Shown: positions 1 to 64,000 of the stretch, in pieces
Layout of the letters: the number at the start of each line of letters is the position of its first letter
Numbering within the stretch: the stretch's first letter is position 1
NCBI RefSeq assembly: GCF_041154485.1
Contig: NZ_AP028669.1
Location: 1,674,001-1,738,000, forward strand
DNA from: Variovorax sp. V93
Lineage (GTDB): Bacteria > Pseudomonadota > Gammaproteobacteria > Burkholderiales > Burkholderiaceae_C
Length of the DNA stretch: 64,000 nt
Reading direction: 5' to 3'
Notes under the pieces: generated by a model
What the model was told of the DNA's origin: nothing
Seen by the model: only the letters and a program-made list of their open reading frames with translations
Databases searched by the model: none
Translations under genes and position numbers: made by a program

Positions 1-182
1 CCAAGGCCGAGCCCGGCACGCCGCAGTTCCGCCTTGCGCTGCGCGACGCCATCGTGAGTACCAAGGAGCTGGTGGGCACGCACTCGGTCTACAACTTCAA
101 GCCGACGGACCGCTATGGATCGGACGAACGGTCGCGCGTTGTCGTGAAGCTGGAAAAAGGCCAGTGGAAGCTGGTTCCCTGA
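1..182 (+). CDS. ABC transporter substrate-binding protein, C-terminal end only
   Basis: This is the last 59 codons of a Liv-type (Peripla_BP_6) periplasmic binding protein; the rest lies left of the window. The reading frame starts at base 3 and ends at the TGA at 180-182. The tail reads through RDAIVSTKELVGTHSVYNF and ends WKLVP, matching almost residue for residue the C-termini of the two complete binding proteins downstream. It is therefore a third paralogue of the same transporter family. The next binding-protein gene starts 25 bases later, so they are probably cotranscribed. Confidence 0.9.
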   Translation, partial: KAEPGTPQFRLALRDAIVSTKELVGTHSVYNFKPTDRYGSDERSRVVVKLEKGQWKLVP

Positions 183-207
183 AACAACATACGCTGGAGC
201 AACCTCA

Positions 208-1353
208 ATGAAAAAGAACCTGGCCCGGATCCTCGGCCTCACCGCCGTGGCACTGGCGGCCGCACAAGCCATGGCGGCCGACCTCAAGATCGGCTTCATC
301 AGCTCGCTCTCGGGCCCGGTCGCTGCCTTGGGCGTGCCGTACGAGAAGGGCATTCGCGCCGCCATTGCCGAACACCCGGAAATCGGCGGCCGCAAGGTCC
401 AGCTGATCGTGCTCGACGATGCCTCCGACCCCACCACCGCCGGGCGCAACGCGCGCAAGCTGGTGGTGGAAGACAAGGTCGACGTGCTGATCGGCACCTC
501 GGGCGTGCCGGGCGCGATGGCCATCGCATCGGTGGCGCGCGAACTCAACACCCCGCTGATCTCGCCCACGCCCGTCACCATCCCCGGCCCCGAAGGCGCA
601 TGGACCGTGACCGTGTCGCAGCCGTTCCAGCTCATGGTCGCAGGCGTGGTCGAACGCATGCAGAAGTCCGGCGTGAAGACCGTGGCCTTCATCGGCTTTT
701 CCGATGCGCTGGGCGACCTGGCCTACGACTCGCTCGTGAAGAGCGCCGACAAGGCCGGCATCAAGGTGGTCGCGAACGAGCGCTATGCGCGCAGCGATTC
801 CTCGGTGGCCGGGCAGGTGCTCAAGATCGTCGCGCAGCGGCCCGATGCCGTGTTTGCCGGCAACTCGGGCACGCCCGGCGCGCTGCCCTACCTCGCGCTC
901 GCCGAGCGCGGCTACAAGGGAAAGATCTACGGCACGCACGGCCTCATCAACGCCGACTTCGTGCGCGTGGGTGGTGCCGCCATCGAAGGCCTGCAGGTGC
1001 CCAGCGGCCCCGTGCTGGTGGCCGACCAGCTGCCCGACAGCAACCCGATCAAGAAGGTGTCGATGGGCTTTCGCAACGCCTACCAGAAGGTGAACGGCGC
1101 GGTGCCGACCGATGCCTTCTCGTCCTACACCTACGACGCCTACCTGCTGCTGGCCGATGCGGCCTCGCGCACCAAGGGCGAGCCCGGCACGCCGCAGTAC
1201 CGCAGCGCGCTGCGCGACGCCATCGCCAGCACCAAGGAATTGGTGGGCACGCACGGCATCTACACCTTCAAGCCCGACGACCGCTACGGTTCCGACCAGC
1301 GCGGCGTGGTGATCGTGCAGATGAACAAGGGCCAGTGGAAGCTCGTTCCCTGA
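208..1353 (+). CDS. Branched-chain-amino-acid-type ABC transporter substrate-binding protein
   Basis: This 381-residue periplasmic binding protein (LivJ/Peripla_BP_6 fold) should capture the operon's substrate and deliver it to the LivH/LivM permease encoded downstream. The first 23 residues form a Sec signal peptide (MKKN start, hydrophobic core, cleavage after AMA before ADLKIG). The mature protein begins with the family-typical LKIGFISSLSGP and has conserved TAGRNARKLV and GTSGVPG segments. It lies between a truncated paralogue and the dioxygenase genes, 18 bases before the next start. Members of this family in catabolic operons often bind aromatic acids rather than amino acids, so the ligand cannot be named. 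Confidence 0.92.
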   Translation: MKKNLARILGLTAVALAAAQAMAADLKIGFISSLSGPVAALGVPYEKGIRAAIAEHPEIGGRKVQLIVLDDASDPTTAGRNARKLVVEDKVDVLIGTSGVPGAMAIASVARELNTPLISPTPVTIPGPEGAWTVTVSQPFQLMVAGVVERMQKSGVKTVAFIGFSDALGDLAYDSLVKSADKAGIKVVANERYARSDSSVAGQVLKIVAQRPDAVFAGNSGTPGALPYLALAERGYKGKIYGTHGLINADFVRVGGAAIEGLQVPSGPVLVADQLPDSNPIKKVSMGFRNAYQKVNGAVPTDAFSSYTYDAYLLLADAASRTKGEPGTPQYRSALRDAIASTKELVGTHGIYTFKPDDRYGSDQRGVVIVQMNKGQWKLVP

Positions 1354-1371
1354 GAAGCTGAGCGCCCGCCG

Positions 1372-2697
1372 ATGACCAGCTACCGCCATCATCCAGACCG
1401 CATCGCCGCGCTCGTGCAGGATGACCGCGTGCACCGCGACCTGTACCTGAGCGAGGAGATCTTCGCGCTCGAGCAGGAACGCCTGTTCGCGAACACCTGG
1501 GTCTATCTCGGCCACGCGAGCCAGGTGCCGGAGCCGGGAGACTTCGTGGCGCAGGACATTGCGGGCCGGCCGCTGCTCATGGTGCGCCAGCCCGACGGCG
1601 CGGTGCACGTCATGTACAACCGCTGCGCCCACAAGGGCACGCAGCTGGTGACCGACGAATGCGGCAACACCGGCCGCTTCTTCCGCTGCCCTTACCACGC
1701 CTGGACCTACAAGCTCGACGGCGCACCGCTCGGTGTGCCGCTGAAGAACGGCTACGAAGGCACGCAGCTCAAGGCCTGCGAGTCGGGTCGTGGGCTTTCG
1801 GTGGTGAAACACGTGAAGGTCTACCGCGACTTTGTGTTCGTGCGGCTCGCGGACACCGGCCCCTCGTTCGAGGACTACTTCGGCGAGGTGCTCGGCGCCA
1901 TCGACAACATGGTCGACCGCTCGCCCGAGGGCCGGCTCACGGTCGGCGGCGGCGTGCTGCGCAACATCGTCCACTGCAACTGGAAGATGTACCTCGAGAA
2001 CATCAACGACACGGTGCATCCGATGTCGACGCACGAGTCGGCCACCAAGGCGGCGGAGGCGCTGTGGGAAGGCCATGCCCCAACCGACCCCAAGCCGATG
2101 GCGATGGAGCAGATCCTGCCCTTCGGCTCGGGCTACGAATTCTTCGACAGGATGGGCGGGCGGGTGTTCGCCAATGGCCACAGCGTGCTGGGCGTGAACT
2201 TCAGCATCCATTCCAACTATGCGCAGCTGCCCGAGTACGAGACTGCGATGCGCGCCGCGCATGGCGAGGAGCGCGCGGCCGAGATCCTGCAGCGCTCGCC
2301 GCAGAACTCGGTCTTCTATCCGAGCCTGTCGGTCAAGGGCTCGCCGCAGGCCATCCGCGTGATCCGCCCGCTGGCCGCCGACCGCACGCTCGTCGAGGCC
2401 TGGAGCTTCCGCGCAGCGGGTGCGCCGGATCTGCTCTTCGAACGGGCCATGAGCTACAACCGGCTCGTGTTCTCGCCGATGTCGGTGGTCGCGCACGACG
2501 ACGTGCACCTGTTCGAGAGCATCCAGCAGGGCCTGCGCGCCGGCGGCAACGAATGGGTGAGCCTGCACCGCAACTACGACCCGGCGGAGCTTGCGCAGCC
2601 GACCCTCACCACCAACGGCACGAATGAGCTGCTCATGCGCAACCAGTTCCGCGCCTGGGCAAGGTCGATGGTGGCGGGCATGGAGGCCGCGGCATGA
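1372..2697 (+). CDS. Rieske aromatic ring-hydroxylating dioxygenase, alpha subunit
   Basis: This is the catalytic large subunit (441 aa) of a ring-hydroxylating oxygenase, which adds O2 to an aromatic ring using electrons from a ferredoxin/reductase. The Rieske [2Fe-2S] ligands are visible as C85-A-H87 and C106-P-Y-H109. The mononuclear iron site is D213 with H216 and H221 in NINDTVHPMSTH, with the third ligand probably D376 or D377. Length and motifs fit the benzoate/anthranilate/IacC-like group. The beta subunit gene overlaps its stop codon. No ferredoxin or reductase gene is in the window, so redox partners lie upstream or elsewhere. It could be the IAA-type oxygenase of iad loci; the substrate is inferred only. 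Confidence 0.93.
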   Translation: MTSYRHHPDRIAALVQDDRVHRDLYLSEEIFALEQERLFANTWVYLGHASQVPEPGDFVAQDIAGRPLLMVRQPDGAVHVMYNRCAHKGTQLVTDECGNTGRFFRCPYHAWTYKLDGAPLGVPLKNGYEGTQLKACESGRGLSVVKHVKVYRDFVFVRLADTGPSFEDYFGEVLGAIDNMVDRSPEGRLTVGGGVLRNIVHCNWKMYLENINDTVHPMSTHESATKAAEALWEGHAPTDPKPMAMEQILPFGSGYEFFDRMGGRVFANGHSVLGVNFSIHSNYAQLPEYETAMRAAHGEERAAEILQRSPQNSVFYPSLSVKGSPQAIRVIRPLAADRTLVEAWSFRAAGAPDLLFERAMSYNRLVFSPMSVVAHDDVHLFESIQQGLRAGGNEWVSLHRNYDPAELAQPTLTTNGTNELLMRNQFRAWARSMVAGMEAAA

Positions 2698-3161
2698 ATG
2701 GCGACCCGCGCGATTTCGTTGCCCATGAGGCCGCACTGCTCGACGAGCGGCGCTTCGACGACTGGCTGGCGCTCTTCACCGAAGACGGCCATTACTGGAT
2801 TCCGCTGCTGGGCGCCGCCCAGGCCGATCCGTTCTCGCACAACTCGCTGGCCTACGAAGATCGGCTGCTGCTGCAGCTGCGCGTGGATCGCCTGAAGAAC
2901 CCGCGCGCCCATTCGCAGCATCCCGCGAGCCACAGCCAGCATGTGCTGCAGCCTTCGCGCATCGAGGAAGAGACGAGCGATGCAGTGCGCCTGCGCACGC
3001 CGTTCCTCTATATCGAAGCGCGCGGCGAATCGCAGATCCTGCTGACCGGCACCGCCCGCCACCGCCTCGTGCGCACGTCCGAGGGCTGGGCCATCCGCGA
3101 GAAGCGCATCGACCTGCTCAACGCCGCGCGCCCATTGCCGGCGATCCAGTTGTTCATCTGA
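2694..3161 (+). CDS. Aromatic ring-hydroxylating dioxygenase, beta subunit
   Basis: This 155-residue protein has the SnoaL-like/NTF2 fold of ring-hydroxylase small subunits, which trimerise with the alpha subunits. The N-terminal segment with LLDERRFDDWLALFTEDG and YWIPL is typical of the family. The start codon overlaps the alpha stop as ATGA, indicating translational coupling and a fixed alpha/beta ratio. Length is slightly below the usual 160-180 residues. It is followed by a third binding-protein gene 51 bases downstream. Confidence 0.92.
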   Translation: MNGDPRDFVAHEAALLDERRFDDWLALFTEDGHYWIPLLGAAQADPFSHNSLAYEDRLLLQLRVDRLKNPRAHSQHPASHSQHVLQPSRIEEETSDAVRLRTPFLYIEARGESQILLTGTARHRLVRTSEGWAIREKRIDLLNAARPLPAIQLFI

Positions 3162-3212
3162 GTTTTCCCCGTCCATTTCCATCCACCCATCCATCCTCAC
3201 CGGAGCTACGAC

Positions 3213-4376
3213 ATGAAGAGCCTGATGCAGACCTTGACGCGCGGTGCCCTCGCCGCGGCGCTGACCGCCTGTGGTGTTGCGAGCGCATTCGCGGCCGACC
3301 TCAAGGTCGGCCTGAGCGTGTCGCTGTCGGGGCCCAATTCCTCGCTGGGCGTGCCCTATGCCAAGGGCATGCAGGCCGCGCTGGCCTACAAGCCGGAAGT
3401 CAACGGCCGCAAGGTGCAGCTCATCGTGCTGGACGACGGCTCGGACCCGACCACGGCCGGGCGCAATGCCCGCAAGCTGATCGAGGAGGACAAGGTCGAT
3501 GTGCTGATGGGCACCTCGGGCGTGCCTGCCGCCATTGCCATGGCCCAGGTCGGCAAGGAAGCCAAGGTGCCGATGATCGGGCTCACACCCATCCTGCTCG
3601 ACCCGGCCGAGAACCCCTGGGTCGTGACGGTGGCGCAGCCCACGCAGCTGATGATCGATGCGGTGGTCGAGCGCATGAAGCGCAACAACGTCAAGACCGT
3701 GGGCTACATCGGCTTCACCGATGCCTGGGGCGACCTGGTCTACAACGCACTGATGAAAGCTGCGCCTGAAGCCGGCATCAAGGTGGTGAGCAACGAGCGC
3801 TATGCGCGCGCTGACGCTTCGGTGACCGGTCAGGTGCTGAAGATCGTCGCGCTCAGGCCCGATGCCGTGATGACCGGCGGTGCCGGCACGCCGGGCGCGC
3901 TGCCCTTCCTTGCACTGCAGGAGCGCGGCTACAAGGGCGGCGTGTACGGCCAGCACGGGCTGATCAACCCCGACTTCGTGCGCGTGGTCGGTGCCGCGGG
4001 GCAGAACGCACTGATGCCCACCGGCCCGGTGATCGTGGCCGAGCAGTTGCCCGACAGCCATCCGACCAAGAAGATCGCGACCGATTTCCGCGCCGTGTTC
4101 CAGAAGGTCAACAACGCGCCCACCAGCGACGCGTTCTCGGCCTATTCCTTCGACGGCTGGCTGGTGTTCGCCGATGCCGCCTCGCGCGCCATGAAGAAGG
4201 CGGAGCCGGGTACCGCCGAATTCCGCGTCGCGCTGCGCGACGCCATCTTCAGCACCAGGGAAGTGGTGGGCACGCACGGCGTCTACACCTTCAAGCCCGG
4301 CAGCCTCTACGGTGTGGACGAACGCGCCCGCGTGATCGTCAAGCTCGACAACGGCCAGTGGAAGCTCGCACCTTGA
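3213..4376 (+). CDS. Branched-chain-amino-acid-type ABC transporter substrate-binding protein
   Basis: This 387-residue periplasmic binding protein is a close paralogue of the one at 208-1353. The N-terminus has a hydrophobic signal. It may be cut after AFA (residue 27) by signal peptidase I, or lipidated at C20, because LTAC fits a lipobox. The mature start ADLKVGLSVSLSGP and the tail ending WKLAP mirror the other copies. CCGGAG upstream of the ATG is a plausible ribosome site. It is the copy immediately before the permease and ATPase genes and so the most likely cognate receptor. Retention of three receptors suggests several related ligands share one permease. Confidence 0.92.
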   Translation: MKSLMQTLTRGALAAALTACGVASAFAADLKVGLSVSLSGPNSSLGVPYAKGMQAALAYKPEVNGRKVQLIVLDDGSDPTTAGRNARKLIEEDKVDVLMGTSGVPAAIAMAQVGKEAKVPMIGLTPILLDPAENPWVVTVAQPTQLMIDAVVERMKRNNVKTVGYIGFTDAWGDLVYNALMKAAPEAGIKVVSNERYARADASVTGQVLKIVALRPDAVMTGGAGTPGALPFLALQERGYKGGVYGQHGLINPDFVRVVGAAGQNALMPTGPVIVAEQLPDSHPTKKIATDFRAVFQKVNNAPTSDAFSAYSFDGWLVFADAASRAMKKAEPGTAEFRVALRDAIFSTREVVGTHGVYTFKPGSLYGVDERARVIVKLDNGQWKLAP

Positions 4377-4428
4377 ACCACCCCATGCAAGCAACAACAA
4401 CGACAACGATATTGCCAAGGGCTTTTCC

Positions 4429-5484
4429 ATGACATGGGACGTGGCGCTGATCCTCGTCACCGATGGCCTGGCCAACGGTGCCGTCTATCTGCTGGCCGGA
4501 CTCGGGCTGGTATTGATCTTTTCCGTCACGCGGGTGGTGTTCGTGCCGTTCGGCGATATCGCGGCCTTCGCGGCGCTGTCGCTCGCGGCCTTCGAGACCG
4601 GCCGCGTGCCGCCGACCATCGGCATGGTCGCCGTGCTCGCGGCGCTCGCGCTGGCCACGGAGATCGGCAGCCTGCTGCGGCGCAGGGAGGCCCAGCGCAT
4701 TCCCAAGGCGGTGCTGATGTGGGGCGTGCTGCCTGCCATCCCGTGCCTGTTGGCGTGGCTGGCCGCGCGGCCCGGCGTGCCGGTGGCGGTGCACATTGCC
4801 GTGGCCGTGCTGCTGGTGGTGCCCATTGCGCCGCTGCTCGCACGGGTGGTGTTCCAGCCGATCGCGGATGCCTCGGTGCTGGTGCTGCTGATCGTCTCGC
4901 TGGCGCTGCACTTCCTGCTCTCGGGTCTCGGCCTTCTGTTCTTCGGGCCTGAAGGCTCGCGCACCACGCCGCTCACGAGCGCCGTGTTCACGCTGGGCGA
5001 CGGCTTCACGGTCAGCGGCCAGGTGGTGCTGATGGTGGGTGCGGCCATCGTGCTGAGCGGATTGTTCTTCCTGGTGTTCGAGCGCACGGTGGCCGGCAAG
5101 GCGCTGCGCGCCACGGCCGTCAACCGGGTGGGTGCGCGGCTGGTCGGCATCCGGCCGGTGCGCACCGCGCTGCTGGCCTATGGCTGCGCTTCGCTGCTGG
5201 CCGGGCTCATCGGCGTGCTGATCGCGCCGGTGACCACCATGTACTACGACTCGGGCTTCATCATCGGCCTGAAGGCCTTCGTGGCCGCGATCATCGGCGG
5301 GCTCGTGAGCTACCCGATGACGGCCGTGGGCGCGCTCGCGGTCGGCGTGGTGGAAAGCTTCGCCTCGTTCTGGAGCGGGGCGCTGAAGGACGTGATCGTG
5401 TTCAGCCTGCTGATACCGGTGCTCATGCTGCGGTCGTTCATGGCCGCGCACTCCGAAGAGGAAGAAGAAGAGGTGGAGCAATGA
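4429..5484 (+). CDS. Branched-chain-amino-acid-type ABC transporter permease (LivH family)
   Basis: This 351-residue inner-membrane permease of the LivH type is strongly hydrophobic throughout and has about eight to ten membrane segments. It carries the family-typical C-terminal [17 protein letters not shown] stretch, which forms the cytoplasmic coupling region for the ATPases. It is longer than typical LivH (about 300 aa) because of an expanded first half and an unusual acidic tail (a run of six glutamates). The stop overlaps the next start (ATGA), so it is cotranslated with the LivM-LivG fusion. Confidence 0.92.
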
Positions 5485-7268
5485 ACGGCAACCGCAAGCG
5501 CATGGTGGGGATCGCCGCGGTGGTCGCCGTGCTGGCCCTGGTGCCGGCTGTGGCGGGCAGCTTCACGGTCTCGCTGCTCAACGACATCGGCATCGGTGCG
5601 CTGGTGGCGCTCGGGCTGGTGCTGCTCACCGGCGTGGGCGGCGCGACCTCGTTCGGGCAGGCGGCCTTCGTGGGCATCGCGGCCTATGCCACGGCCTGGC
5701 TCACCACCACGCAAGGCATGTCGCCATGGATCGGCCTCTTGTTCGCGCTGCTGCTCACGGGACTCTCGGCACTGGCCATCGGCATGCTCACGCTGCGGCT
5801 GGGCGGGCACTTCCTGCCGCTCAGCACCATCGCCTGGGGCCTGTCGATCGCGATGCTGTTCGGCAACGTCGATGCGCTCGGACGCCACACGGGCCTGTCG
5901 AACATTCCGGCGCTGCAGATCGCGGGCTGGTCGCTGGCCGATCCGCGTTCGATGTACTACCTGATCTGGGTGGTGGTCGGGCTGGCCTGCCTGTTCAGCC
6001 ACAACCTGCTGCGGTCGCGGCCGGGGCGCGCGATTCGCGGCCTGCGCGGCGGTGCCACGCTGCTCGCGAGCGTGGGCGCCGACGCCTACCGCGTGCGGCT
6101 CACGCTGTTCGTCACGGCAGCCCTCTTCGCAGGGCTGGCGGGCTGGCTCTACGCGCACATGAACCGCTTCGTGAGCCCTTCGCCTTTCGATGTGCGCGCG
6201 AGCATCGAATACCTGCTGATGGCGGTGGCCGGCGGGCTCGGCCAGCTGGCGGGCGCGCTGGTGGGTGCCGCGCTGGTGCTGGTGCTGAAGAACGGCCTGC
6301 AGGACGTGCTGCCGATGCTCACGCAGCGCGCCGGGCAGCTGGAGGCCGTGGCCTTCGCGACGCTCTTCATCCTGCTGCTGCACTTTGCGCGCGGCGGCCT
6401 CATGGGTCTGCTGCGGCGCTGGACGCGCCGCCGCGCCGGCACGCAAGCTGCCTCGCGCCACGAAGCGCCCGCGGTCGATCCGCTGCCGCACCGGCAGCTG
6501 CCCGCGCGCGGCACGCAGGTGCTGTCGGTGAACGGCGCGGTCAAGCGCTTCGGCGGGCTGGTGGCGGTCAACGACGTGAGCTTCGAGGTGAATGCGGGCG
6601 AGATCGTCGGGCTCATCGGGCCCAATGGCGCGGGCAAGTCGACCATGTTCAACCTGCTGACCTGCACGCTGCCGATGACCTCGGGCCAGGTGCGCTTTCT
6701 CGACCGCGATATCGCCGGCATGCCGCAGCGGCAGGTGGCGCGGCTGGGGCTGGCGCGAACCTTCCAGCACGTGAAGCTCAGGCCGCACATGAGCCTGCTC
6801 GACAACGTGGCGCTGGGCGCGCATTCGCGCACCCGCTCGGGCATCCTGAAGGCCGGCCTGCGGCTCGACCGCAGGGAAGAGATGCAGATCCTGCAGGAGG
6901 CGCAGCGCCAGCTCGACCGCATCGGCCTGGGGGACCGCGCGCACGAACTCGCGGGCAGCCTGCCGCTGGGCACGCAGCGCATCCTGGAGATTGCACGTGC
7001 GCTGGCCGCCGACCCGGTGCTGCTGGTGCTCGACGAGCCCGCGGCGGGCCTGCGCCGCAAGGAAAAGATGGCGCTCGGCGACCTGCTGCGCAAGCTGCGC
7101 GAGGAGGGCGTGACCATCCTCATCGTCGAGCACGACATGGACTTCGTGATGAAACTGGTGGACCGTCTGGTGGTGATGAACTTCGGCTCCAAGCTCGTGG
7201 AGGGCGTGCCGTCGGCGGTGCGCGCCGACGAGCGCGTGCAGGCGGCTTACCTGGGGAGTGTCGTATGA
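5481..7268 (+). CDS. Fused ABC transporter permease-ATPase (LivM-LivG)
   Basis: This 595-residue fusion has a LivM-type membrane domain (about residues 1-315, multiple membrane segments) joined to a LivG-type ATPase (about 345-595). The Walker A motif GPNGAGKST begins at residue 380. The Walker B region [12 protein letters not shown] is near residue 515, followed by the H-loop in IVEHDMDFV. The signature is degenerate (LPLGTQR in place of LSGGQ), as is common in LivG. Such fusions occur in Burkholderiales transporters for aromatic acids. It overlaps both neighbours by four bases, giving a fixed LivH:LivMG:LivF order. The linker (about 316-344) is Arg/Ala/Pro-rich. Confidence 0.93.
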
Positions 7269-7996
7269 CGGCGATGCTGGAGATTGGCGACCTGCACGTG
7301 TCCTACGGGCAAGTGGAAGCGGTGCGCGGCGTGTCGCTCGACCTGCAGCCGGGCCAGATCATCTCGGTGATCGGGCCCAACGGCGCGGGCAAGACCACGC
7401 TGCTCGCGGCCGCCATGGGACTGCTGCCTTGCAAGGGCACGCTGCGCTTCGAGGGCGAAGACCTGCAGGGCCTCGACGTGGAGGCGCGCGTGGAGCGCGG
7501 CCTGTGCCTGGTGCCCGAAAAGCGCGAGCTGTTCGGCGAGCTCACCGTGCTCGACAACCTGCAGCTCGGCGCCTATGCCAAGCGGCTGCGCGGCGACGCG
7601 ATGAAGAAGCGGCTGCAGTCGGTGTACGACCGCTTCCCGCGCCTGGCCGAGCGCCGTTCGCAGCGCGCCGACACGCTCTCAGGCGGCGAGCGGCAGATGC
7701 TTGCGGTGGGCCGCGCCCTGATGTCCGCACCGCGCCTGCTGATGCTCGACGAGCCCAGCCTCGGCCTCGCGCCGCTGATCGTGCGCGACATTCTTTCCAT
7801 CGTGCGCAAGCTGCGCGAGGACGGCGTCTCGATCCTGCTGGTGGAGCAGAACGCGCGTGCCGCGCTCGAAAGCTCGGACCATGGCTACGTGCTGGAAACC
7901 GGCGAGATCGCGCTGTCGGGCGCATCGGGCGAACTCGCGAGCGATCCGCGGGTGCAGGCCACCTACCTCGGCGGAGGCACGCACGATGACGAGTGA
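7265..7996 (+). CDS. ABC transporter ATP-binding protein (LivF family)
   Basis: This 243-residue cytoplasmic ATPase drives import with the LivG half of the preceding fusion. Visible motifs are Walker [10 protein letters not shown], the signature LSGGERQ, Walker [12 protein letters not shown] and a LVEQNA switch, all in LivF-like context. The ATG overlaps the livMG stop (ATGA). The 3' end overlaps the next gene by 11 bases, so the whole transporter-ligase segment is one translationally coupled unit. Confidence 0.94.
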
Positions 7997-9590
7997 AGCG
8001 CGCGCGCTGCCGCCGGGCCAGCGCACGCTGCCCGCGATGCTGCGGCGGCAGGCGGAACGCTTCGCCGGGCGTCCGCTGCTGCGGATCGCGGGGCGGCAGT
8101 GGACGCATGGCGAGGCGGCCGCAGCGGCTGCGCTGCGTGCCGGCGCGCTGGCAGAGGCCGGCGTGGCGCGCGGCGACCGCATCGCCGTGATGTGCGGCAA
8201 CCGCATCGAGTTTCTCGAAACCTTTCTCGGCGCGGGCTGGCTCGGCGCGTCGGTGGTGCCGGTCAACACTGCGTCGATGGGGCCGCAGATCGAATACTTC
8301 CTCGCCAACAGCGAGGCGAAGCTGCTGGTGATCGAGGCGGGTTTTCTCGAGCGGCTGAAGACGGCCGATCTGGGACGCACGGCGCTGCGCGAGGTCTGGG
8401 TCGTCGGCGAGACGGCCGCTTCATGGGCACTGTCTGCAGGCGTTCGCGTCTCGAGCTATCCCGAAGGCGGGCCACCCCTTGCGCCGGCCGCGGTGCAGCC
8501 CGGCGACCCGCTCGCCATCCTCTACACCTCCGGCACCACCGGTCCGGCCAAGGGTGTGGTCTGCCCGCATGCGCAGTATTTCTGGTGGGGCGTGAACAGC
8601 GCCGAGGTGCTCGGCGTCGGCCGCGACGACGTGCTGTGCACCACGCTGCCGCTGTTCCACATCAATGCGCTCAACACCTTCGCGCAGGCCGCGCTGACCG
8701 GGGCCGAGGTGGTGTTCGAGTCGCGCTTTTCCGCCTCGGGCTTCTGGCCGTCGATGCGCGCCAACGGGGCGACCGTGGTCTACCTGCTGGGCGCGATGGT
8801 GCCCATCCTGCTGGCCCAGCCCGAGGGCGAAGGCGAGCGCGATCACCGCGTGCGCATCGGGCTCGGGCCGGGCGTGCCGTCGGCGGCCGGGCAGGCCTTC
8901 AGGGCGCGAACCGGCGTGCCGCTGCTCGAGGGCTATGGATCGACCGAGACCAACTTCGCGATCGCCACCGCGCCCGATTCGCCGCGCGGCGGCGTCATGG
9001 GCTGGCTGCGCCCCGGCTTCCAGGCGCGCGTGGCCGATGAAGGCGATGCGGAACTGCCGGCAGGCGAGGCCGGCGAACTGCTGTTGCGCGCGGACGAGCC
9101 TCATGCCTTTGCGAGCGGCTACTTCAACATGCCCGAGAAGACGGTCGAGGCCTGGCGCAACCTCTGGTTCCATACCGGCGACCGCGTGGTGCGGGATGCC
9201 GATGGTGCCTTTCGTTTTGTCGACCGCATCAAGGACGCCATCCGCAGGCGCGGCGAGAACATCTCGTCCTTCGAGGTCGAGCAGGTGCTGCTGAGCCACC
9301 CTGGCGTGGCCTCCTGCGCCGTGTACCCGGTGCAATCCGAACTGGCCGAGGACGAGGTGATGGCCGCGCTGGTGCCGCGCGAGGGCCAGCGCATCGACCT
9401 GGCCGACCTGGCGCGCTTCTGCGAGAGCCGCCTGCCGTATTTCGCCGTGCCGCGCTACATCGACGTGCTGCCGGACTTGCCGCGCACCGAGAACGGCAAG
9501 GTGCAGAAGTTCAAGCTGCGCGAGCGCGGCGTCAGCGAACAGACCTGGGACGGGCGGCCCGGCGTGCGTCCCCCGGCAAAGACGGCATGA
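7986..9590 (+). CDS. AMP-forming acyl-CoA synthetase (aromatic/fatty acid CoA ligase)
   Basis: This 534-residue adenylate-forming enzyme (ANL superfamily) activates a carboxylic acid to its CoA thioester. The phosphate-binding motif [11 protein letters not shown] spans residues 180-190. GYGSTETNF is the A5 motif, and the hinge and C-terminal motifs include [26 protein letters not shown] and the catalytic lysine in [14 protein letters not shown]. The chosen ATG lies inside the livF 3' end; upstream in-frame codons belong to livF sequence. Coupled to a transporter, a dioxygenase, SDRs and a thioesterase, it likely activates an aromatic-side-chain acid. Substrate not determinable. Confidence 0.92.
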
Positions 9591-10348
9591 GTTCCGCGCC
9601 GCCACCGCTTGCCGGCCGGGCCGCGTTCGTGACCGGCGCGGGGCAGGGCCTGGGTGCCGCCATTGCGCGCGGATTGGCCGAAGCGGGTGCGCGCGTGGTG
9701 CTGGCGGACATCGATGCCCACGGCGCTGAATCCGCAGCCGCGGGCTTGCGCGCCGCGGGCGCCGACTGCATCGCGATGGAGCTCGACGTGCGCAGCGAGG
9801 CGGCGTTCTCCCGCTGCTTCGAAGCGGCAGTGGCCCATTTCGGCGCCGTCGACGTGCTGGTCAACAACGCCGCGCGCACGCCGTTCACTTCGCCCTGGGA
9901 CATCACGCCCGAAGAGTGGGACGACGTGCTGGCCGTCAACCTGCGCGGCAGCTTCTTCGGCTGCCGCATTGCCGGGCGGCACATGCGCGAGCGCGGAGCC
10001 GGCCGCATCGTCAACCTGGCGTCGTTGGCGGGCCAGCAGCCCAGCGCCGCAACCGGCGTGCACTATGCAGCCAGCAAGGCGGCGCTGCTGGCCTTGACGC
10101 GCAGCTTTGCGCAGGAACTCGCACCGCATGGCGTCACGGTGAATGCACTGGCGCCGGCAGCGGTTCGCAGCCCCGCGCTCGATGCACTGGACCCGGCTCG
10201 GCAGCAGGCGCTCAAGGCGCAGATTCCGCTGGCCCGCTTCGGCCGGCCCGAAGAGGTGGCGGCCGCCGTGGTCTACCTCGCGTCGCCCGCGGCGGCCTTC
10301 ATGACGGGCGCCACGCTGGACCTCAATGGCGGCCGCTTCATGCGCTGA
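9587..10348 (+). CDS. Short-chain dehydrogenase/reductase
   Basis: This 253-residue classical SDR, an NAD(P)-dependent oxidoreductase, has the Rossmann motif TGAGQGLG near the N-terminus, NNAA in the middle, S146 and the catalytic Y160-x3-K164 (YAASK). The ATG overlaps the ligase stop (ATGA). It probably oxidises or reduces a hydroxyl/keto group of the CoA-activated intermediate, by analogy with IacE-like or 3-hydroxyacyl-CoA dehydrogenases. The next SDR begins after a 52-base gap that contains an operator-like palindrome, so a second promoter may start there. Confidence 0.9.
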   Translation: MSSAPPPLAGRAAFVTGAGQGLGAAIARGLAEAGARVVLADIDAHGAESAAAGLRAAGADCIAMELDVRSEAAFSRCFEAAVAHFGAVDVLVNNAARTPFTSPWDITPEEWDDVLAVNLRGSFFGCRIAGRHMRERGAGRIVNLASLAGQQPSAATGVHYAASKAALLALTRSFAQELAPHGVTVNALAPAAVRSPALDALDPARQQALKAQIPLARFGRPEEVAAAVVYLASPAAAFMTGATLDLNGGRFMR

Positions 10349-10375
10349 ACAGGCGATGCGCCGCACACGCTAAAA

Positions 10376-10388
10376 TAGTTCAGAACTA
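10376..10388. promoter_or_regulatory. Perfect palindrome, candidate MarR operator
   Basis: TAGTTCAGAACTA is a perfect 6-1-6 inverted repeat lying 12 bases upstream of the second SDR start. It abuts a TAAAAT (10371-10376) that could serve as a -10 box. A MarR-family regulator gene is the second cistron downstream. A palindrome overlapping a promoter next to a MarR gene is the usual autoregulatory arrangement, so binding by that regulator is inferred. Confidence 0.55.
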
Positions 10389-10400
10389 AACAATTCAGGT

Positions 10401-11177
10401 ATGCACGCAAATTCATTGAACGGCCGCCACGCCCTCGTCACCGGCGCCGCACGCGGCATCGGGGCCGAGATCGCCCGCACCCTGGCTGCCGAGGGCGCAA
10501 CGCTCACGCTGCTCGGGCGCGACCTTGATGCGCTCCAGCGTGTGGCCGCGTCGCTCGCGGGCCGGGGCCACGGCGTGGCCGCGGCCGACGTGGCCGACGC
10601 GCAGGCGGTGCAATCGGCCTTCGCGCTGGCGCGTGCCGAGCGCGGGCCGCTCGCCATCCTCGTCAACAACGCGGGCGCGGCCGAGAGCGCGCCTTTTCTC
10701 AAGACCTCGGCCGAACTCTGGCAGCGCATGCTGTCGGTGAACCTCACCGGCACCTTCCTGTGCACTCAGGCCGCGCTGCCCGACATGCTCGAAGCCGGCT
10801 GGGGCCGCATCGTCAACATCGCCAGCACCGCGGGCCAGAAGGGCTATGCCTACGTCGCGGCTTACGCGGCGGCCAAGCACGGGGTGATCGGGCTCACGCG
10901 CTCGCTTGCGCTCGAAGTGGCGCGCAAGGGTGTCACGGTGAACGCGGTGTGCCCCGGCTACACCGACACCGACATCCTGCGCGCGAGCGTTGCCAACGTG
11001 GTGGGCAAGACCGGGCGCAGCGAGGCCGATGCGCTGGCCGAGTTCTCCAGCGTCAATCCGCAGCGCCGCATCGTGCAGCCCGCCGAGGTGGCCGACGCGG
11101 TGCGCTGGCTCTGCGGCAGCGGCGCCGCATCCGTCACCGGGCAGTCGGTTTCGGTGTCGGGCGGAGAGGTGATGTGA
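10401..11177 (+). CDS. Short-chain dehydrogenase/reductase (3-hydroxyacyl-CoA dehydrogenase-like)
   Basis: This 258-residue classical SDR has TGAARGIG for cofactor binding, [14 protein letters not shown]-type serine region and catalytic Y155-x3-K159 (YAAAK). The C-terminal [15 protein letters not shown] is typical of acetoacetyl-CoA reductase/3-hydroxyacyl-CoA dehydrogenases. It starts a second set of overlapping genes: its TGA overlaps the MarR start. The palindrome just upstream suggests its expression is controlled by that regulator. Likely role: oxidation of a beta-hydroxy CoA intermediate. Confidence 0.9.
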
Positions 11178-11704
11178 TGCGCAACGATGCCTCGCACGCC
11201 GCGCTCAGCGATGCCGAAGAGCTCGGCCACGAGGCCCGCGCCGGCCGTGAAGACCACGCCATGCTCAGGCTGTGGCTGCGCATGCTCGCCAGCACCACGC
11301 AGATCGAGGCCGAGATCCGGCGCCGGCTGCGCGAGCGCTTCGGCATCTCGCTGGCGCGCTTCGACTACATGGCCCAGCTCTACCGCTATGAAGACGGCCT
11401 CAAGATGCGCGTGCTGTCGCGCTACCTGATGGTGACCGGCGGCAACGTCACGGGCCTGACCGACGAGCTGGAGCGCGATGGCCTGGTGGCGCGCGCCCAC
11501 AGCCCCGACGACCGCCGCTCGTGGATCGTGAGCCTCACGCCCAAGGGCCGCGCGAGCTTCGAGACCATGGCCAAGGAACACGAGCAATGGATCCTCGAGA
11601 TGTTCTCGGGCCTCGACATGAAGACCGTCAGGCAGATGCATGCCCAGCTCGGCCAGCTGCGCGTGCACGTGATGCGCAGCGAGCCTGCGGGCGAGGAGGG
11701 CTGA
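11177..11704 (+). CDS. MarR-family transcriptional regulator
   Basis: This 175-residue winged-helix regulator has a DNA-binding segment from roughly residue 60 to 115, including LSRYLMVTGGNVTGLTDELE and the wing SPDDRRSWIVSLTPKG, both hallmarks of MarR. MarR proteins usually repress catabolic operons until an aromatic ligand or CoA thioester binds. It sits inside the operon, overlapping the SDR before and the thioesterase after (TGATG at both joins). The palindrome at 10376-10388 is its likely target. In Variovorax auxin loci a MarR protein has this position and role, which is the basis of the comparison. Confidence 0.92.
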   Translation: MRNDASHAALSDAEELGHEARAGREDHAMLRLWLRMLASTTQIEAEIRRRLRERFGISLARFDYMAQLYRYEDGLKMRVLSRYLMVTGGNVTGLTDELERDGLVARAHSPDDRRSWIVSLTPKGRASFETMAKEHEQWILEMFSGLDMKTVRQMHAQLGQLRVHVMRSEPAGEEG

Positions 11705-12162
11705 TGGCGATGAGCACAAGCGGAACCGAGGCGCCCCAGGCCGAGTTCCAGCGCGCGCGGATGATCCGCTTTTCCGATTGCGACCCGGCGGGCATCGTCT
11801 TCTATCCGCAGTACTTCGTCATGCTCAACGGCCTGGTGGAAGACTGGGTGAGCGAAGGGCTCGGCGTCGACTACCACGCGCTCATCAGCGAGCGGCGCAT
11901 CGGCCTGCCCACGGTGCGGCTCGAGGCCGACTTCCGCGCCGTGAGCCGGATGGGCGATCAAGTCATGCTGGGCCTGGCGGTGGAGCGGCTGGGCTCGCGC
12001 TCCATGGCGCTCGCGCTGCGCTGCTTCGACCCCGCCAGCGGCGAGCTGCGCATGCAGCTCAGGCAGGTGCTCGTGACCACATCGCTCGAGAGCCATCGCG
12101 CCGTGGAAATTCCGCAAGACCTGCGCACGGCCATCCTGCGCGGCGCGCCCTCGCTCGCCTGA
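11704..12162 (+). CDS. 4-hydroxybenzoyl-CoA thioesterase-family protein
   Basis: This 152-residue hot-dog-fold thioesterase would release an aromatic acid from CoA. The signature DCDPAGIVFYPQYF (residues 25-38) matches 4-hydroxybenzoyl-CoA thioesterase, where the Asp of DPAG (D27 here) is the catalytic residue. The start overlaps the MarR stop; a second ATG two codons in (11710) is equally possible. As the last gene of the operon it closes a ligase-oxidation-hydrolysis route. The gene converges with an XRE gene six bases beyond its stop. Confidence 0.9.
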   Translation: MAMSTSGTEAPQAEFQRARMIRFSDCDPAGIVFYPQYFVMLNGLVEDWVSEGLGVDYHALISERRIGLPTVRLEADFRAVSRMGDQVMLGLAVERLGSRSMALALRCFDPASGELRMQLRQVLVTTSLESHRAVEIPQDLRTAILRGAPSLA

Positions 12163-12168
12163 AGCGCA

Positions 12169-12561
12169 TCAGGGCGGCGGCTCGTCGCCGGGCGCGCGCG
12201 CCGCGCGCTGCCTGAGCCAGCCGCTGAGTTCCCTTTTTCCCTTGGCGTTGGCCTGCCGCCAGGCCTCGCGCGCGACCGCGATGAAGCGCTCTTCGGCCGC
12301 ATCGGGCACTTCGGAGGGGCGGTCTTCCTTGTCGAGCCAGCCCGCCTCCACCTCGCAATGCTGCTCGATCTGCCGTGCCAGGTTGTCGCCGATGGGGCGG
12401 GAGCTCTTGATCTGGCTCCACATGCTGGGCGAGATTTCGATCTTCCTGGCAAAGGCCTGGTCCAGTCCCTTGGCAGGCAGGCCGGCGGCAATGGCCCCTT
12501 CGAGAAAGCGGCGGTGCAGCGCAAGAACATTGCGGCGGCGCGCGACGGTGATATTGGGCAC
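12169..12561 (-). CDS. XRE-type helix-turn-helix protein
   Basis: This is a small DNA-binding protein, 130 residues from the GTG at 12561. The helix-turn-helix lies around SPSMWSQIKSSRPIGDN, followed by WLDKED and an Ala/Arg-rich C-terminus. The frame stays open up to an ATG at 12663, but that extension holds a low-complexity run with three cysteines and covers the palindromic promoter region. The shorter form starting VPNITVARRRN is therefore preferred; neither start has a strong ribosome site. It lies divergent from the small unit at 12691-12866 and probably binds the palindrome between them. Its target genes are unknown. Confidence 0.72.
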   Translation of the reverse strand: MPNITVARRRNVLALHRRFLEGAIAAGLPAKGLDQAFARKIEISPSMWSQIKSSRPIGDNLARQIEQHCEVEAGWLDKEDRPSEVPDAAEERFIAVAREAWRQANAKGKRELSGWLRQRAARAPGDEPPP

Positions 12562-12607
12562 TGTTTGAAAACAACAACAACGAGACAACGAAAGATTGTC
12601 CCGGTTG

Positions 12608-12636
12608 TTGACGCTGCCGTAAACACTATTTACAGT
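12608..12636 (+). promoter_or_regulatory. Sigma70-type promoter with embedded palindrome
   Basis: TTGACG (12608-12613) and TACAGT (12631-12636) are spaced by 17 bases, a near-consensus promoter pointing right. Between and overlapping them lies GTAAA-CACTA-TTTAC (12619-12633), a perfect 5-5-5 inverted repeat in the place expected for a repressor site. The divergent XRE gene is the natural candidate binder. Confidence 0.55.
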
Positions 12637-12690
12637 TCGGCTCATTCGCGGTTCCGGCCGCACAAAGAAACAACTTCACCAGGAATCATC

Positions 12691-12801
12691 GTGACCTCCG
12701 CCGCACTGAACCTCACCAGCATTCGACCCGCTTCGGGCCGATCGCTCGTGCGCGTTGCAGCGTTCAAAGGTCAGATGCCCCCGGGCGGAGGTTGCGCTTA
12801 A
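12691..12801 (+). CDS. Small ORF (36 aa) between a promoter and a terminator
   Basis: This GTG-started reading frame of 36 codons is preceded by AGGA six bases upstream. It lies 55 bases after a good promoter and ends 29 bases before a rho-independent terminator. The peptide is basic and small, ending in a Pro/Gly-rich GQMPPGGGCA. No family is recognised. It could be a small protein, or the transcript could be a small RNA and the frame incidental. The promoter-ORF-terminator spacing is the reason to record it. Confidence 0.4.
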   Translation: MTSAALNLTSIRPASGRSLVRVAAFKGQMPPGGGCA

Positions 12802-12830
12802 AGCGCACTTCCCAAGCTCTCTTCACCAGA

Positions 12831-12866
12831 GGCCCGGACACCGCAAGGTTCCGGGCCTTTTTGTTT
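12831..12866 (+). terminator. Rho-independent terminator
   Basis: GGCCCGGA (12831-12838) pairs perfectly with TCCGGGCC (12850-12857) across an 11-base loop, followed by TTTTTGTTTT. It ends the short transcription unit that starts at the promoter near 12630. Confidence 0.85.
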
Positions 12867-13056
12867 TGCCATTTCGGGTGTGCCTTCGCCACACCGCCAG
12901 TTTCCAGCCGCGTGGACGGCCTGGCGGGATGTGCAGGAAAGTGGACCGTTCCTGTGCGGCGACGTCGTACGGGGCAGCACCCCAGGGTGCTGCCCGTCGC
13001 GCGAGGACACAACCGAAATGGAGAAAAAACCCGCGCCATCAACCCAAGGAGCCCCC

Positions 13057-13263
13057 ATGCGCAAGCGCAGCAACACCCCCATCCGCATGATCGCAGTCCG
13101 TCCGGCGCAGCCGCGCCGCCGCATGGCGTGGGCGCTTGCGCAGCGCCTGGGCATCGGCATGGCGGCCGGGCGGGGCGCACCGGCGCCTTCGCTTGCGCCG
13201 ACGGACCGCAGCCTTGAATATCCCGACCTCGACCAGCGCGTGCGCGAGGTCGGCGAGTGGTAG
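13057..13263 (+). CDS. Hypothetical basic small protein
   Basis: This 68-residue frame has a good ribosome site (AAGGAG six bases before the ATG). The N-terminal half is strongly basic (MRKRSNTP start, RRR stretch) with a short hydrophobic part around residues 23-35. The C-terminus is acidic and polar. No family recognised. It is 42 bases before the next hypothetical gene in the same direction and may be cotranscribed with it. Confidence 0.5.
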   Translation: MRKRSNTPIRMIAVRPAQPRRRMAWALAQRLGIGMAAGRGAPAPSLAPTDRSLEYPDLDQRVREVGEW

Positions 13264-13305
13264 TGCTGCAAGGCGTCGACATGAACATGAAGGGGTGAGT
13301 GCCGC

Positions 13306-13713
13306 ATGGACAACAAGCAAGCCATCATCGAAAGCCTTGCGCGGGCATTGGAAAGCTGGGTGCGCCATGCCGGTGCCGCGCAGCTCTGGCAGGTGCAGCA
13401 GCAAGGCGGCCTGGGCGCGTCCATCGCGGTGGACGAGGACATCGTGCACGCCCGCGTCGAACTCGGCGGCCCGCGCAATCCGCTGTCGGAACTGGGCCGC
13501 ACCGATGGGCGGCTGCCCGTGACGGAAGCTTTTCTAGGCAACGGCGCCGCAGCATGGGGCGCGCCGCCCCCGCATGGAGACCCGGCGCGCGAGGCCTGGT
13601 TCTTGTCGAACGAACTGGCACAGGAGCATGCGCGCCAATACCTGCTTGCAGAGTTCAGGGAAAAGCGGGAAGTGCTGTCGCGGTTTGTGGAGGCCTGGCT
13701 GGACAGCCAATAA
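13306..13713 (+). CDS. Hypothetical protein
   Basis: This 135-residue soluble protein has no signal peptide or membrane segment. It has an alpha-helical N-terminus (MDNKQAIIESLARALESWV) and a helical acidic C-terminus. A bidirectional terminator starts at its stop codon, which supports it as the end of a real transcript. Function unknown. Confidence 0.65.
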   Translation: MDNKQAIIESLARALESWVRHAGAAQLWQVQQQGGLGASIAVDEDIVHARVELGGPRNPLSELGRTDGRLPVTEAFLGNGAAAWGAPPPHGDPAREAWFLSNELAQEHARQYLLAEFREKREVLSRFVEAWLDSQ

Positions 13714-13746
13714 AAAAGCCTGCTACCGATGAAGTAGCAGGCTTTT
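13714..13746. terminator. Bidirectional rho-independent terminator
   Basis: A perfect 13-base stem, AAAAGCCTGCTAC (13714-13726) with GTAGCAGGCTTTT (13734-13746), has a 7-base loop. The A-run on the left and T-run on the right let it work both ways: for the hypothetical gene on the left and for tRNA-Lys, which is read from the right. Confidence 0.88.
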
Positions 13747-13767
13747 CAGCGTTTCCGCGATGTTGGT

Positions 13768-13843
13768 TGGTGGGCCCTGAGTGACTCGAACACTCGACCT
13801 ACGGATTAAGAGTCCGCTGCTCTACCAACTGAGCTAAGAGCCC
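13768..13843 (-). tRNA. tRNA-Lys (anticodon CTT)
   Basis: A 76-base cloverleaf on the minus strand including the encoded CCA (13768-13770). The 5' end is GGGCTCT, pairing with AGGGCCC apart from a G-T pair. The D arm is GCTCAGTTGGTAGAGC, the anticodon loop is CTCTTAA (anticodon CTT, reading AAG), and the T loop is TTCGAGT. It is followed on its own strand by the terminator at 13714-13746. Confidence 0.96.
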
Positions 13844-13979
13844 TTGCACAAAACGTTTTGCGTTTTTTGGCAAGACCGCAAGTATAGCGTAAAAATTCCG
13901 GGGCTCAACGATTTTGTGTGCGGCGGGGTTAGCATTCATCATCATCGACGGGCCGCGGCCCTCCAGCAGGAGATATTCC

Positions 13980-14687
13980 ATGACAGACACGACCACCATG
14001 TCCCATGTTGTGATCACCGGGGCCGCGGGTGCGCTGGGCCGCGCGGTAGTCCAGCATTTTCTCGAGCAGGGCGCGCGCCTGGCGCTGGTCGACCATCGGG
14101 CGGACCGCCTGGCCGAGGTCTTTCCGGGCCTGGACAATTCGCAGCACCTGCTGCTGGCGGGCGACGTGACCTCGGCGGCCGACATGTCGGAGCTTGCGGG
14201 CCAGGCGCTCAAGGCCTTCGGCCGCATCGACGCGCTGGTCCATATTGCCGGCGGCTTCGAGATGGGCGAGGCCACGCATGCGCTCACGCGGGCAAGCTGG
14301 GACCGGATGATGAACCTCAACGCCTGGTCCTTCGTGGCAGTGACGCAGGCGGTGCTGCCTTCGATGATCGAACACGGCGCCGGCCGCATCGTGGCGGTGA
14401 CCGCCAAGGTGGCGGCGCGCGGCCTGCCGGCCATGGCGGCCTACATCGCGTCGAAGAGCGCGCTGCAGCGCCTGGTCGAGGCCATGGCCGCCGAGGCCGC
14501 CCCGCATGGCGTGGCCGTCAACAGCGTGGCGCCCAGCGTGCTCGACACGCCGGCCAATCGGCAGGCCATGCCGGACACCAATCCCGCCGACTGGGTGTCG
14601 ACCGCCGTCGCGGCGCAGACCATCGGCTTTCTTGCGTCGCCCGCGGCCGCGGCGCTGCATGGCCAGCACCTGACGCTCGACACCTGA
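13980..14687 (+). CDS. Short-chain dehydrogenase/reductase
   Basis: This is a 235-residue SDR with the cofactor motif TGAAGALG, a shifted NNAG region (HIAGG) and a YIASK catalytic pair. The start at 13980 is chosen because CAGGAG lies 8 bases upstream; the frame extends 22 codons further without a ribosome site. It stands alone between tRNA-Lys and a strong terminator. The substrate is unknown. HIAGG instead of NNAG marks a divergent subgroup. Confidence 0.88.
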   Translation: MTDTTTMSHVVITGAAGALGRAVVQHFLEQGARLALVDHRADRLAEVFPGLDNSQHLLLAGDVTSAADMSELAGQALKAFGRIDALVHIAGGFEMGEATHALTRASWDRMMNLNAWSFVAVTQAVLPSMIEHGAGRIVAVTAKVAARGLPAMAAYIASKSALQRLVEAMAAEAAPHGVAVNSVAPSVLDTPANRQAMPDTNPADWVSTAVAAQTIGFLASPAAAALHGQHLTLDT

Positions 14688-14708
14688 GCTGAGGCAAGAG
14701 CGACAGCA

Positions 14709-14742
14709 AGGGCCCTGGCGGCAACGCCAGGGCCCTTTTTTT
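14709..14742 (+). terminator. Rho-independent terminator
   Basis: AGGGCCCTGGCG (14709-14720) pairs with CGCCAGGGCCCT (14725-14736) across a GCAA tetraloop, followed by a T-run. It ends the SDR transcript about 20 bases after its stop and insulates the tad locus. Confidence 0.92.
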
Positions 14743-14944
14743 CGTTCCGTCGCGCGCCGCTTCCAGGCAGGCGGTTTGTCATGGTTGCGGGCCAAGGGGG
14801 CGGGGCACTTGTCTCCCTGGAAAAGGGGCGCACTGCTCATGTGCGCAGGCGGCGCGATTTCTACAGTGACTCCACGGCAAGACGCTTCGGCCCGGCAAGG
14901 GGAATGAAGCGGTGCCAGTCGACAACCATCACTGGGGAACACGC

Positions 14945-15091
14945 ATGGAAACGCTCAACCTGCTGCCAAGAAGCTTCATGACCCTGCTGCGCGAGGACGC
15001 GGGCATGTCGTTCATGGAAGCCGCGCTCATCGGTTCGCTGGTGGTGGTTGTGTGCCTGCTCCTGCTGCTTGCCGTACGGCGCAGCGCTTGA
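14945..15091 (+). CDS. Divergent Flp/Fap-like small pilin
   Basis: This 48-residue protein resembles type IVb Flp prepilins. A short basic leader is followed by EDAGMSFMEAALIGS and a 15-residue Val/Leu hydrophobic stretch. Flp pilins have G, then E at mature position 5 followed by Y, and here the corresponding stretch is GMSFMEAA, so the tyrosine is missing. It ends in a basic VRRSA and has no C-terminal extension. It starts the tad locus, 13 bases before the prepilin peptidase gene that would process it. It may be a minor pilin. The gene is short and easily missed. Confidence 0.7.
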   Translation: METLNLLPRSFMTLLREDAGMSFMEAALIGSLVVVVCLLLLLAVRRSA

Positions 15092-15104
15092 AGGGGGCCG
15101 CAGC

Positions 15105-15689
15105 ATGCAGGAATTCAACGCTGTCCTCGATCTGCTGGCCATGCTGGCCTCGGACTTCCGCATGGGCGGGCTCTTCGTGCTGCTGGTGATGGCCGCGGTG
15201 AGCGACGTGCGCTTCTACCGCATTCCCAACTGGCTGACCTTCGGCGGCATGGTGTTCGCGATCATCTACGGCACCTTCGCGGCGCGCACGCCGATGACCG
15301 GGGTGCAGAACGCCCTGGGCGGCCTGGGCACCGGCCTCGCGATCATGCTGCCGTTCTATGTGCTGGGGATCATGGGAGCGGGCGACGTCAAGCTGATGGC
15401 GATGGTCGGCGCCTTCATCGGCCCCTACCAGACGCTGCAGGCCATTCTGTTCACCTGCATCGTCGGCGGCTTTGCAGCCGTGGCGGTGGCCATCCACCGC
15501 CGCCGCCTGGGCCACATGCTGGCCAACGTCAAGGGTGCTGCGCAGGGCATCGTCGTCTCGGGCATTGCGGGCATACGGCCGAGCGGAACGATCGACACGC
15601 GGCAATCCATTGGAAAGCTGCCTTACGGCATCTGCATTTGCGTGGGGACGATCGCACAGGTCCTGGCGCATCAGTTGGGCTTCGTCTAG
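15105..15689 (+). CDS. cpaA: Prepilin peptidase CpaA/TadV
   Basis: This 194-residue membrane aspartyl protease cleaves the leaders of Flp pilins and TadE-like pseudopilins. The two catalytic aspartates are visible as D34 (SDVRFYRIPN) and D94 in GAGDVKLM. Five to six membrane segments fit the family, which lacks the methylase domain of PilD. The ATG at 15105 was chosen over upstream in-frame codons because those overlap the pilin-like gene. Confidence 0.93.
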   Translation: MQEFNAVLDLLAMLASDFRMGGLFVLLVMAAVSDVRFYRIPNWLTFGGMVFAIIYGTFAARTPMTGVQNALGGLGTGLAIMLPFYVLGIMGAGDVKLMAMVGAFIGPYQTLQAILFTCIVGGFAAVAVAIHRRRLGHMLANVKGAAQGIVVSGIAGIRPSGTIDTRQSIGKLPYGICICVGTIAQVLAHQLGFV

Positions 15690-15728
15690 CCCGTCCCGTT
15701 CTTCATTTCATCCACGGCGGAGATTCGC

Positions 15729-16571
15729 ATGAAAAACATCAAGGCGCTCGGGCTGCTTCTGCTGGCCCTCCTGACCGGCCTGGCGGCCGCGGTCTACGCA
15801 GCGGGCTGGGTCTCCCGACAGGGCGGCATCGCATCCAACAAGGTGGTGGTGGCCGCCGTCGACATCGAGCTCGGCAGCCGGGTCAACCCCCAGATGCTGT
15901 CGCTGGTCGACTGGCCGAGCGGCTCGCTGCCGCCCGGTTCGTTCAAGGACGCCAAGTCGCTGGAGGACCGCGTGGTCAAGGTCGGCGTGCTGCGCGGCGA
16001 GGCCATCCTGGAAGGCAAGCTCGCGCCCGTCGGCACCCAGGGCGGGCTCTCGGCGGTCATTGCCAGCGGCAAGCGCGCCATGACCGTGCGGGTCAACGAC
16101 GTGGTCGGCGTGGCGGGCTTCGCGCTGCCGGGCAACTACGTCGACGTGATGGTCAACGCGCAGCAGGACAAGAACCGTGGCGAGGAGAACCGCCAGATCA
16201 GCAAGACCGTGCTCGAGAAAGTGCTGGTGCTGGCGGTGGCGCAGGAAGCCAACCGTGACGACACCAAGCCGAAGGTCGTGAGCGCCGTGACGCTGGAGCT
16301 TTCGCTCGAGGACTCCGAAAAGCTTGATCTGGCACGCAGCGTGGGAACCCTCTCGCTGGTGCTGCGCAACCAGATGGACAAGACCACGGTCGCCACCGCA
16401 GGCATCACCAAGGGCCAGTTGTTCGGCGAGAAGGAAATCCTGCCGATCTCCACCACCGTGGCAGCGCGGCCGGCCCCCGCGCGCGTGCCGCGCACCGCCC
16501 CCATGGCGCAGCGGCAATCGGAGTGCGTGGAAGTGATCCAGCACGCAGCCCGCACGCTCAACTGCTTCTGA
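15729..16571 (+). CDS. cpaB: Flp pilus assembly protein CpaB/RcpC
   Basis: This 280-residue periplasmic protein is anchored by an N-terminal membrane segment (residues 5-25). It has a SAF domain (about 38-105) with VVVAAVDIELGSRV and LRGEAILEGKLAP, followed by the RcpC domain. RcpC acts with the RcpA secretin at the outer membrane. GGAG ends shortly before the ATG. It lies 39 bases after cpaA and 24 before the secretin gene, the usual cpaABC order. Confidence 0.93.
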   Translation: MKNIKALGLLLLALLTGLAAAVYAAGWVSRQGGIASNKVVVAAVDIELGSRVNPQMLSLVDWPSGSLPPGSFKDAKSLEDRVVKVGVLRGEAILEGKLAPVGTQGGLSAVIASGKRAMTVRVNDVVGVAGFALPGNYVDVMVNAQQDKNRGEENRQISKTVLEKVLVLAVAQEANRDDTKPKVVSAVTLELSLEDSEKLDLARSVGTLSLVLRNQMDKTTVATAGITKGQLFGEKEILPISTTVAARPAPARVPRTAPMAQRQSECVEVIQHAARTLNCF

Positions 16572-16595
16572 TCACCCCCGCAGGAGGAACCACAA

Positions 16596-18107
16596 GTGCA
16601 ACATCTCTCTTCTTCTTCTTCACCCGCCTGGCTGTTGGCGGCACTCATGGCGCTGGCGGCACCCGCGATGGCCGCGGACGCGGTGCCGGCGGCGGCTGCT
16701 GCTGTGGCTGCAACCCCGGCTGCAGCACCGGCTGCGCCCGCCACCCGGCGCTGCACCGCGATCATTCCGGACGACCAGCCGACCTACGCCGTGCTGGGCA
16801 AGTCGGTGGTCATTCCGCTGAAGGCACGCGTTGCGCGCATCGTGGTCAGCGGCCAGCCGCCGAGCCGCGCGCCGGCCGCCGCACCCGCAGCCGCGGGGCA
16901 GCCGGCACCGGCCCCCGCCACGGCGGCGAACGCGGGCGACGGCATCGCCGACGTCGACGTCACGCTGCTGAGCCCGACCGACCTGTTCTTCCGCGGCCGC
17001 CAGGCGGGCTCGATGAACGTCGTACTGCAAAGCGTCGACGGCACCTGCTACATCAAGGACGTGATCGTCACCATCGATCCGGGCGCGCTGCAGTCCAAGC
17101 TCGCCGAGTTGATGCCGGAGGAAAACCACATCCGCGTGCGCAGCGCCGAAAAATCGATCGTGCTCACCGGCGAGATCAGCGATGCGCTCAAGCTCGACGA
17201 CGTGATGAGCCTGGCCATGGCCTACGGCGCCGACGGCAAGAAGGTGGTGAACCTGCTGCGCGTGACGGCGCCGCAGCAGGTGATGCTCGAAGTGAAGATC
17301 GCAGAGGTCAGCAAGACGCTGCTGGACCGGCTCGGTGCGCGCGTCGGCCTGAGCCGCTCGGGCAACGGGGGCCGCGACAGCTACTCGCTGATCTCCAGCT
17401 TCCTGAGCGGAGGCGGCGGCCTGCTCGAGGCGATAAGGATCGGCCGCACCTCGATCGGCATCGACGGCCAGAAGGACGACGGCCTGGTGCGCATCCTCGC
17501 GGAGCCCAACATCATGGCCATCAGCGGCCAGCAGGCAAGCTTCCTGTCGGGCGGAAAGATCTTCATCCCGGTCGCACAGAGCGCCGCCGGCGGCGGGGGA
17601 ACGAACATCACGCTGGAAGAGAAGGAGTTCGGCATCGGGGTCAAGTTCACCCCGACCGTGCTCAACGGCGGACGCGTCAACCTCAAGATGGTCTCGGAGG
17701 TGTCGGACCTGTCGCAGACCGGCTCGCCCTTTACCACCGTGACTGGTGTGACCGCCGTGCTGCCCTCGCTCACGGTGCGCCGCGCAGACACCACCGTGCA
17801 GCTCAACGACGGCCAGAGCTTCGTCATCGCGGGGCTCATCAAGAGCAACGTCACGGAATCCATCAAGCGCTACCCCGGATTGGGCGAAGTGCCGGTGATG
17901 GGGGCGCTGTTCCGCAGCACCGAGTTCCAGAACGACCAGACCGAGCTGATGTTCGTGATCACGCCGCGCCTGGTTCGTCCGCTGGCCGAGGCCCCGCGTG
18001 TTCCGACCGACAACCACGTCGTTCCCAGCCGCGCGGAGGTGTACCTGAACGGCAGCCTCGAAAGCGCCACCCCGGCACCGGTTGCACCGGCCGGCCAACC
18101 CCAATGA
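16596..18107 (+). CDS. cpaC: Type II/IV secretion system secretin CpaC/RcpA
   Basis: This 503-residue outer-membrane secretin forms the pore for the Flp pilus. GTG start preceded by AGGAGG. Signal peptide to about residue 27 (AMA then ADAV). It has an Ala/Pro-rich stretch, a pilus-formation N-terminal domain, a BON-like segment (about 145-200), and the secretin domain with the diagnostic PGLGEVPVMGALFRS near residue 430 and the ELMFVITPRLV ending. A second low-complexity Ala/Pro insert interrupts the N-domain. The C-terminus is a short Pro/Ala tail. Confidence 0.94.
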   Translation: MQHLSSSSSPAWLLAALMALAAPAMAADAVPAAAAAVAATPAAAPAAPATRRCTAIIPDDQPTYAVLGKSVVIPLKARVARIVVSGQPPSRAPAAAPAAAGQPAPAPATAANAGDGIADVDVTLLSPTDLFFRGRQAGSMNVVLQSVDGTCYIKDVIVTIDPGALQSKLAELMPEENHIRVRSAEKSIVLTGEISDALKLDDVMSLAMAYGADGKKVVNLLRVTAPQQVMLEVKIAEVSKTLLDRLGARVGLSRSGNGGRDSYSLISSFLSGGGGLLEAIRIGRTSIGIDGQKDDGLVRILAEPNIMAISGQQASFLSGGKIFIPVAQSAAGGGGTNITLEEKEFGIGVKFTPTVLNGGRVNLKMVSEVSDLSQTGSPFTTVTGVTAVLPSLTVRRADTTVQLNDGQSFVIAGLIKSNVTESIKRYPGLGEVPVMGALFRSTEFQNDQTELMFVITPRLVRPLAEAPRVPTDNHVVPSRAEVYLNGSLESATPAPVAPAGQPQ

Positions 18108-18127
18108 CACCCGCGAGGAGCACCACC

Positions 18128-18409
18128 ATGTTCATCAAGTCGACCACTCTCGCGCTGACGCTGCTGCTGGCCACCGGCTGCTCCCACGTCACGCCCAACT
18201 ACGACGCGCGCTTTGGCGATGCGGTGCGCGACGCGAAAAGGAAGATGACGATCAACCCCGATGCCGGCAAGGACGGGAACCCGGTTGTCGGCATGGACGG
18301 CCGCGCGGCGCGCGAGTCGATGCTGCAGTACCACGAGTCCTATAAGACGCCGCCGCCTGCGGTGAACGTCATCAACATCGGCGGAGCGATTGGTGGTGGC
18401 ACCAAGTGA
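18128..18409 (+). CDS. Tad-locus outer-membrane lipoprotein
   Basis: This 93-residue lipoprotein has a short signal peptide ending in the lipobox LATGC (acylated C18). The mature part holds ARFGDAVRDAKRKMTINPDAG and PVVGMDGRAARESMLQYHES, which resemble CpaD-like pilus lipoproteins seen next to secretins in Burkholderiales. It probably helps localise or stabilise the secretin, as CpaD/pilotins do. It starts 20 bases after cpaC with a GAGGAG site. Confidence 0.82.
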   Translation: MFIKSTTLALTLLLATGCSHVTPNYDARFGDAVRDAKRKMTINPDAGKDGNPVVGMDGRAARESMLQYHESYKTPPPAVNVINIGGAIGGGTK

Positions 18410-18538
18410 CCGCGGCCTGCATTCCCAACCCCCTGTTCGGAAAGGAGAACACCACGATCTGCAACAACCCGATTTCTCCAACCTGTTTGATGAACCACGA
18501 AATCCATTCGTTTATTTGAACCTTGAAAGGAAAGACTC

Positions 18539-18748
18539 ATGAACAACTTTTTCCAGGCCATTGGCCAATTCACCCGCGGTTTCCTCCGCGACGACGATGG
18601 CGCCCAGGTCATCGAGTACGCGCTGATCATCGCTGTCGTCTCGATCGCACTGGTCGTTGCGCTGAAGGCGCTTACTGCCAACGGTGGCGGCTTCTCGACC
18701 TTCATCGCAACCGTGACCAGGTGCCTCACGGGAGGGGCTTGCCCGTAA
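18539..18748 (+). CDS. flp: Flp family type IVb pilin (copy 1)
   Basis: This 69-residue prepilin has an N-terminal leader ending at the processing site G in DDDGAQVIEYALIIAVVS, with E5-Y6 of the mature pilin present. A hydrophobic helix follows, then a C-terminus with two cysteines (TRCLTGGACP) that could form a small loop. AAAGGAAAG precedes the ATG. It has the longest leader of the three copies (21 residues). Probably the major fibre subunit, together with copy 2. Confidence 0.95.
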   Translation: MNNFFQAIGQFTRGFLRDDDGAQVIEYALIIAVVSIALVVALKALTANGGGFSTFIATVTRCLTGGACP

Positions 18749-18826
18749 GCAGCTCGAGGGCGGGGCGGGCAGGGCGTTGTCCGCTTCCCCCGCTGTCCTT
18801 TTCAACACAGAAACGAGGTAGTCACC

Positions 18827-19006
18827 ATGTTCAAGTCATTTCTGCAGGACGAGAGCGGCGCTCAAGTCATCGAGTACGCGCTGATCATCGCCGTCGTCTC
18901 GATCGCGCTGGTTGTTGCGCTGAGGGCGCTCACCGATAACGGTGGCAGCTTCTCGACCTTCATCGCTACTGTGGGCAGGTGCCTCACGGGAGGGGCCTGC
19001 CCGTAA
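18827..19006 (+). CDS. flp: Flp family type IVb pilin (copy 2)
   Basis: This 59-residue prepilin is nearly identical to copy 1 from the processing site to the end: SGAQVIEYALIIAVVS and the shared ending RCLTGGACP. The leader is shorter (MFKSFLQDES). The DNA similarity continues past the stop (TAAGCAGCTCGAG in both), showing a recent tandem duplication. ACGAGGTAG lies upstream of the ATG. At 59 residues it falls below common gene-calling cutoffs. Confidence 0.95.
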   Translation: MFKSFLQDESGAQVIEYALIIAVVSIALVVALRALTDNGGSFSTFIATVGRCLTGGACP

Positions 19007-19096
19007 GCAGCTCGAGGACTCGGCGCGGGGACGGCTTGTCCATTCCCCGCCCTCCGCCGTCCAAACGCCACCCAGCACAAAAGCGAGGTACTCATC

Positions 19097-19273
19097 ATGT
19101 TCAGTTCATTCCTGCGGGATGAAAGCGCTGCTCAGGTGGTGGAGTACGCGCTGGTCATTGCCGTGGTCTCGATCCTGCTGATCATCACGCTGCGGCCACT
19201 GGTAACGGACACCGGCCTCAGCGATCTCGTCGATCTGGTCCGCACCTGCCTCGACGGCGTGGACTGCGGCTGA
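19097..19273 (+). CDS. flp: Flp family type IVb pilin (copy 3, divergent)
   Basis: This 58-residue prepilin has the leader MFSSFLRDES, then AAQVVEYALVIAVVSILLI. The processing-site glycine is replaced by alanine, which may change or prevent cleavage by CpaA. The C-terminus keeps two cysteines (RTCLDGVDCG) but differs from copies 1 and 2. GAGGTA precedes the ATG. It may be a minor or tip pilin, or an older diverging duplicate. Confidence 0.92.
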   Translation: MFSSFLRDESAAQVVEYALVIAVVSILLIITLRPLVTDTGLSDLVDLVRTCLDGVDCG

Positions 19274-19319
19274 AGCGCAGGGCTTTTTCGAACCGCCACC
19301 ACTGCACAGGAAGCCGATC

Positions 19320-20582
19320 ATGCAAGTCCACACTCCCGGCCGCCGTCAGCGCGGCGCGATGATCATCACCGCCGCGCTGGTGCTGTTGTTCCTCCTCGGA
19401 TTCATGGGCATCGCGCTGGACTTCGGCCACCTGTTCGTTGTCAGGACAGAGCTGCAGACCGCCGTGGACAGTTGCGCACTGGGTGCAGCGCGCGAACTCG
19501 ACAAGCAGGGCACGGCGATAGATCGAGCTCGCAGCGCTGGTCAAACGGCTGGCAACGCGAACAGCGTCAACATGCAGTCGGCCACCTGGAGCGGGCAGGG
19601 CCAGCTGGTCTTTGCCGACATCACTTTTCGCGACGCTGCCTATGCCCCCACGACCGATCCCCTCGTGGCCACCTATGCACAGTGCGTGCACACCCAGCCC
19701 AACATCGTCATCTGGCTCATGAAAGCCATGGGTGCCTTCTCCGGAAATGCGGCCGACTATCCTGCGACGGGCAGCGTTGCGGCCAGCGCAGTGGCAACCC
19801 GCGCCAGCGCGCAAACGACGTGCCCCATTCCGGTCGGCATGAAACCCAAGCCGGGTGGCGTGGCGCCCAACTACGGTTTCGTCGTCGGCGAATGGGTGAA
19901 GCTGATCCAGGCGCAGAGTGGGGCTGCGGGCGGCGAAATCGGCTGGGCCAATCTCGACGGCAGCAACAGTGCCTCGGAGACCGAATCCGAAATGAACAAT
20001 CACTGCGGAACGAAGGTGGGCGACACGCTCGGCACGCCCGGCGTGCAGACCTCCATTGTCGACGTCTGGAACCAGCGCTTCGGCATCTACAAGAACACCG
20101 GCGATCCGAGCACCCAGCGGCCCGACTACACCGGCTATGCCTACACCGCGCTCAACTGGCCCGCGCAGTTCAATGCCTACGACGGCAGCCCCGGTGGCGG
20201 TAGCGCCCAGAACTTCCTGATCAAGCGGGCGGCTTATGCGTCCTGCGCCGACACCGGCACGAAAGTGAACGGCGCGAACAGCTGCGAGTCGATCACCGGG
20301 CTTTCGCTCAACAGCTTTCAGAAGCTGGCAGCGCCCGGGAACGTCGCAGGCGGCCACAAGCAATATGGGCTCGATCGTCGCATCGTCACGGCGCCGATCA
20401 TCGACGGCGCCGGGCATGTGATCGACTACGCCTGCCTGCTGATGCTGCAGCCGCTGAGCATTCCGATGACCGACACGTGGCTGGAATTCCGCGGCAATGC
20501 GGGCGATCCCCTTAGCCCGTGCACCACGAGCGGGCTCGCTGGCGGCGCGGCAGGCCCACTGGTTCCGGTCCTGGTGAGGTGA
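19320..20582 (+). CDS. tadG: TadG-family pilus assembly protein
   Basis: This 420-residue protein has a cytoplasmic basic N-terminus (RRQRGAMI), one membrane helix (residues 16-38) and a long periplasmic domain. The GAMIITAALVLLFLLG segment fits the TadE/TadG N-terminal motif and can be processed like a pseudopilin. The periplasmic part has many cysteines (about ten) that suggest disulfides. It lacks an obvious von Willebrand domain and is shorter than large TadG proteins. It overlaps the next gene start by one base. Confidence 0.85.
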   Translation: MQVHTPGRRQRGAMIITAALVLLFLLGFMGIALDFGHLFVVRTELQTAVDSCALGAARELDKQGTAIDRARSAGQTAGNANSVNMQSATWSGQGQLVFADITFRDAAYAPTTDPLVATYAQCVHTQPNIVIWLMKAMGAFSGNAADYPATGSVAASAVATRASAQTTCPIPVGMKPKPGGVAPNYGFVVGEWVKLIQAQSGAAGGEIGWANLDGSNSASETESEMNNHCGTKVGDTLGTPGVQTSIVDVWNQRFGIYKNTGDPSTQRPDYTGYAYTALNWPAQFNAYDGSPGGGSAQNFLIKRAAYASCADTGTKVNGANSCESITGLSLNSFQKLAAPGNVAGGHKQYGLDRRIVTAPIIDGAGHVIDYACLLMLQPLSIPMTDTWLEFRGNAGDPLSPCTTSGLAGGAAGPLVPVLVR

Positions 20583-21052
20583 TGCAAATGAAAAAGACAT
20601 TCAACCACAGGCAGCAGCGCGGCGCGGCACTGATCGAGCTGGCGCTCATCACGCCGCTCCTGCTCCTGCTCACATTCATCACGACCGAGTTCGGCCGCGC
20701 CATGTACGAATACAACCTGGTCGTCAAGTCGACGCGCGATGCGGTTCGCTACCTGTCGGTCCAGACGCCGGGCACGCACATCGCCGAGGCGCGCAACCTC
20801 ATGGTGTACGGCAACACCACCGGCACGGGCACGCCGCTCGCGCGTGGCCTGAGCCTCGCGAACGTACCCGTGGGCAGCTGCTGCACCTGGCAGACGGCGG
20901 GGGCGAACCCGCTCATCACGACCGTGACGGTGCGCATCAGCAGCTACACCTTCCATTCGCTCTTTCCGTCGGTGATGGGCGTCGTGTTTGCCGATGCGAA
21001 CGGCAACATCGTCTTCAGCGACGTCACCGCCACCATGAGGGCTCCATCATGA
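20582..21052 (+). CDS. tadE: TadE-like pseudopilin
   Basis: This 156-residue pseudopilin has RGAALIELALITPLLLLLTF, the TadE signature with the glutamate after the cleavage region. A periplasmic domain follows with a CC pair. The start at 20582 overlaps the tadG stop; a second ATG at 20588 is possible. It overlaps the following TadE-like gene as ATGA. Pseudopilins of this kind are cleaved by CpaA and help build the Flp fibre. Confidence 0.88.
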   Translation: MQMKKTFNHRQQRGAALIELALITPLLLLLTFITTEFGRAMYEYNLVVKSTRDAVRYLSVQTPGTHIAEARNLMVYGNTTGTGTPLARGLSLANVPVGSCCTWQTAGANPLITTVTVRISSYTFHSLFPSVMGVVFADANGNIVFSDVTATMRAPS

Positions 21053-21477
21053 AACGCCGAATGGCCGGTGCCACCACCGTGGAATTTGCTCTGGGCCTGC
21101 TCATCTTCCTCATGCTGCTGCTGGGCATCCTGGACTTCGCGCGCATGCTGTTCACGTGGAGCATGGCCAGCGAGGCCACGCGCGCCGGCGCGCGTTACGC
21201 GGTGGTATGCGACGACACGGGACAGCAGGCGCTGGTGCTCGCGCGCATGCAGGCATTGCTGCCGCAGATCACCGCAGTGAGCGTGGCCTGGACGCCGTCG
21301 GGCTGCACGGCTGCCACCTGCGAGGGCGTCACGGTCGGCATCACCGGGCTCAACTACCAATGGATCTCGCCCATCGTCGGGGCAACGGCGCCGCTGATCC
21401 CGATGCCGAGTTTTTCCACCTTCCTGCCGCGCGAAGTCATGCGGAAGGACCCCCACAGCCCAACCATCTGCTCGTAG
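21049..21477 (+). CDS. TadE-like pseudopilin (second; TadF position)
   Basis: This 142-residue protein has GATTVEFALGLLIFLMLLLGILD, a TadE-like processing site and helix with the conserved E, followed by a soluble domain with three cysteines. The start overlaps the preceding gene's stop (ATGA). In tad loci two TadE-type proteins often occur together (TadE and TadF); this one takes the TadF position. Confidence 0.88.
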   Translation: MKRRMAGATTVEFALGLLIFLMLLLGILDFARMLFTWSMASEATRAGARYAVVCDDTGQQALVLARMQALLPQITAVSVAWTPSGCTAATCEGVTVGITGLNYQWISPIVGATAPLIPMPSFSTFLPREVMRKDPHSPTICS

Positions 21478-21496
21478 AGACGAAACGGAACCCGCC

Positions 21497-22648
21497 ATGA
21501 AGATCTCCATCATCTCCCCCAATCCAGCCCACCTGCAGGACATGCGCAAGGTGCTGGAGGCCCGCTCCCACGCGGTCTCGCTGTTCGAAGGAGGCAAGAG
21601 CCGCATGCAATGGGTCGTCGAACGGTCGGCGCCCGAACTGCTGCTGGTGGACGGCATGTGCTGCGATACCCAGGAACTGGCGATGGTGGAGCAGCTCACG
21701 ATGCGCCATCCCGCAATCGCCGTGGTGCTGATGTGCGCAATGCAGACGCCCGAGTTCCTGATTCTTGCCATGCGTTCGGGCGTGCGCGAAGTGTTGCCTT
21801 CGCCGCCCGAGCCGGCGGCGCTCGAAGCGGCCGTGGAGCGCATCGCGCTCAAGATGGCCGGCACGCAGGCGCGCGAGCCGGGGCAGGTGGTCGCGTTCAT
21901 GCCCTGCAAAGGCGGCAGCGGCGCCACCTTTCTCGCGACCAACATCGGGCATCAGCTCTCCATGCGGCGCTCGGTGCTGCTGATCGACCTGAACCTGCAG
22001 TTCGGCGATGCCCTTTCCTATGTGAGCGACCTGCGGCCCACCTCCACGGTGGCCGACGTGGCCCGCGACATCGGCCGGCTCGATGCCTCGCTGCTCGCTG
22101 CCAGCGTGGTGAAGGTGGCGCCGGGATTCAGCATTCTTGCCGCGCCGGAGGATCTCACGCGCGCCTTGGAGGTCAAGGCCGAGCACGTCGATGCGATCCT
22201 GCAAGTGGCTGCGGCCCAGTACGACTTCGTGCTGTTCGACCTGGGCCTGCGCATCGATCCGCTCACCATCCGCGTGCTGGACCGCGCGGACCGCATTTTC
22301 CCGGTGCTCCAGCCGAGCCTGCCGCACATCCGCAACGTGACGCGCCTCATGCAGATGTTCAAGTCGCTGGGCTATCCGGCCGGCAAGGTCGAACTGCTGG
22401 TCAACCGCAGCGCCGGCGGCGGGGAGATCGGGTTGTCCGACATGCGCCGCTCGCTGGGCGGGGCCACGCTGGTCAGCGTGCCCGACGGCGGCAAGGATGT
22501 GGACGCCTCGATCAACCGCGGCGTGCCCCTGGCGGAGATGTCGCGGGGCAGCGCGCTCTGCAAGCGGCTCGAGGAGATCTCCCACACGCTCAGTCCACGC
22601 CCGAAGGAAGCACCGGGCTTCATTGGCCGGCTCTTCCGCCGCGCCTGA
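21497..22648 (+). CDS. cpaE: Pilus assembly ATPase CpaE/TadZ
   Basis: This 383-residue protein combines an atypical receiver-like domain (about 1-125) with a ParA/MinD-type ATPase. The deviant Walker A KGGSGAT starts at K138, after residues reading VVAFMPC. TadZ localises the Tad machine, usually to a cell pole, and recruits TadA. The receiver part keeps a LLLVDG segment but not the full phosphorylation pocket. It is 19 bases after the pseudopilin gene. Confidence 0.93.
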   Translation: MKISIISPNPAHLQDMRKVLEARSHAVSLFEGGKSRMQWVVERSAPELLLVDGMCCDTQELAMVEQLTMRHPAIAVVLMCAMQTPEFLILAMRSGVREVLPSPPEPAALEAAVERIALKMAGTQAREPGQVVAFMPCKGGSGATFLATNIGHQLSMRRSVLLIDLNLQFGDALSYVSDLRPTSTVADVARDIGRLDASLLAASVVKVAPGFSILAAPEDLTRALEVKAEHVDAILQVAAAQYDFVLFDLGLRIDPLTIRVLDRADRIFPVLQPSLPHIRNVTRLMQMFKSLGYPAGKVELLVNRSAGGGEIGLSDMRRSLGGATLVSVPDGGKDVDASINRGVPLAEMSRGSALCKRLEEISHTLSPRPKEAPGFIGRLFRRA

Positions 22649-22702
22649 TGCCCGCGTTGCACTCTTACGAATCTTCTTCTTCCAACAGCAAGGCAGGTCC
22701 AC

Positions 22703-24076
22703 ATGTCATTCAGAGAACAGCTCAATGCGATCGAAGCCGAGCCGGTCGCGCGCTCGCCGGCGCTGCCCCTGGCCGATGCGCCGCTTTCATCCTTCGCTTC
22801 GGACACCTACAAGCTCCTGAAGGAGCGGATGCACCTGAAACTGCTGGACCGCTTCGACCTGGCGGTGCTCGAAACCCTGAAGCCCGAGGTGCTGCGCCAC
22901 GAGATCTCCACGATGGTCACGCGGCTGCTGCAGGAAGAGCCCGAGGCGCTGAACGACATCGAGCGGCGCACGCTGATCCGCGACATCCAGCACGAAATGC
23001 TCGGCTTCGGGCCGATCGAGCTGCTCATGGCGGACCCGACGGTGTCCGACATCCTGGTCAACTCGCATGACCAGATCTATGTGGAGCGCAAGGGCCGCCT
23101 GGAGTTGACGGATGTCAGTTTCACCGACGAGAAGCACCTGCTGCGCATCATCGACAAGATCGTCTCGCTGGTGGGGCGGCGCATCGACGAATCGAGCCCC
23201 ATGGTCGATGCCCGCCTGCCGGACGGGTCGCGCGTCAATGCGGTGATCGCGCCGGTGGCGCTGGATGGCCCGATGATGTCGATTCGCCGCTTCGCGAAGA
23301 TCCCGCTGAGGATGGAAAACCTGGTGAATGACCTGAAGACGCTGACGCCCCAGATGGCGCTGATGCTCGAAGGCCTGGCCGGCGCAAAGATCAACATGCT
23401 CATCTCCGGCGGCACCGGCGCCGGCAAGACGACGCTGCTGAACATTCTCTCCGGCTTCATTCCCGCCACCGAACGCATCATCACCATCGAGGATGCGGCC
23501 GAGCTCCAGCTCCAGCAGCCGCACGTCGCGCGGATGGAAACCCGGCCGATGAACATCGAGGGCAAGGGCGAGATCACGCAGCGCGCGCTGGTGCGCAACG
23601 CGCTGCGCATGCGGCCCGACCGCATCGTGATCGGCGAGGTGCGTGGCGCCGAGGCGGTCGACATGCTGCAGGCGATGAACACCGGCCATGAAGGCTCGCT
23701 GACGACCATCCACGCCAACACCCCGCGCGACGCGCTGGCGCGGCTGGAGAACATGATCAGCATGGCCAACCTGAACCTTCCGCATCACTCCGTGCGCCAG
23801 CAGATCGCGTCGGCCATCACCGTCGTGATCCAGGTCCTGCGCCTGGTCGACGGCCGGCGCAAGGTCACCAGCATCCAGGAGATCACCGGCATGGAAGGCG
23901 AGGTGGTCACGATGCAGGAGATCTTCGCGTTCCGCCAGACCGGCATGGGCCCCGACGGCCTGGTGCGCGGGTATTTCCAGGCCACGGGCGTGCGGCCGAA
24001 ATTCGTCGAGCGCCTGCACTCTTTCGGCGTTGTGCTGCCCGACGCCATGTTCGATCCCGACAAGCACTACGAATAG
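22703..24076 (+). CDS. cpaF: Secretion ATPase CpaF/TadA
   Basis: This 457-residue hexameric traffic ATPase powers Flp pilus assembly. The Walker [10 protein letters not shown] is at residues 236-244 (K242). The Asp box [10 protein letters not shown], Walker [13 protein letters not shown] and His box [13 protein letters not shown] follow. The N-terminal domain contains [20 protein letters not shown]. Fits the family in length. It starts 54 bases after cpaE and ends 9 bases before tadB. Confidence 0.96.
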
Positions 24077-24085
24077 GAGGCCATC

Positions 24086-25078
24086 ATGCTCGACAACCTG
24101 GTTGGCGACACGCTCATCACACTGTCCGTGCTGGTCTTCGTGACAGTGCTGATGGTGATCGAGGGGCTGTACATGCTGTGGCGTTCTTACAGGGGCCCCG
24201 AGGCGCAGAAGATCGGCAAGCGCCTGCAGGCGCTGTCGGCCGCCACCGACCGCATCGCGCAGGCACGGCTCGTGAAGGACCGCGTGCTCAGCGATGCGCC
24301 GTGGCTGCAGCGCGTTCTGCTGAAGCTTCCGCGAGCCCACGGCCTGGATCGCTTCATTCTTCAGGCCGGGCTGGAGTGGACGGTGTCCCACGTGCTGCTC
24401 GCCTGCGCGCTGTCCGGCATGCTTGTTTTCTTCGCGATGGTGTCGCTTGCGAACCAGCCCGCGTGGATTGCCATGCTCGCGGGCGCCGCTGGCGCGGCGG
24501 TGCCATTGCTCTACCTGAATTACCGGCGCAGCCGCCGCCTGGCCCATCTCGAAAGGCAACTGCCGGACGCGCTGGACCTGGTGACACGCGCACTGCGCGC
24601 AGGCCATTCGTTCGCCAGCAGCGTGCAGATGATCGGCGACGAGATGTCCGAGCCCATTGCGGGCGAGTTCCGCATGGTGGCTGACGAGGTCGGCTTCGGG
24701 GTCTCGCTGCAGCAGGCGCTCACGAACATGAGCGAACGCGTGCCGCTCACCGACCTGCGCTACTTCGTGGTGTCGGTGCTGATCCAGCGCGACTCCGGCG
24801 GCAACCTGACCGAGGTGCTCGGCAACTTGAGCCGGCTCATCCGCGACCGGCTCAAGCTGCTGGCGCGGGTAAGGGTGCTGTCGGCGGAAGGGCGCCTGTC
24901 GGCCTGGATCCTCGGCCTGATGCCCTTTGCGCTGGTGGCGCTCATGAACGCCTTCAATCCAGAGTTCATGTCGCCGCTGTGGACCGATCCGATCGGCATC
25001 ACGGCCATCAAGTACATGCTGGGCCTGATGGTGGTCGGCGTGCTGATCCTGCGCAAGATCGTGAAGATTCGTGTCTGA
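24086..25078 (+). CDS. tadB: Inner-membrane platform protein TadB
   Basis: This 330-residue membrane protein has a C-terminal T2SSF domain (about residues 155-290: LERQLPDALDLVTRALRAGHS). Three to four membrane helices lie at the N-terminus, the middle and the end. With TadC it forms the inner-membrane base that couples TadA to the pilus. GGAGG precedes the ATG. It is followed by tadC after 12 bases. Confidence 0.93.
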   Translation: MLDNLVGDTLITLSVLVFVTVLMVIEGLYMLWRSYRGPEAQKIGKRLQALSAATDRIAQARLVKDRVLSDAPWLQRVLLKLPRAHGLDRFILQAGLEWTVSHVLLACALSGMLVFFAMVSLANQPAWIAMLAGAAGAAVPLLYLNYRRSRRLAHLERQLPDALDLVTRALRAGHSFASSVQMIGDEMSEPIAGEFRMVADEVGFGVSLQQALTNMSERVPLTDLRYFVVSVLIQRDSGGNLTEVLGNLSRLIRDRLKLLARVRVLSAEGRLSAWILGLMPFALVALMNAFNPEFMSPLWTDPIGITAIKYMLGLMVVGVLILRKIVKIRV

Positions 25079-25090
25079 AGGAGAAATGCC

Positions 25091-25999
25091 ATGCTGTTTC
25101 CCATCCTCGTGTTCGTTACCGTGTCCCTCGCCATTGGCGGATTCGCGGTCTGGATGCTGCCCACGCGCACCGAGCAGCGCCTGCGGGCGGTGGCGCCTTC
25201 ATCGGGCAAGTCGGCCTGGACCGAAACCGCCGTCAAGGTCGTTGGCCCCTTCGCCCAGCTGTCCTCGCCCACGGGCGAAGGCGAGACCTCGCCGCTGCGC
25301 CTGCGGTTCCTGAACGCGGGCATCCGCCACCCGGATGCGAGCCTGTTCTACTTCGGCCTGAAGACGCTGCTGCCCCTCGGCCTTGCCGGCCTGGTCTTTG
25401 TGACCATACGCGCGGCAGGGGCCGGCGAGGGGCTCACGACCCTGCTCTGGCTGGCGGTGGCTGCGTTGTTCGGCTGCTACCTGCCCAACATCGTGCTGCG
25501 CGTGATGATCAAGGGGCGCCAACGCGAGATCTTCGAGAATTTTCCCGATGCCGCCGACCTGATGCTGGTGTGCGTCGAGGCGGGCCTCGGGCTCGATGCC
25601 GCCCTGGTCAAGGTGACCGAGGAAATCCGCGTCAAGAGCACGGCCCTGGCGCAGGAACTGCATTGGACCAACCTCGAGATGCGCGCGGGCGGCACACGCG
25701 AGAAGTCGCTGCACAACCTTGCGCTGCGCACCGGCGTGGAGGAAATCGGGACCTTCGCCACCATGCTGGCCCAGGCCGACCGGTTTGGCACCAGCATCGG
25801 CGAATCGCTGCGCGTGTTTTCGGACGACCTGCGCCACAAGCGCCAGGTTCGCGCGGAAGAGCTTGCCGCCAAGGTGCCGACCAAGATGCTGCTGCCGCTG
25901 GTGCTGTGCATCTTTCCGTGCATCTCGATGGTCATCCTCACGCCGGCGGCCATCCGCATGGTCCGCATCATCGGGCCGATGCTCGGCGGCGGGCAGTGA
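25091..25999 (+). CDS. tadC: Inner-membrane platform protein TadC
   Basis: This 302-residue membrane protein has a T2SSF domain (about 150-275: DAADLMLVCVEAGLGLDAAL) and terminal membrane helices. It pairs with TadB. It completes the tad operon. Its 3' half has been duplicated in tandem with part of the following regulator gene (see 26016-26516), but this copy is full length. Confidence 0.93.
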   Translation: MLFPILVFVTVSLAIGGFAVWMLPTRTEQRLRAVAPSSGKSAWTETAVKVVGPFAQLSSPTGEGETSPLRLRFLNAGIRHPDASLFYFGLKTLLPLGLAGLVFVTIRAAGAGEGLTTLLWLAVAALFGCYLPNIVLRVMIKGRQREIFENFPDAADLMLVCVEAGLGLDAALVKVTEEIRVKSTALAQELHWTNLEMRAGGTREKSLHNLALRTGVEEIGTFATMLAQADRFGTSIGESLRVFSDDLRHKRQVRAEELAAKVPTKMLLPLVLCIFPCISMVILTPAAIRMVRIIGPMLGGGQ

Positions 26000-26015
26000 G
26001 CCCGGGTGCCCGCGC

Positions 26016-26113
26016 TCAGTTGAGCGCGGCGTCGAGCTGGTGCTTGATGGCGTAGATATACAACTCGAGCCGGTTCGCCACGTCGAGCTTCTGGTAGACC
26101 GACGTGAGGTGAT
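26016..26113 (-). pseudogene. Truncated copy of the 3' end of the LuxR-type response regulator gene
   Basis: The minus strand here encodes LTSVYQKLDVANRLELYIYA and ends DAALN then stop. It matches the last 31 residues of the intact regulator at 26547-27236, which end DAAPH, with scattered base changes. No start or receiver domain is present. It is the left-hand half of a tandem duplication whose junction with a tadC fragment lies at about 26110. Confidence 0.88.
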
Positions 26114-26516
26114 GCTCGATGCCGCCTTGGTCAAGGTCACCGAAGAGATCCGCGTCAAGAGCGAGGCCCTGGCGCTGGAGCTGCACTGGACCAATCTGGA
26201 GATGCGCGCAGGCGGCACGCGCGAGAAGTCGCTGCGCAACCTTGCGCTGCGCACCGGCGTGGAGGAGATCGGGACCTTCGCGACCATGCTGACCCAGGCC
26301 GACGGCACCAGCATCGGCGAATCGCTGCGCGTTTTTTCTGAGGACTTGCGTCACAAGCGCCAGGTTCGCGCGGAAGAACTGGCCGCCAAGGTGCCGACCA
26401 AGATGCTGCTGCCGCTGGTGCTGTGCATCTTTCCATGCATCTCGATGGTCATCCTGACGCCGGCGGCCATCCGCGTGATCCGCATCATCGCGCCGATGCT
26501 CAGCGGCGGGCTGTGA
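26112..26516 (+). pseudogene. Partial second copy of tadC (C-terminal half)
   Basis: This reproduces roughly the last 135 codons of tadC with about 90 percent identity: DAALVKVTEEIRVKS, LHWTNLEMRAGGTREKS and the final membrane helix, ending MLSGGL. Two codons are missing where tadC has DRFGTS (here DGTS). The frame is open from an ATG at 26112, so a 134-residue fragment could be made, but it lacks the first half of the protein. It is most likely a duplication remnant. The surrounding order, tadC end then regulator end, is repeated. Confidence 0.85.
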
Positions 26517-26546
26517 GCCCTGGAGCGCCGCCCGCATTCGATGCAT

Positions 26547-27236
26547 TCAATGGGGCGCGGCGTCGAGCTGGTGCTTGATGGCGTAGATGTACAGCTCCAG
26601 CCGGTTCGCCACGTCGAGCTTCTGGTAGATCGACGTGAGGTGGTTGCGGAAGGTGTGCTCGGTCACGAACAGCCGCGAGGCGAGCGTCTTGTTCGCGGCG
26701 CCGCTGCCTTCCACCACGGCGCGGATGATCTGCCGCTCCTTCTGCGTGAGGCTCGCGATCCTGGCCGCTTCGGGGTCGGCCTTCACCGGCTTCTTCGGTG
26801 CGGTCAGTTCGGAGAACACGCGGCCCATGGCCTGCGCGTCGATGCACAGCTCGCCGTTGTGCACGCGCGCGATCGCATCGAGCACCTCTTCGGCCGAAGC
26901 GTCCTTGCACAGCACGCCCCTGGCGCCGCGCAGCACGGCAAGGTCCAGCGTCTGCTGCTTGCGCTCGGCCGTGAGGATGAGCGCGCGCGAGACGTCGTTC
27001 GACAGCAGCTTGGGAAGGATGTCGAGGGAGCATCGGCCCCCCAGGTCCAGATCGAGCAGGATGACGTCGGGCACCACGTGCTCGGTCTGTTCCAGCGCCT
27101 GCTCGAAGCAGTTGGCGGTGGCGACAACCTTCATGCGCGGCTGCTCGCCGTCGATCAGCTTCGACAGGCCCCACAGCATGGTCTGGTGGTCGTCCACGAG
27201 CATGACGCCGATGGGGTGCGTTGTTGTGGCTTGCAT
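26547..27236 (-). CDS. NarL/LuxR-family response regulator
   Basis: This 229-residue regulator has a receiver domain (about residues 8-125; acidic pocket DD15-16, phosphoacceptor D62 in LLDLDL, K in LCKDAS) and a C-terminal LuxR helix-turn-helix (LTQKERQIIRAVVEGSGAAN and TFRNHLTSIYQKL). It lies 18 bases downstream of the histidine kinase gene on the same strand, so the pair forms one two-component system. It converges on the tad operon and may control it; this is inferred from position only. Its 3' end was duplicated. Confidence 0.93.
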   Translation of the reverse strand: MQATTTHPIGVMLVDDHQTMLWGLSKLIDGEQPRMKVVATANCFEQALEQTEHVVPDVILLDLDLGGRCSLDILPKLLSNDVSRALILTAERKQQTLDLAVLRGARGVLCKDASAEEVLDAIARVHNGELCIDAQAMGRVFSELTAPKKPVKADPEAARIASLTQKERQIIRAVVEGSGAANKTLASRLFVTEHTFRNHLTSIYQKLDVANRLELYIYAIKHQLDAAPH

Positions 27237-27254
27237 GTTGACACCTTCGCCTTC

Positions 27255-28943
27255 CTAGATGGGTATTTCGATCAGTACGGCCGTGGCGCCGCCCGCGCCT
27301 TGGCCGACTTGCGCATGCCCGCCGAGGGCGGCTGCGCGTTCGCTGATGGAACGTGGGCGGAAGTCCGAGAAGTCCATGCCGCAGGACTCGTTTTCGATCC
27401 TGATCTGCAGCTTGCCGTCCGTGCAGCCGATGCGGATGCAGCCGCGGTGCGCATGGGTGTGCTTGCAGATGTTGTTCAGTCCCTCGCGCACCAGCTGCAG
27501 CACTTCGGCCGTCATCCGGTCGTCCAGGTGGACGTCGCCATCGACCAGGATCTCGATGTCGATGCCGTAGAGCGTCTTGATGCGCGCGGCCTGGCGGTGC
27601 AGGTGCGGAAGAATGAACTCGCAGTGGCTTTCTCCGCCATGCTTGACGATGCCCGCATAGTGGCGCAGGTCGGCCACCACGCCCTCGGCCATGCTGGCGA
27701 GCTTGTCCAGGTCTTCGACCAGCGGGTTGTCGGCGCCCGCCTTCTTGCGCAGCGCGCTCAGTCCCAGCTTCAGGCCGATGTAGGGCTGGATCGCCGTGTC
27801 GTGCAGGTCCAGCGAGATCTTCAGGCGCTCCTTCGAGGCGGCCTCCGAGGCCATCCGGTCGAGCACCCCGATCGTCTCGATCACCGGAAAGACCTGGCTC
27901 ATCATGTGCGAAAGGAACAGCGCGTCGGACTTGCGGAACAGCCCTTCGTTCGTCGACACGTAGATGCGTCCCTCTCCCTGGCGCATCGGCAGCGGTGCGC
28001 TGATGAAGGAGCGCGCCTCCAGCATGGCGGCAACCGCAGCGCTGCGCCGAAGGCCCGGCTCGTCTTGCGGGTACCAGCGGCGCAGGCGCAGGTCGAAGGC
28101 ATGGCCCTGCACGCACAGCCGGCTCAGCGGCCACGGCAGGCGGTTGCGCAGCACGATGTGGCCGGGGTTCAGCGCCATCAGCGGCAATTCGAAAGCCTGG
28201 TCGATGGTCTCGACGTCGACCGCCTCGCCCGCGTGGCTTTGCCTGAGCGTGCGCATGACCCAGCAGCCATTGGCCGTGTCGCGCGTCAGGAGCACGCAGT
28301 GGCTTGCCTTGTAGAAGGCCAGCGTCTTCTCCAGGGTGCTGGCGATGGTGCGGGCCACGCCGAAGCGGGGGTTCGACAGCCGGCTCACCTGGCTCAGGAG
28401 GGACAGGCGCCGCCGCAGTTCGACCTTCGAGCCGCCCCAGTGCCCGATCATGTGGCCCAGTGCCAGCAGGAAGGTGGTGCGCATCAGCAGCTGCGGCGTG
28501 TCGTTCGCGAGGTTCGTTCCCAGGCCGCAGACGGCAAAAGAGGCTACCGAGGCCATGGTGACCCGGGCGCCTTCCTCGTATCCCCACCTGAAGGACGAGG
28601 TGAGGATGGCAAAGAAATAGAAGAGGAAATACAGGCTGCCACTGCCGCCGCTCGCGAAGACGATGAGCGTGAACCACAGCACGTCGAACCAATGGATGGC
28701 CTTGCCCTGGAAGTAGGGCTGGCCCTTTCGCGTGCAGATGTACACGCCGAGGCTGTAGAGCGCGTAGCAGGAGAACGTGAGCCAGACGGCGCTGCCTACG
28801 CGCAGTTGCGGATCGCGAAGGTCAACCGCAACCGCCAGCAGCGCCGACACCGACAGCACCAGCCGCATCCGCGACACCATGAGCGCATCGGCGGTGAGGC
28901 TGGAGTCGGTCCCGTAATCGGGGTCGATGGAATGGGCTTGCAT
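27255..28943 (-). CDS. Membrane sensor histidine kinase (HisKA_3, NarX/DegS-like)
   Basis: This 562-residue kinase has five to six membrane helices in the first 170 residues and no large periplasmic loop (a 7TM/MASE-like sensor region). A GAF-like middle part (about 190-360) follows. The dimerisation and phosphoacceptor helix has SLDLHDTAIQPYIG with H381. The ATPase domain has LVREGLNNICKHTHAH (N box) and ends GAGGATAVLIEIP. It phosphorylates the adjacent regulator. Being membrane-embedded it may sense a membrane state or redox signal; the ligand is unknown. Confidence 0.92.
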   Translation of the reverse strand: MQAHSIDPDYGTDSSLTADALMVSRMRLVLSVSALLAVAVDLRDPQLRVGSAVWLTFSCYALYSLGVYICTRKGQPYFQGKAIHWFDVLWFTLIVFASGGSGSLYFLFYFFAILTSSFRWGYEEGARVTMASVASFAVCGLGTNLANDTPQLLMRTTFLLALGHMIGHWGGSKVELRRRLSLLSQVSRLSNPRFGVARTIASTLEKTLAFYKASHCVLLTRDTANGCWVMRTLRQSHAGEAVDVETIDQAFELPLMALNPGHIVLRNRLPWPLSRLCVQGHAFDLRLRRWYPQDEPGLRRSAAVAAMLEARSFISAPLPMRQGEGRIYVSTNEGLFRKSDALFLSHMMSQVFPVIETIGVLDRMASEAASKERLKISLDLHDTAIQPYIGLKLGLSALRKKAGADNPLVEDLDKLASMAEGVVADLRHYAGIVKHGGESHCEFILPHLHRQAARIKTLYGIDIEILVDGDVHLDDRMTAEVLQLVREGLNNICKHTHAHRGCIRIGCTDGKLQIRIENESCGMDFSDFRPRSISERAAALGGHAQVGQGAGGATAVLIEIPI

Positions 28944-29049
28944 GGCGCTTTTTTTTCAAGTGCATAGAGCGGCTCATGCCCTGCCAGCCAACCACGACAA
29001 GGCGCCCATGCCCCTGGGAAGGAAGCTCTGTGACGTAACACCTTGGTTC

Positions 29050-29150
29050 ACTTTTGCGCCAAAATTAATATCTGCGAGGATTTCACATTACTACTTTTGT
29101 AGTCGAAAGCAATACTTTTTGTTTAACCCCGACCGCAATGTGTACTTTTG
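29050..29150. repeat. Four copies of ACTTTTG upstream of the kinase gene
   Basis: ACTTTTG occurs at 29050-29056, 29093-29099 and 29144-29150, and as ACTTTTTG at 29114-29121. The second copy sits in the palindrome CTACTTTTGTAG. Two copies are 21 bases apart, i.e. same helix face. The stretch is AT-rich against a GC-rich background and lies 100-200 bases upstream of the two-component operon, so it may be its control region. The rest of 28944-29231 holds nothing else recognisable. Confidence 0.35.
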
Positions 29151-29231
29151 TTGCCGAATGATGCAAATTGCGGCCGCCGGCCAGCAGATGTATCGGCGCC
29201 CAAGGGAGTGCCCATCGGCCGGGCAAAGAAA

Positions 29232-29257
29232 AAGGGCTCGGAAAGATCCGAGCCCTT
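29232..29257 (-). terminator. Rho-independent terminator, stranded from tRNA-Ala
   Basis: AAGGGCTCGGA (29232-29242) pairs perfectly with TCCGAGCCCTT (29247-29257). On the minus strand the stem is followed by a T-run, so it stops transcription coming from the right. It lies 9 bases beyond the left att repeat, where the 3' end of tRNA-Ala would have been before the island inserted. It is therefore most likely the tRNA's original terminator. Confidence 0.8.
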
Positions 29258-29266
29258 CTGATGGGA

Positions 29267-29311
29267 TGGTGGAGAGGAGGAGGATCGAACTCCCGACCTC
29301 CGCATTGCGAA
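29267..29311. repeat. Left attachment site (45-bp copy of tRNA-Ala 3' end)
   Basis: These 45 bases are identical to 45042-45086, i.e. the CCA end through the anticodon arm of the tRNA-Ala gene at the other end of the island. The match stops sharply at 29312. The fragment is too short to be a tRNA. It is the distal direct repeat generated by tyrosine-recombinase integration, and the integrase gene starts 91 bases to its right. Confidence 0.93.
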
Positions 29312-29402
29312 TGCAAAAACATCTCAAGCATTCATAGGCGATTCGGCCGAAGAATCGAATATTTGCCACAATACTGCCACACTCAGCTAGAAAAGCAGCT
29401 CG

Positions 29403-30557
29403 ATGGCAACCTTCCGCAAGCGCGGTCCTTACCAATGGGAAGCGCAGATTCGACGCCGCGGCTACCCGGCGCAAAGCAAGACGTTTGAAACCAAGGCCGA
29501 GGCAGAGGCCTGGGCCAACATGATCGAGTCCGAGATGGCGCGCGGCGTGTGGGTGAGCCGTGGCGAAGCGGAGGCAACGACGCTTCATGAGGCGTTGACC
29601 CGGTATGAAACCGAAATCGTGCCGGCGAAGAAGGGCGCGGCGCAAGAAGAGTCGGTACTACGGATCTGCAAGGCGACTGACCTGGCCAAACGACCGCTGG
29701 CCACGATCCGCAGCGCGGATGTGGCGAAGCTCCGCGACGAATGGCTAGCAGATTGCAAGCCTGCGACCGTGCTACGCAGGCTGGCGGTCTTGTCGCACGT
29801 GTTCAGCATCGCTCGCAAGGAGTGGGGCATGGAAAGCCTCTCGAACCCTGTTGAGCTTGTGCGCAAGCCGCAGCCGAACAACGCGCGCACTCGGCGTGTG
29901 ATTGACGACGTGTCGGCTGAAGACGGCGATGACTCGGACCGTGGCGCACTGGAAGGCGAGCTTGATCGGCTGGTGGCGGCCAGCGGCTCGGCGCTGCTGC
30001 CATCCATCATTTGGCTGGCCGTTGAGACCGCGATGCGCCGAGGAGAGATCATCGCATTGCGCTGGGAGCATGTGGACTTGAAACGTCGGGTCGCTCATCT
30101 GCCGGCGACGAAGAACGGTACTGCCCGCGATGTGCCTCTATCCACCCGAGCCGTGGAAGTGCTTCAGGCATTGAAGGATGCCCGTGATGCCCTCGAAAAG
30201 GGCGATGACTGCGATGAGAGAGCTGGCTCGGCCGAGAAGACTGATGGAGCCGACGAAGAGGTTGAAACTTCTCGGGTGTTCGGAATTCGCAGCGATGCTG
30301 TCACCAGGGCCTTCGTGCGCGCGGTAGCTCGCGCACGAAAGCTCTACGTCAAGGAGTGCAAGAACGCGCGGAAGCATCCGGACGAAAGGCTCCTCGTCGA
30401 CCTACGATTCCATGATTTGCGGCACGAAGCCACTTCTCGCCTCGCCTCCGTTTTTCCGTTGCATGAGCTGACGAAAATTACCGGCCACAAGGATCCGCGC
30501 ATGTTGATGCGGTACTACCACCCACGTGCCGAAGATCTGGCCAAACGGCTGGCGTGA
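29403..30557 (+). CDS. int: Site-specific tyrosine recombinase (integrase)
   Basis: This 384-residue phage-type integrase has an N-terminal arm-binding domain (MATFRKRGPYQWEAQIRRRG), a SAM-like core-binding domain (about 60-150), and a catalytic domain. The catalytic residues are visible as R212 (TAMRRGE), K237, H337-x2-R340 (HDLRHEA), H362 (GHKD) and Y371 (RYYHP). Two polar inserts (about 160-190 and 262-290) lengthen the catalytic domain, the second rich in Asp, Glu and Ala. It directs integration at the tRNA-Ala repeat. It is transcribed inward from the left att site. Confidence 0.95.
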   Translation: MATFRKRGPYQWEAQIRRRGYPAQSKTFETKAEAEAWANMIESEMARGVWVSRGEAEATTLHEALTRYETEIVPAKKGAAQEESVLRICKATDLAKRPLATIRSADVAKLRDEWLADCKPATVLRRLAVLSHVFSIARKEWGMESLSNPVELVRKPQPNNARTRRVIDDVSAEDGDDSDRGALEGELDRLVAASGSALLPSIIWLAVETAMRRGEIIALRWEHVDLKRRVAHLPATKNGTARDVPLSTRAVEVLQALKDARDALEKGDDCDERAGSAEKTDGADEEVETSRVFGIRSDAVTRAFVRAVARARKLYVKECKNARKHPDERLLVDLRFHDLRHEATSRLASVFPLHELTKITGHKDPRMLMRYYHPRAEDLAKRLA

Positions 30558-30647
30558 AGAGGGGGTGACTCAAACGCTGCGCCGCAGGATTGTTGGCGGT
30601 CCAGAACCCCGACCGGCTTCCCTTGAGGGTGCATGCGTGTTAGGCTT

Positions 30648-30664
30648 GATTTTGTCACAAAATC
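30648..30664. promoter_or_regulatory. Perfect 17-bp palindrome abutting the UmuD-like gene start
   Basis: GATTTTGT-C-ACAAAATC is a perfect 8-1-8 inverted repeat whose last base touches the ATG at 30665. It takes the place of a ribosome site, so either translation is leaderless or the palindrome works in the mRNA. It does not match the LexA consensus. An autoregulatory or repressor operator is the simplest reading. Confidence 0.55.
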
Positions 30665-31246
30665 ATGAGAGCACAGTCATCACCAAAGCCTCGGCACGGC
30701 GGGACCCGCCAGGGTGCTGGGCGCAAGGCTGCCTACGGAGAGCCCACCAAGACGGTTCGAGTGCCACAGAGCTATGTTCCTATAGTCGCTCAGTATCTAG
30801 ACGCGCTGAAGCGCTCGAACGCGGACGAACGCATGCGCCCGGTTGCAGCCCTACGACCGCCTACTGTGGTGCCTGTGCTCGGGCGCCGCGTCCGCGCCGG
30901 TAAGCCCACATCGGGCGACGACTATCAAGAAGAGGCCGTGGACCTCGGGCGGCACCTGGTACGTGATTCCAGCAGTACTTTTGTCATGAAGGTCGATGGC
31001 TGGTCCATGCGCGACGCCGGCATTGCTGATGGCGATGAGTTGATCATCGATTGCGGCTTGACTCCGGAGGATGGACGCATCGTCGTGGCTGAAATTGATG
31101 GCGAGCTCACCGTCAAACGCTTGAGGCGAACAACCACTGGCTGGCTGCTTCAAGCGAGCAACCCTGATTTTGCCGATGTGCAGATCGCAGAGAAGAACGA
31201 TCTGCACATTTGGGGCGTCGTGACCCGCTTGCTTCGTGCGGTGTAG
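30665..31246 (+). CDS. UmuD-like S24 peptidase with N-terminal extension
   Basis: This is a 193-residue protein. Residues 75-193 match UmuD: the self-cleavage site A78-G79 in RAGKPTSGDDY, the catalytic serine S114 (GWSMRDAGI) and lysine K151 (LTVKRLRR). The spacings, 36 and 37 residues, are the same as in UmuD. The first 60 residues are an extra domain with GGTRQGAGRK and PTKTVRVP, a basic motif found in small plasmid/phage DNA-binding proteins. No umuC follows. It could modulate SOS mutagenesis or act as a damage-triggered switch for the island; function inferred. Confidence 0.88.
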   Translation: MRAQSSPKPRHGGTRQGAGRKAAYGEPTKTVRVPQSYVPIVAQYLDALKRSNADERMRPVAALRPPTVVPVLGRRVRAGKPTSGDDYQEEAVDLGRHLVRDSSSTFVMKVDGWSMRDAGIADGDELIIDCGLTPEDGRIVVAEIDGELTVKRLRRTTTGWLLQASNPDFADVQIAEKNDLHIWGVVTRLLRAV

Positions 31247-31285
31247 AGACGCCTGCACAAATAATTGAAGAGTTAGGAGAATCTC

Positions 31286-32032
31286 ATGTCCCAATCCAGC
31301 CGAATCGAATGGACCGAGGCAACTTGGAATCCGACCGTGGGTTGCACGAAAATTTCGCCAGGCTGCAAGAACTGCTACGCGGAGTCGATGGCCAAGCGCC
31401 TTAAGGCGATGGGCACACCCGGCTATGAGAACGGATTCAAGCTGACGATTCTTCCGGATCGCCTGTCGGAGCCGCTAATGCGGAAGAAGCCGACGGTGTA
31501 CTTCGTGAACTCGATGTCAGACCTTTTCCACAAAGGGGTGGATGAAAGTTACATCGCGCAGGTCTTCGACGTGATCCGGCAGTGCCCGCAGCACACCTTC
31601 CAGGTTCTGACCAAGCGCGCTGATCGCATGGCTTCTTTCTTTCGAAGCCATGAGGTTCCGACCAACGCCTGGATGGGCGTTTCCGTCGAAGACAAAAAGT
31701 ATGGTGTCCCTCGCATCGAGGGCCTGCGCCAGGTCGATGCTCGTATCCGTTTTCTATCGGTTGAACCGCTGCTCGAAAATGTTGGTGATCTTGATCTGAC
31801 GGACATTCATTGGGTGATCGTTGGCGGTGAGTCTGGACCGAAGGCCCGTCCAATGAAGCTGGAATGGGTTGAGAATATCCGTCAGCAATGTGAGGACCAG
31901 GGAGTGCAATTCTTCTTCAAGCAATGGGGCGGTTGGGGGGCCGACGGCAAACGTCGGTCCAAGAAGGCCAACGGGCGTTTGCTTGCAGGCAGGACTTGGG
32001 ACGACATGCCGGCACTGTCCGCCCACATCTGA
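31286..32032 (+). CDS. DUF5131 (Gp37/Gp68) family three-Cys-motif protein
   Basis: This 248-residue protein has the N-terminal pattern WNPTVGCTKISPGCKNCYAE, in which C20, C27 and C30 (C-x6-C-x2-C) form the three-cysteine motif that could hold a metal or Fe-S cluster. Further family segments are FVNSMSDLFH, QVLTKRADRM, WMGVSVED and VGGESGPKARPM. The family is found in phages and islands next to TcmP genes; activity is not established. A TcmP gene follows after 8 bases. AGGAG lies 7 bases before the ATG. Confidence 0.88.
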   Translation: MSQSSRIEWTEATWNPTVGCTKISPGCKNCYAESMAKRLKAMGTPGYENGFKLTILPDRLSEPLMRKKPTVYFVNSMSDLFHKGVDESYIAQVFDVIRQCPQHTFQVLTKRADRMASFFRSHEVPTNAWMGVSVEDKKYGVPRIEGLRQVDARIRFLSVEPLLENVGDLDLTDIHWVIVGGESGPKARPMKLEWVENIRQQCEDQGVQFFFKQWGGWGADGKRRSKKANGRLLAGRTWDDMPALSAHI

Positions 32033-32040
32033 AGGAACGC

Positions 32041-33312
32041 ATGACGCTGAAACAGTACAACTGGAAAGACGGCCCCGATCTCATTCAGCAGCACAGCGTC
32101 GCAAAGCACCGTATCCTTGAAGCGTACCTTGCCGCTTACTTCAGAACACTGGTCAGCTCACCCAACCAGGAGGTTCTAAAGTTGACCCTCGTGGATGGAT
32201 TTGCCGGTGGTGGCCTGTACGTCCACAACGACACGCGAGAGCTGGTCAAAGGTTCGCCGTTCATCTTCCTGGACGCGACGCGTGAGGCCGAATACCTGAT
32301 CAACAAGGACCGTCGCAAGCCGGTTCAGTTTCAGGTCGACTACTTTTTCACCGAGGCAGACCGTCACGCCCATCTTCATCTCGACAAGATCCTGCGCGAG
32401 AAGGGCTATGGCGACCGCATCGGCAATGGCATCTACCTCCAGCACGCCAAGTTCCAGGACCAAGCCGACTCAATCATCGAATTTGTCAAGAAGAAGAGCC
32501 CGAAGAACGGCCGCTCCATCTTCGCGCTCGACCAATATGGCTACAGGGAGGTGCCCGCGCATCTCATGCGCAAGATTTTCGACGCGCTGCCAAGCGCTGA
32601 AGTCATCCTGACCTTCGGTGTTGACTCGTTTGTCAACTTCGCAAATGACGGCGATCGGGGGAAGGATTTGCTCGATGGGCTTGGCATCCCCGACATCTTC
32701 GGCGGCCGATCGATTGAAGAAATCAAGTCGTCCGAGCGCGATTGGCGCCTCTTCATCCAGAGCACCCTGTACCGCAAGCTGGTCGAGAACTGTGGTGCCC
32801 GGCACTTCACGCCATTCTTCATCCGCAACCGCAGTGGTCACGGCGATTACTGGTTGATTCACCTGTCGCAACACCACCGTGCACGGGACGTCATGACCGA
32901 AGTCCATTGGGCGAATAACAACTACTTCATCCATTACGGCGGCGCTGGCCTCGACATGTTTCAGATGGTCGGCTACGACCCGGTTCATGATGCGGCCCAC
33001 CGGGGACAGTCCGCGCTGGGATTTGAGTTCGATGATGTTGCGCGGCACGCGAGCATCGCAGCGCTCAACGAGCACATCCCCCGTAGGGTCTACTCCGACG
33101 ACACGGGCATCAGCTTCGGAGAGCTGTTCGCGACTACGTGCAACAGTTCACCGGCTTCAGCGCAAATCTATCGAGAGTCGATCGGTAAGCTGCTTGACGA
33201 GCGAGTCATCGAAGTCGTCAGTGCCGATGGTTTGAGGCGCCGTTCGGCCGCACAGATCAAGGCAACCGATCAGATCATGCCGCCCCGGCAGCGTCCGCTG
33301 CTCTTGAACTAA
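32041..33312 (+). CDS. tcmP: Three-Cys-motif partner protein TcmP
   Basis: This 423-residue protein belongs to the TcmP family, named for its partnership with the three-Cys proteins. Residues 50-58 read LVDGFAGGG, resembling motif I of S-adenosylmethionine-dependent methyltransferases, and FALDQYGY lies where a motif IV would fall. A helical C-terminal domain follows. The ATG is 8 bases after the DUF5131 stop, so the two are cotranslated. It converges on a second TcmP gene, leaving 44 bases between stops. Enzymatic activity is inferred. Confidence 0.85.
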   Translation: MTLKQYNWKDGPDLIQQHSVAKHRILEAYLAAYFRTLVSSPNQEVLKLTLVDGFAGGGLYVHNDTRELVKGSPFIFLDATREAEYLINKDRRKPVQFQVDYFFTEADRHAHLHLDKILREKGYGDRIGNGIYLQHAKFQDQADSIIEFVKKKSPKNGRSIFALDQYGYREVPAHLMRKIFDALPSAEVILTFGVDSFVNFANDGDRGKDLLDGLGIPDIFGGRSIEEIKSSERDWRLFIQSTLYRKLVENCGARHFTPFFIRNRSGHGDYWLIHLSQHHRARDVMTEVHWANNNYFIHYGGAGLDMFQMVGYDPVHDAAHRGQSALGFEFDDVARHASIAALNEHIPRRVYSDDTGISFGELFATTCNSSPASAQIYRESIGKLLDERVIEVVSADGLRRRSAAQIKATDQIMPPRQRPLLLN

Positions 33313-33356
33313 CCACGACAATAGCGAAAGAACATCGCCCGCAATTGCCTAGATCA

Positions 33357-34535
33357 CTAGATCAGGCAAATGCGCTCGGCCTTCTCGAAATGCAAGGGCC
33401 GCGTGCGCCGACGGGATGCATTGGCATCCTGGTTTTGCACTTTCCCCGCCTTGACCAGCCTCATCAGTGAGGCCTGCAATTCCCCGGGCAGCCAGTTTGT
33501 TGACTCCAAGATGTCTGCAAACTCCGGTACCCCTATCTTGCGCGCTCCGTTGGCCAGGTAAGCCAGCCAATACTGGTCGACTTCATCGGGGCTGCTGCGC
33601 GCATCGCCGGCTTCCTCCACCGCTTGTTCCGTGAACATGTCGACGACGCCCGAATTCTTCGCGCGAACGTCGAGCTGCGTCACGGTGCGAACCTGAGCTT
33701 GGACCAGATCGACCTTCTCCGAGATGTCCATGAACTCCGTGATCCCGGTTGGGTGGCTGGTCAGGTAGACAAGGTGGTACTTCGTGCGCCTTTGTAGCGG
33801 GTCCAGCACGCTCACATATGCTGTGCGGGCCCGATAGCCTCGCGAGCTAGCTGGCACACGTGCCTTCAGACCTTCTCGATACGCGTTGACCAGGGTCTTC
33901 TCGCGCTCGCTCGACGAGAGTCCCGAAAGGGCTACAGATTTGCCCAGCAGCCGGACCATCGCCTCCTGCCATTCCTTCATCGACACAGTGCGGTTAACGA
34001 AGTTGTACGCAAAGTTGATCAGAAACTCCGAGCGCGGACGCTTGAGGAGGGGCGACAAGGTTTCGACGCCAACGTCCTTCCAGCCCTTGGGATCGATGAA
34101 GAAGAAGGTAAATGCATCGGTCCCGCACCAGGCGAGAATTTCGGCGCGAAGGTCGACGAAGTCTCCGTGCCGACACTCGTGAGCGATTGTTGGATGTACA
34201 CCGCTTTTGAGAAACTCCGACAAACGTTTGTATGGTGCGGCCGACTTCTCGATGTAGAGAGCCCGCATTCGCACATCGACATTCAAGCTGGCGAGCTTTG
34301 CTTTGCAAGCCTCCAGTGTCCGTAAGGAAAGAGCGATGGAAGTGCCATCGAGCTTTTCGTCTGGCGAGCCCCAGGGGCCTGCAAAGCAGTCTACAAAACA
34401 GATTTCGGCCCGGCCGTTAGTCTTGGCCGCCATGCCGATGATCAGGACTAGCTTTTCGAGGTAGCTCTCCAGGAGAGCATGCTTGACAAGTGCCTGTTCT
34501 CGGCCTTCATAGATATCCGGGACGATCGCTGTCAT
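33357..34535 (-). CDS. tcmP: Three-Cys-motif partner protein TcmP (second, divergent copy)
   Basis: This 392-residue TcmP-family protein differs strongly from its convergent neighbour but keeps the layout: FVDCFAGPWGS (47-57) as motif I-like loop and FFFIDPKGW as motif IV-like segment. The C-terminal 100 residues look like a winged-helix part (ELQASLMRLVKAGKVQNQ). It is the last gene of a three-gene minus-strand operon with SLOG and PRTase proteins, 80 bases after the SLOG gene. No three-Cys partner lies beside it in this operon. Possibly a nucleic-acid or nucleotide methylase; unproven. Confidence 0.82.
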   Translation of the reverse strand: MTAIVPDIYEGREQALVKHALLESYLEKLVLIIGMAAKTNGRAEICFVDCFAGPWGSPDEKLDGTSIALSLRTLEACKAKLASLNVDVRMRALYIEKSAAPYKRLSEFLKSGVHPTIAHECRHGDFVDLRAEILAWCGTDAFTFFFIDPKGWKDVGVETLSPLLKRPRSEFLINFAYNFVNRTVSMKEWQEAMVRLLGKSVALSGLSSSEREKTLVNAYREGLKARVPASSRGYRARTAYVSVLDPLQRRTKYHLVYLTSHPTGITEFMDISEKVDLVQAQVRTVTQLDVRAKNSGVVDMFTEQAVEEAGDARSSPDEVDQYWLAYLANGARKIGVPEFADILESTNWLPGELQASLMRLVKAGKVQNQDANASRRRTRPLHFEKAERICLI

Positions 34536-34615
34536 GCTTGACGGTTCGTCATTGCTATTCCTTGCACCTTTGCAAGCAGGCGAGTCCGTGCGCTATATGA
34601 CGGCTCGGCATACCG

Positions 34616-35173
34616 TCAGGCGAACAGCGGTACGTCGTGCTTGAGTGCCGCGATCCGATTGGACAGGCCAATTTTTTCTTCGGCCTTGAGCTTTGCGTGC
34701 TCGGACATAAAGGTCAGCAACTCCTCGAACTGCTGGACCGTCCCTACGTTCTTGAAGGCCTTCGCCTTGTTCACGAAGATGACGGATTTCTTCCGGCGAG
34801 CCAGCAACTCGATGACGTTGCTGAGCGTGCCGGTACTCTTCGTGTCCCAAATCATGAGGCCGAAGTCGGCGACTTCGGCCATGCATAGGTCTTTGGCGGT
34901 GAAGAAGGCTCTCGAACCTTGGGCGTGCTTGGTCTGAACGACATGGACGGGCCAGTCGCCGACATTGTTTCGAGGCTTGGTGCCGCTGCAGTAAACGGTT
35001 GTTTTCGTCGTGCCTGCGTTGACAAGATGCCACTGAATGGAGGTGTCTGCGCCATCGGCATCGCCCACCACAATGTTGAAATCGGACGCAACGATGTTGT
35101 CGATGCGCTCCTTCACCTTGGCGTCAAGGTTTTTGATGTTCATCGAACCAGCGATGAAAACGGTCGTCGTCAT
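34616..35173 (-). CDS. SLOG-domain nucleotide-binding protein
   Basis: This 185-residue Rossmann-like protein has GDADGAD (37-43), the glycine-rich loop of SLOG/DUF2493 (YspA) proteins. A second motif region is DLCMAEVADFGLMIWD with STGT (about 96-116), as in nucleoside deoxyribosyltransferase-related folds. SLOG proteins bind or cleave nucleotide-derived ligands and appear in several immune systems as sensors. The start is two bases from the PRTase stop, so the two are cotranslated. No membrane or effector domain is visible; TcmP would be the only effector candidate. Confidence 0.78.
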   Translation of the reverse strand: MTTTVFIAGSMNIKNLDAKVKERIDNIVASDFNIVVGDADGADTSIQWHLVNAGTTKTTVYCSGTKPRNNVGDWPVHVVQTKHAQGSRAFFTAKDLCMAEVADFGLMIWDTKSTGTLSNVIELLARRKKSVIFVNKAKAFKNVGTVQQFEELLTFMSEHAKLKAEEKIGLSNRIAALKHDVPLFA

Positions 35174-35175
35174 TT

Positions 35176-35754
35176 CTAGCTCCAGGTGAGCGCCGCCATG
35201 TAGATGCGGCGGACTTTCGGGTACGTCCGCAGCACTTTACACGCTGCCTCCATGGAGGCCCCCGTCTGATATAGATCGTCGATGACCAGAACGTTCCACG
35301 GGCCGTCGCCCTCTAGGTCGTCGCGGACGCTGAAGCCGTCGCCGATGGCCGCCAGTTTCGAAGCCTTGTCGGGTAAGTCTTTCAACGGCTGCCCGTTGGG
35401 GGCCTTGTTTAGGAGTTCGTCGAACACGGGCGTTCCGACCAACTTTCCGAGTGCCTGAGCGACCTCGGCGACGGGTTGCCGATCGCGTTTCTTCGATGCC
35501 GGCATGGGGACGATGAAGCCGACGCTGGCGAGCTTTGGGTAGATGTTGTCGGCGAGGGCCTGGGCGAGCGCCGGCGCCTGATCCCATGCAAATCTGTACT
35601 TCAGCTGGAAAGTCGCTTCTCCAGCCTCGGTCCGCACGTTGTCGAACTGAGGGCGTCCATTGAGGTCGCCGAGGTATGTGCTGTGGTCCATGTGCTTGTC
35701 CAGCACCCAGCCAGCGTCCCAAGGGCCGTGGATCTCTCTGAGATTTACCTTCAC
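35176..35754 (-). CDS. ComF-like phosphoribosyltransferase
   Basis: This 192-residue protein from a GTG has the PRPP-binding loop VLVIDDLYQTGAS (residues 155-167, acidic pair D159-D160) and an upstream VPMPASKKR typical of ComF/amidophosphoribosyltransferase-like enzymes. It would move a base on or off PRPP. The start is chosen for its strong GAGGAGG site; the frame extends further upstream without one. An upstream small frame's TGA overlaps this GTG. It is the first gene of the PRTase-SLOG-TcmP operon. Confidence 0.82.
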   Translation of the reverse strand: MKVNLREIHGPWDAGWVLDKHMDHSTYLGDLNGRPQFDNVRTEAGEATFQLKYRFAWDQAPALAQALADNIYPKLASVGFIVPMPASKKRDRQPVAEVAQALGKLVGTPVFDELLNKAPNGQPLKDLPDKASKLAAIGDGFSVRDDLEGDGPWNVLVIDDLYQTGASMEAACKVLRTYPKVRRIYMAALTWS

Positions 35755-36257
35755 GCATTCCTCCTCTGTTGCTTGGCAGCCGCCATGTGCCGATACTGGC
35801 CTTTCGTTACATGCTGACACGCGGTTGGCCCGGAGCGGGAGCGGGGTTTCCCGTGGGGCGAATAGTCGCTTCCGCCCCGCGCGGCCATCGCAGTGGCGAA
35901 TGCCATCTGGTAGCCCCAGAACAACTGCGCGCGCCTCGGCGCTGGCCGAGCCAGCAGCATGGTTCAGGTGTCATCGCCAGGAAATCGGCCCGCTCGGTGC
36001 GAACCTGCATGTCGGGTGGTGTGGGAGGGGCGCAGTCTGCCCCTATCCCGATCCTGGCACGGGCACAGGCACAAGACCTGCAGCATCGTCGGAAACGGCG
36101 ATGAAGGGCCGCTGACCAGCCTCGCCGGAAGTGACGAGGGCTGTTGCGCGTCTCCCGCTCCGGGCCGCCTGGCTGACTTGTCCAGTGGGGTCAGCCAGGA
36201 ACTGCAACTACCTGTTCGGGTAGTTGCGCGCTCTGCGCACGCGAGGGAAAAAGCGCC
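35755..36257. other. 503-bp stretch without a confident gene
   Basis: This is the divergent region between the PRTase operon (left) and an XRE gene (right). A minus-strand frame at 35751-35960 (69 codons, basic, ending KQQRRNA) ends in a TGA that overlaps the PRTase GTG. It has no ribosome site at any of its ATGs and stays doubtful. No tRNA, insertion sequence or clear promoter is seen. The operon's promoter probably lies here. Confidence 0.5.
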
Positions 36258-36647
36258 ATGCATGCCCCTCTTTCGCCACTTCCCACTCCGTGGCCACCAC
36301 CTATCCCGGCATCGGCGCTTCCACGTAGGGGCTGCCCCGCTTCAGCGCAAAGCACATTGGCTGCAGCCATCGGGAACCAGATCAGGGTACTCCGACGTGC
36401 GGCCGACATGACCACACAGCGCTCGCTCGCCCTTCGGGCAGGAATGTCGGTGTCGATGCTTTCGAGGCTTGAGCGCGGCCTCGTCACCCCTTCGTTGAAA
36501 ACGCTTGAGCAGATCGCGCACGCTCTGCGCCAGCCGGTTCCGATCCTCGTGGACGTTCAACTGCCACTGCCATTCACGGCACCGGAGCCGGCAGCGCGCG
36601 AATCGCCAGAAATGGCGATGAGCTGCCAAGCCGGCCAATTTGGGTAG
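36258..36647 (+). CDS. XRE-family helix-turn-helix regulator
   Basis: This 129-residue protein carries a Cro/C1-type domain in its middle (about residues 37-100): RSLALRAGMSVSMLSRLERG, then TPSLKTLEQIAHAL. The N-terminal 30 residues are Pro/Ala-rich and may not be translated; a start inside that region is possible. It lies divergent from the PRTase-SLOG-TcmP operon and is followed by a cluster of GGCCAA repeats. It is a plausible regulator of that operon, by position. Confidence 0.75.
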   Translation: MHAPLSPLPTPWPPPIPASALPRRGCPASAQSTLAAAIGNQIRVLRRAADMTTQRSLALRAGMSVSMLSRLERGLVTPSLKTLEQIAHALRQPVPILVDVQLPLPFTAPEPAARESPEMAMSCQAGQFG

Positions 36648-36748
36648 CCAAATCACGACCGGCCAAATAGGATCGGGAAGCCGGCTTTTGGCTACTCTGC
36701 CCACAGTCGGCCAACTTGCGTATACCCAACTTGGCTAGACTCTTGGCC
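36633..36748. repeat. Cluster of GGCCAA-type repeats
   Basis: GGCCAA occurs at 36633, 36661 and 36709, with GCCAA variants nearby and TTGGCC at 36744. Within the cluster GCCAACTTG-N8-CAACTTGGC (36710-36735) is an inverted repeat with one mismatch, and CCAATTTGG is a palindrome at 36635-36643. The cluster overlaps the end of the XRE gene and precedes a small membrane-protein gene, so it may bind the XRE regulator. Confidence 0.45.
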
Positions 36749-36821
36749 GACGGACGCCATGCGAAGATTCGGCTATTCGTGCTGGCAGTTTCAGTGCCGT
36801 GAATTTCAGGGAATAAAAAAT

Positions 36822-37061
36822 ATGAACGAACTATCTCAAGTGACGCTTTGCGGCGGAATGGCTGTGCTTGCCTTGGTCATGGGCCTTCGATGGATGCGCA
36901 ACGCTCGAACCTGGTTCATGGCATGGCCTGCATTCTGCCTAGTTGGTGTGCTCATGAGCATCGCACTTCAAAACGAAACACTTGGACAGCTGTCGGTTTG
37001 GCTCGGCATGGCGGCAGTCGCCTTGCAAATCGTTATCGACGCCCGAGCAAAGCGGCGGTGA
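36822..37061 (+). CDS. Small inner-membrane protein, unknown function
   Basis: This 79-residue protein has three predicted membrane helices (about 9-24, 33-48 and 55-70) and a basic C-terminus (DARAKRR). AGGGAA lies upstream of the ATG at 36822; the frame is open 21 codons further but without a ribosome site. No family recognised. It lies between the GGCCAA repeats and a KorA-like operator. Confidence 0.6.
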   Translation: MNELSQVTLCGGMAVLALVMGLRWMRNARTWFMAWPAFCLVGVLMSIALQNETLGQLSVWLGMAAVALQIVIDARAKRR

Positions 37062-37109
37062 CCCGGCGGCCCACTCGGGCCTTCCGTTGCACCTCCAAGG
37101 CGCTCGGGG

Positions 37110-37126
37110 AATTTAGCGGCTAAATT
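37110..37126. promoter_or_regulatory. KorA-like palindromic operator
   Basis: AATTTAGC-G-GCTAAATT is a perfect 8-1-8 palindrome. Its TTTAGC/GCTAAA core recurs at 37738, 41015 and 41042 in this island. It resembles the GTTTAGCTAAAC site of the IncP plasmid repressor KorA, with one extra central base. It lies 133 bases upstream of the hypothetical gene at 37259. No korA gene is seen here. Confidence 0.6.
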
Positions 37127-37168
37127 TAGAAAGCCTCGTCGAGGAGCGATTCGCACGACATCGCTTCA

Positions 37169-37233
37169 CCGGTAAGAATAATAATAAGAATATTATTCTT
37201 CTTACCGGACCGGCGGCGAGGCTCGCCGCCGGT
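37169..37233. promoter_or_regulatory. Two adjacent strong hairpins
   Basis: Hairpin 1 has an 18-base arm (37169-37186) and partner (37191-37208) with one mismatch and a 4-base loop; it is AT-rich in the middle and capped by CCGGTAAGAA/TTCTTACCGG. Hairpin 2 follows directly: ACCGGCGGCGAG (37209-37220), one base, CTCGCCGCCGGT (37222-37233), perfect. No T-run follows, so neither is a standard terminator. They lie 26 bases before the start of the hypothetical gene, whose ribosome site is just beyond, and may control its expression or RNA stability. Confidence 0.6.
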
Positions 37234-37258
37234 CTAGAAAGCGGAGGAAGCGAGCTAC

Positions 37259-37684
37259 GTGAAAGATGCAGATCATGCGGCCTGTGGTCGCGCCCGTGCC
37301 TTCGCTGACGCAGAGGCTTCCTCCGCACACGAGTTCGGCGATCAGTTCGATCCAGGCGATGCCTATCGAGATCTACGCAAGCGCGTAATTGATGGCACAC
37401 TGACTTTCGAGCAGGCCAAGGCTCTTCTGCTGAAGCCCATTCAGGAAGGACGGACTAGGCACATGACCAGATCCATCATTGACGTGATAGGTCGCTCCGA
37501 GGCTCTCAAGCTCATGGGGGACGCCGTGTTGAAGGCTGTCGAAGAAGACAAACGCCTCGGCTTGCCCAAGGGTGTGCAAATCGATGGCGTGCTCTACAAG
37601 CAGTTCGTGGATGGCTCCCTCGAACGGTTCGGCCCAACTGGTAGTCCGATCGCAAAGCCTCTCGCGCCGATAGTCACAAAGTAA
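37259..37684 (+). CDS. Hypothetical island protein
   Basis: This 141-residue soluble protein starts at GTG with GGAGGAAG 8 bases upstream. The sequence has a polar acidic N-terminus, a helical middle (YRDLRKRVIDGTLTFEQAKALLL) and a C-terminus without cysteines. No signal peptide or membrane segment. No family recognised. Preceded by the twin hairpins and a KorA-like operator, which suggests plasmid-style control. Confidence 0.6.
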   Translation: MKDADHAACGRARAFADAEASSAHEFGDQFDPGDAYRDLRKRVIDGTLTFEQAKALLLKPIQEGRTRHMTRSIIDVIGRSEALKLMGDAVLKAVEEDKRLGLPKGVQIDGVLYKQFVDGSLERFGPTGSPIAKPLAPIVTK

Positions 37685-38016
37685 TGATGACCTCGTCGCC
37701 GGGAGTTGTTCAGCGCACGAGCATGGGGGTCGCCCGAAATTTAGCGGCTAAATTCCGCCCCCAGCAGCAACGTCGTGATGGCGGTCATCTTTCCTTGGCC
37801 GTTTCCGACGATGCTGCTGGAGGGCCGGAGGAAGGCCGCAGAGCGATTTCCCGGCCTGCCGCACCCTTACACCGTCACTGAGGACCGCGGGCGCTGCCCT
37901 TGACCTGCTCCCTCCCACTCGCCTGGCAACCGGGCAAAGAAAACGCCTCGACGTGCGAGGCGGAAATGACCGACGACGACCCAGGGACGAGCCGCGCGTG
38001 GAACGCAGCCGATGGG
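37685..38016. other. 332-bp stretch without a confident gene
   Basis: Holds one KorA-like palindrome (37738-37754). An ATG at 37684 overlaps the previous stop and opens a 65-codon frame across the palindrome, but no ribosome site or recognisable sequence supports it. GC-rich inverted segments occur around 37820-37860. Nothing else seen. Confidence 0.5.
37738..37754. promoter_or_regulatory. KorA-like palindromic operator
   Basis: AATTTAGC-G-GCTAAATT again, identical to the copy at 37110. Perfect 8-1-8. No gene starts just downstream on the plus strand, and the nearest minus-strand start lies far to the right, so its target is unclear. Confidence 0.55.
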
Positions 38017-38244
38017 CTAGTACTCCAAGCGTTGCCGAACGCCTGAGACGGCTTCTCGAAAGTCCGCGTGTGTCGCTCGTCCGGTGTTGGCCTGGTAGTA
38101 GATGACCGTGAACATATTCACGGCGGCTTCCGCAAGCGCCTCGAGCTGGTGCGCCTCGTCATGATCGAGCCAGTCAACGCCCGCGAGCAGTTCGGCCGCG
38201 TGATGAACAGCCTGAGCTGCTTGAGTAAGATTCAAAGTTGCCAT
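38017..38244 (-). CDS. Small hypothetical protein downstream of trbL
   Basis: This 75-residue helical, acidic protein (MATLNLTQAAQAVHH start) has no cysteines or membrane segment. AAAGGATG lies about 10 bases before the ATG at 38244; a longer form would begin at 38292. It is the next minus-strand gene after trbL (70 bases) and may be part of the same transcript. Family unknown. Confidence 0.6.
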   Translation of the reverse strand: MATLNLTQAAQAVHHAAELLAGVDWLDHDEAHQLEALAEAAVNMFTVIYYQANTGRATHADFREAVSGVRQRLEY

Positions 38245-38313
38245 GATGCACATCCTTTGCATGTGTTGATTGGAAGTGCCGGCCGGCCCCACGCCGGCCG
38301 GTGCGCCTGTCGC

Positions 38314-40014
38314 CTAGGTTTGCCTCCGGTTGGCGAATGCGGAAATCTCGGCGGCTGCGTCGACGGACTTTTCGCTATCGTTGAACCCGGAGAGGCTGTC
38401 GCCCGTGAAGGCTGGCGGCGTTCCGCCTGACGCCATTCCGGTGGCAATGAACGCTCGCGCCGCCTGGGCCTTGCCAGCGACAGTCTTCGTCTTGTTGATG
38501 TCGGCCTTGTCCTGCCGATCCGCGGCAGCGCTGCCAGGCGCGCGAATTTCGGCCGCGACCCGACCACCTGTTGTCTGCGAGGCTCGGTGGCTTGCAGCAT
38601 CCATGACGCTGCCGATCTTGCTTTTCGCAACAGCCGCGATCCCAGTGCCGAGGGCGCCAAGCACCGACCGGCCGCCCTCGTTGTCAGGTCCATCGCTGTC
38701 GCCTCCGGTCGCCGCTTCGTAGTCGCCATTCTTCGGCGGTGATGCTTGCCCGCCGCCGATCGGTGCGTTGTCGTTCGCGACCGTCTTCGAGCCCGGCTCG
38801 GACTGGCTGCCCGAATCCTCCTCAGGCGCGGTGTCGCCCTTCCAGCCCGCGTTTTGGCCGCCGAAGCTGCCCAGCCCGCCACCGCTGTCTCCCATCGCCG
38901 CAGCGAAGGGCGTCGAGGTGCTGGCACCGGCTGAGCCGCCGCCATCGCCGCCGGCCATGAAGTCCGGCATGCCGCCCACCCCCGTGTTGTTGCTGTTGGA
39001 GGTTCCGGCCTGGTCGAACGCCGCCTTGATGGCCGATCCCCAGCCGGCAGCGCTCGCGCCCGCGGAAGTCGCCACACTCATCGCTCCGGCCGCTGCCGCG
39101 CCGGCCATGGCCGCAGCCGCCATCAGTGTTCCTGTTCCGGCCCCGCCCATGCTGGCCGCGCCACCCACGCTCGCCCCAGTAATGATCCCCGCGATCAGCG
39201 GAGGAATCTTGTTTACGAGATAGAGCAGCAAGCCTGCCACGACCAGGATCACGGCCAAGTCCCTGAGCGTCGCATCGCCCATCTTGACGTAGTACTCATT
39301 GAGCACGGCTTGGCCGATCCCGACGAGCAGCGTCATACCCATCAGAGAGGCAGCGATCCCGAGCACGGTCTTGTAGTAGTTGATCGCCATGTCGGAGGTC
39401 CAGCGGGAACCGCCAAAGCCCAGGAAGAAGATGCCCGCGTAGGCCAATATCCAACCCGACACCAACAGCACGACCATGTTGATGGCAACAAGCGCGAGCA
39501 TTCCCAAGGTAAGAATGGCGATGACTGCGCCGATCGCGGTTTCAATCGGCGCCCACACGGACGAGTTGTCGATCACCTTCGAGAAGATCTTGAATCCGAT
39601 GTCTACGATCCCTGACGGTGTGAGCCCTGGGACGCCAGCGGCATCGCCGGCGAGCTGCTTGAGCGAATTCATGATTGCTGTTGCAATCGGCGAAGCGTTG
39701 CTCAGCAGGAAGAAGAAAAATCCTGTGAACATCACGTAGCGGATCAGCTCGGCGAATATCTCGCCAATGTCCGCCTTGCGCAGAGCCATCATGCCGAAGG
39801 TCCACACCATGCTGATGAGGGCCAGTGCCCAAAACAGCCGCGTGGCGGCGGCGCTTATGGAGCCACCCCACGTCGCAGCTTGAGCTTGGTAGCGGGCCGT
39901 CACGTTGTCCAGTACACCAGCGCTATCGATTGCGGCGTGTGCCGTCAGAGAAAAGAGCGCCGCCATCATCAGCAGCGCCAGCGCGATTGAGCGCGTACGA
40001 GTCAATATTTTCAT
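38314..40014 (-). CDS. trbL: TrbL/VirB6-type conjugative transfer membrane protein
   Basis: This 566-residue inner-membrane T4SS channel protein has an N-terminal signal (SLTAHA then AIDSAG), about five membrane helices (between residues 50 and 270), a Gly/Ala-rich stretch (GTLMAAAAMAGAAAAGAM) and a long polar C-terminal tail. This is the TrbL layout. The ATG at 40014 forms TGATG with the preceding stop and has AAGGTG upstream; GTG codons at 40017 and 40020 are alternatives. It lacks the other T4SS genes (trbB to trbI), so it cannot form a complete channel by itself. Confidence 0.9.
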   Translation of the reverse strand: MKILTRTRSIALALLMMAALFSLTAHAAIDSAGVLDNVTARYQAQAATWGGSISAAATRLFWALALISMVWTFGMMALRKADIGEIFAELIRYVMFTGFFFFLLSNASPIATAIMNSLKQLAGDAAGVPGLTPSGIVDIGFKIFSKVIDNSSVWAPIETAIGAVIAILTLGMLALVAINMVVLLVSGWILAYAGIFFLGFGGSRWTSDMAINYYKTVLGIAASLMGMTLLVGIGQAVLNEYYVKMGDATLRDLAVILVVAGLLLYLVNKIPPLIAGIITGASVGGAASMGGAGTGTLMAAAAMAGAAAAGAMSVATSAGASAAGWGSAIKAAFDQAGTSNSNNTGVGGMPDFMAGGDGGGSAGASTSTPFAAAMGDSGGGLGSFGGQNAGWKGDTAPEEDSGSQSEPGSKTVANDNAPIGGGQASPPKNGDYEAATGGDSDGPDNEGGRSVLGALGTGIAAVAKSKIGSVMDAASHRASQTTGGRVAAEIRAPGSAAADRQDKADINKTKTVAGKAQAARAFIATGMASGGTPPAFTGDSLSGFNDSEKSVDAAAEISAFANRRQT

Positions 40015-40256
40015 CACCACACCTTTTTCTCACTCGGGCTGTACGATCCCCGCCGCGCACACTTCGAGCCGAACTCCCGGCGCACAGCGTCCGTTACGGG
40101 CATGGCCTCGATCGCGGCTTTAGCACAGTTCGTGTCGTTGACATCTGGCATCACGTAAGGCGGCGGTGTTGGTACTTCCGTCTTGCCGCAGCCGGCAAGC
40201 GCAACAACCATCACAGCCGCGAGCGCCCACGCACAATTGATGCGAGCCGTCGTCAT
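40014..40256 (-). CDS. Entry-exclusion-type lipoprotein (TrbK/EexN position)
   Basis: This 80-residue lipoprotein has a signal peptide ending LAGC, followed by GKTEVPTPPPY and a short domain with two more cysteines. Its place between trbJ and trbL, overlapping both as TGATG, is that of TrbK (or Eex) in IncP/IncW plasmids, which blocks entry of a second related plasmid. Sequence similarity alone would not identify it; the call rests mainly on lipobox, size and order. Confidence 0.75.
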   Translation of the reverse strand: MTTARINCAWALAAVMVVALAGCGKTEVPTPPPYVMPDVNDTNCAKAAIEAMPVTDAVRREFGSKCARRGSYSPSEKKVW

Positions 40257-41077
40257 CACCAGACCTTCACCGGGCTGTCGCGGTACGTGCCACTGCGCGC
40301 GCGGGCACTGCCAGCTGCACGCATCGCCTCGTCATCAGCCTGCGCCTGCATCCGCGTCGTCGTCGCGTTCTGCTGAGCGATCAGCAAGCCACGGATTTGT
40401 AGGAGCTGATTGGCCTGCGAACTGGCGAGCTGGTTGGCGTAGCCCAGCGCCTGCATCTGGCCGTTCGCCCCTTGCGCGGCCGACTGCAAACGCTGCAACG
40501 TGCGCGCGTCCGTTTCCATCGCGTCTTGCTGCTTGTCCAGGCCCTTGAACAGCGCGTCGTTCGCCTTCTTTTGCGACTCCGACTGGTACTTCTGCTGGTT
40601 GGACAGCAGCATGGATCGCGTTGCATCGTCGCAGGAACCGCCGTTGAAGCACGGCGAGTTCTTGTAGTAGCTCACGTCCTGGAACTTGCCGAGGTAAGCA
40701 TCGATGCTGCCGAGCTGCTGCTTGTAGTAGCTCAGCGTGTCGATGGTGCTGCGCAACGAATTCATTGTTGCCTGTGCCTGGTCCCAAATCTGCGTCACCG
40801 GCGCGGCGGTGTTTTGCAGCATGTTCTGGTACTGCTGCATTTGCAGTTGGTACTGCTCGACTTGCTTGGCGTATTGCTCAACCTGCTTAGCAGTCTGAGC
40901 GACGGCCTCGATTGCCGACATGATGTTTTGCCCCAAGTTGGCCCCGTCGAACGTCGGGATGCCTGCTTGCGTCGGTGCCACGGCACCGACCGCCAAGGCG
41001 ATGACGAGGCCGGTTTTAGCCGCTAAATTTCTTAGCCGAGTTTTAGCGGCTAAATTCTTCTGCTGGATGGACTGCAT
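40256..41077 (-). CDS. trbJ: TrbJ/VirB5-type conjugative transfer protein
   Basis: This 273-residue periplasmic pilus-tip-type protein has an unusually long signal peptide (about 39 residues, cut after PTQA). It continues AGIPTFDGANLGQN, then a Gln-rich coiled coil (VEQYAKQVEQYQLQMQQYQN) and NTAAPVTQIWDQAQ, as in TrbJ. AAGGAG lies 6 bases before the ATG at 41077. The signal's N-region contains two NLAAK repeats, each encoded by a KorA-like palindrome. It is the first gene of a trbJ-trbK-trbL remnant. Confidence 0.88.
   Translation of the reverse strand: MQSIQQKNLAAKTRLRNLAAKTGLVIALAVGAVAPTQAGIPTFDGANLGQNIMSAIEAVAQTAKQVEQYAKQVEQYQLQMQQYQNMLQNTAAPVTQIWDQAQATMNSLRSTIDTLSYYKQQLGSIDAYLGKFQDVSYYKNSPCFNGGSCDDATRSMLLSNQQKYQSESQKKANDALFKGLDKQQDAMETDARTLQRLQSAAQGANGQMQALGYANQLASSQANQLLQIRGLLIAQQNATTTRMQAQADDEAMRAAGSARARSGTYRDSPVKVW
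41015..41054. promoter_or_regulatory. Pair of KorA-like palindromes inside trbJ
   Basis: TTTAGC-C-GCTAAA (41015-41027) and TTTAGC-G-GCTAAA (41042-41054) lie 27 bases apart within codons 8-21 of trbJ. Each is a perfect 6-1-6 palindrome and encodes Asn-Leu-Ala-Ala-Lys together with flanking bases. A repressor bound here would block elongation just after the start codon. Their spacing of 27 bases is also nine codons, so the reading frame is kept. Confidence 0.6.
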
Positions 41078-41160
41078 GGTGGCTCCTTGAACAGTTGATC
41101 GCCACGGAATACGACATCGCGCTACGTGGCCTCGCGCGATGGCTTCTGAAGATGACTCGA

Positions 41161-41529
41161 CTAAGAGAAGACCACGGTCTTCATGATTTCGGACAACTTG
41201 CCCTGGTTCTGATCGATCTTGGTCAGGGCCGCGAGGACAACGCGACGCTGCTCTTGGAGAGTGAATCCGGCGAGGCGCTTGTCATTGCTCAACCACATCT
41301 TGAGCAGGCCGCCGAGCCGTTCGAGGTCCCGATTGACTTTCACCAAGTCCCTCACGCGCTCGTAGTCGAGGGCGCACTTCACCTCGTAGCCCTGACCAAC
41401 CTTGCGCAAGAAGCCGGCGGTGCTGTTTCCGGTGGATCGAGCCAGCTCTTCGATCCTTCGCTTCTCGTCAGGAAAAACGCGCACGATGATTGGCGTATTG
41501 CCCTTTCGAGTGGACTTCCTCTCCGTCAT
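41161..41529 (-). CDS. traJ: Relaxosome accessory protein TraJ (MobC-like)
   Basis: This 122-residue basic protein matches RP4-type TraJ: RKGNTPIIVRVFPDEKRRIEEL, then STGNSTAGFLRKVGQGYEV, with a ribbon-helix-helix N-terminus. TraJ binds the inverted repeat at oriT and recruits the TraI relaxase. GAGGTG precedes the ATG. The gene is read away from the oriT at 41609-41661, the RP4 arrangement, but the traI gene that should follow is absent; trbJ comes next after 83 bases. Confidence 0.88.
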   Translation of the reverse strand: MTERKSTRKGNTPIIVRVFPDEKRRIEELARSTGNSTAGFLRKVGQGYEVKCALDYERVRDLVKVNRDLERLGGLLKMWLSNDKRLAGFTLQEQRRVVLAALTKIDQNQGKLSEIMKTVVFS

Positions 41530-41608
41530 GGAGTCACCTCAGCTGCGGTAGCAGCTCGGCCCCGCAGGGCAGGACTCCCGTTGAGCGCCGTAGGTGCGAA
41601 TAAGGGTG

Positions 41609-41661
41609 TGCGATGAACCTGGACGGCCTTGGCCCGTACAGGTACAGCGCATATCCTGCCC
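41609..41661. other. RP4-type origin of transfer (oriT) with nic site
   Basis: An imperfect inverted repeat, left arm 41609-41626 and right arm 41634-41651 (15 of 18 bases pair), sits one base before TATCCTGCCC (41652-41661). This is the RP4 nic sequence, cut between G and C (41658/41659). The arrangement, inverted repeat then nic, with traJ transcribed away from it, is that of RP4 oriT. The remainder of 41530-41907 holds no gene I can support. Confidence 0.85.
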
Positions 41662-41907
41662 CGTTTTCCGGAGTCATTCCGGCCGTGGCGACTCGCCACG
41701 TTCGCGCATTTTTTTCGCGGCAAGATGCAGCCGGACAACGCTGAATCTGTTGAAGGCATGGGATCTGCGCGTTCACAGCGTGTTTGCTGCGTGCTTATAG
41801 CGCTGTAGTTGCGCATGTGCAGCGCGAATGCGGTGCACATGCTGCGCAGAATAGACGCGATATCTTTGACGAGGCGCGTTCGTCCGATCAGCAGCGTTTC
41901 GCTCATT

Positions 41908-42165
41908 TCAATCGCGAGATTCATTGATTTCCTCCTCGCTCGATGTGAACGCTCCGTCCAGTAGCGACGCGACCACGTCCACGGGGAAATACATGCGTCG
42001 CCCGATGTAGACCTTGCGGGCCTTGAGTTGCCGCGTCCATGCCTCGGTGGGTTTGAGCAGGGCCATACGCAAGCCTTCGGGCTTGCGGCTCAAGGTCATG
42101 GCCAGTTGCTCCAAGGTCATGACCGCGCCGTACTGCTCCTTCAGGATTTCGAATGTCGAACTCAC
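41908..42165 (-). CDS. Small plasmid-type helix-turn-helix protein
   Basis: This 85-residue protein starts at GTG. The middle, LTLEQLAMTLSRKPEGLRMALL, looks like an excisionase-type helix-turn-helix, and KVYIGRRMYFPVDVVASLLDG resembles a wing. The C-terminus is acidic. It sits on the far side of oriT from traJ, where RP4 has traK, but is not clearly related to TraK. It could be an oriT-binding or regulatory protein. The ribosome site is weak. Confidence 0.65.
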   Translation of the reverse strand: MSSTFEILKEQYGAVMTLEQLAMTLSRKPEGLRMALLKPTEAWTRQLKARKVYIGRRMYFPVDVVASLLDGAFTSSEEEINESRD

Positions 42166-42277
42166 ACACTTGGCCTATTGCTCATTGATTGATGCCTATG
42201 CGCCGGATTCTTGTGAAGGCTGGACTAAGATTCCAGTGCAAATAACGAGCGGTTTTCTTACTAGGAAGAATTTGCCC

Positions 42278-43015
42278 ATGGCTCGACCAACAAGGACAAC
42301 AGTGGAGCGCCGGCGAGGCGGTATGCGCGCTGCGGCGGCGATGCGCGAACTGGCCCGACGGATCGGCGCATCGAACCCTCATCAGTTCGCTGGACGTTTC
42401 GATGCGATCACCGGCATGAGGACTCAGACATCTGGCAAATGGCGGCAGTGCTTCACGGGCGAGAAGGCACTTTCGGTGCAACAGCTTCGGCTACTCTCGT
42501 GTATGGACGCTGATGCGATCACACTGCATGACGCCGGGCCTTGCGATCTATGGCTTGCGCTGTGGGGAGAACCAGGAGCGCTCTGGCAGCTTTGCCGAAC
42601 GAGGCTAGACAGCGATGGCCCGATGATCGAAGACACGAAGTGGTCGGAAGTCGCCGACGGCTGTATGCAGGCTCGTTCGTTCGAAGCGACGCTCGCGGAG
42701 TTCGAAGCGGAGTTGCTGTTGGCCGAGGCCTATGGCCAACCCCTTACGCTTCGACATCTCACAGAAACTGTTGCCTTGTTTCGACTGCATGGTGCACTGA
42801 GCGCGCTCGCCGTGATGGTTGCCGACTCGCAAGGCTTGGCTCGTTGCCTTCAGGCGTGCTTCACCGACGCAGCCGTGCATTCCGATCTGACCCGCCTAGG
42901 TGTTGTCGACGGCGTGGGTCAAGAGCTGGCCGAGTTCGTTGATTCCCCAGGCGCGGCAATTCCGGCGATGGACCGATGGGACGCGTTGGCCTTGAAGGTA
43001 GCGTGGATCGGGTGA
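42278..43015 (+). CDS. Hypothetical protein next to the replication region
   Basis: This 245-residue protein starts at the ATG 42278 (TAGGAAGAA upstream); the frame is open further but crosses the neighbouring divergent gene. The basic N-terminus (ARPTRTTVERRRGG) and a segment LARRIGASNPHQFAGRFDAI are DNA-binding-like; the C-terminal half is helical and acidic. It stands divergent from the small HTH gene and convergent with oriV. Family not recognised. Confidence 0.7.
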   Translation: MARPTRTTVERRRGGMRAAAAMRELARRIGASNPHQFAGRFDAITGMRTQTSGKWRQCFTGEKALSVQQLRLLSCMDADAITLHDAGPCDLWLALWGEPGALWQLCRTRLDSDGPMIEDTKWSEVADGCMQARSFEATLAEFEAELLLAEAYGQPLTLRHLTETVALFRLHGALSALAVMVADSQGLARCLQACFTDAAVHSDLTRLGVVDGVGQELAEFVDSPGAAIPAMDRWDALALKVAWIG

Positions 43016-43201
43016 GGCATCGATTGTTGGTCACAACAACGCCGTGCGGAGAGGCGTCGTCGCATCCCTGGACGACTTGCTTTGCGGGTCGCACGGACCT
43101 TCTTTTTGGTGTCAATCGACGTTATAAGAAATATAGGGTTACCTGCGCGCGCGCGTTACGCCATGGGGGAGCCGCGTCACTGCTCGCGCGAACGGGCATT
43201 G

Positions 43202-43308
43202 GCGTTCGTGAAAGTACGTGCCCGGGCGTCCGTGAAAGTACGTGTCGATCCACAAGTCCGCGTCCGTGAAAGTACGATCCTATCCACACCCCGGATTCAC
43301 TATCCACA
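43202..43308. repeat. Iterons and DnaA-box-like sites (oriV)
   Basis: Three 19-base iterons, GCGTYCGTGAAAGTACG plus two bases, lie at 43202-43220, 43226-43244 and 43260-43278, all in the same direction. Two CTATCCACA sequences (43280-43288 and 43300-43308) match the DnaA box TTATCCACA at eight of nine positions. An AT-richer stretch lies at about 43100-43140. The repA stop follows at 43312. This is a typical theta-replication origin. Confidence 0.85.
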
Positions 43309-43311
43309 GGC

Positions 43312-44274
43312 TCAACAGGAGTGCGACGCGGCACCGCGCTTTGCCTTTTGTCGCTTGAGCGATAGCAGGATGTCGGCGCGCTGCGCTTTATGGCCCTTGT
43401 CCGCGCGGGCGTAGAAGGTCACGGCGTCGGCCTCGGCATCAAGGGCGAGCCGGTAGTCCGGCAAATCGTTCGCATCAGCGATGGCCTTCAGCGCTGAACG
43501 GAACTTGCGCACGGTATCGGTGCTGCCGCTCTTGGCGTGCAGAGTACTGACGGCGACCCTCCATCGGGGCTGGGCGCCGCAGTGCTTGCGAGCCATTTCG
43601 TAGATTCGCCGATCCAGAGGTTTGCGAAGACGAAAGTAGTCTCGGCTGAGCGTGAGGACACGCCGGCTTTGGATAGAGCGCCAAAGCCAGTCGGGCAACG
43701 TCACTTCGATTGCCACCATCTTGTTGTCGTGGTCACGTTCGATGATCCGCCATGCATCGATAAGGCCGAAGCCCGCTCGCTCGCGCTTGCTGGCGGTCTC
43801 GATGTTAGTTTCGACCACCGTTCCCTTAAGGCGTCGAAGCGCTTCGACCAGGCGCCTGTAGCCGACGCCGGCCGTGGGCCGGTTCGTTGTGACTAGGAAG
43901 TCATAGGCAGTGAAGCGAACCGTTCGGCTCACGTCTTCTCTCTCTCTGTTCAGCGCCTCAACGAGTTGGCTGATGCAGTAGATCCATAGATCCTTGTCAT
44001 GGATCGTCGCGCAGCCGTCCACGCCAGGCTTGATGGTGACGGTGAGGCCATTGCGCGCGTAGGAGCGCACGCGCCGGTCGCCGGCCTTGAGGGCAAACAA
44101 AGGGTGCTCCATGCTGGCAAGGTCGTCCTTCGGCGACGCATCCAAGATGTCTGCGACGAAGAAGTCTCGCTGCTGATGGCGAAGAGGGGCGAGGCGCTGG
44201 AGTTGCGGCGCGGGCTCTGCTTGCGTGCCGCAGGTGGGCGGTCCAGCAACCGCCTCCGTGATGACGGTGAGCAT
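43312..44274 (-). CDS. repA: Plasmid replication initiator RepA
   Basis: This 320-residue initiator is of the RPA family (plasmid replication initiator protein A). Segments fitting the family include HPLFALKAGDRRVRSYARNG, DLWIYCISQLVEALN, YDFLVTTNRPTAGVGYRRL and LSRDYFRLRKPLDRRIYEMARKH, which form two winged helices that bind iterons. The iterons lie immediately downstream of the gene. The start is 3 bases from the preceding HTH stop, with CGAGGG as ribosome site. It looks intact, so the island could in principle replicate when excised. Confidence 0.9.
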   Translation of the reverse strand: MLTVITEAVAGPPTCGTQAEPAPQLQRLAPLRHQQRDFFVADILDASPKDDLASMEHPLFALKAGDRRVRSYARNGLTVTIKPGVDGCATIHDKDLWIYCISQLVEALNREREDVSRTVRFTAYDFLVTTNRPTAGVGYRRLVEALRRLKGTVVETNIETASKRERAGFGLIDAWRIIERDHDNKMVAIEVTLPDWLWRSIQSRRVLTLSRDYFRLRKPLDRRIYEMARKHCGAQPRWRVAVSTLHAKSGSTDTVRKFRSALKAIADANDLPDYRLALDAEADAVTFYARADKGHKAQRADILLSLKRQKAKRGAASHSC

Positions 44275-44277
44275 GGC

Positions 44278-44628
44278 TCACCCTCGCGCGGCGTTGTCGA
44301 ACTCTGCTTGTGGCGGTTGGTGATGTTGCCGCTGGCGGGCGACCTGTTCCGCCTTCGTCGGTCGTCCCCGGCGCGGGTGATGCTCATCTCTGACAGCGGC
44401 GACGCGGGGCAGGGCAACGCCGGCTACGTGCTCTTCCAGCCATCGCTCAACGTCTTCGGTGCGCCACAGGAGGCGCTTTGTGCCTGGCAGCCGGCAGATG
44501 GGCGGGAGGGACTGAGGATTGCGGGTGGCGTCGCTACGGATGCTTGCGACGGACTTGTGCAGGCATTGAGCAAGCTGTTCGGCCGTCAGGAGAACGGCCA
44601 CAGCGGTTGTGACAGGTGTCTGTCTCAT
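44278..44628 (-). CDS. AlpA/excisionase-like DNA-binding protein
   Basis: This 116-residue protein has an N-terminal winged-helix of the AlpA/excisionase type: LTAEQLAQCLHKSVASIRSD and LLWRTEDVERWLEEHV. The C-terminus is basic (HHPRRGRPTKAEQVARQRQ). The gene lies directly upstream of repA and within 420 bases of the right att site. It could be the recombination directionality factor for the integrase, or a regulator of repA. Confidence 0.75.
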   Translation of the reverse strand: MRQTPVTTAVAVLLTAEQLAQCLHKSVASIRSDATRNPQSLPPICRLPGTKRLLWRTEDVERWLEEHVAGVALPRVAAVRDEHHPRRGRPTKAEQVARQRQHHQPPQAEFDNAARG

Positions 44629-45041
44629 TTCGATAACCCCGTAAGGTCATCAAGCAGTCGCGCAGGAAGACTACTCGGTCGCGACCTGGACAACACCCGA
44701 GTCCGGCCATTTTGTATGGGGGGAGAGGTCGGCTCGATCCGGCAAATTGCAGATCAGCCGCCGCTTCATCAAGCCAACTGCGCTATGGCAGTTGGGCTCG
44801 GTATTGACCTTGGCGACACCGAAGCCCGGCCATTGGGGTGTGAAATCCGGGTGTCAAGCGCCCGATTTTGTCGGGCTGAGTGAGTCTATCAGCAGTGTTC
44901 GGCAAAATCGTGCATTCGCCTGCAGATATGCCCGGCGGCTTGCCACAAATCTGCCACACCCACACCGCAAAAACCTGCACTCCAAAGCAAATCAACGCCT
45001 CACACTGCAAAGCGTAAGACGTTGATTTTCAAGGGAAAAGT
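44629..45041. other. 413-bp stretch at the right island end
   Basis: No gene I can support. It must contain the promoter for the HTH-repA operon and the integrase arm sites, but I see no clear -35/-10 pair and no direct repeats longer than 8 bases. AT content is higher near 44880-45040. Confidence 0.5.
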
Positions 45042-45117
<76 letters not shown>

Positions 45118-45211
45118 AACGCAAGCCAGATTTTAACCAGAACCCGCCCGGGAACGCATGGCCCGCATGCCAAGATGCGCGCTTCGAAAAAAGAAGGAAA
45201 GCACAACCCGC

Positions 45212-46078
45212 ATGGCCTCGTACGAACCCGCCTGGCTGGAAGGCATGTACAACAATCTTGCGCGCGTGAAGGAGCACCCGGCGTACTTCGCCCGCTGGGG
45301 GCGCGACTCGCAAGCCGTGCGCGAAACCCTGCCCGGCCGGATCGACGTGCCCTACGGCCAGGGCGTGAACGAGACGCTCGACATCTTTCCGGCACCCGTG
45401 CCCGGCGCACCGGTGCTGGTGTTCATTCACGGCGGCTACTGGCGCGCGATGGACAAGCGGGACCATTCGTTCATTGCGCCCGCGTTCAACGATCGCGGCG
45501 TGTGCGTGGTGATGCCCAACTACGCGCTGTGCCCCGGAACGGCGGAAGCGCCCGTGACCGTGCCGGGCATCCTCATGCAGATGGTGCGCGCGCTCGAGTG
45601 GATCTGGCGCCATGCCGCGAGCTTCGGCGCCGACCCCTCGCGCATCACCGTGGCCGGGCACTCGGCCGGCGGCCACATGGCGGCCGCGCTGCTGGCCTGC
45701 GACTGGAAGGCAGTCTCGCCTGATCTGCCGGTGCGGCTGGTGCGCAATGCGCTGTCGATCTCGGGCCTCTACGACCTTCGCCCGCTGCAGCGCACGCCGT
45801 TCCTGGAAAACGTCCTGAAGCTCTCCGATGCGGATGCCCTGCGCGCCAGCCCGGCGCTGTGGCCGGCCCCAGCGCGCGGCCAGCTGCACGCGCTGGTGGG
45901 CGGCGACGAAAGCAAGGAGTTCATCCGCCACAACGCGCTGATCCGCGATGCGTGGGGCCGCAACGCCGTGCCCGTGTGCGAATCGCTGCCGGGGCTGAAC
46001 CACTTCAGCATCGTCGACGCGCTGGCGGACCCGGCCCACAGGCTGCATCGCGGCGCGGCGCAGCTGCTGGAGGCCTGA
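45212..46078 (+). CDS. Alpha/beta hydrolase (arylformamidase-like)
   Basis: This 288-residue hydrolase has the HGGYW oxyanion motif with K a few residues on, the nucleophile elbow GHSAGG and a final histidine in GLNHFS. HGGYW with this spacing is typical of kynurenine formamidase-like and carboxylesterase relatives. The ATG at 45212 is chosen at the start of conserved sequence; an open frame runs 18 codons further. It is the first gene right of the island. Substrate unknown. Confidence 0.85.
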   Translation: MASYEPAWLEGMYNNLARVKEHPAYFARWGRDSQAVRETLPGRIDVPYGQGVNETLDIFPAPVPGAPVLVFIHGGYWRAMDKRDHSFIAPAFNDRGVCVVMPNYALCPGTAEAPVTVPGILMQMVRALEWIWRHAASFGADPSRITVAGHSAGGHMAAALLACDWKAVSPDLPVRLVRNALSISGLYDLRPLQRTPFLENVLKLSDADALRASPALWPAPARGQLHALVGGDESKEFIRHNALIRDAWGRNAVPVCESLPGLNHFSIVDALADPAHRLHRGAAQLLEA

Positions 46079-46090
46079 CCCGGCGAGGGC

Positions 46091-47068
46091 CTACATCAGC
46101 AGGTGCTCGCCTGCGTTGTCGCCGCCGAGCGTGACGTAGTTGACCTTGCGGATGTCCATCAGCGCGCGGCCGCCCGCGTAGCTGATGGAGCTCTGCACGT
46201 CCTGCTCCATCTCGATCAGCGTGTCGGCCAGCTTGCCCTTGATGGGCTCGAGGATGCGCTTGCCCTCGACGTGCTTGTACTCGCCCTTGTTGAAGTCGCT
46301 GGCGGAGCCGTAGTACTCCTTGAAGAGCGCGCCGTCGACCTCGACGGTGCGGCCCGGCGATTCCTCGTGCCCCGCGAACAGCGAGCCGATCATCACCATC
46401 GAGGCGCCGAAGCGCACGCTCTTGGCAATGTCGCCGTGGTCGCGGATGCCGCCGTCCGCGATGATCGGCTTGGTGGCCACGCGCGCGCACCACTTGAGCG
46501 CGCTGAGCTGCCAGCCGCCGGTGCCGAAGCCGGTCTTGAGCTTGGTGATGCAGACCTTGCCCGGGCCGATGCCGACCTTGGTGGCGTCGGCGCCCCAGTT
46601 CTCCAGGTCGATCACCGCTTCGGGCGTGCCGATGTTGCCGGCAATCACGAAAGAGCCCGGCAGCTTCTGCTTGAGGTAACCGATCATGTTCTTCACGCTG
46701 TCGGCATGGCCGTGCGCGATGTCGATGGTGACGTATTCGGGCACCAGGCCCTCGGCCGCCAACTGGTCGACGGTGTCGTAGTCGGGCTTCTTCACACCCA
46801 GCGAGATCGAGGCGAACACGCCCTTGCCGTGCATCTGCCTGACGAACTTCACGTTGTCCAGGTCGAAGCGGTGCATCACGTAGAAGTAGCCGTTCTGCGC
46901 CAGCCACAGGCAGATCGGCTCGTCCACCACCGTCTTCATGTTGGCCGGCACCACCGGCAGTCGGAAGCTGCGTGCGCCGAGCGTCACGCTGGCGTCGCAC
47001 TCCGAGCGGCTTTCCACGCGGCACTTGCGCGGCAGCAAAAGAATGTTGTCGTAATCGAAGATTTGCAT
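46091..47068 (-). CDS. guaC: GMP reductase
   Basis: This 325-residue TIM-barrel enzyme of the IMPDH/GMPR family reduces GMP to IMP with NADPH. Visible motifs are MKTVVDE near the N-terminus, the catalytic loop [14 protein letters not shown] (active-site Cys), [13 protein letters not shown], and [11 protein letters not shown]. There is no CBS insert, which separates it from IMP dehydrogenase. Length is a little below E. coli GuaC. The start at 47068 is at conserved [11 protein letters not shown]; the frame continues upstream without conservation. Converges with the hydrolase. Confidence 0.92.
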
Positions 47069-47411
47069 GAGAAACCAAGCTTCCTGTGAAGGGTGCGCCG
47101 CCGAACGATTTCGGCGGCGTGGGCGCTTGGTCCCGGCCCGGTCATTGGCGCCATGCAGGCACAAAAAAACCGGGCGACAAGAAACTTGGGCCCGGTGATT
47201 GATTATAGGGAGGTGGTGCTCCGCCTTCCTGCGCGCTTTCGTATAGACCTTATTCGCCGGCCGGTCTGCCCGGCCGGGCCGCGGCGGCGATGCGCAGCCC
47301 GCGGCAGTACCATTTGATGCAGATCAGTGCCGCGCGGCGGGCGCGCTCGACAATGCCGCTGGCGCAGCACGTCCTGCGCCCCGTTCATTTCTTCTTCTGG
47401 AGATTGTTTCC
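47069..47411. other. 343-bp divergent intergenic region (guaC / azurin)
   Basis: Holds a CCGGGC...GCCCGG hairpin near 47171-47197 just upstream of guaC, and the Anr-box-like site described separately. The rest is GC-rich with no supported gene. Confidence 0.5.
47314..47327. promoter_or_regulatory. FNR/Anr-type box upstream of azurin
   Basis: TTGAT-GCAG-ATCAG matches the TTGAT-N4-ATCAA consensus at nine of ten positions. It lies 84 bases upstream of the azurin ATG. Azurin genes in Pseudomonas are known to be controlled by ANR, so oxygen-dependent control is plausible here. Confidence 0.5.
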
Positions 47412-47873
47412 ATGCTTCGCCGCCACCTCGCCGCCACCGCCGTTCTGGCGCTCGCTTCTCTCGCCGCTTCCTCCGCCTTCGCTGCCGACTGCAGCGTGGA
47501 GATCGAAGGCAACGACGCGATGCAGTTCAACAAGCCTGCCATCGAGGTGAGCAAGAGCTGCAAGGAATTCACCGTCAAGCTCAAGCACGTCGGCAAGCTG
47601 CCGAAGCAGGCCATGGGCCACAACTGGGTGCTTGCCAGGACGGCCGACGTGCAGGCGGTCGCCGCCGACGGCATCGCTGCCGGCCTGCCGCAGAACTATG
47701 TGAAGGCTGGCGACGCGCGCGTCGTGGCGCACACCAAGATCATCGGCGGCGGCGAAAGCGACAGCGTGAGCTTTCCGGTCGCCAAGCTGGGCGCGGCCGA
47801 CAGCTACACCTTCTTCTGCTCCTTTCCGGGCCATTCGTCGATCATGAAGGGCACGCTGAAACTCGCGAAGTAA
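47412..47873 (+). CDS. azu: Azurin (type 1 copper protein)
   Basis: This 153-residue periplasmic electron carrier has a Sec signal peptide of 24 residues (AFA cut before [11 protein letters not shown]). In mature numbering the copper ligands H46 (GHNWVL), C112 (FCSFPGH), H117 and M121 are all present, and C3 and C26 form the usual disulfide. Mature length is 129, close to the Pseudomonas protein. Azurin passes electrons to nitrite or cytochrome oxidases. GGAG lies about 10 bases before the ATG. Confidence 0.97.
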
Positions 47874-47932
47874 AAAGGGCGCGGGCAACCCGGCCGCCGC
47901 CTCGGGACGCCCCGGCTTCCTACAATGCCGGG

Positions 47933-50362
47933 ATGTCTCTTTTCGGCTCGTACGACGCCACTGCCGGCGCACCCCCCTCCCCAGCGGCCGATTCGCCCCT
48001 GCTCGCCAACCTCAACCCGGAGCAGCGCGCCGCGGTCACCCTGCCTGCGGGCAATGCCCTGATCCTTGCCGGCGCCGGCTCGGGCAAGACGCGGGTGCTG
48101 ACCACCCGCATCGCCTGGCTGCTGCAGACCGGCCAGGTCTCCGCCGGCGGCATCCTGGCCGTGACCTTCACCAACAAGGCCGCCAAGGAAATGATGACGC
48201 GGCTCACGGCGATGCTGCCCGTGAATGTGCGCGGCATGTGGATCGGCACCTTCCACGGCCTGTGCAACCGCTTCCTGCGCGCGCACTGGAAGCTGGCCAA
48301 CCTGCCTTCCACCTTCCAGATCCTCGACACGCAGGACCAGCTCTCGGCCATCAAGCGGCTGATGAAGCAGTTCAACGTCGACGACGAGCGCTTTCCGGCC
48401 AAGCAGACCCAGTGGTTCATTGCCGGCGCCAAGGAAGACGGCCTGCGCCCGAAGGACGTGGAGATCCGCACCGAGGACGACCGCAAGAAGGTCGAGCTCT
48501 ACCAGCTCTATGAAGAGCAGTGCCAGCGCGAAGGCGTGGTCGACTTCGGCGAACTCATGCTGCGCAGCTACGAACTCCTGCGCGACAACGACGCGGTGCG
48601 CGAGCACTACCAGCGGCGCTTCCGCCACATCCTGATCGACGAGTTCCAGGACACCAACCGCCTGCAGTACGCGTGGATCAAGATGATCTCGGGCAGCACC
48701 GCGGCGGGAGGCCAGTTCGTGCCGGGCCAGAACAACAGCGTGATCGCCGTGGGCGACGACGACCAGAGCATCTACGCCTTCCGCGGCGCGCGCGTGGGCA
48801 ACATGGCCGACTTCGTGCGCGAGTTCGACGTGCAGCACCAGATCAAGCTGGAGCAGAACTACCGCAGCTACAGCAACATCCTCGACTCGGCCAACGAGCT
48901 CATCAGCCACAACAAGAAGCGCCTGGGCAAGAACCTGCGCACCGACCAGGGCCCCGGCGAGCCGGTGCGCGTGTACGAGTCGCCCACCGACCTGGCCGAG
49001 GCGCAGTGGATGGTCGAGGAAATGCGCCAGCTCGTGCGCGACGGCTTCGACCGCAAGGAAATGGCCGTGCTCTACCGCAGCAATGCGCAGAGCCGGGTGA
49101 TCGAAACGGCGCTCTTCAATGCCTCAGTGCCGTACCGCGTGTACGGCGGCCTGCGCTTCTTCGAGCGCGCCGAAATCAAGCACGCGCTGGCCTACCTGCG
49201 CCTGCTCGAGAACAAGGACGACGACACCAGCTTCCTGCGCGTCGTCAACTTTCCGCCGCGCGGCATCGGCGCGCGCACGCTGGAGCAATTGCAGGACGCG
49301 GCGCGCACGGCAGGGCGTTCGCTGCATGACGCGGTGCATGCCGTCGGCGGCAAGGCGGGCTCGAACCTCACGGCCTTCGTCGCCAAGATCGACGTGCTGC
49401 GCGAGCAGACGCAGGGCGCCAGCCTGCGCGAGATCATCGAACTGGTGCTCGACCACAGCGGCCTCGTCGAACACTACAAGGCCGACCGCGAAGGCGCCGA
49501 CCGCATCGAGAACCTGGAAGAACTGGTGAACGCGGCCGAGAGCTTCGTCACGCAGGAAGGCTTCGGCCGCGATGCGGTGGCGCTGCCCATCGACGAACTG
49601 CGCCAGTCGCCCGCGAGCCAGGGGCTCGATCCGAACCGGCCCGTCATCGACGAGCCGCTCGCGCCCGATGCCGAAACCGGCGAAACGCTGAGCCCGCTGG
49701 CCGCCTTCCTCACGCATGCGGCGCTCGAATCGGGCGACAACCAGGCGCAGGCCGGGCAGGACGCGGTGCAGCTCATGACCGTTCACGCCGCCAAGGGCCT
49801 GGAGTTCGACTGCGTGTTCATCACCGGCATGGAAGAGGGCCTGTTCCCGCACGAGAACTCGATGAGCGATTTCGAGAGCCTCGAGGAAGAGCGCCGCCTG
49901 ATGTACGTGGCGATCACGCGCGCGCGCAAGCGCCTCTACCTGAGCCATTCGCAGACGCGCATGCTGCACGGCCAGACGCGCTACAACGTGAAGAGCCGCT
50001 TCTTCGAGGAGCTGCCCGAAGGCGCGCTCAAGTGGCTCACGCCGAAGAACCAGGCCTTCACGCCCTCGGCCTTCGGCTATGGCGGCGGCTATGCGAGCAC
50101 GCGCGGCGGCGGCGGCAGCTACAGCAGCGGAGGCGGCTACGGCGGCAGCAAGGACACTTTCGCGAGCCCGCCGGTGCCGCCGCAGAAGGCCGCGCCCTCG
50201 CACGGCCTGCGCTCGGGCATGCAGGTGTTCCACAACAAGTTCGGCGAAGGCACGGTGCTGTCGCTCGAAGGCACCGGCGACGACGCGCGCGCGCAGGTCA
50301 AGTTCGCGCGCCACGGCGTGAAGTGGCTCGCGCTGTCGGTAGCCAAGCTCACGCCGGTGTGA
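47933..50362 (+). CDS. UvrD/Rep-family ATP-dependent DNA helicase
   Basis: This 809-residue superfamily 1A 3'-5' helicase shows Walker A GAGSGKTRVL, motif Ia FTNKAAKEM, motif II DEFQDTN, motif III GDDDQSIYAFRGA, motif IV QNYRSYSNIL, motif V TVHAAKGLEFD and motif VI YVAITRARKRLY. The C-terminus has a Gly/Ser-rich linker (GYGGGYASTRGGGGS) before a Tudor-like end. The ATG at 47933 fits the start of homologous sequence. It is close to UvrD, but PcrA and Rep share this plan, so a symbol is withheld. Function: repair and replication fork maintenance. Confidence 0.95.
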   Translation: MSLFGSYDATAGAPPSPAADSPLLANLNPEQRAAVTLPAGNALILAGAGSGKTRVLTTRIAWLLQTGQVSAGGILAVTFTNKAAKEMMTRLTAMLPVNVRGMWIGTFHGLCNRFLRAHWKLANLPSTFQILDTQDQLSAIKRLMKQFNVDDERFPAKQTQWFIAGAKEDGLRPKDVEIRTEDDRKKVELYQLYEEQCQREGVVDFGELMLRSYELLRDNDAVREHYQRRFRHILIDEFQDTNRLQYAWIKMISGSTAAGGQFVPGQNNSVIAVGDDDQSIYAFRGARVGNMADFVREFDVQHQIKLEQNYRSYSNILDSANELISHNKKRLGKNLRTDQGPGEPVRVYESPTDLAEAQWMVEEMRQLVRDGFDRKEMAVLYRSNAQSRVIETALFNASVPYRVYGGLRFFERAEIKHALAYLRLLENKDDDTSFLRVVNFPPRGIGARTLEQLQDAARTAGRSLHDAVHAVGGKAGSNLTAFVAKIDVLREQTQGASLREIIELVLDHSGLVEHYKADREGADRIENLEELVNAAESFVTQEGFGRDAVALPIDELRQSPASQGLDPNRPVIDEPLAPDAETGETLSPLAAFLTHAALESGDNQAQAGQDAVQLMTVHAAKGLEFDCVFITGMEEGLFPHENSMSDFESLEEERRLMYVAITRARKRLYLSHSQTRMLHGQTRYNVKSRFFEELPEGALKWLTPKNQAFTPSAFGYGGGYASTRGGGGSYSSGGGYGGSKDTFASPPVPPQKAAPSHGLRSGMQVFHNKFGEGTVLSLEGTGDDARAQVKFARHGVKWLALSVAKLTPV

Positions 50363-50385
50363 ACGGGCGCCGGCCCTGAGGCCGA

Positions 50386-51210
50386 TCAGCCCGGATCGAA
50401 GCTGTCGCGGAAGGTGAACCAGGTGGAGCTCAGCGACATGGCCGCGAGCACCAGCGCCGATCCCACGATCAGCACGTTGCCGATGAGGGCCGCGCCGCCG
50501 GCCGCCGCGCCCACGCCGATCAGCACGGTGGCGATGAGCCCCATGCCGATGCCCGCGAGCAGGAACACGCCGAACCACGCCAGCACGAAGAGAGCGTAGG
50601 CGCCGAAGTTGCGGAACAGCGCCACCACGCTGAAGAAGATGCTCTTGACCGGCTCCACGCCGTGCCAGTGCACGAGCGCCGGGGCGTGCCACATCGCCAG
50701 CGAGAGCGGCAGGTTCAAGCACATCAGGAACATGCGCGCCACCTGGAAGTCGCTGCTGGCCATGGTCTCGGCTGACGGCATGTCGTCGAGCAGGTAGGCG
50801 CGTGCCAGCTGGCCGCCGTCGATGAAGCTCGTGAGCAGCACGGCCACCACGAAATACGCCGCCGAGATCACGCCGAGCTTGACCAGCGAGCGCCACTCGG
50901 TGCGCATGGCGCCGGCCACCGCCACGAACATGGCGGAGCCGGTGGGCCGCTGCGCGTGGCCGGCGGTGCCGACGCCCTCTGCGTTGTCGGTGTAGGCCAC
51001 CGAAGTGGCCACCATCAGGCCCAGCGTCATGAAGGGCAGCAGGACCGGCGCCAGCACGCTGCCCACCAGCGGCAGCAGCGACACCGTCGAAATCAGCGCC
51101 ATCAGCAGGAAGAACAGCGAGATGAAGGCGAGCGGCTGCCGCCAGAAGGTCTTGAGCCCGAGGCGGACCCATTCGGCGCCGGTTCGCGCCGGCACGATGT
51201 GGAGTTTCAT
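50386..51210 (-). CDS. BPSS1780-family membrane protein
   Basis: This 274-residue membrane protein has about six helices (for instance AFISLFFLLMALISTVSLLPL and the last two Gly/Ala-rich ones). The RTGAEWVRLGLKTFWRQPLA start is characteristic of a Burkholderiales family of unknown function. The start at 51210 was chosen at MKLHIVPAR. It lies immediately downstream of thrB on the same strand (10 bases) and converges with the helicase. Function unknown. Confidence 0.8.
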   Translation of the reverse strand: MKLHIVPARTGAEWVRLGLKTFWRQPLAFISLFFLLMALISTVSLLPLVGSVLAPVLLPFMTLGLMVATSVAYTDNAEGVGTAGHAQRPTGSAMFVAVAGAMRTEWRSLVKLGVISAAYFVVAVLLTSFIDGGQLARAYLLDDMPSAETMASSDFQVARMFLMCLNLPLSLAMWHAPALVHWHGVEPVKSIFFSVVALFRNFGAYALFVLAWFGVFLLAGIGMGLIATVLIGVGAAAGGAALIGNVLIVGSALVLAAMSLSSTWFTFRDSFDPG

Positions 51211-51220
51211 TTTTGAAGGG

Positions 51221-52267
51221 TCAGGCGGGCAGCGGCTCGAGCGACTGCGCCATGGCATGCGGATGGTTGGCGCGCTCGCGCAGCACGCGCTCGAAGTGCG
51301 CCGGGTCGTGCGGCTTGAGCATGCTGGCTTCGCGCGGCAGGTGGAAGTCCCACAGCCGAGAAATCCAGAAGCGCAGCGCTGCGGCCCGCAGCATGGCGGG
51401 CAGCAGGGCGCGCTCTGCCGCATTCAGCGGGCGCACGCTTTCGTAGGCCGCAAGCAGCGCGTCGGCGCGTTCGGCATCGTGCCGTCCGGTCGAGAGATCG
51501 ACGGCCCAGTCGTTCAGGCACACGGCCAGGTCGAACAGCCAGGTGTCGGTGCCCGCGAAATAGAAGTCGAACACGCCGGTGAGGCGCGGCGCCGTGCCGG
51601 CCGTCTCGCCGGTGGCGAACATCACGTTGTCGCGGAACATGTCGGCATGCACCGGGCCGCGCGGCAGCGCCGCATAGGCCGAGGATTCGGCGATGTGGTT
51701 CTGGTAGGCGAGCTCGGCGCGCAGCAGCGCGGCCTGCGATTCGTCGACGTACGGCAGCACCACCGGCACGGTGTCGTTCCACCAGGCGAGGCCGCGCAGG
51801 TTCGGCTGGATGCGCGGAAAGTCGCGCGCGGCCAGGTGCATGCGCGCGAGCAGGGCGCCCAGTTCGGCGCAATGGGCCGTGCCCGGCGCCAGTTCGCTTC
51901 GGCCCGAGAGCCGCTGCACCAGCGCGGCCGGCTTGCCCGCCACCTGGAGCAGCAGTTCGCACGGGGCGTTCGCGGGAATGGTGAGCGCATGGCCCGACGG
52001 CGGCTGGATGGCCGGGTCGGCCACCGGCTCGGGCACCGGCAGGCCGCGGCCCGCCAGGTGCTTCATGAGACAAAGGTAGTAGGGGAGCTGCTCGGCACTC
52101 AGGCGCTCGAACAGCGTCAGCACGAACTCGCCGCTTTCGGTGGTCGCGAAGTAGTTGGTGTTCTCGATGCCGCCCTCGATGCCGCGCAGCTCGCGCAGGG
52201 GGCCGAGACCCAGGCGCTGCACGAGCGCGTCCGCCTCGCCGAACTCGACTTCGGTAAAAACTGCCAT
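51221..52267 (-). CDS. thrB: Homoserine kinase (type II, choline-kinase-like)
   Basis: This 348-residue enzyme phosphorylates homoserine in threonine synthesis. It belongs to the APH/choline-kinase-fold homoserine kinases of proteobacteria: MAVFTEV start, GIENTNYF ATP-loop region, the catalytic HADMFRDNVMF and FDFYFAGTDTWLFDLA. Its length matches the family. It is the first gene of a two-gene unit with the BPSS1780 protein. Confidence 0.93.
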   Translation of the reverse strand: MAVFTEVEFGEADALVQRLGLGPLRELRGIEGGIENTNYFATTESGEFVLTLFERLSAEQLPYYLCLMKHLAGRGLPVPEPVADPAIQPPSGHALTIPANAPCELLLQVAGKPAALVQRLSGRSELAPGTAHCAELGALLARMHLAARDFPRIQPNLRGLAWWNDTVPVVLPYVDESQAALLRAELAYQNHIAESSAYAALPRGPVHADMFRDNVMFATGETAGTAPRLTGVFDFYFAGTDTWLFDLAVCLNDWAVDLSTGRHDAERADALLAAYESVRPLNAAERALLPAMLRAAALRFWISRLWDFHLPREASMLKPHDPAHFERVLRERANHPHAMAQSLEPLPA

Positions 52268-52310
52268 GGCGATGCTCAGCGTCTTGCTGCAGATGGAAGG
52301 CGCGGCACGG

Positions 52311-52676
52311 TCAGAACTTCATCACGTTCCAGACCCGGGCGCCGTTGCCGTTCGAGTTGGCATCGCCCGAACCCGCACGGGCGCCTGGATCGTTGGGCCG
52401 CACCTCGTAGCCCGGCACGTTGGCCTTGGGCTTCACGTTGATGCTCTGCGTGCGGCCGCCGTAGCGCACCTCGTCGACTGAGGCGCCGCTGTCTTCCGTG
52501 TGGATGTGCTCGACCTTCTGGTTGCGGCGGCCGTCGGCCTGCTCCTGATTTTGTAGCGGCTCGGCCGGCGCAGGCGTTGCGGCGGGCGCGGGCTGCGCCT
52601 GGACGGCGGCAACGGGGACGGCAAAGGCCAGCGCCAGCAGGATGCGGCGGGCGACCAGGAGTGTGGGGCTAGGCAT
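52311..52676 (-). CDS. DUF2782-family periplasmic protein
   Basis: This 121-residue protein has a signal peptide to about residue 27 (AVQA then QPAP), a Pro/Ala-rich linker and the core KVEHIHTEDSG, VDEVRYGGRTQSINVKPK and PGYEV typical of DUF2782. DUF2782 genes commonly lie beside polA and thrB, as here. The function is unknown. The ATG at 52676 gives the signal peptide; the longer frame would add a basic tail without one. Confidence 0.78.
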   Translation of the reverse strand: MPSPTLLVARRILLALAFAVPVAAVQAQPAPAATPAPAEPLQNQEQADGRRNQKVEHIHTEDSGASVDEVRYGGRTQSINVKPKANVPGYEVRPNDPGARAGSGDANSNGNGARVWNVMKF

Positions 52677-52773
52677 GCAGGGATTGTAGGCGCGGGGGCG
52701 CTTTCGGGGTGTCGGCCGGCGGCGCTTGCCGGCGTGGTTCGGGATGCCGGTCCGGGCACGGCAAAATGGCCCG

Positions 52774-55596
52774 ATGACCGACAAGAAAACGCTGCTGCTC
52801 GTCGATGGCTCGAGCTATCTCTACCGCGCCTTCCATGCCATGCCCGACCTGCGGGCCGTGCCCGGCGACCCGAAGAGCCCGGCGACCGGCGCCATCCGCG
52901 GAATGATCAACATGATGACGGCGCTGCGCCGCGAGGTGCGCGCCGACTATGCGGCCTGCGTCTTCGATGCGCCCGGCAAGACCTTCCGCGACGACCTGTA
53001 CCCCGAGTACAAGGCCAACCGCTCTCCCATGCCCGACGACCTGCGCAGCCAGATCGACCCCATCCACCAGGTGGTCAAGCTGATGGGCTGGCCGGTGCTC
53101 TGCGTGCCCGACATCGAGGCCGACGACGTGATCGGCACGCTCGCCAAGACGGCGGCGCAGCAGGGCGTCGAAGTCATCGTGTCGAGCGGCGACAAGGACC
53201 TGAGCCAGCTGGTGGACGAGCACATCACGATCATCGACACGATGAACGGCAAGAAGCGCGACGTGGCGGGGGTCACGGCGGAATTCGGCGTGCCGCCCAC
53301 CTTGATGATCGACTACCAGACGCTGGTGGGCGATGCCGTCGACAACGTGCCCGGCGTCGAGAAGGTCGGCCCGAAGACTGCTGCCAAGTGGCTGCTCGAA
53401 TACGGCTCGCTCGACGCGCTGATTGAACGCGCCGCCGAGGTGAAAGGCCAGGCTGGTGAAAACCTGCGCAAGGCCCTGGACAAGCTCCCGCTGAGCCGTC
53501 AGCTCGTCACCATCCGCACCGATTGCGACCTGGCCGCGCACGTGGCCGGCCTGCCTTCGCTCGAAGGCCTGCCGGTGGGTGCACCGCAGACCGCGGAGCT
53601 CAAGCCCTTCTACGAGAGGTTCGGCTTCAAGAGCCTGGTCAAGTCCCTCGAGGCGCTGGAAGTGCCGCCCGAGCTGATCGAAGAGAACATCAAGAAGCAG
53701 TTGGCCCGGGGCGCCGCCGCGAGCGCCGACCAGGGCGGCCTGTTCGACGAATCGGCCGAGCTCGGCGCGCTGGAGGCCGCTGCGCCCGCGAGCAACCTCA
53801 AGTACGAGACGATCACCACCTGGGAGCAGTTCGATGCCTGGCTCGCCAAGCTCGAGGCCGCCGAGCTGGCCGCCATCGACACCGAGACCACCTCGCTCGA
53901 CGAAATGGTCGCGCGCATCGTCGGCGTGAGCTTCAGCATCGAGCCCGGCGCGGCGGCCTACGTTCCGCTCGCGCACAACTATCCCGACGCGCCCGCGCAG
54001 TTGCCCATCGACGAGGTGCTCGCGAGGCTCAAGCCCTGGCTCGAAAACCCCGCGAAGAAGAAGCTCGGCCAGCACATCAAGTACGACCGCCATGTGTTCG
54101 CCAACCACGGCATCGAGGTGCAGGGCTATGCGCACGACACCATGCTGCAGAGCTACGTGCTCGAGGCGCACCGGCCGCATGGGCTCGCGAGCCTGGCCGA
54201 ACGGCACCTGGGCCGCAGCGGCATCTCGTACGAAGACCTGTGCGGCAAGGGCGCGCACCAGATCCCGTTCAGCCAGGTCGACATCGCCAAGGCCGCCGAA
54301 TATTCGTGCGAGGACAGCGACCAGACGCTCGACGTGCACCTGGCGCTGTGGCCGCAGATCGAGCGCGACGAGAAGCTGCGCTTCATCTACCAGCTCGAGA
54401 TGGATTCGAGCGAGGCGCTCTACCGCGTCGAGCGCAACGGCGTGCTGATCGATGCACCCACGCTGGCCGCGCAGAGCCACGAACTCGGCACGCGCATCAT
54501 GGCGCTCGAGCAGGAGGCTTACGAGATCGCCGGCCAGCCCTTCAACCTGGGCTCGCCCAAGCAGATCGGCGAGATCTTCTTCACCAAGCTGGGCCTGCCG
54601 GTGGTCAAGAAGACGCCGAGCGGCGCACCCAGCACCGACGAGGAAGTGCTCGAGAAGCTGGCCGAGGACTATCCGCTGCCGGCCAAGATCCTCGAGCACC
54701 GCGGCCTGTCCAAGCTCAAGGGCACCTACACCGACAAGCTGGGCCAGCTCGCCAACCCGCGCACCGGCCGCGTCCACACGCACTATGCGCAGGCGGTGGC
54801 GGTCACGGGGCGGCTGTCGAGCAACGATCCCAACCTGCAGAACATCCCGATCCGCACGCCCGAAGGCCGCCGCGTGCGCGAGGCCTTCATTGCGCCGCCC
54901 GGCAGCGTGATCGCGAGCGCCGACTACTCGCAGATCGAGCTGCGCATCATGGCCCACATCAGCGGCGACGAATCGTTGCTGCGCGCCTTCAGGGAAGGCA
55001 TCGACGTGCACCGCGCCACCGCGGCGGAGGTGTTCGGCGCCACGCCCGACCAGGTGTCGAGCGAGCAGCGCCGCTATGCCAAGGTGATCAACTTCGGACT
55101 CATCTACGGCATGAGCAGCTTCGGCCTGGCGCGCAACCTGGGCATCGAGACCAAGGCCGCGGCCTCCTACATCGACCGCTACTTTGCGCGCTATCCGGGC
55201 GTGAAGGCGTACATGGACGAGACCAAGGCGCTGGCCAAGGAGAAGGGCTATGTGGAGACCGTGTTCGGCCGGCGCCTCTACCTGCCCGAGATCAATTCGC
55301 CCAACGGCCCGCGCCGCGGCGGTGCCGAGCGCGCCGCCATCAACGCGCCGATGCAGGGCACGGCGGCCGACCTGATCAAGCTCAGCATGATCAAGGTACA
55401 GAACGTGCTTGACGAGGAGAAGCGCGCCACCCGCATGATCATGCAGGTGCACGACGAACTGGTGTTCGAGGTGCCCGAAGCCGAGATCGAATGGGTGCGC
55501 ACCGAAATCCCGCGCCTGATGGCCGGCGTGGCCGAGCTCAAGGTGCCGCTCCTGGCCGAGATCGGCATCGGTCCCAACTGGGACAAGGCGCACTGA
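52774..55596 (+). CDS. polA: DNA polymerase I
   Basis: This 940-residue polymerase has three domains. A 5'-3' exonuclease (residues 1-290: LLVDGSSYLYRAFHA, SGDKDLSQLV) comes first. A 3'-5' exonuclease (about 330-530) keeps the acidic residues (AAIDTETTSLD). The polymerase domain (about 540-940) has LQNIPIRTPEGR, SADYSQIELRIMAH, FGLIYGMSSFG and VHDELVFEV. It is active in repair and Okazaki fragment processing. The ATG at 52774 matches the conserved N-terminus. Confidence 0.97.
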   Translation: MTDKKTLLLVDGSSYLYRAFHAMPDLRAVPGDPKSPATGAIRGMINMMTALRREVRADYAACVFDAPGKTFRDDLYPEYKANRSPMPDDLRSQIDPIHQVVKLMGWPVLCVPDIEADDVIGTLAKTAAQQGVEVIVSSGDKDLSQLVDEHITIIDTMNGKKRDVAGVTAEFGVPPTLMIDYQTLVGDAVDNVPGVEKVGPKTAAKWLLEYGSLDALIERAAEVKGQAGENLRKALDKLPLSRQLVTIRTDCDLAAHVAGLPSLEGLPVGAPQTAELKPFYERFGFKSLVKSLEALEVPPELIEENIKKQLARGAAASADQGGLFDESAELGALEAAAPASNLKYETITTWEQFDAWLAKLEAAELAAIDTETTSLDEMVARIVGVSFSIEPGAAAYVPLAHNYPDAPAQLPIDEVLARLKPWLENPAKKKLGQHIKYDRHVFANHGIEVQGYAHDTMLQSYVLEAHRPHGLASLAERHLGRSGISYEDLCGKGAHQIPFSQVDIAKAAEYSCEDSDQTLDVHLALWPQIERDEKLRFIYQLEMDSSEALYRVERNGVLIDAPTLAAQSHELGTRIMALEQEAYEIAGQPFNLGSPKQIGEIFFTKLGLPVVKKTPSGAPSTDEEVLEKLAEDYPLPAKILEHRGLSKLKGTYTDKLGQLANPRTGRVHTHYAQAVAVTGRLSSNDPNLQNIPIRTPEGRRVREAFIAPPGSVIASADYSQIELRIMAHISGDESLLRAFREGIDVHRATAAEVFGATPDQVSSEQRRYAKVINFGLIYGMSSFGLARNLGIETKAAASYIDRYFARYPGVKAYMDETKALAKEKGYVETVFGRRLYLPEINSPNGPRRGGAERAAINAPMQGTAADLIKLSMIKVQNVLDEEKRATRMIMQVHDELVFEVPEAEIEWVRTEIPRLMAGVAELKVPLLAEIGIGPNWDKAH

Positions 55597-55629
55597 TCCC
55601 CACCCACTGAAGAAAGAAGAAGCACGCAC

Positions 55630-56916
55630 ATGACATTCCAGCCCCGCAAATTCTTGCTCGCCGCCGTTTGCGCCGCATGCCTTGGCACCGCGTTTGCCGC
55701 GCCCGATGCCAGCATCGCCTCGCTGGCCGCCAAGGAAAAGCCCGCGCTGCTCGAGACGCTGAAGGAGCTGGTCTCCATCGAATCCGGCAGCCGCGACCTC
55801 GAAGGCCTCGAGAAGATCTCCGAGCTCATCGCCGCAAAGTTCAAGGCCATGGGCGGCGAGGTCGAGCTGGTCGACACCAGCGCCGAGGCCTACCGCATGG
55901 AAGACACGCCCGAGAAGATCGGCCGGGCGGTGCGCGCCACCTTCAAGGGCACGGGCAAGAAGAAGATCATGTTGATCGCGCACATGGACACGGTCTACAC
56001 CGTGGGCATGCTCGACAAGCAGCCGTTCCGCGTCGAAGGCGACAAGGCCTATGGCCTGGGCATTGCCGACGACAAGCAGGGCGTGGCCGTCATCACGCAC
56101 ACGGTGGCGATGCTGCAGGCGCTGAAGTTCAAGGACTACGGCACGCTCACGGTGCTGATCAACGGCGACGAGGAAATCAGCTCGCCGGGTTCGCGCGCGC
56201 TCATCACGCGGCTGGGCGGCGAGCACGATGCGGTGCTGTCGTTCGAGGGCGCCTCGGTCAAGGAAGACAAGCTCTCGCTGGCTACCGCGGGCATCGCCTC
56301 GGTCACGCTGAACGTCACGGGCAAGGCCTCGCACGCGGGGTCGGCGCCGGAGCTGGGCGTGAATGCGCTCTACGAGCTGTCGCACCAGATCCTGCAGATG
56401 CGCGACCTGTCCGACCCCGCCACCGGCCTCAAGATGAACTGGACCATCTCGCGCTCGGGCAGCAACCGCAACGTGATTCCGGCCAGCGCCACCGCGGGCG
56501 CCGACGTGCGCGTGCTCAAGGTGAGCGACTACGACCGCATCGAGCAGCAGGTGCAGGAGCGCGTGAAGAAGCAGCTGATCCCGGAGGCCAAGGTCGTGAT
56601 GAAGTTCGAGCGCCGCCGTCCGCCGCTCGAAGCCACCGATGCCTCGCTGGCGCTTGCGAAGCACGCGCAGCAGATCTACAAGGACGAGCTCGGCCGGCCG
56701 CTGGGCGCCGACGACAAGGTGGCCGGCGGCGGCACCGATGCCGCCTTTGCCGCGCTCAAGACCAAGGCGCCGGTGGTCGAGCGCTTCGGCCTGCAGGGCT
56801 TCGGCGCGCATTCGGCCGATGCCGAGTACGTGCTGGTCGACTCCATCGAGCCGAGGCTCTATCTTGCAACCCGCATGGTGATGGACCTCTCGCGCAGCAA
56901 GGTCGCAGGCAACTGA
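55630..56916 (+). CDS. M20 family metallopeptidase (glutamate carboxypeptidase-like)
   Basis: This 428-residue secreted hydrolase has a signal peptide of about 23 residues (TAFA then APDAS). Zinc ligands fit HMDTVY, GIADDKQG, and EE in NGDEEISSPGS, plus a final histidine in GAHSADAEYV. The layout resembles carboxypeptidase G2, which removes C-terminal glutamate from folate-like compounds. It is followed after 7 bases by a LysR gene that may control it. It could supply glutamate to the transporter and racemase genes downstream. Confidence 0.88.
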   Translation: MTFQPRKFLLAAVCAACLGTAFAAPDASIASLAAKEKPALLETLKELVSIESGSRDLEGLEKISELIAAKFKAMGGEVELVDTSAEAYRMEDTPEKIGRAVRATFKGTGKKKIMLIAHMDTVYTVGMLDKQPFRVEGDKAYGLGIADDKQGVAVITHTVAMLQALKFKDYGTLTVLINGDEEISSPGSRALITRLGGEHDAVLSFEGASVKEDKLSLATAGIASVTLNVTGKASHAGSAPELGVNALYELSHQILQMRDLSDPATGLKMNWTISRSGSNRNVIPASATAGADVRVLKVSDYDRIEQQVQERVKKQLIPEAKVVMKFERRRPPLEATDASLALAKHAQQIYKDELGRPLGADDKVAGGGTDAAFAALKTKAPVVERFGLQGFGAHSADAEYVLVDSIEPRLYLATRMVMDLSRSKVAGN

Positions 56917-56923
56917 GCCGGCC

Positions 56924-57826
56924 ATGCGCCTGCGCCACATCGAGGTCTTCAACGCGATCATGCTCACGGGCAGCGTGAGCGCGGCGGCGCGGCTCATCAA
57001 CATCACGCAGCCGGCCGTGAGCCGCACCTTGCAGCATGCCGAGCTGCAACTGGGCTTTCCGCTGTTCCAGCGCGCCAAGGGCCGGCTCACGCCGACCACC
57101 GAGGCGCTCACGCTCTATCCGCACATCGAGCGGCTGTTCGCGCAGCTCGACGAGGTGCAGCGCCTTGCGGCCAACCTGCGGGCGGGCAGCGACACCGGCG
57201 AGCTGCGCATCCTGAGCGTGCTGGCGCTGAGCTACGAGGTGCTGCCGCGCGCGCTCAAGGCCTTCCGCGAGAAGCATCCGGGTTATGCGATCACGGTGGA
57301 GTCGCTGCATTCGCCGCAGATCATGTCGGCGCTGCTGCTGCAGGAGGCCGACGTGGGCTTTGTCTTCAGCCCCGCGGTGCATCCCTCGCTCACGCAGGAG
57401 ACGCTGGCCGACACGCGCATGGTGTGCATCGCGCCCAAGGGCATGCTGCCGCGCGCGCTGGTGCGCAACGGCTCGGTGGCACTGCACGACCTGGTCGACC
57501 GGCCGGTGATCGGCCTGGACAGCCGCGACCCGGTGGGCACCAGCCTGAGCCAGGCCTGCCGCCAGGCGGGCGTCGGCTTCCAGCAGGCGGTGGTCACGGT
57601 GCAGACCTACCACGCGGCGCTGTCGATGGCGCACCACGGCCTCGGCGTGGCGCTGGTCGACGGCTGCACGGCCCGCTCGGCGGACGCCGCCAAGGTCGAC
57701 GTGCTCGCGCTGGAGCCGCACATCCCGGTGCCGGTGCGCGCCTTGCGTTTTGCGGGGAAGCCCGATTCGGTGGCGGTGCGCGGCATCACGCGCTGCATGC
57801 GCGAGGCAATCGAACAGGCGGCCTGA
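56924..57826 (+). CDS. LysR-family transcriptional regulator
   Basis: This 300-residue regulator has an N-terminal winged helix (residues 1-62: AIMLTGSVSAAARLINITQPAVSRTLQHAE) and an inducer-binding domain with periplasmic-binding fold. The sequence is closest to NocR/OccR-like and D-amino-acid or opine regulators. It converges with the D-amino-acid dehydrogenase gene and probably regulates it or the M20 peptidase; the palindrome at 59192-59222 is a candidate target. Confidence 0.9.
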   Translation: MRLRHIEVFNAIMLTGSVSAAARLINITQPAVSRTLQHAELQLGFPLFQRAKGRLTPTTEALTLYPHIERLFAQLDEVQRLAANLRAGSDTGELRILSVLALSYEVLPRALKAFREKHPGYAITVESLHSPQIMSALLLQEADVGFVFSPAVHPSLTQETLADTRMVCIAPKGMLPRALVRNGSVALHDLVDRPVIGLDSRDPVGTSLSQACRQAGVGFQQAVVTVQTYHAALSMAHHGLGVALVDGCTARSADAAKVDVLALEPHIPVPVRALRFAGKPDSVAVRGITRCMREAIEQAA

Positions 57827-57844
57827 GGGCCGCAGCGGGGAAAC

Positions 57845-59065
57845 TCAGGAGTCCGCGGACTCCAGCGCCTCGGCAATCCGCTGCGCCGAGCCGAAGGCCA
57901 GCGTGAAGCCCAGCGCGCCATGCCCGGTGTTGAACAGCATGTTGGCCGGCGCGCTCGGCAGCCGGCCGATGATCGGCAGCCCCTTGGGCGTGGCCGGCCG
58001 CATGCCGGTCCACGGATGCAGTTCCTCGAGCCGGCTTGCATGCGGGAACACGGCGCGCGTGGCCGCGGCCAGCGTCTCGATGCGCGTGGCCGGAATGCTC
58101 GCATCGTGCCCCACCAGTTCCGCCATGCCCGCCACGCGCAGCCGCGAGCCGATGCGCGCGAACACCACCTTGCGGGCGCTGTCGGTCACGTTCACCGTGG
58201 GTGCGGCGCCCGGCGAAGGATCGACCTCCACCGTGATGCTGTAGCCCTTGAGCGGATACACCGGCAGGTAGGCGCCCAGCGCGCGCCCGAGCCGGTGCGA
58301 GGCCGAGCCCAGCGCCATCACGAAGGCATCGGCCTCGATGCCGCCGGCGCTGGTGTTCACTGCCGCCACCTGGCCGTTGCTGCGTGCGAAGCCATGCACG
58401 TCGGTGCCGAGCAGAAAGCGCACGCCGCGTGCGCCGAGCACCCGCTGCAGTTCGGCGCAGACCTTGAGGCAGTCGGCCGCGCATTCGCTCGGCGTGTAGA
58501 CCGCGCCCGCCATCTGGCCGCGGTAGCCCGCGAGCGCGGGCTCGATGGCCACGCACTCGTCGGGCGAGACGATGCGCTGCGCGCTGCCCATGGTGCGCTG
58601 CAGTTCGAGCTGCGCGCGCGCCCCGTCGAGCGAGGCCGCGCTGGCGTACAGCACCAGCTTGCCGGTGGCGGAAAAGTCGCAGTCGGGTGCCACGTCGGCT
58701 TGCATTTCCTCGAAGCCGGTGCGGCTCAGCGCGGCCAGCGCGAGCAATTGCGCGGTGGTGCTGCGCGAGGTCTGCGCATTGCAGGCGGCCATGAAGGCCA
58801 GCCCCCAGCGCCACTGCAGCGGATCGAGCTGGGGCCGCAGCTTGAGCGGCGACGAGGGCGAGAGCAGCAGCTTGGGCAACTGCTTCCAGATCGACGGGTC
58901 GGCCAGCGGCTGCACGTACGAGTAGCTGAGCTGCGCGCCGTTGCCGCCGCTGGCGCCCGCACCGGGGGCTGCGCGGTCGACGACCGTGACCTGGTGGCCC
59001 CGGCGTTCGAGCTGCCAGGCGGTGGCCAGGCCCACGATGCCGGCGCCCAGCACACACACATGCAT
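57845..59065 (-). CDS. FAD-dependent D-amino acid dehydrogenase (DadA-like)
   Basis: This 406-residue flavoenzyme (DAO family) would oxidise D-amino acids to keto acids and ammonia, passing electrons to the respiratory chain. The FAD motif GAGIVGLATAW is at residues 7-17. Other features are GGNGAQLSYSYVQPL, and the C-terminal GHGALGFTLAFGSA. The start at 59065 is at the conserved MHVCVLGAG; the frame extends 26 codons upstream without conservation. Divergent from the binding protein gene, with which it probably shares a control region. Confidence 0.9.
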   Translation of the reverse strand: MHVCVLGAGIVGLATAWQLERRGHQVTVVDRAAPGAGASGGNGAQLSYSYVQPLADPSIWKQLPKLLLSPSSPLKLRPQLDPLQWRWGLAFMAACNAQTSRSTTAQLLALAALSRTGFEEMQADVAPDCDFSATGKLVLYASAASLDGARAQLELQRTMGSAQRIVSPDECVAIEPALAGYRGQMAGAVYTPSECAADCLKVCAELQRVLGARGVRFLLGTDVHGFARSNGQVAAVNTSAGGIEADAFVMALGSASHRLGRALGAYLPVYPLKGYSITVEVDPSPGAAPTVNVTDSARKVVFARIGSRLRVAGMAELVGHDASIPATRIETLAAATRAVFPHASRLEELHPWTGMRPATPKGLPIIGRLPSAPANMLFNTGHGALGFTLAFGSAQRIAEALESADS

Positions 59066-59191
59066 GAAGGCAACTTTCCGGGAGGGAGTGAAGAGGGGAC
59101 GGCATCGACTGTAGGTGCACGCCGCGCCGGCCGGAAATGCCAAAAGCGTGGTGGCCCATAGCCAAAGCGCATGCCTTGCCGCCCGGCTTTG

Positions 59192-59222
59192 CCTAACCCA
59201 TAACCTTTGGGTATGGCCTAGG
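59192..59222. promoter_or_regulatory. LysR-type palindrome between dadA-like and binding protein genes
   Basis: CCTAACCCATAACC (59192-59205), TTT, GGGTATGGCCTAGG (59209-59222) is an inverted repeat matching at 11 of 14 positions, with core ATAACCTTTGGGTAT. The T-N11-A pattern of LysR sites is met. It lies between two divergent genes of related function, 127 and 78 bases from their starts. The nearby LysR gene is the candidate binder. Confidence 0.5.
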
Positions 59223-59299
59223 GTTCAATTGGAATTGTCGCGCTGTGTCACTCCTTCTTACACTGGCCGCTCTGTTCAACCAACCTGAAGAAGGCTCGC

Positions 59300-60187
59300 A
59301 TGAAACTCTCCGCATTGATGGCCGCCGCTGCCGTGGTGCTGCTTACCGCCACCGGCGTCCAGGCCGCCGACACGCTGGCCAAGATCGCCGAGACCGGCAA
59401 GATCACGCTCGCCTACCGCGAGTCGTCGGTGCCCTTCAGCTACCTGGACGGCCCCAACAAGCCGATCGGTTTCTCGGTCGAACTCTCCAACGCCGTGGTC
59501 GAGGCGGTGAAGAAGAAGCTCAACAAGCCCAGCCTGCAGGTGCAGCTGATGCCGGTGACCTCGCAGAACCGCATTCCGCTCATCACCAACGGCACCATCG
59601 ACCTGGAGTGCGGCTCCACCACCAACAACAGCGCGCGCGGCAAGGACGTGGCCTTTGCCGTCAACCATTTCTACACGGGCACGCGCCTGCTGGTGAAGAA
59701 GTCCTCGAAGATCAAGGACTACGCCGACCTCGCCAAGAAGACGGTGGCCAGCACCACCGGCACCACCAATGCGCTGGTCATGCGCAAGTACAACACCGAG
59801 AAGAACCTCGACATGGACATCGTGCTCGGCAAGGACCACGCCGATGCCTTCCTGCTCGTGGAAAGCGACCGCGCCATGGCGTTTGCCATGGACGACATCC
59901 TGCTGTACGGCCTGATCGCCAACGCCAAGAACCCGGCCGACTACGAGGTGGTGGGCGAGGCGCTGCAGGTCGAGCCCTATGCCTGCATGCTGCCCAAGGA
60001 CGATCCGGCCTTCAAGAAGCTGGTGGACGACACCTTCATTGGCATGATGAAGAGCGGCGAGTTCGAGAAGCTCTACACCAAGTGGTTCATGTCGCCGATC
60101 CCGCCGAAGAACGTGCCGCTGAACCTGCCCATGAGCCAGCAGCTCAAGGACAACATCAAGGCGCCTTCGGACAAGCCAGCTACTTGA
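59300..60187 (+). CDS. Amino acid ABC transporter substrate-binding protein (glutamate/aspartate type)
   Basis: This 295-residue periplasmic protein (SBP_bac_3) has a 22-residue signal peptide (GVQA then ADTLAKI). KITLAYRESSVPFSYLD and GFSVEL near the N-terminus, DLECGSTTNN, and GKDHADAFLLVESDRAMAF match GltI-like glutamate/aspartate binding proteins. No permease or ATPase gene is adjacent, so it must use another transporter. The following racemase gene is 112 bases downstream; both fit acidic amino acid use. Confidence 0.92.
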   Translation: MKLSALMAAAAVVLLTATGVQAADTLAKIAETGKITLAYRESSVPFSYLDGPNKPIGFSVELSNAVVEAVKKKLNKPSLQVQLMPVTSQNRIPLITNGTIDLECGSTTNNSARGKDVAFAVNHFYTGTRLLVKKSSKIKDYADLAKKTVASTTGTTNALVMRKYNTEKNLDMDIVLGKDHADAFLLVESDRAMAFAMDDILLYGLIANAKNPADYEVVGEALQVEPYACMLPKDDPAFKKLVDDTFIGMMKSGEFEKLYTKWFMSPIPPKNVPLNLPMSQQLKDNIKAPSDKPAT

Positions 60188-60299
60188 GCTCGCCCCCAGG
60201 CTGCGCGCACTTCGTGTCGCTTCGCCCACCCCCTACCGGGGGCAATACCCGCGGCCCGGCAAAGCCGGTTCCGCGGTATTCCTGAAACAGAGAAAGATC

Positions 60300-61037
60300 A
60301 TGGCTTCCACGAACGTAGTTGGCATCCTGGGCGGCATGGGCCCTGCGGCGGGGGCCGACTTCGTGCGGCTGTTCGTGCAGGCCTGCGCACAGCAGATGCG
60401 CGCGCGCGGGGAGCCGGTGCGGGACCAGTCCTTTCCGGAGCACTGGCTCGCGCAGGTGCCGGTGCCTGACCGCACCGACGCGCTGGGCTCGGCCGAAAAC
60501 GGCGCACACCAGCCGCTCGAGCCGATGCTGCAGGCGCTCGGGCGCCTGGCCGCGCTGGGCAGCCAAGCCGTGGCCATTGCCTGCAACACTGCGCATGCCT
60601 GGCATGCCCGGCTGCAGGAGCGCTTTCCGCAGATCGAGCTGCTGCACATGGCGCGCGAGGTGGCGCGGCATCTGGCCGCGCAGGGCACGGGCAGCGTGGC
60701 GCTGATGGCCACCGAAGGCACCTACCGCGTGCGGCTCTACGAACAGGCGCTGGCCGAGGCAGGGCTCGACTGCCATGTGCCGCTGGCCGAAGAGCGCCGC
60801 ATCATCACGCGCGGCATCTTCGACGGGGTCAAGGCCGGCAACATGCAGCTCGCCGAGGCCTGCTTTTCGCAGGTGGCGCTGCAGCTCGCGCAGCGCCACG
60901 GGCCGGTCACCATCATCATGGGCTGCACCGAGGTTCCGCTCGGGCTCCAGGGCTCGGCCGCCGTGGCCGGGCTGGACCTGGTCGACCCGGCGCAGGTACT
61001 GGCCGCCGCACTGGCGCGCCGCGCCTACCGCGACTAG
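60300..61037 (+). CDS. Aspartate/glutamate racemase family protein
   Basis: This 245-residue enzyme of the Asp/Glu racemase fold has two catalytic cysteines, one in IACNTAHAW and one in MGCTEVP, both present. GILGGMGPAAGADF is the typical N-terminal loop. The close match to the broad-specificity aspartate racemase group suggests it interconverts D- and L-aspartate or glutamate. Its place after the acidic amino acid binding protein supports D-amino acid metabolism. Confidence 0.9.
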   Translation: MASTNVVGILGGMGPAAGADFVRLFVQACAQQMRARGEPVRDQSFPEHWLAQVPVPDRTDALGSAENGAHQPLEPMLQALGRLAALGSQAVAIACNTAHAWHARLQERFPQIELLHMAREVARHLAAQGTGSVALMATEGTYRVRLYEQALAEAGLDCHVPLAEERRIITRGIFDGVKAGNMQLAEACFSQVALQLAQRHGPVTIIMGCTEVPLGLQGSAAVAGLDLVDPAQVLAAALARRAYRD

Positions 61038-61146
61038 TCCGGCAGCAACCCTGCCGGCAGACGGGCCGGGCTGGTTTCGCCTACATTGCGGCGTGCGTTT
61101 TTCGCGCATGCCCTCCTTGTCCGACGATTCAACTGGAGCCCTACCC

Positions 61147-62046
61147 ATGTCCCTTCGCGACGACAGCCGTTCCGATTTCGATTCGCTTCGCCCCGGCCAG
61201 AGCACAGAGCAGGGTGCCACGCGGCGCACCGCGCTCAAGGCCGCCATTGGCGTGGGCTACGCGGCCGCGGTCATGCCGGTCACGGCGCAGACCGCCATCA
61301 GCACCTCGGCCGAAGGCCTGAAGGCCGGCCCCGTCAAGTACACCGTCAATGGCTTCGAGGTGCCGGCCTATGCGGCCGCGCCGGCCGGCGAGACCGGCCT
61401 GCCCGTGGTCCTGGTGGTGCAGGAAATCTTCGGCGTGCACGAATACATCGCCGACACCTGCCGCCGCTTCGCCCAGCTCGGCTACCTGGCGATCGCGCCC
61501 GAACTCTATGCGCGGCAGGGCAATCCGCGCGGCTATACCGACATCCCGAAACTGCAGGCCGACATCGTGAGCAAGGTGCCCGATGCGCAGGTGCTGGCCG
61601 ACCTCGATGGTGCACTTTCGTATGCATCGGCCAATGGCGGCAACGTGGCCAAGGCCGGCATCACCGGCTTCTGCTGGGGCGGGCGCATCGTGTGGCTCTA
61701 TGCCGCCACCGGCAAGATCAAGGCCGGCGTGGCCTGGTACGGCCGGCTGGTTGGCCAGCCGAGCGAACTCACGCCCAGGCACCCGATCGACATCGCGGCC
61801 AGCCTGCAGGCGCCCGTGCTCGGGCTCTACGGAGGCAAGGACCAGGGCATCCCCCTTGACACGGTTGATAAGATGAAGGCGGCCCTGGCCACCGGAACCC
61901 CGGCGGCCAAGGCTTCGAGCTTCGTCGTGTATCCCGAAGCAGGCCACGCGTTCCATGCCGACTACCGCCCGAGCTACGTGAAGAGCGCGGCCGAAGACGG
62001 ATGGCAGCGCGCCACGGCCTGGTTCAAAGCCAATGGCGTCGCCTGA
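61147..62046 (+). CDS. Dienelactone hydrolase family protein with twin-arginine-like leader
   Basis: This 299-residue alpha/beta hydrolase has an N-terminal RRTALKAAIGVGYAAAV segment resembling a Tat leader, so it may be periplasmic. The catalytic triad fits C in GFCWGGR, D in YGGKDQGIP and H in EAGHAF. VVQEIFGVHEYI is typical of the family. GGAG lies 10 bases before the ATG at 61147. Followed by a terminator, so it ends its own transcript. Confidence 0.87.
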   Translation: MSLRDDSRSDFDSLRPGQSTEQGATRRTALKAAIGVGYAAAVMPVTAQTAISTSAEGLKAGPVKYTVNGFEVPAYAAAPAGETGLPVVLVVQEIFGVHEYIADTCRRFAQLGYLAIAPELYARQGNPRGYTDIPKLQADIVSKVPDAQVLADLDGALSYASANGGNVAKAGITGFCWGGRIVWLYAATGKIKAGVAWYGRLVGQPSELTPRHPIDIAASLQAPVLGLYGGKDQGIPLDTVDKMKAALATGTPAAKASSFVVYPEAGHAFHADYRPSYVKSAAEDGWQRATAWFKANGVA

Positions 62047-62072
62047 CGACAGCCTGTAGCCATCCACCGCCG

Positions 62073-62105
62073 AAGGCCGTCCCCGTGACGGCCTTTCTCT
62101 TTTTA
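62073..62105 (+). terminator. Rho-independent terminator
   Basis: AAGGCCGTC (62073-62081) pairs with GACGGCCTT (62087-62095) over a 5-base loop, followed by TCTCTTTTT. It ends the hydrolase transcript. Confidence 0.85.
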
Positions 62106-62124
62106 TGAACGGTATCGGGCATCA

Positions 62125-63030
62125 ATGCCCATCGACATTGCGCAAGCAGCTATGAATTTGATAGTGATCATCGTGGCGACCCTGGTTGCCGGCATCGGAA
62201 GCGTGTGGCTGGCCGCATTGCTCTTGCGCGTGGGCGTTCGCAACGGTTCGGGCGGCGTGAATTCGCAGCACCTGCTGAGCCTGGCCGCGGGCGCGCTGCT
62301 GGCCACCGCATTCATGCACCTCTTGCCCGAAGCCTTCGAGAGCCGCATCGAGCCCGCGCTGCTGTTCGGCGTGCTGCTGTTCGGCCTGGTGTTCTTCTTC
62401 CTGCTCGACAAGGCCGAGCTCTGGCACCACGGGCACGAGCACCATCACGGCGATCACGGCCATGCCCACGATCACGGCCACGATCACGGCCATGCGCATG
62501 CCCACGCGCCCCGCATGGGCGGCGGCTGGGCGGTGCTCACCGGCGACAGCGTGCACTGCTTCGGCGACGGCATCCTGATTGCGTCGGCCTTCATCGCGGA
62601 CATCCGCCTGGGCCTGGTGGCGGCCGTGGCCGTGCTCGCGCACGAGGTGCCGCACCACATCGGCGACCTGGTCGTGCTGCGCCAGAGCTCGGCCAACCAG
62701 CGTGCGGCGCTCGTCAAGGTGTCGCTGGCCGGCACCATGACCATGCTCGGGGGCATCGTGGGATGGTGGCTGGTCGACCAGCTGCACGGCTGGCTGCCGT
62801 ACTTCCTGGTGCTGGCCAGCAGCAGCTTCGTCTACGTGGCGCTGGCCGACCTGATTCCCCAGCTGCAGAAGCGGTTGCCCGCGCGGCAGACCGCGGCGCA
62901 GATCGTGTGGCTGGTGGTGGGCATTGCGCTGGTTTCGCTGGTGAGCCGGCTGGCCCACGGCGAGCATGGCCATGGCGACCACGGCCATGACGAGGGCCAT
63001 GGGGAACACGGCCACGTCCACAAGGACTGA
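62125..63030 (+). CDS. ZIP-family metal transporter with histidine-rich loops
   Basis: This 301-residue membrane protein has about eight helices. HCFGDGILIASAF and AHEVPHHIGD are the conserved metal-pore helices IV and V. A cytoplasmic-type loop of about 30 residues after helix III is almost half histidine (HEHHHGDHGHAHDHGHDHG), and the C-terminus repeats HGHGDHGHDEGHG. These likely buffer Zn2+. Start alternatives are 62125 and 62152. A terminator lies just upstream. Confidence 0.92.
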   Translation: MPIDIAQAAMNLIVIIVATLVAGIGSVWLAALLLRVGVRNGSGGVNSQHLLSLAAGALLATAFMHLLPEAFESRIEPALLFGVLLFGLVFFFLLDKAELWHHGHEHHHGDHGHAHDHGHDHGHAHAHAPRMGGGWAVLTGDSVHCFGDGILIASAFIADIRLGLVAAVAVLAHEVPHHIGDLVVLRQSSANQRAALVKVSLAGTMTMLGGIVGWWLVDQLHGWLPYFLVLASSSFVYVALADLIPQLQKRLPARQTAAQIVWLVVGIALVSLVSRLAHGEHGHGDHGHDEGHGEHGHVHKD

Positions 63031-63169
63031 AGGCGGGGCCCGGCAAGTCAGGCGGCGCCGGGCGAGAAACTTTCCGACACCGACGCCGCGCCTCAGGTGA
63101 AGCGGAACGGCCGAAACAGGCGCACTATAGGGGTTCGTTCAGTCCAGTATCCAGTCTGAGGAGCCGATC

Positions 63170-63382
63170 ATGATCAACGTCGACGCCACCGCGCGTTCCG
63201 CCTCGTTGCCCGACGAAGACGACGACAACACGCCAGCCGACGATTTCGAGGAAACCGACAGCGAAATCTCCGACGACCTGTCGGAGGAAACGGGCATCGA
63301 TCTCACGGATGCGAGCGAACTCGACGCCGACAACGTCCCGGCCGACGAGGAGTTCGACCGCGTGATGAACGCCCCCGACTGA
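63170..63382 (+). CDS. Small highly acidic protein
   Basis: This 70-residue protein is about 40 percent Asp plus Glu, with no Cys, Trp or aromatic cluster; it is likely disordered. Segments include SLPDEDDDNTPADDFEETDS. GAGGAG lies 5 bases before the ATG. It ends 6 bases before the stop of the convergent D-aminoacylase gene. Family and role unknown; such proteins may act as DNA mimics or chaperone-like buffers. Confidence 0.6.
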   Translation: MINVDATARSASLPDEDDDNTPADDFEETDSEISDDLSEETGIDLTDASELDADNVPADEEFDRVMNAPD

Positions 63383-63388
63383 TCCCCG

Positions 63389-64000
63389 TCAGGCCGCCGT
63401 TTCGCGCCGCGTGATCACCTGCCCGTTGCGCGCACCGCTGTGCGCGCCGTGCTGCCAGGTGATGGCGCCATTCACGATCACTGCATCGATGCCTTCGGCC
63501 GCCCGTGTCGGCGTCTCGTAGTTCGCGGTGTCGCGTACCGTGGCCGCATTGAAGATCACCACGTCGGCGTGGTGGCCCGGCTTCAAGGTGCCGCGCTCGT
63601 GCAGCCCGAAGTTGCGCGCGGTGAGCCCGGTCATCTTCCACACCGCCGTCTCCAGCGGAAACAGGCCGACGTCGCGGCTGTAGTGGCCGAGCACGCGCGG
63701 GAAGGTGCCCCAGAGGCGCGGATGCGGCTTCTCGCCGAGCGGGATGCCGTCGGAGCCGATCATGGTGTCGTCGAAAGCGAGGATGCGCTGCACGTCGTCC
63801 TCGTCCATCATGAAATAGATCGCGCTGCCGGGCGACAGCCGCTTCGCCGCCTCTTCGCCGGAGACGCCCCATTCGGCCGCGATGTCCTTCAGGTCGCGCC
63901 CCGCGCACTCGGGGTGCGGCACGCTCGACGCGATCAGCACCCGGCCGTCCATCATGCCCCGGTCGGTGCGGATCATGGTGGAACCCGCGGTGTAGGGATA
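63389..64000 (-). CDS. N-acyl-D-amino-acid deacylase (D-aminoacylase), C-terminal part
   Basis: The gene runs off the right edge; this is the last 203 codons. D-aminoacylases are zinc amidohydrolases that free D-amino acids from N-acyl forms. Diagnostic segments are IGSDGIPLGEKPHPR (active-site Asp), FPLETAVWKMTGLTARNFGL and GTLKPGHHADVVIFNAATV. The frame is open to the edge through YPYTAGSTM, as expected for family members. Fits with the DadA-like and racemase genes nearby. Confidence 0.9.
   Translation of the reverse strand, partial: YPYTAGSTMIRTDRGMMDGRVLIASSVPHPECAGRDLKDIAAEWGVSGEEAAKRLSPGSAIYFMMDEDDVQRILAFDDTMIGSDGIPLGEKPHPRLWGTFPRVLGHYSRDVGLFPLETAVWKMTGLTARNFGLHERGTLKPGHHADVVIFNAATVRDTANYETPTRAAEGIDAVIVNGAITWQHGAHSGARNGQVITRRETAA

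Follow-up and report, generated by a model that had tools for sequence, protein, structure and literature searches.

Phosphoribosyltransferases (PRTases) and SLOG domains are both placed in conflict systems in the excerpts seen of two papers (PMC5512222, PMC7824862). In the accessible text of another, DprA homologs are said to be the antitoxins of shosTA, 'syrTA' and rqlHI, and a two-gene pair is said to protect E. coli against T7 and lambda (PMC9122126); PsyrTA is listed with a RecQ toxin in a portion of PMC8790059. The available passages of a review (PMC12593503, citing Pu et al. 2025) present ShosT as an enzyme with both phosphoribosyltransferase and pyrophosphatase roles whose action upsets purine metabolism, and ShosA as a DNA-binding protein, with T7 Gp0.7 as a trigger. 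TcmP proteins appear, in extracts of two papers, in a list of NolR-affected genes together with Hna (PMC12445080) and among tabulated prophage genes (PMC12429752). Our literature search returned no functional description of DUF5131 or TcmP and no paper that we recognized as treating a ComF-SLOG toxin-antitoxin (TA) pair, which is weak evidence of absence, with subscription papers and preprints mostly outside the search.

The window, that is, the whole 64,000-nucleotide stretch of Variovorax sp. V93 that was analyzed (NZ_AP028669.1, positions 1,674,001 to 1,738,000), carries three tightly packed minus-strand genes coding for a ComF-like PRTase, a SLOG protein and a TcmP protein, which the original prediction had combined into one new nucleotide-centered defense or modification system. 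We instead consider it about 75% probable that two independent modules adjoin here on one integrated, probably mobilizable element: a TA-like PRTase-SLOG pair (module A) and a cassette of DUF5131 and two TcmP proteins (module B). The three ORFs are real and spaced as first described, SLOG following the PRTase after 2 nt and the third gene, here named TcmP2, coming 80 nt after SLOG; however, the border was drawn wrongly around them, and the convergent partners at 31286-33312 were missed (Table 1).

Table 1. Features of the integrated element, in coordinates of the window.
Feature	Position	Strand	Evidence
Left 48-bp direct repeat, probable att site	29267..29314		
Tyrosine integrase of the element	29403..30557	+	PF00589 3.1e-22
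S24/UmuD-LexA-like peptidase	30665..31246	+	Pfam and NCBIfam
DUF5131, phage Gp37/Gp68-type (module B)	31286..32032	+	PF07505 5.1e-110, PDC-M30B 7.3e-115
TcmP1, second TIGR04474 protein, with GMT-like wHTH domain (module B)	31924..33312	+	TIGR04474 227.3 bits, PF22560 5.4e-14, PDC-M30A 1e-22
TcmP2, methyltransferase-like TIGR04474 protein (assigned to module B)	33357..34535	-	TIGR04474, linkage to DUF5131/TcmP1
SLOG (DprA/LOG-fold) protein, predicted antitoxin/sensor (module A)	34616..35173	-	AlphaFold2 fold, pairing with PRTase
ComF-like PRTase, predicted toxin (module A)	35176..35754	-	ORF, weak TIGR00201, PADLOC ShosT/PsyrT
HTH (TrbA-like) regulator, divergent, in neither module	36258..36647	+	TrbA 42.8 bits, cut-off 96
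ptaRNA1-type toxin ORF	38017-38250	-	PF12703 7.8e-30
TrbL/VirB6-like conjugation protein	38314..40020	-	PF04610 2.2e-34
NikA-like mobilization protein	41161..41529	-	PF21983 9.8e-18
RPA replication initiator	43312..44274	-	PF10134 3.8e-92
Right 48-bp direct repeat (98%), inside tRNA-Ala(CGC) 45042-45117 (-)	45042..45089		

Gene identities and the integrated element

The earlier observation holds in part, in that the three genes are present but are not confirmed as one system. The likeness of the PRTase (start codon GTG at 35754) to ComF is weak, with TIGR00201 matched at an E-value of 1.5e-4 and 21.8 bits, far under the model cut-off of 233.55; sequence searches against the PDB likewise gave weak phosphoribosyltransferase matches (E 0.03-0.04), and the PADLOC models ShosT and PsyrT were matched with E-values of 1.5e-7 and 9.3e-7, respectively. 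Across 33 aligned sequences (one with D160N) the family keeps a stretch around D159-D160-L161 and T164-G165-A166-S167 that resembles a PRPP loop and that we take to be one. The SLOG protein has no Pfam match and a single one in NCBIfam (E 0.034); its assignment is taken from an AlphaFold2 model with the SLOG fold (mean pLDDT 93.9). TcmP2 obtains 97.6 bits with TIGR04474 and TcmP1 227.3 bits, both above the curated cut-off of 53. PDB sequence searches with SLOG, TcmP and DUF5131 gave no useful match.

Both modules lie between the two direct repeats, together with the peptidase, HTH, ptaRNA1-type toxin, TrbL, NikA-like and RPA genes, and the integrase starts ~90 nt past the left repeat copy. Judged from its sequence, the element, ~15.8 kb long, looks mobilizable, and it may carry a second TA system in the form of the ptaRNA1-type toxin. 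The gene first described as a divergent XRE gene does encode an HTH protein and is divergent; however, it stands ~500 nt off, and its best NCBIfam match, TrbA (below the cut-off of that model), makes a role in regulating transfer more likely. Three 29-nt direct repeats, iteron-like in appearance, occupy 43202-43288 at one end of the RPA gene, and three near-palindromic 22-nt repeats (37106-37127, 37734-37755 and 41036-41057) mark a possible regulatory or transfer-linked site. In a congener (G1270) we recovered a copy of window positions 30617-33508 at 95.6% identity beside related host DNA (82%); the contig with this copy stops inside TcmP2, and 14 other contigs or contig starts of that genome (of about 90) had no match.

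Conservation and gene loss of the PRTase-SLOG pair

We built family profiles for SLOG, PRTase and TcmP2 from 35, 33 and 36 sequences, respectively. A SLOG scan of species genomes yielded 127 relatives, from which we retained the 80 top-scoring loci, and a viral scan yielded 20 loci; within flanks of up to 8 kb (less at contig ends), the PRTase profile matched beside SLOG in 89 of these 100 loci. The pair is carried on plasmids, IMG/VR contigs and the island of the window, and the PRTase occurs in 3/274 genomes of the class, the own genome included. A SLOG search of phage records and a search of plasmid DNA with the window region were both without a match. Many SLOG relatives are fused to a C-terminal HTH of the antitoxin type. 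At L074 (7998-9296) a 432-residue SLOG ORF has a C-terminal extension unlike the HTH types (weak DUF5677, 0.0044).

The polarity of gene loss was scored in 115 loci (80 genome, 20 IMG/VR, 5 IMG/VR duplicates refound via the PRTase and 10 plasmid). By script, both genes were full in 92 and SLOG was full with a partial or absent PRTase in 20, the remainder being two loci with a partial PRTase without SLOG and one with both partial. We moved L059, mis-scored by the 1.5-kb distance rule, to the class with both genes full and set aside L084, whose contig starts at SLOG. The corrected counts are 93 loci with both full, 18 with a full SLOG and a PRTase that is broken or missing (L012, L045 and L087, scored as PRTase-broken, may be cases of frameshift, sequencing error or divergence), none with a full PRTase lacking SLOG, three with a broken PRTase and a missing or partial SLOG, and one cut by the contig end. 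Most of the 115 loci had been found through SLOG, and PRTase-centered searches were therefore added: SLOG adjoins the PRTase in 55 of 57 plasmid PRTase records (matched by eye from accession and position, two of them via L120 and L199), and both SLOG-less records (L118 and L198) have broken PRTases.

A survey of 298 genomes in the genus of L025 (Pseudomonas sp. DTU12.3) recovered a near-full PRTase in 15, a near-full SLOG in 21 and both in 14. SLOG was near-full with a truncated, fragmentary or absent PRTase in seven genomes, a near-full PRTase without SLOG was found once (G952, a diverged copy with 42% identity), and two genomes had a broken SLOG and no PRTase match. This 7 to 1 ratio, from small numbers of related genomes and with G952 as a counter-example, favors the view that of the two genes it is the PRTase that is costly. 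In a tree of the quick kind built from 25 Pseudomonas loci (14 paired and 11 orphan, with a long-branch warning for L038), the orphan/paired label requires eight changes, and at least five of these are forced by the starred branches; accordingly, PRTase losses recurred in Pseudomonas. The sequence downstream is common to L025 and most, not all, of the 25 loci. In this genus SLOG stands beside PRTase remnants or none at L020, L021, L024, L029, L030, L031, L033, L037, L039, L040 and L043, and the remnants differ between strains.

Proposed function of the pair

The operon, the predicted SLOG fold, the HTH fusions and the gene-loss bias of module A are computational observations, and the pair is best read as most like phage-defense TA pairs, specifically as a compact counterpart of ShosTA. 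For these two genes, the earlier idea of a nucleotide-centered conflict was thus a fair guess. The toxicity, neutralization, trigger and chemistry that we infer for the modules take the following form in module A: the ComF-like PRTase would be the toxin and, by analogy with ShosT, might disturb PRPP/purine pools and hence DNA replication; SLOG, encoded right behind it, would restrain the PRTase and is probably a sensor of the state of DNA or nucleotides; the PRTase would then be freed when a phage replicates, DNA is damaged or the element is lost, leading to abortive infection and/or addiction.

Alternatively, SLOG might be no antitoxin but a sensor that activates the PRTase upon encountering phage DNA or a nucleotide, as might be suggested by its predicted DprA fold and by the sensor role given to the SLOG domain of Thoeris ThsA in the literature excerpts seen. 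We regard this as unlikely, given that SLOG relatives carry antitoxin-type HTH fusions and that loci retaining SLOG without the PRTase outnumber the opposite case, a bias not expected if SLOG were an activator; the two readings also overlap, in that a paired antitoxin may sense too.

It is less probable still that the genes form a housekeeping-like pair for nucleotide salvage or competence, with SLOG persisting alone through a function of its own. The ComF resemblance of the PRTase would fit this, as would the orphan Pseudomonas SLOGs, most with common flanks, whose median dN/dS is 0.042 against 0.043 for paired ones (44/55 orphan and 59/91 paired comparisons were kept, and those with saturated or very small dS dropped). 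However, the SLOG divergence may mostly be older than the PRTase losses, and the dN/dS values are thus no proof of selection after loss; the patchy spread of the PRTase across the class, the carriage on mobile and viral contigs noted above and the antitoxin-type HTH fusions all speak against a housekeeping role.

If the TA reading is right, PRTase-SLOG is expected to act as ShosTA does, and in some relatives the antitoxin bears an HTH and is possibly self-regulating; the repeated PRTase loss beside an intact Pseudomonas SLOG offers natural material for asking whether antitoxins are maintained as anti-addiction genes.

TcmP2 and the DUF5131-TcmP cassette

The TcmP2 profile was matched at none of the 100 other SLOG loci (the best 80 of 127 from genomes plus 20 viral, with flanks of up to 8 kb). 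TcmP2 relatives are rare, being present in 4/399 genomes of the order and 3/200 of the family (the own genome in both), and in 2/64 genomes of another family, one of them already in the first draw. We examined eight other TcmP2 loci, of which seven come from six genomes and the eighth is the top-ranking of 18 plasmid records: DUF5131 and/or TcmP1 adjoin TcmP2 in all eight, with DUF5131 present at seven and TcmP1 instead, at a contig end, in L106, and neither SLOG nor PRTase is found at any of the eight. The DUF5131 cassette is therefore the most likely home of TcmP2, and its linkage to DUF5131/TcmP1, like the island borders, is a computational observation. Consistently, DUF5131 or Gp37/Gp68 is annotated next to TcmP in all five plasmid records fetched (of 17 others). 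A promoter/terminator scan with folding gave no clear signal in the SLOG-TcmP2 gap. A scan for TcmP in viral sequences returned 55 pattern-matching stretches, none of them encoding a TcmP relative.

In the window, TcmP1 and TcmP2 are convergent, with their stops 44 nt apart. As called, the TcmP1 ORF shares 109 nt with DUF5131, and its TIGR04474 match begins only at residue 56; the true start is therefore probably further downstream. DUF5131 has cysteines at positions 20, 27 and 30 and is a candidate three-Cys partner near the TcmP genes, this triplet presumably being the 'three-Cys-motif' of the TcmP family name. DCFAGPW, E96 and DPxGW are invariant in the TcmP2 family (36 sequences) and, as we understand them, fit the motifs of class I SAM-dependent methyltransferases; at this motif level TcmP2 is a putative methyltransferase. 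Module B, DUF5131-TcmP1 plus a convergent TcmP2, would combine a three-Cys protein with two methyltransferase-like paralogs, and probably modifies or senses nucleic acid.

The convergent layout of DUF5131, TcmP1 and TcmP2 recurs in L130, L131 and L132 (the latter two being one genome, with broken frames), and L117 has the genes on a single strand, arranged TcmP2-DUF5131-TcmP1. L117 lies on an ICE-like P. aeruginosa plasmid (NZ_CP124633.1, 17794-34945), where DUF5131 is split over two ORFs and the row is preceded by genes for a DEAD/DEAH helicase and a DUF6094 protein. We do not claim an apparent DUF5131-TcmP2 fusion in L107 as genuine: DUF5131 continues in two other frames, and a frameshift or sequencing error is possible. 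A second DUF5131 gene is encoded outside the window in the same genome (G000:C1:1382718-1383692 (-), 291.8 bits).

A single three-gene system, with a nucleotide signal made or sensed by PRTase and SLOG and with TcmP as its methyltransferase-like effector, is the least probable reading, since the tight one-strand packing in the window and a possible recurrence of the trio in sister islands (the nearest relatives of the three genes, P0001 at 95% and P0121 and P0242 at 92%, are on metagenome contigs) are outweighed by the two sets of loci above, in which the trio recurs nowhere else and which do not support it as a unit. If the two-module reading is right, a false three-gene system is replaced by two testable ones. 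More tentatively, and with less confidence than an even chance would warrant, the PRTase-SLOG pair might constitute a third widespread branch of PRTase/DprA-fold TA systems, with a compact SLOG in place of full-length DprA and two different HTH domains of the antitoxin type acquired by it, accompanied here by an undescribed DUF5131-TcmP1-TcmP2 cassette for nucleic-acid modification or defense.

Comparison with known systems

The PRTase of the window is related to ShosT, with a conserved putative PRPP loop, and its SLOG partner has the predicted fold of DprA/ShosA. However, this SLOG is compact, with 185 residues against the 303 positions of the ShosA model, and many of its relatives differ from ShosA by the C-terminal HTH; the window SLOG matched no PADLOC model up to an E-value of 10, ShosA and PsyrA included, and among relatives only L120 matched ShosA, weakly (0.0026; PsyrA 0.0053). 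As for PsyrTA/RqlHI, the PRTase aligns to PsyrT positions 558-681 (9.3e-7; 2.5e-17 for the relative L121) but is devoid of the RecQ helicase part, its ORF having 192-214 residues where the PsyrT model has 689 positions.

Module B is comparable to the PADLOC candidates PDC-M30 and PDC-M41: its DUF5131 matches PDC-M30B (7.3e-115) and PDC-M41B (1.2e-113), and TcmP1 and TcmP2 match PDC-M30A with 1e-22 and 2.1e-13, such that both component models of PDC-M30 are matched in the window. In contrast to these candidates, the window has two TcmP paralogs around one DUF5131, as do L117, L130, L131 and L132.
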